A stretch of 26,968 nt of DNA from a virus. The position numbers and the translations under genes are program-made. Position 1 is the stretch's first letter, and every line of letters starts with the position of its first letter. The DNA lies in IMG/VR virus record IMGVR_UViG_3300048837_000891, positions 1 to 26,968 of that record; one strand, given 5' to 3'. Positions 1-26,968 of the stretch are shown in pieces. Under the pieces are notes generated by a model. The model did no database searches. It was not told the DNA's origin and was given only the letters and a program-made list of their open reading frames with translations.

Positions 1-2
1 TT

Positions 3-224
3 GACTGGGAAGCTGGCGCATTGTACTGGAAATGCCAACGCGATCACGGCGTCAACTGGGAAACGCCGTTTCGCGACAAACTAGAGCGTCAGCTCGGCGA
101 CAAGGACTTGAAGTTCCTGATGGGAAATCTGCACCGGTTTCAAGACCAGTGGCTAATCATCAGCCTTATCTATCCGCCTAAGCGAAAGCCAGTTGACGCG
201 ACACCACAGGGCTCGCTTTTTTAG
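3..224 (+). CDS. C-terminal part of an unidentified protein (cut by window edge)
   Basis: The frame is open from the first bases of the window and ends at 224, giving about 73 residues; the real start lies upstream. The fragment is rich in Trp and Arg/Lys (WEAGALYWKC near the start, KDLKFLMGN in the middle, LIYPPKRKP near the end) and reads like a folded domain. No signal peptide or membrane segment is visible. I do not recognise the family. It overlaps the 3' end of the convergent DUF488 gene by 47 bp. Function unknown. Confidence 0.6.
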   Translation, partial: DWEAGALYWKCQRDHGVNWETPFRDKLERQLGDKDLKFLMGNLHRFQDQWLIISLIYPPKRKPVDATPQGSLF

Positions 225-660
225 CGCGATCCCTGATGTGCGTGACATGCGCACCGCAATAATCCCGGACAGCACTTGCCACCATTGAACGGTGACAGGA
301 ATTCGAATCGGCCTCGAAGCAAAGCAACGCACAATTTGCCAAAGCAACCAACGCCGAAAGCTCGGCAATGGCATGGTCTTGCGTCTTGAGGTGCATCAGA
401 AAGCCCTCGGTGTAGCGTTTCCAGTTCCCATCTTCACGATAGCGATCACGTACCGGCTTCGGGCAGCCCAGATCCACCATGTGGATATACTCACGCCCGG
501 ATAAATTCAGTGTATTCGCCAGAGCCTTCTTCGAAAAGCCTGGCTTCCGCGACAGGGGGAGCTCGCGAACATCAACAACCATGTCAATGCCGTGATCGCC
601 GAGCAGCGCCATGAACGCTGCGATGTCAAGTCCCTCGTAACCGATGGTAAAAACAGTCAT
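178..660 (-). CDS. DUF488 family protein
   Basis: A 160-residue protein with the DUF488 signature: an N-terminal TIGYEG motif, then VVDVRELPLSRKPGFSK at about residues 28-44, and a late CFEADSNSCHRSMVA segment containing a Cys and a Cys-His pair. The length is typical of the family. The biochemical role is not established; conserved Cys/His and Arg residues suggest an enzyme. The ATG at 660 follows a GAGGG ribosome-binding site. The gene faces the unidentified partial gene and overlaps its 3' end. Its leader carries a 26-bp inverted repeat (689-714) that could be an operator. The family call is firm, the function is not. Confidence 0.88.
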   Translation of the reverse strand: MTVFTIGYEGLDIAAFMALLGDHGIDMVVDVRELPLSRKPGFSKKALANTLNLSGREYIHMVDLGCPKPVRDRYREDGNWKRYTEGFLMHLKTQDHAIAELSALVALANCALLCFEADSNSCHRSMVASAVRDYCGAHVTHIRDRAKKASPVVSRQLAFA

Positions 661-688
661 TGCTTGATCCCTCTACGCGGTGATTTTA

Positions 689-714
689 ACGATTACCTCC
701 CTAAAGGTAGTCGT
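689..714. promoter_or_regulatory. Inverted repeat in the leader of the DUF488 gene
   Basis: ACGATTACCT and AGGTAGTCGT form 10-bp arms (9 of 10 complementary) around the spacer CCCTAA. The repeat lies 29-54 bp upstream of the DUF488 start codon. It could be a repressor operator or an RNA hairpin in the minus-strand leader. Which protein, if any, binds it cannot be told from the sequence. Confidence 0.5.
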
Positions 715-759
715 CATTTTTGGTCTAATCCTGCGGCGTCAAATAAATATCTCGCCTTA

Positions 760-781
760 ATGCGCGAAACATATAGCGCAT
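760..781. promoter_or_regulatory. Inverted repeat ATGCGC...GCGCAT in the divergent control region
   Basis: ATGCGC (760-765) and GCGCAT (776-781) are perfect inverted arms around a 10-bp A/T-rich spacer, with some further partial symmetry outside (TAA / TTA). It sits between the DUF488 gene and the early + strand operon, so a shared operator is plausible. No regulator gene is visible nearby. Confidence 0.4.
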
Positions 782-786
782 ATTAA

Positions 787-831
787 CACCCGATGAATTA
801 TCAGACTACCCATGCGGTTTTTTTATGCCTG
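787..831 (+). promoter_or_regulatory. C4-like leader fragment (CACCCGA plus GCGGTTTTTTT motif)
   Basis: CACCCGA (787-793) is followed by GCGGTTTTTTTATGCCTG (814-831). The same two blocks in the same order (CACCCGA, then GCGGTTTTTTTGTGCCTG, 17 of 18 identical) occur at 8303-8334 upstream of the BRO antirepressor. TCGGGTG at 1064-1070, inside the first early reading frame, complements CACCCGA exactly. This could be a second member of the same antisense-RNA type or a remnant of one. The interpretation is tentative; the sequence match is direct. Confidence 0.3.
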
Positions 832-892
832 CGATTTACCGCCCCACCACCCTTCACGTTTTGTTGTCCACGAAAAAAAATTAGCGTTACTG

Positions 893-921
893 TTGACAAT
901 GTTTTAGCGTATCGCTAATGT
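893..921 (+). promoter_or_regulatory. Early promoter with palindromic operator
   Basis: A consensus -35 box TTGACA (893-898) is followed after 17 bp by TAATGT (916-921), a weak -10. The spacer carries the perfect 15-bp palindrome TTAGCGTATCGCTAA (904-918). Further TTAGCGT half-sites begin at 881 and 922. Three spaced copies around a promoter are typical of a repressor-controlled phage early promoter. It points toward the small early genes. The matching repressor is not in the window. Confidence 0.6.
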
Positions 922-1112
922 TTAGCGTAACAGTTAACTTCAAGACGGACTTTACCGAGACACCCCCCAGTGAGCTCGCAGACGCCGCTGAATGCGCGAT
1001 ACGGGCGGCCATCAATCGGGATGAAGCGGTGTTTGTTTTTTACGGCGAAGTCCCTGTCAGGGCTCGGGTGCAAACAAATGCGGTTGACGTTATCGGCGTC
1101 TCAAAAAAATGA
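918..1112 (+). CDS. Small hypothetical early protein (64 aa)
   Basis: An open frame of 64 codons with a protein-like composition (alternating hydrophobic N-terminus, then an Ala-rich helix near residues 22-34 and a VFVFYGEVPV strand). The only good ATG (918) lies inside the early promoter's -10/operator region and has no Shine-Dalgarno sequence. Translation would therefore need a transcript starting upstream or a leaderless start. It is followed after 24 bp by the next early gene. Family not recognised; expression is uncertain. Confidence 0.45.
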   Translation: MFSVTVNFKTDFTETPPSELADAAECAIRAAINRDEAVFVFYGEVPVRARVQTNAVDVIGVSKK

Positions 1113-1136
1113 TGCATTAAACGCAGGGGAACCACG

Positions 1137-1487
1137 ATGAGATTTTCACTAGGAACCAACGAATGCCCACGCAGCTATTACAACACTGAACATGCTGTGG
1201 CAGGGGATTACATCAGACTGTTTGCTGAAGTGAACAGATTGCTGTCAGAACGCGGCAACGTCGTATTACGGAAACACGTTCATAACAAACAGGCAACACT
1301 TTACTCGCTCGACATCGACAAGTGCAGCGCAAAAGAGTGCGCACAGTTTTACGAAAACGTGACCAACTTGTTAGCCGAAGATAAGGCCGCTCTGGCGCGA
1401 GAGGCCAATACCGCCGGTAAAACATTGCAACATGCGTATTCGTCGTTCGCCGGGTCTATTCCCATACCAGCCAACAAAAGGCATTGA
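1137..1487 (+). CDS. Hypothetical early phage protein (116 aa)
   Basis: The ATG at 1137 follows a good AGGGGA ribosome-binding site. The 116-residue product is charged and mostly helical in character (a segment around residues 20-45 rich in Arg/Leu, another at about 65-95), with no signal peptide or membrane segment. It is the first well-initiated gene of the early + strand run. Its last codons lie in a 22-bp sequence repeated at 2414-2435. I do not recognise the family. Confidence 0.65.
   Translation: MRFSLGTNECPRSYYNTEHAVAGDYIRLFAEVNRLLSERGNVVLRKHVHNKQATLYSLDIDKCSAKECAQFYENVTNLLAEDKAALAREANTAGKTLQHAYSSFAGSIPIPANKRH
1462..1483. repeat. 22-bp direct repeat, copy 1
   Basis: This 22-bp block, beginning CCATACCAGCC and ending AAAAGGCA, is identical to 2414-2435. 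Copy 1 overlaps the 3' end of the 116-aa early gene, 25 bp before the next start codon. Copy 2 forms one arm of the hairpin at 2379-2433. The 14-residue-scale coding contexts differ, so the repeat is conserved at DNA or RNA level, not as protein. Confidence 0.85.
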
Positions 1488-1506
1488 CAAAGCAGGCTGG
1501 CAATTC

Positions 1507-1695
1507 ATGAAACACAAAGCCTGGCGCATTCAGGCCGCCGGACGGGTGTTCAGCATGATCGACCCGGAGGGCTGCACCGAAGCGCAAGCACTGGCCGAAG
1601 TAAAAGCGCGCTGGCCAGATGCAAAGATTGTAAAGAATACCCACGGCAGCCGGACAGCTTCGCCCGGCATTCAGCGCAAGGAAGCGGTTTTTTAA
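1507..1695 (+). CDS. Small hypothetical phage protein (62 aa)
   Basis: Starting at the ATG at 1507, the product is 62 residues: an N-terminal strand pattern (MKHKAWRIQAAGRVFSMI), then DPEGCTEAQALAEVKARWPDAKI, a helix with a Trp-Pro turn. The pattern is like small single-domain proteins common in early regions of proteobacterial phages. An in-frame upstream ATG (1432) would overlap the previous gene by 56 bp and is less likely. Only a weak AGG precedes the chosen start. Function unknown. Confidence 0.6.
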   Translation: MKHKAWRIQAAGRVFSMIDPEGCTEAQALAEVKARWPDAKIVKNTHGSRTASPGIQRKEAVF

Positions 1696-1706
1696 GAGGT
1701 AATGAA

Positions 1707-2279
1707 ATGACAATGACCAGAGACGTAGAACTTGAATGGCTTGGGTTTTATCAGGAAATCAACCAGATGACTGGACTGAACTACGAAACCACCGAACAGT
1801 TGATCAAGGTCTTCAATCGCAATCACCCCGGAAAATTGATGCGAGATTTAACGGTTAGCGAGCTGACTGAGTGCCTGGGCGAAGCCTTGGTGACGCTCTA
1901 CCCGGAATCAGAGGCGCGCATCCTGCAGAAACGGAAGATGTACTCGAAAGATATCGTTGTGCACAAAATACATCCTCCGCATGAACAGGCGCCAGAACCC
2001 ACATTGAAACAACGCATCAATGCGGCACTTTACCTTTTTTTGCGTTCGGCATCCGGCACAGGAATTCGCACAAAACTAACCCTCACCTACCCGGAACACA
2101 TTGTCGATGACGATGTGAACCAAGAGGCGTGCAAGTTTATCGGAGAAATCCTGCTTGCGTCGCTAGAAGCTCAGCCTCCTCAGGTGAGTCAGCAGATTTT
2201 GCAAGATCAAGCCGAACGCCTGTCTTCTGATGATGAATATCTACGATGCAGTGACAAAAATCATTTGAAACCTCAATGA
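1707..2279 (+). CDS. Hypothetical early phage protein (190 aa)
   Basis: A 190-residue acidic soluble protein starting 11 bp after the previous stop, behind an AAGAGGTAATGAA ribosome-binding region. It is predicted mostly helical. An LYPESEARILQKRKMYSKD stretch lies mid-protein and a Gln-rich helix near the C-terminus (PPQVSQQILQDQAERL). No signal peptide or known motif is visible. Its last 143 bp are antisense to the convergent minus-strand 77-aa gene, so the two transcripts share a long complementary 3' region. Family not recognised. Confidence 0.65.
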   Translation: MTMTRDVELEWLGFYQEINQMTGLNYETTEQLIKVFNRNHPGKLMRDLTVSELTECLGEALVTLYPESEARILQKRKMYSKDIVVHKIHPPHEQAPEPTLKQRINAALYLFLRSASGTGIRTKLTLTYPEHIVDDDVNQEACKFIGEILLASLEAQPPQVSQQILQDQAERLSSDDEYLRCSDKNHLKPQ

Positions 2280-2370
2280 CATCGCCGATGTTGAGCTGCC
2301 TGTCGGACTCGTAAGTCCGAGGACAGGAATCATCACCATCAACGATGTATTTCAAGCGGTATTTAAACAT
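2137..2370 (-). CDS. Small hypothetical minus-strand protein (77 aa) inside the early region
   Basis: Starting at the ATG at 2370 (product MFKYRLKYIVDGDD...), the gene has an AAGGG Shine-Dalgarno six bases upstream. Of its 234 bp, 143 lie antisense to the 3' end of the 190-aa gene. The protein has a strand-rich start, a CHCIVDIHH segment near residues 43-51 and a helical acidic end. An upstream in-frame start would run through the hairpin at 2379-2433 and is unlikely. The hairpin includes the Shine-Dalgarno strand, which suggests translational control. The codon pattern looks genuine, but the reversed orientation leaves some doubt. Function unknown. Confidence 0.55.
   Translation of the reverse strand: MFKYRLKYIVDGDDSCPRTYESDRQLNIGDVIEVSNDFCHCIVDIHHQKTGVRLDLAKSADSPEEAELLATQAGFLR
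2299..2327 (-). other. Stem-loop with UACG tetraloop inside the 77-aa gene
   Basis: Read on the minus strand, the RNA forms CCUGU / ACAGG (5 bp), a CCU bulge, then CGGACU / AGUCCG (6 bp) closed by a UACG loop, a UNCG-type stable tetraloop. On the plus strand the same stems close a CGUA loop with an AGG bulge. The UNCG loop makes the minus-strand RNA the more likely functional form. It lies within coding sequence just downstream of the start region. Role unknown. Confidence 0.5.
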
Positions 2371-2378
2371 GGTTAAGC

Positions 2379-2433
2379 CCTTTTGTTGGTTGGGGTTGTT
2401 TCTGGGAAAAACACCATACCAGCCAACAAAAGG
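2379..2433 (-). promoter_or_regulatory. Long hairpin covering the ribosome-binding site of the 77-aa gene
   Basis: CCTTTTGTTGGTTGG (2379-2393) and CCAGCCAACAAAAGG (2419-2433) pair over 15 positions, with one G-U pair in RNA, around a 25-nt loop. In minus-strand RNA the 3' arm contains the AAAAGG portion of the Shine-Dalgarno of the gene starting at 2370. Folding would hide the ribosome-binding site. The arm at 2419-2433 also belongs to the 22-bp direct repeat (2414-2435) shared with 1462-1483. Confidence 0.6.
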
Positions 2434-2435
2434 CA
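2414..2435. repeat. 22-bp direct repeat, copy 2
   Basis: Identical to 1462-1483, 952 bp away in the same orientation. This copy is non-coding and provides one arm of the long hairpin upstream of the minus-strand 77-aa gene. Confidence 0.85.
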
Positions 2436-2513
2436 CTATCAACAGGTACCGAAAATTGACAACCAACCACCACCCGCAAAACAGCGGCTTAACAATAAAA
2501 AGGTAAAAAAACG

Positions 2514-2675
2514 ATGCAAACCTACAACTGCAAAATAGCCATCATCGACACCATCAGCCCCGGATTTATCCAGCTGCCCGCCAACCTGGACACCGATGCG
2601 GTGACGCTGATCGCCAGACAACTGAACGCCCGCATCAAGTATGTTCGCCACGGACTCAGGACGGTGCAGGCATGA
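2514..2675 (+). CDS. Small hypothetical protein (53 aa) upstream of the exonuclease
   Basis: A 53-codon frame starting at the ATG at 2514, preceded by AAAAAGG eight bases upstream. The product begins MQTYNCKIAIIDTISPG and has a basic end (RIKYVRHGLRTVQA). Its stop overlaps the exonuclease start (ATGA, 2672-2675), so the two are probably translationally coupled. Strand-turn-helix pattern, no membrane segment. Function unknown; the start signal and tight coupling make it a likely real gene. Confidence 0.65.
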   Translation: MQTYNCKIAIIDTISPGFIQLPANLDTDAVTLIARQLNARIKYVRHGLRTVQA

Positions 2676-3211
2676 AAAAATCAAACAACCACATCATGCT
2701 GGATCTGGAAACCATGGGCAACGACTCACAAGCGGCCATATTCGCCATCGGTGCTGTGCGCTTCAACACGACAAGCGGGATAACGGACTCGTTTTACATG
2801 CTGGTCGATCTCGCGTCATCCATGCAGGCAGGCATGACCGCTAACGCCGACACCATCAAATGGTGGATGCAGCAATCGGATGACGCCCGCAAAGCGATTT
2901 ACACAACAGCGCATAATCTGGAGGTAGCCCTGCAACGCTTCACCGATTTCGCCGGAGCAGATCGGGACAAGCCGATAGTCTGGGGATGCGGCGCCGATTT
3001 TGACAACGTGATACTGGCATCAGCCTATCGCCTGTTAAAACGCCCAAACCCCTGGGAGTTTTACAACAACCGCTGTTACCGAACGCTGAAAGGAATGTAT
3101 CCACAAGTAAAGGCCGTCCGAAAAGGCACCTATCACAACGCCTTTGACGATGCCGCCAACCAGGCAGAACACCTGCTGGCCATTGTTGATTATGCAAATA
3201 TTGAGATTTAA
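2672..3211 (+). CDS. DEDDh-type 3'-5' exonuclease, phage type
   Basis: A 179-residue protein with the three exonuclease motifs of the DEDDh superfamily: DLET (D11, E13), GADFDN (D109/D111) and HNAFDDA (H155, D159/D160). These bind the two metal ions and attack the 3' end of a nucleic acid. The size and motif spacing fit the compact phage/Rv2179c-like exonucleases (relatives of T4 DexA); whether RNA or DNA is the substrate cannot be told. It is coupled by ATGA to the 53-aa gene upstream and followed after 3 bp by the next gene. It likely serves phage recombination or nucleic-acid turnover. Confidence 0.88.
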   Translation: MKKSNNHIMLDLETMGNDSQAAIFAIGAVRFNTTSGITDSFYMLVDLASSMQAGMTANADTIKWWMQQSDDARKAIYTTAHNLEVALQRFTDFAGADRDKPIVWGCGADFDNVILASAYRLLKRPNPWEFYNNRCYRTLKGMYPQVKAVRKGTYHNAFDDAANQAEHLLAIVDYANIEI

Positions 3212-3214
3212 CCC

Positions 3215-3715
3215 ATGAGCAAGCTGAGGAAACGCCAACACAATCCCCTCACGCGACTTCAGCGCACGCTGAATGACTTGCGCATGTGGTCGTGGAAGTC
3301 GGACTTCAGCGACGAGGGAACCCGGTTTTTGCACATCGAAGCCAAGCTGCACCCGCTGATGCCATACGTGCCGATCACGGATCCGGCATTACTGGAAGGC
3401 ATTATCAGTTACCGGTTTAACTGGAAGATTTGTGCCAGGGTGTTATGCAACAACGGCGCAGATACATGGCTTGAAAGCTGCGAAACGATTGCCAAGCAGA
3501 GACGCCTGAGAGACGTTGAACACATTTATGTAGCCATGAAAAACGAAGCCATGAGCAGCCAGCAGAAAGCACAGATCATTGACGTGGGCTGGATCGCCCA
3601 GACGTTTTTAAGCAACCCGGACTCGAAAGAAGACTGGTATCAGGAACACCGGGGTGAAGTCAGCGAAGCACGGCAAACGCTTTACCTGTTTGCGCAAGAA
3701 ATGGAAGCGGCATGA
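3215..3715 (+). CDS. Hypothetical phage protein (166 aa)
   Basis: A 166-residue, basic N-terminus (MSKLRKRQHNPLTRLQRTL), Trp-rich protein (RMWSWKSDF near residue 25). It has a central helical region with CARVLCNNGADTW and a helical acidic C-terminus. It starts 3 bp after the exonuclease stop and ends just before the SSB-like gene, so it is probably co-transcribed with recombination functions. A nucleic-acid role would fit the basic start, but that is inference. Family not recognised. Confidence 0.7.
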   Translation: MSKLRKRQHNPLTRLQRTLNDLRMWSWKSDFSDEGTRFLHIEAKLHPLMPYVPITDPALLEGIISYRFNWKICARVLCNNGADTWLESCETIAKQRRLRDVEHIYVAMKNEAMSSQQKAQIIDVGWIAQTFLSNPDSKEDWYQEHRGEVSEARQTLYLFAQEMEAA

Positions 3716-3756
3716 GATAGATGGCCGCAAAACAATCACACAGCAAGGCAAAGAAA

Positions 3757-4089
3757 ATGGCAGCAAAACCCATCCGAAAACTGGTCGTAAAAACCAGCGA
3801 ATACATAGACAACGTGACGGGCAGAAACAAAGCCCGGTGGTTACAAGTGGGCATAATGTTCAAGCACGATGATGGCAACTTCAGTATCAAGCTGGAAGCC
3901 CTGCCCATCGCCAAGGACTTCGACGGCTGGATAAGCCTGTTTCCCATCGACGACCAGAAACCACAAGAACCACAACAGCCCGCGCCACAGCGGCAGGCAG
4001 CGGCACCCAGACAACCCGCTCAGCAAGCCTATGCGGGCAGCCAGGCATACCAAGCGCCACAAACTGAAGATGACAACATACCGTTTTGA
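3757..4089 (+). CDS. Putative single-stranded-DNA-binding protein (SSB-like acidic tail)
   Basis: The product has an N-terminal OB-fold-like block (PIRKLVVKTSEYIDNVTG, then ARWLQVGIMFKHDDGNFSI). A Pro/Gln/Ala-rich linker follows, and the chain ends in EDDNIPF, the acidic tip that in bacterial SSB (DDDIPF) recruits DNA-processing partners. I chose the ATG at 3757 because AAGG precedes it by 8 bases and the conserved-looking sequence starts there. An in-frame ATG at 3721 would add MAAKQSHSKAKK and has a poor ribosome-binding site. The position after the exonuclease supports a recombination/replication role. The call rests on layout and tail, not on a clear OB-fold match. Confidence 0.7.
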   Translation: MAAKPIRKLVVKTSEYIDNVTGRNKARWLQVGIMFKHDDGNFSIKLEALPIAKDFDGWISLFPIDDQKPQEPQQPAPQRQAAAPRQPAQQAYAGSQAYQAPQTEDDNIPF

Positions 4090-4102
4090 ATGAGGTGAAA
4101 AA

Positions 4103-4291
4103 ATGGAAGAGCAATTAGAGTTAATCGCCCTGATCGGACAACTGATGTACGTCGGATCAAAAATGGCCAGCGAGCTAACAACGCTCACTCATGCCGCGAG
4201 GGAGTGCGGCAGCGAACTGCAAGAAGCAGAATGTTTTGTTGATGAGTGGGTTGAGCTGACGAGTGCAATCGCTCAGAGCGAGACGTTATGA
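4103..4291 (+). CDS. Small acidic helical protein (62 aa)
   Basis: The ATG at 4103 follows a strong GAGGTGAAAAA ribosome-binding site. The 62-residue product is acidic and almost entirely helical in character (MEEQLELIALIGQLM at the start, ECGSELQEAECFVDEW later). Its stop overlaps the next start (ATGA, 4288-4291). No known motif; function unknown. Confidence 0.65.
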   Translation: MEEQLELIALIGQLMYVGSKMASELTTLTHAARECGSELQEAECFVDEWVELTSAIAQSETL

Positions 4292-4509
4292 GCGACTGCA
4301 AAAAATGCACGAAATGCGGGGAAATAAAGCCGATTGACATGTATTGGCGAAATAACGCAAACAGGAACGGCAGGTCAAATCAGCGCAAAACCTGCTGCAA
4401 ATCGCTTCCGTCCGTCATCTCACAAACGCAACGCGGACGGGCGCGACTGGAACGCGAAACCATAAATCACATGATCGCGCGATTTCTGCGCGGAGAATTT
4501 GCACGATGA
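4288..4509 (+). CDS. Small Cys-containing protein, degraded zinc-ribbon type (73 aa)
   Basis: The N-terminus has CKKCTKCGEIKP, then a Tyr/Trp region and RKTCCKS at about residues 34-39. This resembles short phage zinc-ribbon proteins of the form CxxCGExKP...CxxC, but the second pair here is CC, not CxxC, so metal binding may be altered. The C-terminal half is a basic helix (RGRARLERETINHMIARFL). It starts with an ATGA overlap and ends overlapping the next gene the same way. Function unknown. Confidence 0.6.
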   Translation: MSDCKKCTKCGEIKPIDMYWRNNANRNGRSNQRKTCCKSLPSVISQTQRGRARLERETINHMIARFLRGEFAR

Positions 4510-4757
4510 CAACAATCAAATCCGCCATGGCTTGCGCGATGGCGTTTACGCTCATGGCCTGCGCCGGCGCAATCGTCGCAACGCCTGACGACATGGGCAT
4601 TGACCAGATGATTCAGCGTGACATTGGCTTGTTTAGCGTTGACGTGCGGGAGCATAGCGACAGTAATTGCCGCCGTGTTTTTCAGACGATTGAGGAAATC
4701 TGGTATGTGGCCTGTAAGGATAAAAACCAACTGATCGTGAGGATGGAAGATGAGTAA
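4506..4757 (+). CDS. Small exported protein, possible lipoprotein (83 aa)
   Basis: The N-terminus MTTIKSAMACAMAFTLMACAG looks like a signal peptide. LMAC at about residues 16-19 could be a lipobox with Cys19 as the modified residue; a signal peptidase I site after AIVA is the alternative. The mature part is short, acidic and has two further Cys residues. It overlaps the preceding gene by 4 bp and the following tiny membrane peptide by 8 bp. It may act in the envelope, for example in superinfection exclusion or lysis support, but that is only inference. Confidence 0.6.
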   Translation: MTTIKSAMACAMAFTLMACAGAIVATPDDMGIDQMIQRDIGLFSVDVREHSDSNCRRVFQTIEEIWYVACKDKNQLIVRMEDE

Positions 4758-4827
4758 GACAGACGCGATAATCATCATCGGCATACTGTTTGCCGTAAAC
4801 ATCATCGCCATGGTGACGCTGCCATGA
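4750..4827 (+). CDS. Tiny membrane peptide (25 aa)
   Basis: A 25-codon frame overlapping the previous gene's end by 8 bp. After MSKTDA comes an uninterrupted hydrophobic stretch (AIIIIGILFAVNIIAMVTL) long enough for one membrane helix. It ends in an ATGA overlap with the next tiny frame. Being part of a chain of overlapping genes, each starting inside the last, is the main support. Function unknown. Confidence 0.45.
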   Translation: MSKTDAIIIIGILFAVNIIAMVTLP

Positions 4828-4910
4828 GCTCCGCAGATATTTTAATGGTAATGGCAATTACCAGCTTCATTGCCGCACTGGCGATGGCCGCGAAAATAGC
4901 AGGAGTGTAG
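4824..4910 (+). CDS. Tiny membrane peptide (28 aa)
   Basis: A 28-codon frame starting in an ATGA overlap with the previous peptide. The product is almost wholly hydrophobic and Ala-rich (ILMVMAITSFIAALAMAA), enough for a single membrane helix, with one Lys near the end. It is the last link of a five-gene overlapping chain (4103-4910). Expression is unproven; function unknown. Confidence 0.4.
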   Translation: MSSADILMVMAITSFIAALAMAAKIAGV

Positions 4911-4948
4911 CATTGAACCCAACGACATTCACGAACGATGAAACAACG

Positions 4949-5362
4949 CTACGCCACCCGCACTTCAATCTGACGCCCCAGTGCACGAGCGGCAGCTTCG
5001 ATCTGGTCGAAGCGCGACGCATGGTTGAGATCGAACAGCCGATCCACCTGCGGCAGATGCCAACCCAGACGGCGGGCAAGGTCGGTCTTGCGCAAGCCCT
5101 GATCGGTCATGGCCTGATACACGCCCAGCTTGCCACACTCAAGGGCAGAAGGGCGCACCGTCGGGCGACCATCGGCAGCCGATGGCACGGGCAAGGGCGC
5201 ACGGGCATCGACATAAAAAGACAAGGCAGTCTCCAGCGCATCGACGGCCTGCAAAAGCGCCTCATCGTCATCCGCGCCGAAGGTGATCGCCTCCGGCACA
5301 TCGGGAAACGTCACCAACACGGTGCCGTTGTCCGGGGTCAGGGTCACAGGGTAATCGAACAT
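4949..5362 (-). CDS. hicB: HicB-type antitoxin with HTH domain
   Basis: A 137-residue protein in two parts. Residues 1-55 form the HicB partial-RNase-H fold (MFDYPVTLTPDNGTVLVTFPDVPEAITFG..DEAL), which masks HicA. The C-terminal half carries an Xre-like helix-turn-helix (GLRKTDLARRLGWHLPQVDRLFD) for operator binding. The start at 5362 sits behind a near-perfect AAGGAGG site, 9 bp after the hicA stop. The pair runs opposite to the surrounding early genes. This HicB differs from the ribbon-helix-helix type at 11943. Confidence 0.92.
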   Translation of the reverse strand: MFDYPVTLTPDNGTVLVTFPDVPEAITFGADDDEALLQAVDALETALSFYVDARAPLPVPSAADGRPTVRPSALECGKLGVYQAMTDQGLRKTDLARRLGWHLPQVDRLFDLNHASRFDQIEAAARALGRQIEVRVA

Positions 5363-5371
5363 GATGCCTCC

Positions 5372-5551
5372 TTATTTCAAGCCAAGCTGACGTTTGATGG
5401 CGGCCTCCAGCCCCTTGCCGAGCTCGGCAGTGCCGTGCATGGGCAGCGTGGACTGCTTGCCATTCAGAAAAACTTTCAGATGCGAACCCTTTCCCGCTGC
5501 GAAGGTCGCGCCTTGCTGTTCGAGCCATTTCTTCATCTGTTTCGAGTTCAT
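5372..5551 (-). CDS. hicA: HicA-type mRNA interferase toxin
   Basis: The 59-residue product begins MNSKQMKKWLEQQGATF and has the HicA dsRBD-like fold pattern, with GSH at residues 22-24 where His24 is the catalytic residue of the family. HicA cleaves mRNA/tmRNA in the absence of HicB. I took the ATG at 5551 because it gives the standard length and the promoter lies immediately upstream. A longer open frame runs to 5830 but has no HicA-like sequence. It is followed after 9 bp by hicB. Confidence 0.92.
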   Translation of the reverse strand: MNSKQMKKWLEQQGATFAAGKGSHLKVFLNGKQSTLPMHGTAELGKGLEAAIKRQLGLK

Positions 5552-5558
5552 GAAACGA

Positions 5559-5587
5559 ATAGTAAACACTTCTGTTGTGTTTATCAA
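5559..5587 (-). promoter_or_regulatory. hicA: Promoter and likely operator of the first hicAB pair
   Basis: On the minus strand, TTGATA (5582-5587) and TACTAT (5559-5564) are separated by exactly 17 bp. The spacer and adjoining bases contain the inverted repeat AAACAC..GTGTTT (5564-5582) with a 7-bp centre. This is a well-placed binding site for the HicB helix-turn-helix, giving autoregulation. The -10 is only 7 bp from the hicA start codon, so the leader would be very short. Confidence 0.6.
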
Positions 5588-5637
5588 GAAAAACGCAACA
5601 CTGATGTTTTTTTGACTTCTCTCCAGGAGAGGCAGCA

Positions 5638-5802
5638 ATGAACGACGATTATGATGACAGGATAAATGATTACAACGAAAACACTTGTCTGGTCTGCGGT
5701 GACGACTATGGCGATATCGCTGACGAAGTGCTTGTCTGCGGGGCCTGCGAAGATTGCCGAGCAACGTATAGCGCCGAAGAAATACTGGATAAAATTTTTT
5801 GA
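5638..5802 (+). CDS. Small acidic zinc-ribbon-like protein (54 aa)
   Basis: The ATG at 5638 follows CAGGAGAGG, a good ribosome-binding site. The very acidic start (MNDDYDDRINDYNEN) is followed by CLVCG (C17, C20) and CGACEDC (C34, C37, C40). Two CxxC knuckles 14 residues apart suggest one bound zinc ion. It lies divergent from hicA and before the DUF4224 gene. Probable nucleic-acid or protein interaction module; exact role unknown. Confidence 0.65.
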   Translation: MNDDYDDRINDYNENTCLVCGDDYGDIADEVLVCGACEDCRATYSAEEILDKIF

Positions 5803-5830
5803 CGTTTTGATTCGAAAATGAGGTAAACAT

Positions 5831-6061
5831 ATGTCAGCATTATTTTTAACCAAAGAAGAATTACAAGAGCTGACCGGGTACACACTGCTGTCAAAGCAAG
5901 CTGCGTGGCTGAAAAGCCACCGCTACATATTCGAGCTGGACAAGCGCTGCGCCCCTAAGGTGTTACGCTCGCACCTGATTGAGAAAATGACAAAATCAAC
6001 GGCACAAGTGACGGCGGCACCCAACTTCGAGGCGTTAAAACGTGGCAAAAAAACCGCCTAG
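5831..6061 (+). CDS. DUF4224 family protein (likely excision/integration accessory factor)
   Basis: A 76-residue protein with the DUF4224 pattern: LTKEELQELTGYTLLSKQAAWLKSH at residues 6-30, followed by a short basic wing. It starts behind TGAGGTAAAC at 5831 and overlaps the integrase start by 20 bp. DUF4224 genes are usually found directly upstream of phage tyrosine integrases, so a role as a small DNA-binding directionality factor is likely, though inferred from position. Confidence 0.8.
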   Translation: MSALFLTKEELQELTGYTLLSKQAAWLKSHRYIFELDKRCAPKVLRSHLIEKMTKSTAQVTAAPNFEALKRGKKTA

Positions 6062-7127
6062 ATTTGTCAAAAAGCGAAACACCTATTTTCACGTAGGCTA
6101 TAAGCGCGTCATTATCACCCTGCCCGGCGGACAGTCTAAGGTGATCATCAAACGCCCCTATACTTCGCTTGGCAATGACTTGCAGAAAGCCATCTTGAAG
6201 TGGGCGGAAGTCGAGGTCGATCTGACTGTTGAAGCCGACACATTTAACGCTTTGGCTGCGAAGTACAAGCAGGAAGTGCTAACGCAAAAGCGGCCGAACA
6301 CACAAGACATGCAAGGCCGCTTTATGAAAAAGCTTTGCGCCGTCTTCGGGCACATGCAGCTTAACGAAATCAAGCCGCCCCACATTGCTGAATATCTCGA
6401 TACCAGTGAATTCAAAATTACAGCAAACCGTGAAATACAACTGATGAGCGCGATGTATACAAAGGCCATTCGCTGGGGATGGTGCGAAACCAACCCAACA
6501 CAGAGCATCAAGAGAAACGAAGAGAAGCAACGAACCCGCTATATCACCGATGAAGAATTCATGATTTTACGGGCGGGAGCCGACGAAGAGCTGCTTTGCA
6601 TCATTGATATTGCTTACAGCACTGGATTGCGCATCAGCGATATTCGAAACATCCGAAGAAAGCGGCCAGACAAGGAAATCATGGAGTCCCGTGTAAAAAA
6701 GCAAGATATAGAATTCTCCTATCTTGATGGCGATTTGCTCTACTCCGAACACATCAAAACAGGAGCCAGGCAATACTTTTACCTGACCGGCTTCTTGCTG
6801 GATGCCGTAAACCGCGCCAAGGCAATGGAAAGAAAGGTATCTTCACCCTTTCTTTTCTGCACTCGCCAAGGAAAGCCTCACAGCAAATCAGGATTTGATT
6901 CCAAGTGGAAGCGATTCAGAGAGAAAGTAGGCTTGCTCGACATTCACTTTCATGACATCCGAGCCAAGGCCGGAACAGATGCAAAAATGATGGGCAAGAA
7001 TCACCAGGCACTACTCGGGCATACCGATATTTCACAGTCTGAAAAATACGTTAAAGCACGCATGATTGAGGAAATCGAACCGCTGGATTTTAATGATAAA
7101 TTGATGCTAAAAAGCGGTCGCGAATGA
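6042..7127 (+). CDS. int: Tyrosine-type site-specific integrase
   Basis: A 361-residue tyrosine recombinase: an N-terminal basic arm-binding region, a SAM-like core-binding domain (about 65-160) and a catalytic domain. Visible active-site residues are R197 (TGLRISD), K239 (HIKTGARQ), H304 and R307 (HFHDIR), H327 (LLGHTD) and the nucleophile Y336 (SEKYVKAR). The start is GTG at 6042 with GAGG nine bases upstream, inside the DUF4224 gene. A tRNA-Pro 3' fragment with flanking arm-type repeats lies about 170 bp downstream and is the expected recombination target. Confidence 0.95.
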   Translation: MAKKPPRFVKKRNTYFHVGYKRVIITLPGGQSKVIIKRPYTSLGNDLQKAILKWAEVEVDLTVEADTFNALAAKYKQEVLTQKRPNTQDMQGRFMKKLCAVFGHMQLNEIKPPHIAEYLDTSEFKITANREIQLMSAMYTKAIRWGWCETNPTQSIKRNEEKQRTRYITDEEFMILRAGADEELLCIIDIAYSTGLRISDIRNIRRKRPDKEIMESRVKKQDIEFSYLDGDLLYSEHIKTGARQYFYLTGFLLDAVNRAKAMERKVSSPFLFCTRQGKPHSKSGFDSKWKRFREKVGLLDIHFHDIRAKAGTDAKMMGKNHQALLGHTDISQSEKYVKARMIEEIEPLDFNDKLMLKSGRE

Positions 7128-7209
7128 AGAAATCCAGTCTGCAAATTGACGGTGATTTACTGGCCAGATACTGAGCTGGAGCGAAGGGGGCATAAAAAAA
7201 CAATATATT

Positions 7210-7470
7210 TTGTAGAACGGGGCGCTTGTAGTGTAGAACCTTGAAAGCCGACTTAATTTTAAGTCATTGCAAAGCATTGAAATATATAACATAAATTGGT
7301 CGGGACGGCAGGATTTGAACCTGCGACCACATGCACCCCATGCATACCACCAAAGAATTATAACTCATTGTATACAATAAACATTTATTGGTCGGCGCTC
7401 TACAATGGCTATTTTTCACTCTCTTTATTTATCAACAAGTTATAGACATCTATTTTTGATTTGTAGAACG
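7210..7470. other. attP: Phage attachment site, attP layout
   Basis: The tRNA-Pro core (7297-7345) is flanked by repeated 10-bp sites: TTGTAGAACG at 7210-7219, GTGTAGAACC at 7231-7240, TTGTAGAGCG on the minus strand at 7396-7405 and TTGTAGAACG again at 7461-7470. These look like integrase arm-type sites in P and P' arms. Sites on both sides of a core that lacks the tRNA 5' half indicate an unrecombined phage site. ATTGGTCGG, the CCA end of the core, recurs at 7387-7395. The rest of 7128-7597 shows no convincing gene; a short open stretch without a start codon at about 7467-7646 may be a remnant. Confidence 0.7.
7297..7345 (-). tRNA. 3' fragment of tRNA-Pro(GGG), attachment core (not a functional tRNA)
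   Basis: Read on the minus strand, the fragment covers the anticodon loop ATGGGGT with anticodon GGG and the anticodon stem 3' side GCATG. It then has a five-base variable loop, the T stem-loop GCAGG-TTCAAAT-CCTGC, the acceptor 3' strand CGTCCCG, the discriminator A and an encoded CCA. The D-arm and acceptor 5' strand are absent to the right. Phages that integrate in tRNA genes carry exactly such a 3' copy so that the gene is restored on insertion. Confidence 0.85.
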
Positions 7471-7597
7471 ATTTAGTAAGCACCGCGAAAGGCATTGCCG
7501 CAGGATTCAATAATCTGTTCGTTGTTTATGGTTCAATCTCCGATCAGTTAAAAACCAAGCTCGATTCTAAATGCTTTGGCCTTAAGTTCAGCATGGG

Positions 7598-7897
7598 TCA
7601 TGGTTGGGGGGACGCCGTGATATGCAGTTCAAGGCCAAGCGCATGAGTTACCTTGAGAACACTGGCAAAGCTCGGGTTGCCCTGCGGGGAAAGCGCCTTG
7701 TACAAGCCTTCTCTGGTCATGCCTGCCGCCTTCGCCAGTTGCGTCATGTTGCGGGCTCGGGCGATATCGGACAGTGCCGCACGGATGAGACTGCCGTCAC
7801 CGGAATCCGCTTCGGCGCAGGCATCCAGATACATGGCTTCTTCTTCGCGGGTTCCGAGGTAATCGGCGGCATCCCATCGGGTGAATTGTTCGGTCAT
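7598..7897 (-). CDS. HigA-like antitoxin (addiction-module antidote)
   Basis: A 99-residue protein ending in a helix-turn-helix of the Xre type (MTQLAKAAGMTREGLYKAL at about residues 51-69, then GNPSFASVLKVTHALGLEL). The N-terminal part (LGTREEEAMYLDACAEADSG) matches the small addiction-module antidote family paired with RelE-like killer proteins. It starts 3 bp after the toxin stop, the toxin-first order typical of HigBA-like modules. It neutralises the toxin and probably represses the operon. It lies just beyond the attP site. Confidence 0.88.
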   Translation of the reverse strand: MTEQFTRWDAADYLGTREEEAMYLDACAEADSGDGSLIRAALSDIARARNMTQLAKAAGMTREGLYKALSPQGNPSFASVLKVTHALGLELHITASPQP

Positions 7898-7900
7898 AGT

Positions 7901-8197
7901 TCAGGTACTCCACTCTTTGGCCAGTATTTGGGCGCGTTTAATGTCTTGTTGCTGGCTGGATTTGTCACCGCCGCACAGCATCACGATCAAGGACTTGCCT
8001 TCCTGGATGAAATAGAGCCGGTAGCCGGGGCCGTAAAAAATCCGCATTTCGGAAACGCCCTCCCCAACCGGTTCGACATCGCCCAGATTGCCCAGCGAAG
8101 CTTTTTTCAGCCGGGCATTGATCCGGCTCACGGCCATTCTGTCGCGCAGGTTGCCAAGCCAGTGTTTAAACGTGTCGCTTGCGATGATTTCATACAT
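7901..8197 (-). CDS. RelE/HigB-type toxin (addiction-module killer protein)
   Basis: Starting at the ATG at 8197, the product is 98 residues (MYEIIASDTFKHWLGNLRD...). It has the RelE/ParE fold pattern: helix with RMAVSRINARLKKA, then strands VSEMRIFYGPGYRLYFIQ and LIVMLCGGDKSSQQQDIKRA. The C-terminal GGDKSSQ..DI motif is typical of this killer-protein subfamily, which cuts mRNA on the ribosome. A longer in-frame extension up to 8416 runs into the non-coding leader and was not used. A plausible -10 (TACAAT) lies about 10 bp upstream of the start. Confidence 0.88.
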   Translation of the reverse strand: MYEIIASDTFKHWLGNLRDRMAVSRINARLKKASLGNLGDVEPVGEGVSEMRIFYGPGYRLYFIQEGKSLIVMLCGGDKSSQQQDIKRAQILAKEWST

Positions 8198-8290
8198 GCC
8201 GTAATTGTAAACTGTGGTACACACATTAGCAAACCGCGAAGTTTGACAAACTCCCCCCCACCGCGTTAGGCTGTCCGAACTGAAACTAAA

Positions 8291-8374
8291 TGCGGACAAC
8301 CGCACCCGACAGCCTCGCGGTTTTTTTGTGCCTGAAAAAGGCAATCCAGCCAGTTTATGGTCGGGTCGAGAGGC
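8291..8374 (+). ncRNA. C4-like antisense RNA / structured leader of the antirepressor gene
   Basis: Two small perfect hairpins (TGCGG-ACAA-CCGCA at 8291-8304; TGCCT-GAAAA-AGGCA at 8329-8343) flank CCCGACAGCCTC and a T7 tract. Downstream, GTCGGG (8360-8365) complements CCCGAC (8305-8310), and GAGGC (8370-8374) complements GCCTC (8312-8316). The order of the segments prevents both pairings in one simple hairpin. TCGGGTC (8361-8367) also complements GACCCGA (8432-8438), closer to the antirepressor start. C4 RNA of phages P1/P7 works this way upstream of an antirepressor. I recognise the layout, not a verified family match. Confidence 0.45.
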
Positions 8375-8439
8375 GTAATACAATACCGCATGTCGGAAAT
8401 ATGCCCGGAGCTTCATTTAGGCTTCAGTTGAGACCCGAT

Positions 8440-8453
8440 TTATCCCCGGATAA
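8440..8453 (+). promoter_or_regulatory. Palindromic hairpin ahead of the antirepressor start
   Basis: TTATCC-CC-GGATAA is a perfect inverted repeat 33 bp before the antirepressor start codon, immediately after the GACCCGA segment that can pair with the leader RNA. It could be an operator or part of the leader fold. The 8198-8486 interval holds only these elements and the likely promoter of the toxin operon. Confidence 0.4.
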
Positions 8454-8486
8454 GTCGCTACATACTAAAACTAAATGGAAAATATC

Positions 8487-9488
8487 ATGTCAAACGTAAT
8501 CCCGTTCAAATTCAAAACCACCGAAGTAAGAACTCTCGAAATCAATGATCTGATCTGGTTCGTTGCAAGCGATGTTGCCAAAGCGCTGGAATATTCGGCA
8601 GCCAAAGACATGACCCGCATGCTGGATGAAGATGAAAGGGGTGGGCATATTGTGCCCACCCCCTCCGGTGATCAGGAAATGACCATCATCAACGAATCCG
8701 GCTTGTACCATGCCATCCTGAAAAGCCGCAAGCCCGAAGCGCAACCTTTCCGCAAGTGGATCACTACCGAGGTGTTACCGGCCATTCGCAAAACCGGCCG
8801 GTATGATGCGACTGCCGAACCCAAAGCCGAACCCAAACCCAAAACCAAACCCAAGGCACTGCCCAACGGCCTGACTGTTGACCAGCAAGACGCTATCAAA
8901 TCGCTGGTTAAGTCCCGAGTGTCATCGCTGCCGCAAGACAAGCAAGCGAAGGCGGCGATTACCTGCTGGTCGGCATTGAAATCAAAGTTCGGCAAATCCT
9001 ATAAAGAGATTGAGCCGGAACAGTTCACCGATGCGGTTAGCCTGATCGCACGGGTGGTGCTCGAAGGCGATTACATTCCCGCTGGCGAGACCCCGGCGCA
9101 ACCCAAGCCAGCGGTACAGACCGTCACGGCTACCCAGGTGCAGCAAATCCGTGAGCGTTTGCGTTTTGCCTTCGCCGGGTGGGTGTTCTCGCGGGATGAA
9201 TCGCAAAAGTTGTTGAATCGCATCCGGGCAGAAAACAACATCGAGCAGATTGAGGATTTGCCCGCCGACCGACTGCTGCCGGTGTTGGAGCTGATCGAAG
9301 TGGCCAAAAAAACCAATCTACAGTTTAATGGGTTGATGGTCGATTTGAAAAACTGGTACCTGAAAGAGTACATTGGTGCCGGTGCGCCCTGGACACCGTC
9401 CTTAAAGCGTAAGCTGCGTGAGCGTTTCGGCGAGGAGTTGCCAGAGCGCCCCAACTGGCGCGAAATCGAATCGCGACTGAGTGCCTAA
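8487..9488 (+). CDS. BRO-family phage antirepressor
   Basis: A 333-residue protein (ATG at 8487 after GGAAA; an ATG 12 bp earlier is less well placed). Residues 1-104 are a BRO-N domain: LIWFVASDVAKALEY, TRMLDEDERGG, INESGLYHAILKSRK and FRKWITTEVLPAIRKTGRY. A Pro/Lys/Glu-rich linker (AEPKAEPKPKTKPK) leads to helical domains resembling ORF6C-like antirepressor C-termini. Such proteins bind DNA or the phage repressor to trigger lytic growth. The C4-like leader fits control by an antisense RNA. The cognate repressor is not visible in the window. Confidence 0.88.
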   Translation: MSNVIPFKFKTTEVRTLEINDLIWFVASDVAKALEYSAAKDMTRMLDEDERGGHIVPTPSGDQEMTIINESGLYHAILKSRKPEAQPFRKWITTEVLPAIRKTGRYDATAEPKAEPKPKTKPKALPNGLTVDQQDAIKSLVKSRVSSLPQDKQAKAAITCWSALKSKFGKSYKEIEPEQFTDAVSLIARVVLEGDYIPAGETPAQPKPAVQTVTATQVQQIRERLRFAFAGWVFSRDESQKLLNRIRAENNIEQIEDLPADRLLPVLELIEVAKKTNLQFNGLMVDLKNWYLKEYIGAGAPWTPSLKRKLRERFGEELPERPNWREIESRLSA

Positions 9489-9528
9489 GAAGGTAGTATG
9501 CGCAAAACAAATTCTGGAGGATAAGATT

Positions 9529-10488
9529 GTGTCAAATTTATCATGCGTTGAAATTTGCGCAGGAGCTGGCGGTCAGGCGCTGGGGCTTGAAAATGCCGGT
9601 TTCGATGCCCATGCACTGGTTGAAATTGATGACCGTTGTTGTGAGACTTTGCGATTCAACCGCCCAAACTGGAATGTCATTGAAGGTGATGTTAAAAACT
9701 TCAGTGGTAAGCCATACAAGGGCGTAGATTTGCTGGCCGGTGGTGTGCCTTGCCCTCCGTTTTCGAAAGCTGGCAAGCAGCTGGGTAAGGATGACGAAAG
9801 AGACCTTTTCCCGGAAGCATTGCGACTTGTAGACGAAATCCGTCCCAAAGCGGTAATGCTGGAAAATGTGCGAGGTTTTCTTGATGCAGTGTTTGAGGAC
9901 TATCGTCTAAAGCTTAAGCGTGAGCTTCAACTAATGGGTTATGTTGTGGACTGGCGTTTACTTAATGCTTCAGATTTCGGTGTTTCACAGTTACGCCCCC
10001 GCGTGGTGATCATAGCTATAAAGAAAGACCTTGCCGGAAACTTCCAGTGGTGTACACCTCTTGACCATAATCCCCCAACGGTGGGTGAGCTATTGCTGGA
10101 CAAGATGAAAGAAAATGGTTGGCGCGGTGCAAACAAATGGGCAAAGCAGGCTGATGATATTGCACCTACAATTGTCGGTGGTTCGAAAAAGCACGGCGGC
10201 CCCGACTTAGGGCCGACACGAGCTAAAAACGCTTGGGCGTCACTTGGTGTAAACGGAATGACAATTGCGGAAGAAGCCCCCGAACGTGATTTTGTGGGTA
10301 TGCCTCGCCTTACTGTTGACATGGTTGCTCGTATCCAGGGCTTCCCGGATGACTGGAAATTTTTAGGTCGAAAGACTCCGGCATATAGACAAGTTGGCAA
10401 TGCCTTTCCTCCACCAGTAGCGGAAGCGGTAGCAAAACAAATTCAAAGCTGCTTAACAGCTAAAAAGATTTATTCAGTTGCAGTCTAG
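9529..10488 (+). CDS. DNA (cytosine-5) methyltransferase, type II R-M
   Basis: A 319-residue m5C methyltransferase. Motif I is VEICAGAGGQALGLE, motif IV GGVPCPPFSKAG with the catalytic Cys75, motif VI LENVRGF (residues 111-117), motif VIII QLRPR (154-158), and motifs IX/X RIQGFPDDW and QVGNAFPPPVAEAV. The target-recognition region between VIII and IX is short, about 100 residues, so one recognition sequence is expected; it cannot be read from the sequence. The GTG start at 9529 has GGAGG eight bases upstream; an earlier GTG (9481) overlaps the antirepressor. It is paired with the HNH nuclease 12 bp downstream. Confidence 0.95.
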   Translation: MSNLSCVEICAGAGGQALGLENAGFDAHALVEIDDRCCETLRFNRPNWNVIEGDVKNFSGKPYKGVDLLAGGVPCPPFSKAGKQLGKDDERDLFPEALRLVDEIRPKAVMLENVRGFLDAVFEDYRLKLKRELQLMGYVVDWRLLNASDFGVSQLRPRVVIIAIKKDLAGNFQWCTPLDHNPPTVGELLLDKMKENGWRGANKWAKQADDIAPTIVGGSKKHGGPDLGPTRAKNAWASLGVNGMTIAEEAPERDFVGMPRLTVDMVARIQGFPDDWKFLGRKTPAYRQVGNAFPPPVAEAVAKQIQSCLTAKKIYSVAV

Positions 10489-10500
10489 GGATAACAATAA

Positions 10501-11094
10501 ATGGGGAAAAAACCGGGGGCACGGGCAAGACTAAGAGAGCATTTTTTAGCTAATATTGGACGAGTTATGTTTTCCGATGAGCTAAGGGAAGTGTCAGGCG
10601 GCATTAGCGAGTGGGCGCGTAGAGTGCGAGAATTACGCACTGAGGAAGGATATCAAATTCTCACACACAATGACCGAAGCGAACTAAAGCCCGGTCAATA
10701 CCTGTTAGAAAACTCGAAACCAGAACCAGCCTTTGAACGTGGAATTTCGAAAGAAACACGCGCTTATGTTCTTGATCGAAACGGCTTTACTTGCCAAATG
10801 TGTGGAGCTGTGGCTGGCGAGTCACATCCTTATGACCCAACAAGAAAAACACGTTTACACATTGGTCATATAGTCGATAAATCGCAAGGCGGCGACGATG
10901 ATCCAAGTAACTTACGGGCGCTTTGTTCAGTCTGCAACGAGGGAGCATCAAATTTAACTCTTGAGCGTCCTTCTGTTCAAAAGTTAATGATCCAGGTTAG
11001 ACGTGCAAAAGGTGGTGATCAAATTGAACTACTTAAGTGGCTAATCGGAAAATATCCAAAACAAGCAAAAGCGATTATTGATCCTGTTTTATAA
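10501..11094 (+). CDS. HNH restriction endonuclease, partner of the m5C methyltransferase
   Basis: The 197-residue protein has an N-terminal winged-helix-like part (LREHFLANIGRVMFSDELRE..SEWARRVRELR) for DNA contact. A C-terminal HNH nuclease follows: C98/C101 and C142/C145 form the structural zinc site and HIGH (H120, H123) the catalytic motif, with NLRALCSVCN completing the fold. The ATG at 10501 follows AGGGATAA. Its position directly after the methyltransferase indicates a type II restriction-modification pair. The coding sequence looks more A/T-rich than the neighbouring phage genes, suggesting recent acquisition. It probably protects the lysogen against other phages. Confidence 0.88.
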   Translation: MGKKPGARARLREHFLANIGRVMFSDELREVSGGISEWARRVRELRTEEGYQILTHNDRSELKPGQYLLENSKPEPAFERGISKETRAYVLDRNGFTCQMCGAVAGESHPYDPTRKTRLHIGHIVDKSQGGDDDPSNLRALCSVCNEGASNLTLERPSVQKLMIQVRRAKGGDQIELLKWLIGKYPKQAKAIIDPVL

Positions 11095-11156
11095 CAATAG
11101 TTCATGGCGTGGTTTGCTTTTACAAATGCCGGTTTGCCGGTTACGAGGTGATTTTT

Positions 11157-11645
11157 ATGTTCAGGTTCTTGTTGTGTTTTGCCATGGCGGTCGCGGCGGC
11201 TCTGCCTGCTTTTTCGTCTGCGGAAGTTTTTAAATGCACCCTGAACGGGTCGCTGGTTTTTTCGGATAAGCCGTGCGGGGACAATGCGGTTGTTGTTGAA
11301 ATGAAAAAGACCGCGCCACCAGCGTCATCGCCGGTCGTTACTCAGGATATGTCTGCCTTGACGAACCTGACCCACGAACTGGCGCTCAAGCGCCGGAAGG
11401 CTGAGCTGAACAAGGAAATTGACAATATCATGACTGAAATCGCCGCGACGACGCGGCTTATGGATCTTGAGCTTCAGTTGCTTCGCGAGAAAAAGCAGTA
11501 TGCGAATAACAATCTGGCCGGGGCGGCCTGGGAGCAGTCGATCTCTCAGGAGATGACGGCCATTACGGAAAGGTACAAAATCAAGGTGACGTCGCTGGAA
11601 AATCGGCTCGCACAGGCGCGAACTGAACGCGCCGCGCTGAATTAA
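11157..11645 (+). CDS. Secreted DUF4124 domain protein
   Basis: The ATG at 11157 follows CGAGGTG. A signal peptide (MFRFLLCFAMAVAAALPAFSSA) precedes the DUF4124 motif VFKCTLNGSLVFSDKPCGDNAVVVE, which contains the two conserved Cys. The C-terminal half is a coiled-coil-like helix (ALKRRKAELNKEIDNIM through LENRLAQARTERAALN). The 162-residue product should be periplasmic. DUF4124 proteins are common in gammaproteobacterial chromosomes; here the gene sits in the phage cargo region, so it may be a host-derived lysogenic-conversion gene. Function unknown. Confidence 0.82.
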   Translation: MFRFLLCFAMAVAAALPAFSSAEVFKCTLNGSLVFSDKPCGDNAVVVEMKKTAPPASSPVVTQDMSALTNLTHELALKRRKAELNKEIDNIMTEIAATTRLMDLELQLLREKKQYANNNLAGAAWEQSISQEMTAITERYKIKVTSLENRLAQARTERAALN

Positions 11646-11655
11646 CCAGCTGTCT

Positions 11656-11675
11656 TCAAACAGTCAGGTCTGAAT
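11656..11675. repeat. 20-bp repeat, fossil copy of the tail gene 3' end
   Basis: TCAAACAGTCAGGTCTGAAT matches 12355-12374 at 19 of 20 positions. In the second copy this is the stop codon and last codons (S-D-L-T-V-stop) of the minus-strand 77-aa tail gene. In this copy the single change (CTG for CTT) is synonymous in that frame. The two copies bracket the second hicAB module. Confidence 0.75.
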
Positions 11676-11676
11676 G

Positions 11677-11704
11677 TTGACACAAATTGCAGCGGAGTTA
11701 TAAT
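11677..11704 (+). promoter_or_regulatory. hicA: Near-consensus promoter of the second hicAB pair
   Basis: TTGACA (11677-11682) and TATAAT (11699-11704), both perfect consensus hexamers, are 16 bp apart. Transcription would start near 11711, about 25 bp before the hicA GTG. It begins one base after the fossil 20-bp repeat, so the cassette carries its own promoter. Confidence 0.8.
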
Positions 11705-11735
11705 AACCCCACGAGAACAGGGCGGAGACTGGGGG

Positions 11736-11915
11736 GTGAAGAGCAAAGACTTGATCAAAATGCTGGAAGCAGATGGCTGGAAGACCGTGAGAATAAAAGG
11801 CAGTCACAACCATCTACAACATCCAGCAAAGAAAGGCACGATCACAGTACCACACCCGAAGTCACACCTTGGAATCGGACTGGTGAACAAAATCAAAAAA
11901 TCTGCCGGCATCTGA
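11736..11915 (+). CDS. hicA: HicA-type mRNA interferase toxin (second copy)
   Basis: A 59-residue HicA starting at GTG (11736), with GGAG nine bases upstream and a consensus promoter before it. The product begins with KSKDLIKMLEADGWKTVR and has KGSHNHLQHP, where His24 is the expected catalytic residue. It ends with PHPKSHLGIGLVNKIKKSAG, a typical HicA C-terminus. It is followed after 27 bp by hicB. The sequence differs strongly from the hicA at 5372-5551, so the two modules were probably acquired separately. Confidence 0.92.
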   Translation: MKSKDLIKMLEADGWKTVRIKGSHNHLQHPAKKGTITVPHPKSHLGIGLVNKIKKSAGI

Positions 11916-11942
11916 TGTCGGCATCATCTTGAGGTTAGCACT

Positions 11943-12350
11943 ATGCTGTATACAGTTATTATAGAAGTCGGCGACGATGACACAGCGTGGGGTGTGGAAG
12001 TGCCGGATATTCCTGGCTGTTATTCTGCCGGGGATACTCTGGATGAGGCTATTGCCAATGCAAAAGCGGCTATCGAAGGTCACCTTGAGGTGTTGGCTGA
12101 TGGCGGCGAGCAGATGCCACTACCAGCTCCCGCCAGGGCGCATATTACAGACATCGACTTTCACACGCACTTGATTGCTGTTATTGACGTTGATATCACA
12201 CCATTTTTAGGTAAGTCACAAAAGATAAACGTGACGCTACCCGATCTTTTGTTGCGAAAAATCGATGATTATGTAGACAAAAAACCAAAGGAATACAAGA
12301 ACCGATCCTATTTTTTACAGAAAGCCGCGTTGATCGCGCTTGATGGCTGA
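11943..12350 (+). CDS. hicB: HicB-type antitoxin with ribbon-helix-helix end (second copy)
   Basis: A 135-residue HicB. The N-terminal partial-RNase-H fold is clear (YTVIIEVGDDDTAWGVEVPDIPGCYSAGDTLDEAI). The C-terminal part (KINVTLPDLLLRKIDDYVD..YKNRSYFLQKAAL) reads as a ribbon-helix-helix DNA-binding domain, unlike the helix-turn-helix HicB at 4949. TTGAGG precedes the ATG by nine bases. It neutralises HicA and probably represses the promoter at 11677. It ends 4 bp before the stop of the converging tail gene. Confidence 0.92.
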   Translation: MLYTVIIEVGDDDTAWGVEVPDIPGCYSAGDTLDEAIANAKAAIEGHLEVLADGGEQMPLPAPARAHITDIDFHTHLIAVIDVDITPFLGKSQKINVTLPDLLLRKIDDYVDKKPKEYKNRSYFLQKAALIALDG

Positions 12351-12354
12351 CAGC

Positions 12355-12374
12355 TCAAACAGTAAGGTCTGAAT
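12355..12374. repeat. 20-bp repeat, copy inside the tail gene 3' end
   Basis: TCAAACAGTAAGGTCTGAAT, 19 of 20 identical to 11656-11675. It encodes the last residues and stop codon of the minus-strand 77-aa gene and forms the right border of the hicAB cassette. Confidence 0.75.
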
Positions 12375-12588
12375 AAGGCAGGTTTGAGGCGGGGCCGGTG
12401 ATTCGACCGCCTTGTATGACGGCCTTGTTGCCTGTGGATATTGAGTTGCCGGATACGGTGATCAGGTCGCCGCTGCGCAGTTGCACTATGCTGGTGCCGT
12501 CTGTGTTAACGGTTTGCACGGTGACAATTTGCTTGGCGGTGTCGGGTAGCAGGTTTTTGAATTTCAGCCAGGGGTTTACCATCGCCAT
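12355..12588 (-). CDS. Small conserved phage protein at the end of the tail operon
   Basis: A 77-residue strand-rich protein (NPWLKFKNLLPDTAKQIVTVQTVN..GTSIVQLRSGDLITVSG..KAVIQGGRITGPASNLP). The GDxxxVxG and VQGGRI pattern is like small beta proteins found after tail-tip genes in proteobacterial prophages. It begins 10 bp after the hub gene and is the last gene of the late operon. Its final 18-20 bases recur at 11656-11675. A virion-associated or assembly role is likely, but unproven. Confidence 0.7.
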   Translation of the reverse strand: MAMVNPWLKFKNLLPDTAKQIVTVQTVNTDGTSIVQLRSGDLITVSGNSISTGNKAVIQGGRITGPASNLPYSDLTV

Positions 12589-12598
12589 CGCGGGGTCC

Positions 12599-14464
12599 TC
12601 AGTAATGTCGTTCCAGTTTTACGGTTTGCGTAACCTCGGCAGCTCCTACGCCGCTGATGCTTATCGCATTGCTCAGGCAGAGCGCACGAAATTGCGCCGC
12701 GCCCTGGGCGTTTCTGTACTCCACCAGATTGCCGGGAATAAGCAGCCCCGGCGAGCCCAGCCCCGGGGGCAACGGTACCTGCACCGTGATGACGCTCTGG
12801 TTGCCGCTGTCGGACATGATGGCCCTCGCCTTTTCGGCGATTTGCTGTTCGTCCAGGTAGAGTACGCCCACCACGTCTTCGGCTGGACGATCTCCGGCGG
12901 TGCTGCTGCGCACTACGTTGACCGCCCTGCCCGTGTGAATGCCGGAAACATAAACGGCGTTATAAGCCTGACTGGGTTGCCATTCCAAGGAAAAACTCAG
13001 AACCATCGACTCGCTGACAATATTGTCAACGGCGGCCAACGGCTGGGCATCCCATTGCCAGGGCAGCGCCTTGTATCGCCGTTTTATTTCAAACTGATTT
13101 TGATCGGGCACCGCAATGGCAATGGCTCCGACACTGTTGACGATTTCAGAGACGACTTCCATGGGCGTTTTCGCTACATAGCTGTAAACATTCGCGCCGA
13201 TTGTCCAGTCAGGCAGTAAGGGTTCCCAATTTGCTGTGAATCCGATGGCGCTTAGTTCTTCGTGGACTATTTGCGATGCTTGCAACGCTGCTGTGTATGT
13301 TTTGGTTTGCTTAGGTGCGTAAGGTAGTGCCAGATATTGCGTTCGACTGACTCCCGATATTTGATAGGTTTGCGCCGGAAATTGTGCGCGCATGTTGTAT
13401 CGCTCTATCATGAATACCCAGCGATAACCGTTGATGATGACTTCAATTTCTTTTGCCGACACGCCATCCGGCGCAACCAGTGACAGGCTTGCCTGGTTGA
13501 GCAAGTCGCCGCTGAACGTCCAGACAAAGCTGTCGATATCGACGCTAATTTTTATGTTCTCGGCAAGCAGTGGGGTACCGCCTGCCAATTCGTTGATTTG
13601 CACGGTATTCATAATCAGGTAACTCGGTTTGTCTTCCGGTGCCTCAGGTTCTCCTGGCGGCGTGATGGGTCCGTCATAGTCGGGGTATTTGATGCCGATA
13701 TAGGGATCCAGTGCATAGGCACTACGCCCAAAACCCCAGGGCAGTTTGTAATATCCCTGCCGCCGCGAGGGGGTGCCGTTCCACCGGGATGAACAGCGGG
13801 TATCGCGGGTCTGCGCCTGTTTTTCGGGCTGGTCGCCGGAGAAGTGAAAAAACACTTCGGGCGTATAGTTGAAGCTGTATAAATCCTGTCCGGCAAAGAG
13901 GAAGTTCAGCGGTTGCTGATTGGGCAGGTACGCGGGTAGATTGCCCGGTGCTGTCGGCGGTGCCAGCCCGTACAGGGCAACGCTATGCCAGCCGGTACTG
14001 CGGAGACTGTCTTTGAGCGGGATCCGGTTTAGATAGTGAAAGCCCGTTGCGCCAAACAATGCCCGGATCGAGTGATCCCAACGGCTGTGTGCAGGCGCAC
14101 CGTCCTTGATGGTTTCATTACCCCAGACAAGCAGATGCGGCTGGGCGTTGCTGGCGGTTTCTTCTTGCCAGCCTTTGCGTGCGTGGGTGTCTTTCCAGCT
14201 GACCTGATCCCAGGGGCTGAGGTTGTCGCTTTGGAGAACCTCCGCCAACTCCCAAGGCGCTTGCTTCTGATGGTCTTGCCGGGTGCCTTCGTTCCAGTGC
14301 ATTACACTTTGATGGCCTGCAGTCGCTCCTTTTTCCCAGCGACAATCAATTTGGCAGCTAACCGCCGGTATGGGGGCGCTGGCGTAGACTGTCTGGTCAC
14401 GAAAATGAAACCCGGTGCCCGCTATGTAAGGGGCACCACCAAAGGCGAAATCAACCACGCTCAT
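12599..14464 (-). CDS. Tail hub / tail-tip protein (gp27-like C-terminal part)
   Basis: A 621-residue protein. The N-terminal half (about 1-270) is Trp- and His-rich with repeated WxxV/WxxxT segments. After a Pro/Glu linker (GPITPPGEPEAPEDKP), the C-terminal half resembles a phage baseplate-hub fold: IKISVDIDSFVWTFSGDL, ASQIVHEELSAIGF, TPMEVVSEIVNSVGAIAIAV, and a final KARAIMSDSGNQSVITVQVPL..GLLIPGNLVEY domain. Such hubs form the tail tip around the central channel. It overlaps the upstream gene by 4 bp (ATGA). The hub assignment is from pattern and position. Confidence 0.7.
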   Translation of the reverse strand: MSVVDFAFGGAPYIAGTGFHFRDQTVYASAPIPAVSCQIDCRWEKGATAGHQSVMHWNEGTRQDHQKQAPWELAEVLQSDNLSPWDQVSWKDTHARKGWQEETASNAQPHLLVWGNETIKDGAPAHSRWDHSIRALFGATGFHYLNRIPLKDSLRSTGWHSVALYGLAPPTAPGNLPAYLPNQQPLNFLFAGQDLYSFNYTPEVFFHFSGDQPEKQAQTRDTRCSSRWNGTPSRRQGYYKLPWGFGRSAYALDPYIGIKYPDYDGPITPPGEPEAPEDKPSYLIMNTVQINELAGGTPLLAENIKISVDIDSFVWTFSGDLLNQASLSLVAPDGVSAKEIEVIINGYRWVFMIERYNMRAQFPAQTYQISGVSRTQYLALPYAPKQTKTYTAALQASQIVHEELSAIGFTANWEPLLPDWTIGANVYSYVAKTPMEVVSEIVNSVGAIAIAVPDQNQFEIKRRYKALPWQWDAQPLAAVDNIVSESMVLSFSLEWQPSQAYNAVYVSGIHTGRAVNVVRSSTAGDRPAEDVVGVLYLDEQQIAEKARAIMSDSGNQSVITVQVPLPPGLGSPGLLIPGNLVEYRNAQGAAQFRALCLSNAISISGVGAAEVTQTVKLERHY

Positions 14465-14937
14465 AACTCATCCTGATCGGGGATGACTGGACCATGCGCG
14501 ATGGGCTGGTAATATTTTTTGGCCTGAAACACGGCGGTACCGATATTGCCCGTGCTGGAGCCTCCTGTGACAATCCACCATTCGGGTTCGGTGGCTACAC
14601 CTGTCCCGGCAAACAGGCAATCATAGACGTAGCCGGTTTCATTGCCCGGCGTGGGGTGTACCCGGTCGCCAACGCTGTAGGTGGCACTGGGTGTCCAGAC
14701 GGTGCCGTAATCGTCCTGGGCGACAACCAGCACCGCGCCGGTGTAGGGCGTTACAAAAAGCTGGTACAGGCCGGTGATTTCGTCGCTTTCGGTTTCGCCC
14801 AGGCAGACCCGCGCAAACACCGGCTGGCCTTCGCCGTCCAGCTCGCCGGTGTCGATGGCATCCCAGGTCAGCGCGGTAATGCTGCGCTTTGCGGGTGCGC
14901 CTTCCACTAACAGTTCACCGCTTACGAAAGATCGCAT
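14461..14937 (-). CDS. Tail-tip protein with carbohydrate-binding-like segment (158 aa)
   Basis: A 158-residue beta-rich protein. Residues about 82-125 read WTPSATYSVGDRVHPTPGN, then GYVYDCLFAGTGVATEPEW, the W-x-Y-xxGD...Y-x-C...G-x-T-x-x-x-P-W layout of small modules common in tail fibres and in carbohydrate-binding domains. It overlaps the upstream gene by 1 bp and the hub gene by 4 bp, so all three are co-translated. A receptor or cell-surface contact role is plausible. Confidence 0.65.
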   Translation of the reverse strand: MRSFVSGELLVEGAPAKRSITALTWDAIDTGELDGEGQPVFARVCLGETESDEITGLYQLFVTPYTGAVLVVAQDDYGTVWTPSATYSVGDRVHPTPGNETGYVYDCLFAGTGVATEPEWWIVTGGSSTGNIGTAVFQAKKYYQPIAHGPVIPDQDEL

Positions 14938-16490
14938 CAGTCAGCATCTCCACGGATCTGCACAGTGAATGAATCATTATTGGCGGTTGCCTGACCGGGC
15001 GTGACTACCCGGGTGATCCAGAGCGGTGCCAGTGCCGAATCGGTGTTGAAACGGATGGCATTGCCAGTTGACCAGCCTGTCCCCCACCCACCCAGACGGA
15101 TAGCAAAGTACGGCACGCCGGTATTGGGGTTGATGGGTGCGGTGTCGGCGGATGTGGTACCTGTACCAATAACGCCCATTTTTTCGCCCACAATGTTGAA
15201 AGTGGTCGCGCCGGTAAACACCAGCGCCCAGCGTTCGGTAATCGCTCCACGGTTACTAATTTCCGGCGGGTTGTCGATGTCGTTGTATTGCGAGGTGGTG
15301 CTGTCACCGATGAGCGTATCCGACCAGACGGGGGAGGCCATCGAGAATGACTTTTGCGCAAAGAAGTGATGCACACGCGCCTGCAGGTCGCCGTAAACAA
15401 CCGCACTGCTGATTGTGGTGCTGGCGGCGTCATAGTCTTGTGACAGTGGTGCCACCAGTGAAATGCTGCCGCTGATTTGTACATCGCCGATCAGGCTCAT
15501 GTGCTCGATGCGATGCCTGGCTATCAGTGGCGGATTTAGCGGGGCAGAGGCAGCAGATTGCAGCAGCAGGGTGCTGGAAAACGTGATTTCCCCGGCCGCC
15601 AAATCAAGGCTGTACTGTGCCACATCCAGTGCCACGCCATCCTGATCTTCAATGCGCACTTCGGCCAGTGCCGTTCGGGGCAGTATAACCACGTCATCGG
15701 CCAGCGGGGTGCCAATGCTGGTATCATGCCAGTTGTTCAGCACGGCAATATCACCACTGCGGAAAATGGGCACACGGCCATCACTGGGGAGCCGCACCGG
15801 ATCCAGCCCGATCAGATCGGCATCGAGCGGTACGGTCGAATACACAACGCAGTTATATTTGACGGAGTTGGCCTGCACATTGATGGCGGTGGCTGACATA
15901 GACGCGGCGTCCGTGGGGTCATCACAAAACACGATACTGACCGATCCGGTGGTTTGATCGACCGCGCCATAAATGCCCGATCCGGTGATTTCGCCATTGA
16001 AATTGGCGGTGGCGGTCATGATGCTGCCATCGGCTTTGAGTGCCGTAATCTGCAAACCGCCCGGCCGGATCGGTGCGCCTGCCGTCCGAAACGCGAGGGT
16101 GTTGATATAACCCACTTCGTTGGTCGTCGCTAGGGATTTTATGACGACAGAGCCATTGGTATTGGCTGGCCAGTCAGTCAGTGTGATTACACCGGTTTCG
16201 TAATTGATGGTGCCTACCTGCGTGCCAGCATTGGTTTTCAAGTCGATATTTTTATAGATGCGCCCCGACCTGTCCCGATACCATTCATTCAGCCAGGTGA
16301 ATACGACTGATCCCGGCAGGATGGGGTCGGCAATGCCCGGTTTGAGTTCGAACTTAATTTCGTTGATCGGAATGCTGGTTGTTTTTTGCAACCCGGTCGC
16401 GCCCTGGGCAGTGACGGTGTAGGTGATGGCTCCATCCACCAGATTTCTGTCCGCTTCTACGTCTACCGTGCTTAATACAATATCACTCAT
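14937..16490 (-). CDS. Tail-tip structural protein with beta-repeat modules (517 aa)
   Basis: A 517-residue, strand-rich, low-Lys protein. GTINYETGVITL (about residues 93-104) and GAVDQTTGSVSI (about 175-186) belong to the same repeat motif seen four times in the next gene upstream. A later segment (GTGTTSADTAPINPNTGVPYFAIRLGGWGTGW) is Gly/Thr-rich, as in distal tail proteins. It starts 3 bp after the upstream gene. No enzyme motif is visible. Tail-tip or fibre component by position. Confidence 0.7.
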   Translation of the reverse strand: MSDIVLSTVDVEADRNLVDGAITYTVTAQGATGLQKTTSIPINEIKFELKPGIADPILPGSVVFTWLNEWYRDRSGRIYKNIDLKTNAGTQVGTINYETGVITLTDWPANTNGSVVIKSLATTNEVGYINTLAFRTAGAPIRPGGLQITALKADGSIMTATANFNGEITGSGIYGAVDQTTGSVSIVFCDDPTDAASMSATAINVQANSVKYNCVVYSTVPLDADLIGLDPVRLPSDGRVPIFRSGDIAVLNNWHDTSIGTPLADDVVILPRTALAEVRIEDQDGVALDVAQYSLDLAAGEITFSSTLLLQSAASAPLNPPLIARHRIEHMSLIGDVQISGSISLVAPLSQDYDAASTTISSAVVYGDLQARVHHFFAQKSFSMASPVWSDTLIGDSTTSQYNDIDNPPEISNRGAITERWALVFTGATTFNIVGEKMGVIGTGTTSADTAPINPNTGVPYFAIRLGGWGTGWSTGNAIRFNTDSALAPLWITRVVTPGQATANNDSFTVQIRGDAD

Positions 16491-16493
16491 AGT

Positions 16494-18752
16494 TTACCCC
16501 CCTGTTACCGCGCCATATGTATCGGAAAAACTGCCATAGACCGCCGATGAAGGCTTCGCTATGACCGACCGGTAGCTGGATTCAATGGTGACGGTGAGGA
16601 ACACCTGATTTGCTGATCCGTCTACATAGGGGATTTTGACCTTGATTGTTTTCCAGTCCCCCCCCGACGACATGGGTCCCTCGCCGCCTGCAAACGTTCC
16701 GGTATGCCCCAGATCGCCCGTCCAGGTACCGCTGCCGTTGCCGGTGAAATATTCTTCCTGCAAGGCACCGCCATACCAGGTCTGTGCGTAAAACGCTGTG
16801 CTTTTGTTCAGATAGCTGCTGATCTGGATGGTTTTGTTATTCCGCGCCACCTTTACCGCACCGGTGCCGTAGTCCACGGTGCCGTTGCTGCCTTCGTTGC
16901 CGGTGAGATTGCCGTTGCCGTCGTCCACAATCGTTTCACCGTCCGGCATGTTGATGCTGATATTGCCTGCGTTGCCGGTTGGCACCGTGGTTTCAATCAC
17001 TTCGGGCTTGCCTTCAGGGGGCGGTGGTGGCGGGGTGTAGGTGAATGTGCCAGTCAGTGCGGTGGCTTCCTCATAGACTACGTCCATTTCGGTGCCCACC
17101 AGTGGGAAGTCGGTCATGTACAATTCATATTCGCCGGTCACGTAGTTGATTCTGCCGGTGGCATGTCCCGTGAACTGGCCACCGGCATCCGTGGCGCTTT
17201 TGGCTCCGGCGTTTGATGTCCAGCTGACACTGACCGACCCTTTGAGAATCTGTTGTCCGGGGGTGATGGCGAGAATTCCGCTGACTTCTTTTTTCAGCGG
17301 TGGCGCTTCTGTCAGCAGGTTGTAGCGGATAAATTCCTGACTTAAAAAGCTGTAAATGATGGTGCTGTCGGCATCGGGCAAGGCCGCCGTGGTGAAAATC
17401 ACGCTGCCGGTGGCGTAGTTGATGCTGCCGCTGCCCTGCCCGGTGAGTGCCCCCGCGCCGGTATCCCGCAACTGTACCCATTTGCCCAGCGCCATGTACT
17501 CGACCATCAACGATCCGGGGAACGGCGGCGCATCGGCAAGATTCAAGGTGTAATTGTATTGACGATTCTGAATGCTGATCGGTATAAAACTGCTGTAAAC
17601 CCGTCCGATTTTTGGCGCTCCGGGTTTGTAACGGACAACTGAAAAAGACGGATATATGTTCACTGTCGCCAAAAGCTCTATATACCCTGTCTCATAATCA
17701 ACGCTGGCGCTGATAAAATAATTTCCGGGATCCGATACTATTATCAAAGTGCCATCGCCGCGGTCATCAAACACAGCATTAACAATTTCAATGTGCAATG
17801 ATAGCGGCGTAATGGAGCCGCCCAGGTATAGAGTTGTTTTTTTGATAAGTGCATTTCCAATGACGTTGGGATATAACAACTCAATATTATTTTCCCCCGT
17901 CTGCACTATCGTAAACCTCCCCAGTGTGGAATCCTGATCGGCCAGTGGGGTTTCTGAGGTGGCGCTGGGGACGATGTTTTCATAGACCGTGGACACCTTG
18001 ACTTCGAGTGCGCCGGAGAGTGCATTGGCGGAAAGGCGTTTCATGCCGAAGTACCGGGCGCTGTCGGCGACTTGTGTGCTCAGGAACCTGGCTGGCGTGA
18101 CGCCGCCAATGCCGGTAATGCCTACTGCGTAGGGTTCGCCACCCGGATAGGTTTTTTCCAGCGCGGCGGTGATTTCGATGACGATTTCACGCCGCAGCAG
18201 CTCCATCAAGGCACCGTGAAAATCAACATAAAATGTTTTTTCCTCGTGCGTCACTTTGGTGACGCGGATGTATTGTTCATCGTCAGTGGTTTCGTTCATG
18301 ATGACGAAGACTTCACCCACTTCCGGGATGCGTTCTTCAATGCGCTGAAACAGCAGCAGGCTTCGCTGGCCGACCAGCTGGTTCCCCAGCGGGTAAAACG
18401 GGGCAGACGTGCCCTTGACCACGTAGCTTTCTATTCTGTCCTGAGCGGACAGCCGCTCATCGGTCTGGCTTTCGGTGTTGAACAGCAACACGCTGACATG
18501 TTCGTCATCCGGCACGTCGGTCAAAATGACGTGTGCGCCCAGATACCTGTCGGTATTGTCGGTGTGCACGCCGACGAAAACTTTTCGCAATGACACATCG
18601 CCGGTGGTGCGGTCAATTCGTGAGATGTCTTCGAACAGGTTGTTTACATCACCGCTGACAACCTGCGTTCCGGTGGCACGGCCACCGCCATCGTCGTTGT
18701 CGGTTAATCGCTGGCTTTCCAGCAGTTTTACATCACTGGCCAAAATGGTCAT
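16494..18752 (-). CDS. Large tail-tip protein with four ~91-residue repeats (752 aa)
   Basis: A 752-residue structural protein. Residues 1-250 form a distinct N-terminal region (NNLFEDISRIDRTTGDVSLRK near the start). From about 340 on, a motif [GA]-x-[IV]-[ND]-Y-x-T-G-x-[IVY] recurs at 349, 442, 533 and 624, spaced 93, 91 and 91 residues. Each copy is preceded by a G-x-G-x-L/F-x-G-x-x-x-G run, so these are tandem beta domains. A TPPPPPPEGKPE linker separates the third and fourth copies. It overlaps the 132-aa gene by 1 bp. Probably a tail-tip spike or fibre attachment protein. Confidence 0.7.
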   Translation of the reverse strand: MTILASDVKLLESQRLTDNDDGGGRATGTQVVSGDVNNLFEDISRIDRTTGDVSLRKVFVGVHTDNTDRYLGAHVILTDVPDDEHVSVLLFNTESQTDERLSAQDRIESYVVKGTSAPFYPLGNQLVGQRSLLLFQRIEERIPEVGEVFVIMNETTDDEQYIRVTKVTHEEKTFYVDFHGALMELLRREIVIEITAALEKTYPGGEPYAVGITGIGGVTPARFLSTQVADSARYFGMKRLSANALSGALEVKVSTVYENIVPSATSETPLADQDSTLGRFTIVQTGENNIELLYPNVIGNALIKKTTLYLGGSITPLSLHIEIVNAVFDDRGDGTLIIVSDPGNYFISASVDYETGYIELLATVNIYPSFSVVRYKPGAPKIGRVYSSFIPISIQNRQYNYTLNLADAPPFPGSLMVEYMALGKWVQLRDTGAGALTGQGSGSINYATGSVIFTTAALPDADSTIIYSFLSQEFIRYNLLTEAPPLKKEVSGILAITPGQQILKGSVSVSWTSNAGAKSATDAGGQFTGHATGRINYVTGEYELYMTDFPLVGTEMDVVYEEATALTGTFTYTPPPPPPEGKPEVIETTVPTGNAGNISINMPDGETIVDDGNGNLTGNEGSNGTVDYGTGAVKVARNNKTIQISSYLNKSTAFYAQTWYGGALQEEYFTGNGSGTWTGDLGHTGTFAGGEGPMSSGGDWKTIKVKIPYVDGSANQVFLTVTIESSYRSVIAKPSSAVYGSFSDTYGAVTGG

Positions 18753-19150
18753 CAGATGGATACCTCTATAAGTCGGATTTCAAGGGTGTAGACATGATCA
18801 AGGCCGGGACTGGCCTTTCTGAAGACTTCGCGGGCAACGATGGGGGCTTGTCCGCGATCAAAGATGACTGTTTTTATGTCGCCATTGGCGAGGGTCAGGG
18901 TCATGCTGGTTACTGACTGGTCTGCCAGGGTTTTTAAATAGATGATTTCAGCACGGGAAACCCATGTGCCATCACCGGTAGCGAGCACTATTTCCCGCCC
19001 GGCCTGTTTCGCGCCTTCTTGTACTATGGCGCTGCCTGCCAGGCTGTATTTGATGTCTTGCACAACCGGCGTCCAGTCGAATTCGTTAATCCATTGAATG
19101 TCTTCGGGCAAGGTGGCGGTAGTGGTGCCGTCGGTCAGGGTTACGTTCAT
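18752..19150 (-). CDS. Phage tail protein (132 aa) downstream of tape measure
   Basis: A 132-residue beta-rich protein (MNVTLTDGTTTATLPEDIQWINEFDWTPVVQDIKYSLAGSAIVQE...). The pattern of a short N-terminal strand region followed by VTSMTLTLANGDIKTVIFD and a C-terminal YTLEIRLIEV strand fits a small distal tail component. It overlaps the tape-measure stop by 4 bp and the next gene by 1 bp. In siphoviruses the gene after the tape measure usually belongs to the tail tip. Family not recognised. Confidence 0.7.
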   Translation of the reverse strand: MNVTLTDGTTTATLPEDIQWINEFDWTPVVQDIKYSLAGSAIVQEGAKQAGREIVLATGDGTWVSRAEIIYLKTLADQSVTSMTLTLANGDIKTVIFDRGQAPIVAREVFRKASPGLDHVYTLEIRLIEVSI

Positions 19151-22100
19151 AATGTGGTCAGTCCTGTACGGGCGAGCAGGTCGAGCAGCTGGGTCGGGTT
19201 GTCGGTTTCCAGCTCAACCTTCTGGGAATTCAGCCGCAGCTCTATGACCTGTTTTTGTGTATTGGCAGCATACTGAGTGGCGTTTTGTGGTGCTGACGCT
19301 GCCCGCACGGGGGTTTGTGTGGTCAAACGCTGGCGTTCTGCTTCCCTTTTACTCTCGGCTTCCCTGTCCCGTTCTGCCTTGTTTTCGATGGCTATTTGCT
19401 GCATTTTTTTGCGGTGTATCTGCTCAAGGATCCGGATGGATTCTTCAGCATTGCGAGCCGCTTCAGCGTTACCCTGGGCGATGGCTTCCTGATATTGCTT
19501 TTCGAGTTCGGCTTTTTCGCGGACAAAATTCCTGTTTTCAATGCTTTCGGTTTTGCCTTCGAGGCTGTCAAGCTGGTTCTGCAGGTTTATCAGGGTGCTT
19601 TCGGTGCTTTGATTTAGCGCATCCATGGCGCTTTTCGCCGCGGCAATGGCGCTTTGCAACTTTGACAGGTCGCTTTCATTGAGCAGGTTGAACTGTTTGC
19701 TCGCCCCGGCAGCCAGATAGTTCAGTTCCTCGAAGGAGCTTTTGCCGTTTTCCAACCGATCCAGCAGGCCGCGCAGGGCGATTTGCTGGCGATAGTATTC
19801 TTCGGTGACGCGGGCGGCATTTTGCTGCAGTTCGGCAAAGTAGTGCCCAAAACTTTGATTCATCCAGTGTGCTTGCGCAGTGGCAAGGCGCTCTACCGAT
19901 TCGCGGGCTTCCTCGTACTTGCTACGCAGCAAATCCATGTCATCGAGCGGCTTTTTACCAAATTGCATTTGTTCAAAGGCTTGCCCAGCGGCCTCTGACA
20001 GGCCGTGCATGGATTGCGTGGTCGCGTTGATAATCGCGGCAATGCCCCCGGCAATGACTCTGGCCGATTCGCCAAATTCTTCGGATTTTTCTTTGACTTC
20101 CTCGATGCCATCTTCCAGCTTTTTTAACGCGGGTACTGACTTTTCAGCGCCATCCTTGACCTCCTCCAACCCTTTGCCGGGTTTGGAATTATTCAGCTCC
20201 TCTCCCTTGTCCTTTATCTGGCTGAGTCCGGTCTTCCATACTTCTGCGGTGATTTCTCCGCTTTCTCCCAGGTCATCCCAGGTGTTTTTAAGTGCATTCA
20301 ACTCGGCACCATTATTGACCGAACTCAATGCCTCAGTAAGTGCCATGCCCATGCCAGCCGCCTGAACGCTTACTTCATCGGTGCCCGCCTTGAGTACAGC
20401 ATTGAGCTCTTTCAAGCCGTCTATCGCACCTTTCGCATCGACGGAGACTCCCGTCAGAAGCTGCTGCATGTCGATTTTGTAACGATCCAGCAGTTGGCCG
20501 GATTCGGCGACCAGCTTTTTCTTTTTGTCCAGATTCTCCTGCTCTTTCTGGTTCATCAGATCCAGCGTTTGCACGGTGTTGACCGCGCGCTGTACTTCCA
20601 GCCCCGCCAGTTCAACTTGCAGCGTTTTCTGATGCTCGCCCAATTCCAGCAGTAGCCGGGTTTTTTCTTCTACCGGCCCCATGCCGTTGGCGACAGCCTC
20701 ATAGAGTATTGGCCAGGCGGCCAGCCGGTTTTGGGTTTGTTCGATTTGCGCCCCGATCTTCTGATCGGATGCCGCCACATCGGCCAGCATCTGGTCAATG
20801 GACTTGGCGACCACTGCCGGGATGGTGGCGATCTTCTCGGCGGCAGCGGCATGGGTTTCGGCCAATTTGCCAGGCACGGCTTCGGCGTCTTTATACAGGT
20901 CAAAATAAATGTCACGAATGTCCTGCACTCGTTTTTCATGCTCCGCGGCGGCGGCATCCAGGGTGTTGTTGTTGAATACGGTCTGAAACGCTTCCCAGCC
21001 ATAGCGCATATTTTCAAAGGCGAGAGTGACACCTTCCGCCATGGCAACACCGGCAACGCGGACGGTTGCGAACTCATCCCGCAAGTAGGTGCCGATTTCC
21101 CAACCTGCCAGAAAAGCGGCGGCAGCAATGAAGGCGACGTTCATTTTGTTGGCGATCAACGCCGTTGCCGTCATTTCGGTATTTAACAGCCTGAGTGCGG
21201 CGGTCGCGGCGGCAGCACTCTTGGCTGCGACCACACCCATGGCCGAAAAGGCGACGCGCAAGCCTGCGGCACCGGCGGCGATGGTGCCGACCACGGCCGC
21301 AGCGGCGCTTAATTCCGGGAACTTGTCGATAAACTCGCCAACGGCGGCGGCGGCTGTTATCAGCCCTTCGGCTGCCGCAGCTATGGCGGGCAAAAATACT
21401 TCACCCAGATTAATAGCAATCACTTCGACGGCATTACTTAGCCGTTCAAGTTGCGCCTGGGTTGTTTTCATGCGCTCCTGAAATTCCCGATCCAGGGCGC
21501 CGGAGGTGGCTTGTCTGTCGGTAACCAGTCCCAGGGCTTTTTCATAATCCCCCAATGAGCCTACCAACAGGGAGATGTCATCCTGGTATTCGGCACCAAA
21601 CATGCGGGTCAGGATTTCGGCACGGCTTTTGCCGTCCAGTCGCTCCAGCGTTTGCAGGAATTCGATCAAGGCTTGTTGCGGTTTGTCGCGCACATCGGCG
21701 GCTAACTGCCCGGCGGAAATGCCTAACGCATCAAGCCCATCCCGGAAGGACTTTGAGCCGACTTCCGCCGTTTGCAGTTTTGACAGCAGCGCGTTGATAC
21801 CGGTGGCGGCGACTTCAGGCGGTTTGCCCAGGGCGATGAAGGCCGCTGACAGGGCAGCGGCTTCTTCGGCAACCAGCCCGAACTGGCGGGATGTGCCGCC
21901 GATGCGGGTCATGGCATCGACAATGTCTTTTTCTTTGGCGGCGGTATTGTTGCCCAGGGTGTTGATGGCATTGCCCAGTAATTCCACTTCGGCTATCGGG
22001 ATCTGGAAAACGTTTTTCAGTTCGGCTATGGCTTCCCCCGCCTGCTCTGGCAGCATGTTGAAGGCGGTGCCCATTTTGGCGGCCAGCAGGGTGAAGGCCT

Positions 22101-22782
22101 CGATGTCATTTCCGGCAATACCCAACTGCCCTGCCTGGGCGGCAATGGCTGCCAGCCCGTCGGCACTGATCGGTAACTCGGTTGACAGCCGCTTGATGCT
22201 GTCGGATAGCTTGGCGAATTCATCATCGCTGACATCCACGACTTTGCGCACATCCGCCATGGCAGATTCAAATTCGATTGCCTTCTTTGAGGCGGCGACC
22301 AGACCGACAGCACCGGCGGCGAATCCGGCCAGCTGGCCGGCAACGTTGCCTATGGCGTCTGCCCAGCCATTGGTCTCCTGGGACAACTCATTCACCCGCT
22401 CCTCCATCGCCAGATGCGCCTGCGCCAGCTCGACGCCGGTCAACATGCCGGATTCTCTCAGGTCATCGTAGGCTTGCCGGGCTTTGCGGATTTCCTCTTC
22501 GATTTTGGCGTGCGGTATGAGATTGAGGACTTCGCGGCCTTTGGCCACTTCGGCCAATGACTGATAGGTCTCCAGTAGTTGCCGGGTTTCTTCGTCCAGA
22601 TCCTCTATGGCCACCAAACCCCGTTCGGCATCCCTGGCCAATTGCATGAACGCCTTGATTTCGTCCGGCGATTTACCCAGCTCCTTGAGCACATCGCGCC
22701 AATCACGGCGCAATGTGCTAAGGTTTGAGGTAGCGTTGTCAATGTCAATATCAAAATTTAATTGAATCGATTCTCTGGACAT
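19147..22782 (-). CDS. Tail tape-measure protein (TP901 type)
   Basis: A 1211-residue protein, the longest in the window. The N-terminal 200 residues are coiled coil. Residues about 170-400 show the TP901 core (SADGLAAIAAQAGQLGIAGNDIEAF, LGNAINTLGNNTAAKEKDIVDAM). Ala/Gly-rich membrane-like segments lie at about 490-570 (AAVVGTIAAGAAGLRVAFSAMG; MNVAFIAAAAFLAGW). The C-terminus is a long charged coiled coil (REKAELEKQYQEAIAQ to ERDREAESKREAERQRL). It sets tail length and helps deliver DNA. No clear Shine-Dalgarno precedes the ATG at 22782. A tail of roughly 180 nm would follow from the usual 0.15 nm per residue rule. Confidence 0.93.
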   Translation of the reverse strand: MSRESIQLNFDIDIDNATSNLSTLRRDWRDVLKELGKSPDEIKAFMQLARDAERGLVAIEDLDEETRQLLETYQSLAEVAKGREVLNLIPHAKIEEEIRKARQAYDDLRESGMLTGVELAQAHLAMEERVNELSQETNGWADAIGNVAGQLAGFAAGAVGLVAASKKAIEFESAMADVRKVVDVSDDEFAKLSDSIKRLSTELPISADGLAAIAAQAGQLGIAGNDIEAFTLLAAKMGTAFNMLPEQAGEAIAELKNVFQIPIAEVELLGNAINTLGNNTAAKEKDIVDAMTRIGGTSRQFGLVAEEAAALSAAFIALGKPPEVAATGINALLSKLQTAEVGSKSFRDGLDALGISAGQLAADVRDKPQQALIEFLQTLERLDGKSRAEILTRMFGAEYQDDISLLVGSLGDYEKALGLVTDRQATSGALDREFQERMKTTQAQLERLSNAVEVIAINLGEVFLPAIAAAAEGLITAAAAVGEFIDKFPELSAAAAVVGTIAAGAAGLRVAFSAMGVVAAKSAAAATAALRLLNTEMTATALIANKMNVAFIAAAAFLAGWEIGTYLRDEFATVRVAGVAMAEGVTLAFENMRYGWEAFQTVFNNNTLDAAAAEHEKRVQDIRDIYFDLYKDAEAVPGKLAETHAAAAEKIATIPAVVAKSIDQMLADVAASDQKIGAQIEQTQNRLAAWPILYEAVANGMGPVEEKTRLLLELGEHQKTLQVELAGLEVQRAVNTVQTLDLMNQKEQENLDKKKKLVAESGQLLDRYKIDMQQLLTGVSVDAKGAIDGLKELNAVLKAGTDEVSVQAAGMGMALTEALSSVNNGAELNALKNTWDDLGESGEITAEVWKTGLSQIKDKGEELNNSKPGKGLEEVKDGAEKSVPALKKLEDGIEEVKEKSEEFGESARVIAGGIAAIINATTQSMHGLSEAAGQAFEQMQFGKKPLDDMDLLRSKYEEARESVERLATAQAHWMNQSFGHYFAELQQNAARVTEEYYRQQIALRGLLDRLENGKSSFEELNYLAAGASKQFNLLNESDLSKLQSAIAAAKSAMDALNQSTESTLINLQNQLDSLEGKTESIENRNFVREKAELEKQYQEAIAQGNAEAARNAEESIRILEQIHRKKMQQIAIENKAERDREAESKREAERQRLTTQTPVRAASAPQNATQYAANTQKQVIELRLNSQKVELETDNPTQLLDLLARTGLTTL

Positions 22783-22786
22783 ATTT

Positions 22787-22981
22787 ATGATGACTCAGAT
22801 CAGGAAATTTGTTTATCAGCACTTTTTTATACTGACCATTCTGGCGGTGATCGGTGCCGTGATGATGTATGCCGTTTACCCCGAAGCACCGGTCTATGTG
22901 ATCGGGTTCACGGCTATGGGGGTGTTTATCGCCCTACCCGCCTTTTTGCTTTTTTGCTGGCTGATAGGGCTTTTGCGGTAG
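22787..22981 (+). CDS. Small two-helix membrane protein, antisense to the late operon
   Basis: A 64-residue frame on the + strand filling the gap between the tape-measure and major-tail genes. The product has two hydrophobic segments (FFILTILAVIGAVMMYAV and VIGFTAMGVFIALPAFLLFCWL) around a short loop (YPEAPVY) and a basic start (MMTQIRKFVYQH). The minus strand of this gap has no long open frame. A weak possible promoter (TTGTCA at 22736, TTTAAT at 22757, spacer 15) lies upstream, but no good ribosome-binding site is seen. Function unknown. Confidence 0.5.
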   Translation: MMTQIRKFVYQHFFILTILAVIGAVMMYAVYPEAPVYVIGFTAMGVFIALPAFLLFCWLIGLLR

Positions 22982-22992
22982 ACACTTTTGCG

Positions 22993-23712
22993 TTACGCGG
23001 CGGCGCGGGTGAAGAACTTGGACTTGCCGGTACCGGTCACGCTTTCGTCTGCCAAGACTTCGCCCTCGATGCTGAACGAGCTGAAGTCGTCTGAAATCAA
23101 CCCCAGACCTGAGGCGGGAGATGGCTTCCAGCGGTATACCTTGACGGTGTACGCCTTGCCGTTCGAATCGTTGATGCCATCCAGAACTACGGCGACATCC
23201 GCGCCACTGTCTACCAGCGCTTGCAGGACTGAACCGGCTTTTTTGGTGTAGTCCACCAACAACGCCTGCGCGTCGGTGATGGTGCCTGTGCTCAGCACTT
23301 TGATGCCTGCGGCTGTAACCTCGTAATCGGTGCCCACTGTGTAGGTGGTTACACCTGTGTCATCGGTAACGGTTACGGTCAGTTCCTTGTCGATCATGAA
23401 TTCGGTAGCCGCCAAGCCGTCATGAACGGCTGTGATGGCTTCGTCGGTAACCGCTGCCGCTGTAACGGTTTCAATCAGGCCGCGCAAGGCCAGCGCCAAA
23501 TTGTTATTACTGAAGCTGTTCAGCTCCATGGAAAGTTTCACGGCGGTTACGTTGGTGACCGAAGCCGAGTTACCGCCACCACCACGGTAGTTTTTCTGGG
23601 TTTTGGTTTCCTGCTCGATGCTGAAATTGACATTCGAGCAGTTGCCGACGTCGCGGCCATTGATATAAACAACTCCTGAACCGATGTAGGCTTCATTCAG
23701 TGTGGTTGACAT
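22993..23712 (-). CDS. Major tail tube protein
   Basis: A 239-residue protein with the major-tail-protein pattern. The N-terminus is MSTTLNEAYIGSGVVYINGRDVGNCSNVNFSIEQETKTQ. A Gly-rich turn (RGGGGNSASVTNVTAVKLSMELNSF) follows, then a central Ig-like part (TVTDDTGVTTYTVGTDYEV). The C-terminus is YTVKVYRWKPSPASGLGLISDDFSSFSIEGEVLAD, a typical tail-tube ending. The ATG at 23712 follows CAGGAGAA. It lies upstream of the tape measure as in other siphoviruses, and downstream of an intrinsic terminator at 23742-23763. Confidence 0.88.
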   Translation of the reverse strand: MSTTLNEAYIGSGVVYINGRDVGNCSNVNFSIEQETKTQKNYRGGGGNSASVTNVTAVKLSMELNSFSNNNLALALRGLIETVTAAAVTDEAITAVHDGLAATEFMIDKELTVTVTDDTGVTTYTVGTDYEVTAAGIKVLSTGTITDAQALLVDYTKKAGSVLQALVDSGADVAVVLDGINDSNGKAYTVKVYRWKPSPASGLGLISDDFSSFSIEGEVLADESVTGTGKSKFFTRAAA

Positions 23713-23741
23713 GTGCGTCTTCTCCTGCGTTTTTGAGGTAT

Positions 23742-23763
23742 AAAAAAACCCGCAATGCGCGGG
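23742..23763 (-). terminator. Intrinsic terminator inside the late operon
   Basis: On the minus strand, CCCGC-GCATT-GCGGG is followed directly by TTTTTTT, a compact rho-independent terminator. It lies between the tail-terminator gene and the major tail gene, in a 76-bp gap. It should reduce read-through into the tail genes or release the head-gene mRNA. No strong promoter fits in the 30 bp before the major tail gene, so read-through or antitermination is implied. Confidence 0.7.
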
Positions 23764-23788
23764 CTGGTGTTGGGTTTAGGCGATGGTT

Positions 23789-24247
23789 TTATATTTTGTC
23801 CGGATCCGAAAGATACTCGCTCCAAAGTATTTTGATGCGTACCTGAACACTGACAAAACCCGAACCGTCATCGGGGGTCTGAATGCTTTTGCCGTCATAC
23901 TCGCCCCGAATGATCAAGCCGGGATGACGCTGAATCGCGGGAAACAGCGCCCGCTTTATGTCGGCCAGCAAATAGTGCGCGGCATCCAGCGGGTTGTCTG
24001 GATCGGATTGCGCGAAGCCTTCAATCGTTACGGCTTCGCTTAGCTGCACCGTGTTGTTGCCTGCCCGTTTGTCTACGGTTTCATCACCTTCGTGGATGAG
24101 CAGCAAGGGAAAGCTTTCATCCGGGGATATGCGCAAGCGGCCGCGACTGACCCGCAATCCGGCATCGCTGCCATAGCCATTGGCCAGGGTGATTTTTTCA
24201 AGTTCTGTCTGGATCTGTTTGATTACGGTCAGGGCTTTGCTGTCCAT
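23789..24247 (-). CDS. Putative tail terminator protein
   Basis: A 152-residue protein: N-terminal helix (SKALTVIKQIQTELEKI), a central strand region (SFPLLLIHEGDETVDKRAGNNTVQLSEAVTIEGFAQ), and a helix (PLDAAHYLLADIKRALFP). A final strand pair follows (GSGFVSVQVRIKILW). This alpha-beta layout, its size and its place between the gpZ-like gene and the major tail gene match the tail terminator (lambda gpU position), which caps the tail tube at the head side. GGAG lies 10 bases before the start. Based mainly on order. Confidence 0.7.
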   Translation of the reverse strand: MDSKALTVIKQIQTELEKITLANGYGSDAGLRVSRGRLRISPDESFPLLLIHEGDETVDKRAGNNTVQLSEAVTIEGFAQSDPDNPLDAAHYLLADIKRALFPAIQRHPGLIIRGEYDGKSIQTPDDGSGFVSVQVRIKILWSEYLSDPDKI

Positions 24248-24250
24248 CAG

Positions 24251-24802
24251 TTACTGGCTCCAGATTTTTTTCATTTTGTCTTCAAAAATTACCGCTAAAC
24301 GCGCCTGAATTCTGTCCATGCGGCCGTCTTGTTTTCGCAGTCTTGAAAACGCACTGGCCAGACTAAAGCCCCAGGCTGGCTCCGGCGCTCTTAGCTGGCC
24401 ACTGTGGTTTTTTGACCGCAGCGGGAGCTTATACTGGCTGCGGGGGTTGATAAATCCGGCGGCCATTTTTTGGCCACCAATAAAGTCGACCATGATTTTA
24501 GCCCGCGTCGGGATGGCCGTTGACAGTGCCCGGTAACGATACTCTTTGACGGGTATGCCTTCGGCGCTGGCCAGTACTTCGGCGTAGGCTCTGCGGGTTG
24601 ATGCCCGCCGAATGCGCGAGCGTTGCTGCAGGGCGCGCATGTTGATGCCGGTGGCCTGCTGTGTTTCGTTGAGCATCTCTTTGCGCACCTCAGCGGCGGT
24701 CGCATTTACCGCCGACACAGCGGCCTTTAAGGCTTCCCGCTCGGTTAATCCGAACAGGTGCTGGGCGCGTTCGACGCCTTCAAAGACAATTTTTACACTC
24801 AT
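24251..24802 (-). CDS. Minor tail / tail-completion protein (lambda gpZ or HK97 gp10 type)
   Basis: A 183-residue basic protein: helix AVSAVNATAAEVRKEMLNETQQATGINMRALQQRSRIRRASTRR split over about 29-71, then strands (AYAEVLASAEGIPVKEYR). The C-terminal part has Gly/Lys-rich loops and ends in RMDRIQARLAVIFEDKMKKIW. This fits the gpZ family, which completes the tail at its head-proximal end. TGAGG precedes the ATG by about 8 bases, and it starts 9 bp after the head-closure gene. Confidence 0.78.
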   Translation of the reverse strand: MSVKIVFEGVERAQHLFGLTEREALKAAVSAVNATAAEVRKEMLNETQQATGINMRALQQRSRIRRASTRRAYAEVLASAEGIPVKEYRYRALSTAIPTRAKIMVDFIGGQKMAAGFINPRSQYKLPLRSKNHSGQLRAPEPAWGFSLASAFSRLRKQDGRMDRIQARLAVIFEDKMKKIWSQ

Positions 24803-24811
24803 TCACAAGCC

Positions 24812-25351
24812 TCAAGCCATGAATTGCACAATAACGCCATCATCGCCCCCTTCGGCAATGCCGCGCAGGTTATACGTGTTGGTGCCCGTCTGGATCTGGT
24901 CGCCGCGTTGAAAAGGCCGCCGAAATTGTACTGACAGCATTTCGAGCTTGTGCCGGTAGTCGAGCAGTTGCCCATCCATGCCCATATAGGGGGTATTTCG
25001 GGTCTCGTATACCCATATTGGGTAGGAATCGCCCGTTTCTGGCTGGTAGGTTCCGTGTTGACCTGCCAAGGCTTCAGTCATCAACAGGATTTCATCGCGT
25101 TTGGACACCTCATCGACATATTCAACGAGGTACCAGCCGGCACTATCCCGATGGCGCACCAGCCAGTTCTGGGCAATGTCGTCCCGCTGCCGCAGTCGCA
25201 GTCGCAGTCGCAGGATTATTTTGATGCCCGTGCGCAGTCCATCGGTATTTACAGACCGGTTCGCAGGGGCTTCAATGTCTGCCCAAGCCAGTGTCTTGAC
25301 GCCTGTCGGGCTGATTAGCTCGATGCGGTGCTTCAATTTACCGGCACGCAT
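24812..25351 (-). CDS. Head closure (head-tail adaptor) protein with C-terminal extension
   Basis: Residues 1-100 have the head-closure layout (MRAGKLKHRIELISPTGVKTLAWADIEAP..., then WYLVEYVDEVSKRDEILLMTEAL). Such adaptors (HK97 gp7 / SPP1 gp16 type) are usually 100-120 residues. This one is 179, with about 75 extra residues (YQPETGDSYPIWVYETRNT.. to DDGVIVQFMA) forming a second beta domain. An IILRLRLRLRQRD stretch comes from a hexanucleotide repeat (25191-25213). It overlaps the connector gene by 1 bp (TAATG). Confidence 0.72.
   Translation of the reverse strand: MRAGKLKHRIELISPTGVKTLAWADIEAPANRSVNTDGLRTGIKIILRLRLRLRQRDDIAQNWLVRHRDSAGWYLVEYVDEVSKRDEILLMTEALAGQHGTYQPETGDSYPIWVYETRNTPYMGMDGQLLDYRHKLEMLSVQFRRPFQRGDQIQTGTNTYNLRGIAEGGDDGVIVQFMA
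25191..25213. repeat. Tandem hexanucleotide repeat (CGCAGT)n in the head-closure gene
   Basis: Three full CGCAGT units and a partial fourth (CGCAG) in a row, preceded by the near variant CGCTGC. On the coding strand this gives alternating Leu-Arg. A six-base unit can change number without breaking the frame. Confidence 0.85.
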
Positions 25352-25872
25352 TAGCCTAACCTCGGCAATTTGTGACCGGCAATCAGATAATCCACCGTCA
25401 TCGGTACCCGGTTCAGCGCTGTTTCGCTCAGGGCTTCGCGGTGTTCGTACCAGGTGCCTGTCAGGATCAGGGCGGCGCGCAACAAATCCGCCGGTAACGG
25501 GGTATAGCCTGCAGTGACGGTGATTTTTACACTCATCAGTGCCGAATGGGTTGCTGGCCAGTTGGTGCCTTGCGCTGGCCGCACTTTTATGGGCAATTCG
25601 CGGTCATCCAGTACCCATTCGGCCAATACTTGCCAATCACCGGCGGTATCCCGGTATGCCACCTGATCGACGGCGATAATGGGGCTGTGGTTGAGCAATA
25701 CCGGGGTGGTGAATGCATCCAGCACAATTTCAATCGGGCGCGGGGTAATTACGCGGCGAGTGAGGTTTTCCAGCTTGAGCAGCGCGGCATCCCAGAGCGA
25801 TGCCAACAAGGCGTCATCGTCGCCATGTTCTATTCGCAGGTGCTTTTTGATGTCGTTTAAGGGCGCAGGCAT
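25351..25872 (-). CDS. Head-tail connector (gp6-like DNA packaging adaptor)
   Basis: The product begins MPAPLNDIKKHLRIEHGDDDALLASLWDAALLKLENLTRR, the characteristic gp6/gp8-like start with two helices. A strand block follows (PIEIVLDAFTTPVLLNHSPIIAVDQVAYRD), and the chain ends in a long helix (PLPADLLRAALILTGTWYEHREAL). It forms the ring between portal and tail. I chose the ATG at 25872, which has GGAAAG four bases upstream; a TTG 12 bp earlier is an alternative. It follows the capsid gene after a 79-bp gap containing a stable hairpin. Confidence 0.85.
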   Translation of the reverse strand: MPAPLNDIKKHLRIEHGDDDALLASLWDAALLKLENLTRRVITPRPIEIVLDAFTTPVLLNHSPIIAVDQVAYRDTAGDWQVLAEWVLDDRELPIKVRPAQGTNWPATHSALMSVKITVTAGYTPLPADLLRAALILTGTWYEHREALSETALNRVPMTVDYLIAGHKLPRLG

Positions 25873-25911
25873 AGGGCTTTCCAATGTTCTTGGTCAAGGT
25901 CGTGGGAAGAT

Positions 25912-25933
25912 ACGGGAACCTTGCGGCTCCCGT
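25912..25933 (-). other. Stem-loop with GNRA tetraloop after the capsid gene
   Basis: In minus-strand RNA, ACGGGAGCC and GGUUCCCGU form a 9-bp stem (one G-U) closed by GCAA, a GNRA tetraloop. No U-tract follows, so it is not a standard terminator. It lies 18 bp after the capsid stop codon and may block exonucleases or mark an RNase cut, raising capsid mRNA stability. Confidence 0.6.
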
Positions 25934-25951
25934 CTTTTACAGCGCCACCAC

Positions 25952-26968
25952 TTACACTGACAGGGTCAGTGCCTTGATGGCATTGCTGTCTACCAACATG
26001 CCGCCAACGCGCTTGGTGGTGTAGAAACCCACGTTCGGCTTGTTGGTGTAGGGGTCACGCAATACGCGCACACCCATTCGGTCAACAATGGTGTACCCCC
26101 GCTTGAAGTCGCCAAACAGGATTGACTTGGCAGCCGCGCCAATCGCTGGCATGTCTTCGTTTTCGACAATCGCGTAATTGAGGATGCTGGACGGTTGACC
26201 GGCCTGCAAGCCAGGTTGCCAGAGGTAGTTACCATCCGCGTCTTTGAACTTGCGAATGTGCGCGACCGTCAACCCGGCCATCATGAAGCGGGCAGCCGAA
26301 CGATAGCCTTGTTTCAGGGCGTAGATCAGGGTTATCAGGTCGTCGCCATCAAAGTTCCCCGAGGTGCCCGAGGTGACTTCTTGCAGGGTTCCGAAGGCGC
26401 GCACATTGTCAGCCGTGGCTGCGAATGCGTGATCCAGAATGCCCTTGGGTTTGTTCGAGCCGTCACCCGAGAGGAAGGCGGCACCTTCTTTTTCGGCAAA
26501 CTCGATGGCCACTTCGCTTTGTATCCACTGTTCTGCATTGAAAAACAGATCATCCAGCGCGGTTTGTGTGGCTTGCGGGTTGGCGTAGATTTCGCCCATG
26601 GTGGCGACGATTTGCGCCAGTGTCGGGGTGCCAGTCGCGGGGCGGGCAGAGGTTTCACCTACCCAGCCGGATCCTGCGCCACCCAGATTCACCAGGCGCT
26701 TGTAATCGGTGGTGCCAATGGTCATTTGGCCACAGACCTGACGCATGGGGGAGACAACGCGCATCAACTGCAGGATGTTGCGGTCGAAGTCTTCCGGCAC
26801 GGCATAGCCCCCATCAGCATCAACAGTGGTTTGCAGGGCTTTGCGCTCCAGATTGCGCAGGCCGTCGTCATGCCCCTTGCGGATGAACTGGTCAAACGCG
26901 CTTTTGTGGTCGGCAACGATTTTACTGTCGGCGCCGGTGGCTCCTGGTCGCTTGAATTCTTTCAGTTC
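25952..26968 (-). CDS. Major capsid protein, HK97 fold (5' end beyond the window)
   Basis: The frame is open to the right edge, giving 338 visible residues plus the stop codon; a GTG at 26800 is internal. The start of the visible part is delta-domain-like and charged (DHKSAFDQFIRKG, LRNLERKALQTT), followed by GGYAVPEDFDRNILQLM, the usual junction to the mature capsid. Later segments (GWVGETSARPATGTPTLAQI, ALDDLFFNAEQWIQSEVAIEFAEKEGAAFLSGDG, PYTNKPNVGFYTTKRVGG) are classic HK97-type. About 50-100 residues are missing, with protease and portal genes expected upstream. Confidence 0.93.
   Translation of the reverse strand, partial: ELKEFKRPGATGADSKIVADHKSAFDQFIRKGHDDGLRNLERKALQTTVDADGGYAVPEDFDRNILQLMRVVSPMRQVCGQMTIGTTDYKRLVNLGGAGSGWVGETSARPATGTPTLAQIVATMGEIYANPQATQTALDDLFFNAEQWIQSEVAIEFAEKEGAAFLSGDGSNKPKGILDHAFAATADNVRAFGTLQEVTSGTSGNFDGDDLITLIYALKQGYRSAARFMMAGLTVAHIRKFKDADGNYLWQPGLQAGQPSSILNYAIVENEDMPAIGAAAKSILFGDFKRGYTIVDRMGVRVLRDPYTNKPNVGFYTTKRVGGMLVDSNAIKALTLSV

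Follow-up and report, generated by a model that had tools for sequence, protein, structure and literature searches.

The closest described systems are lambda-type attP sites at the anticodon loops of tRNA genes (PMC4383910, PMC8371274), where the crossover made by the anticodon class of integrases falls in the loop itself (sublocation class A in PMC4383910 and PMC8371274). The locus described here, in a window of 26,968 bases which makes up the whole IMG/VR record IMGVR_UViG_3300048837_000891, has the same order of excisionase gene, integrase gene and attP, and its core likewise equals the 3' part of a tRNA gene. The overlap in the anticodon loop, the arms on both sides of the core and the restoration of the tRNA are also the same as in these systems, as far as they can be read from the DNA sequence here. 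Positions 7210 to 7470 of the window very probably hold a complete lambda-type attP of a temperate tailed phage, in a genome copy which is not integrated. This reading is based on observed features, namely the sequence, the gene neighbours, the conserved arms and the presence of tRNA-Pro(GGG) sequence beside close relatives of the integrase. The type of site is ordinary and well known; the phage itself is new. The best named phage relatives of its integrase are those of the Pseudomonas phages F10 and Ostro, with an identity of only 27–28%.

The record is assigned to the topology class linear. The right edge of the window falls inside the major head gene, and the record is an incomplete part of a tailed phage. 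The features of the window are the following.

Left of attP: early genes and, on the minus strand, hicA/hicB-like genes
5831–6061, plus strand: excisionase (xis), DUF4224-type (phrog_4764 excisionase, E 6e-14; PF13986)
6042–7127, plus strand: tyrosine integrase (int), transcribed towards attP (PF00589, E 1e-16; PF22022)
7211–7217, plus strand: putative P-arm site 1, TGTAGAA, exact 7-mer
7232–7238, plus strand: putative P-arm site 2, TGTAGAA, 21 bp after site 1
7297–7345, minus strand: attP core, 3' part of tRNA-Pro(GGG) from the anticodon stem to CCA
7335–7341, minus strand: predicted overlap of 7 bp, anticodon loop ATGGGGT, near the divergence point of lone cores
7398–7404, minus strand: putative P'-arm site 1, inverted CTCTACA, 1 mismatch
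7430–7442, plus strand: candidate IHF site TATCAACAAGTTA, which fits the consensus WATCAANNNNTTR
7462–7468, plus strand: putative P'-arm site 2, TGTAGAA
Right of attP: addiction-type antitoxin with a presumed toxin partner, BRO-N, C5 cytosine methylase
Also right of attP: HNH, a DUF4124 gene, a HicB-like gene
12.6 kb to the window end, minus strand: tail and head genes

The distance from int to the core is 170 bp. Several neighbouring genes resemble toxin-antitoxin systems. These are a dnstrm_HI1420 antitoxin with its presumed toxin partner at 7598–8416 (minus strand), the latter giving no match in Pfam, a hicA/hicB-like pair at 4949–5640 (minus strand) and a HicB-like gene at 11943–12350 (plus strand). 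A C5 cytosine methylase gene followed by an HNH nuclease gene lies beside attP at 9481–11094 (plus strand), possibly as a pair of cargo genes for restriction-modification or anti-restriction. Just ahead of the BRO-N gene, positions 8359–8448 (plus strand) match sRNA-Xcc1 (RF02221) with 40.4 bits, which is under the gathering score of 53, and an E value of 5e-4, a weak but credible match. As far as a reference given in PMC12444791 indicates, this family is integron-encoded and moved by a transposon or plasmid; a copy on a phage, if true, would be an additional route of spread.

On the minus strand the core reads ATGC-ATGGGGT-GCATG-TGGTC-GCAGG-TTCAAAT-CCTGC-CGTCCCG-A-CCA. It covers positions 28 to CCA of tRNA-Pro(GGG); the anticodon loop, the T-arm and the 3' strand of the acceptor are intact, and base 7346 contributes a T27-G43 wobble. 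The preliminary description had taken the 49-bp core as the 3' part of a tRNA-Pro gene with CCA and lacking the 5' half, which agrees both with our reading of the sequence and with ARAGORN, which found no complete tRNA in the window. A second copy of the core is absent from the window as well. A host tRNA-Pro(GGG) equal to 7297–7345, suggested at that stage as a check, did not turn up, as the exact core (queries of 50 and 47 bp) matched nothing in IMG/VR or in the contigs of GTDB r220 (84,980 genomes). When positions 39–44, the six bases that follow the anticodon loop, were left free, the relaxed pattern matched at least 117 genome stretches and, in IMG/VR, one further record. The genome stretches are largely gammaproteobacterial tRNA-Pro(GGG) genes, and since many of them are full length the tRNA identity of the core is shown independently. 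About a dozen of them consist of a lone 3' fragment in another element, and these fragments, like the G357 core, diverge from the full tRNA no more than a few bases from the 5' edge of the loop. This divergence suggests 7335–7341 as the overlap, with the inverted halves of the anticodon stem flanking it as probable core-type sites. A search of plasmids with the core yielded only short matches, apparently of tRNA sequence. A tmRNA hit on the core (Rfam, 11 bits, E 0.79) was discarded as a chance match due to the T-arm which both have in common. An imperfect 16-bp direct repeat, AACATNNATTGGTCGG, occurs at 7288–7303 and 7380–7395, one copy overlapping the CCA end of the core; it is possibly due to chance and possibly a second protein site.

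Phages carry tRNA genes of their own, and the core could be such a gene, decayed to its 3' half and without a role in integration. Against this, a remnant of the D-arm is not visible, the end of the fragment coincides with the end of integration fragments in other elements, and xis, int and the arms form the surroundings expected of an attP, which makes decay of a phage-borne tRNA hardly credible.

Four 10-mer sites surround the core, exact at 7210–7219 (plus strand) and 7461–7470 (plus strand), with one mismatch at 7396–7405 (minus strand) and with two mismatches, yet an exact TGTAGAA, at 7231–7240 (plus strand). Up to two mismatches, the 10-mer is no commoner in the whole window than expected by chance (16 matches versus 19 expected), and 4 of the 16 cluster within 261 bp. 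The conserved unit of the arms is the 7-mer TGTAGAA, which occurs exactly four times in the window, three of these at attP; when the 420-bp region was shuffled 500 times, this number was never equalled. The putative arm sites are taken as real. Their earlier portrayal as four near-identical sites was right as to the positions, at which TGTAGAA is clustered, and slightly generous as to the likeness. One of them is inverted, and this proves informative. In the P' arm an inverted copy (CTCTACA, one mismatch to TTCTACA) is followed by a direct one (TGTAGAA) at a distance of 64 bp from start to start.

Relatives of the integrase, with identities of 31–48%, made it possible to compare this arrangement. 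Scans of viral sequences with the integrase and with a tail protein as single proteins yielded no relatives, and a viral search with an alignment as query found 11 integrase relatives. The five best of these in IMG/VR (L154 to L158, 31–39% integrase identity) all have contiguous, unsplit arm arrays, with inverted-then-direct P' pairs 62, 64, 63, 63, and 64 bp apart from start to start, respectively, one mismatch occurring in L154. The arm sites of L157 sit further from int, the spacing still being that of the other relatives. Such a P' pair arose in 0 to 2 of 2000 dinucleotide shuffles, run on the region of the window and on those of four relatives. The cores of all five differ from tRNA-Pro. 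As the arms are kept while the cores differ, the arm code seems to go with the integrase group rather than with the core. Three of the relatives, L156, L157 and, less exactly, L158, have in common a core-like sequence which is not tRNA, GATAATCCTACTTTAGCTGAGC...ATTGACCAGAA, about 50–75 bp before the P' pair.

The integrase was also searched for in 369 sampled genomes of the class. Its best match there, L122 with 40% identity, adjoins a full tRNA-Pro(GGG) gene, and the host genes nearby are pheT, merR and one of the IHF/HU type. A second relative, L126, has 47–48% identity over the C-terminal third of the integrase and adjoins a lone tRNA-Pro(GGG) core. Between the loop and CCA this core equals the tRNA-Pro(GGG) found elsewhere in its own genome, and just upstream of the loop the two differ. 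Both have two direct copies of TGTAGAA between int and the core, 19 and 18 bp apart, respectively. More distant integrases which the search also yielded have tRNA-Thr, -Arg, -Lys, or -Asn genes nearby. The position of L122 and L126 beside tRNA-Pro(GGG) supports a link of this branch of integrases to that target. Together with the arms conserved in the five viral relatives, the finding of the two closest genomic relatives at the same tRNA speaks for the identity as attP proposed in the preliminary description. In the integrase tree the window sequence was placed with weak support.

Other elements commonly have lone 3' fragments of tRNA-Pro at their attR sites, and the fragment in the window might be one of these, a displaced attR or relic of another element, with the integrase acting elsewhere. 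This is very improbable, as arm sites lie on both sides of the core, the nearest integrases also have this tRNA sequence and these paired repeats beside them, and neither side is flanked by host DNA. Fifteen records with full or lone tRNA-Pro cores yielded no relative of the window integrase at E <= 1e-15, in a search run with no positive control, and for this reason the lone cores in these records probably belong to other integrases. What integration at this target looks like is seen in IMG/VR record 3300032373_000038, an unrelated 42-kb prophage with a full tRNA-Pro(GGG) near one end and a lone core beside tail genes, a pair of sites which is the attL/attR pattern of an integrated phage. It resembles the window in the tRNA target and in the lone core beside tail genes. 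It differs in being integrated with its site split, whereas the lone core of the window joins the integrase side to the cargo and tail side, the arrangement required of a copy that is not integrated. At E <= 1e-15 no relative of the window integrase was detected in this prophage.

That the integrase lies on one side of the site and late and cargo genes on the other had already been described, and the annotation agrees: xis and the PF00589 integrase gene are to the left, cargo, tail and head genes to the right, and the site between them is unsplit. With phage genes on both sides, the non-integrated state contained in the earlier reading as an excised, circular or tandem phage is upheld. Circularity is not, the record being linear and a terminal repeat, looked for as a sign of a circle, being absent from the window. 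Since attP is always intact in linear virion DNA and in replicating concatemers, such DNA explains the window equally well. Two prophages in tandem in one tRNA-Pro gene would present an internal junction identical in look to attP, which a single contig cannot separate from it, and prophages arrayed in this way at tRNA genes have been described (Islander, PMC4383910). The window shows neither a host flank nor a second int however, and the unsplit arm arrays in five of five viral relatives suit free phage genomes better, which renders a tandem junction quite unlikely. An integrated copy of this phage was not found in the databases searched.

For the attP of a free phage genome, we infer from its anatomy and from what biochemistry has shown for lambda-type integrases that the integrase and excisionase would assemble on the TGTAGAA sites, two of which are direct in the P arm and two form the inverted pair in the P' arm. 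Strand exchange would take place across the 7-bp loop, ATGGGGT, in the tRNA-Pro(GGG) gene of a gammaproteobacterium, with the inverted stem halves serving as the two core-type sites. The 5' half of the host tRNA (...GCGCACATGC) would be joined to the 3' half from the phage, restoring the tRNA beside int (attL), and the displaced 3' fragment of the host would end up at the cargo and tail end (attR). As the phage brings the 3' half, the tRNA would stay intact in lysogeny. Bending of the DNA by IHF may contribute. The candidate site at 7430–7442 is the sole match to the IHF consensus on the plus strand of the window, two more being found on the minus strand. It separates the two P' sites instead of lying between core and arm, the strict consensus had no match in the regions of the relatives, and the site is suggestive only.

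The anticodon stem gives some indication of the host. Base 42 of the phage is T, and full pairing of the stem would thus need an A at position 28 of the host, or a G in a wobble pair. Genes for tRNA-Pro(GGG) with an ATGC/GCATG stem occur in 5 of the 369 sampled genomes, and the nearest tRNA-Pro(GGG), compared from the loop to CCA, is one or two bases off in two of the orders searched. The rarity of the stem and the distance of these nearest tRNAs suggest that the host is probably an unsampled gammaproteobacterium. Searches for the integrase or the host tRNA at the level of orders, with few genomes each, gave no exact match.

In comparison with the described lambda-type attP sites, the TGTAGAA motif and the inverted P' pair at 62–64 bp are a feature of the integrase group of the window, and a brief literature search found no published description of either. 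That the group keeps these arms and switches its core between tRNA-Pro(GGG) and other targets, with recognition of the arms and choice of the target evolving as separate modules, has in our view an even chance of being correct. For an uncultivated phage the likely integration target and a temperate life style are now fixed, and the likely host is narrowed to bacteria with a CATGC/GCATG anticodon stem in their tRNA-Pro(GGG). The TGTAGAA signature could be used to find attP in related phages, even where the core is not derived from a tRNA.
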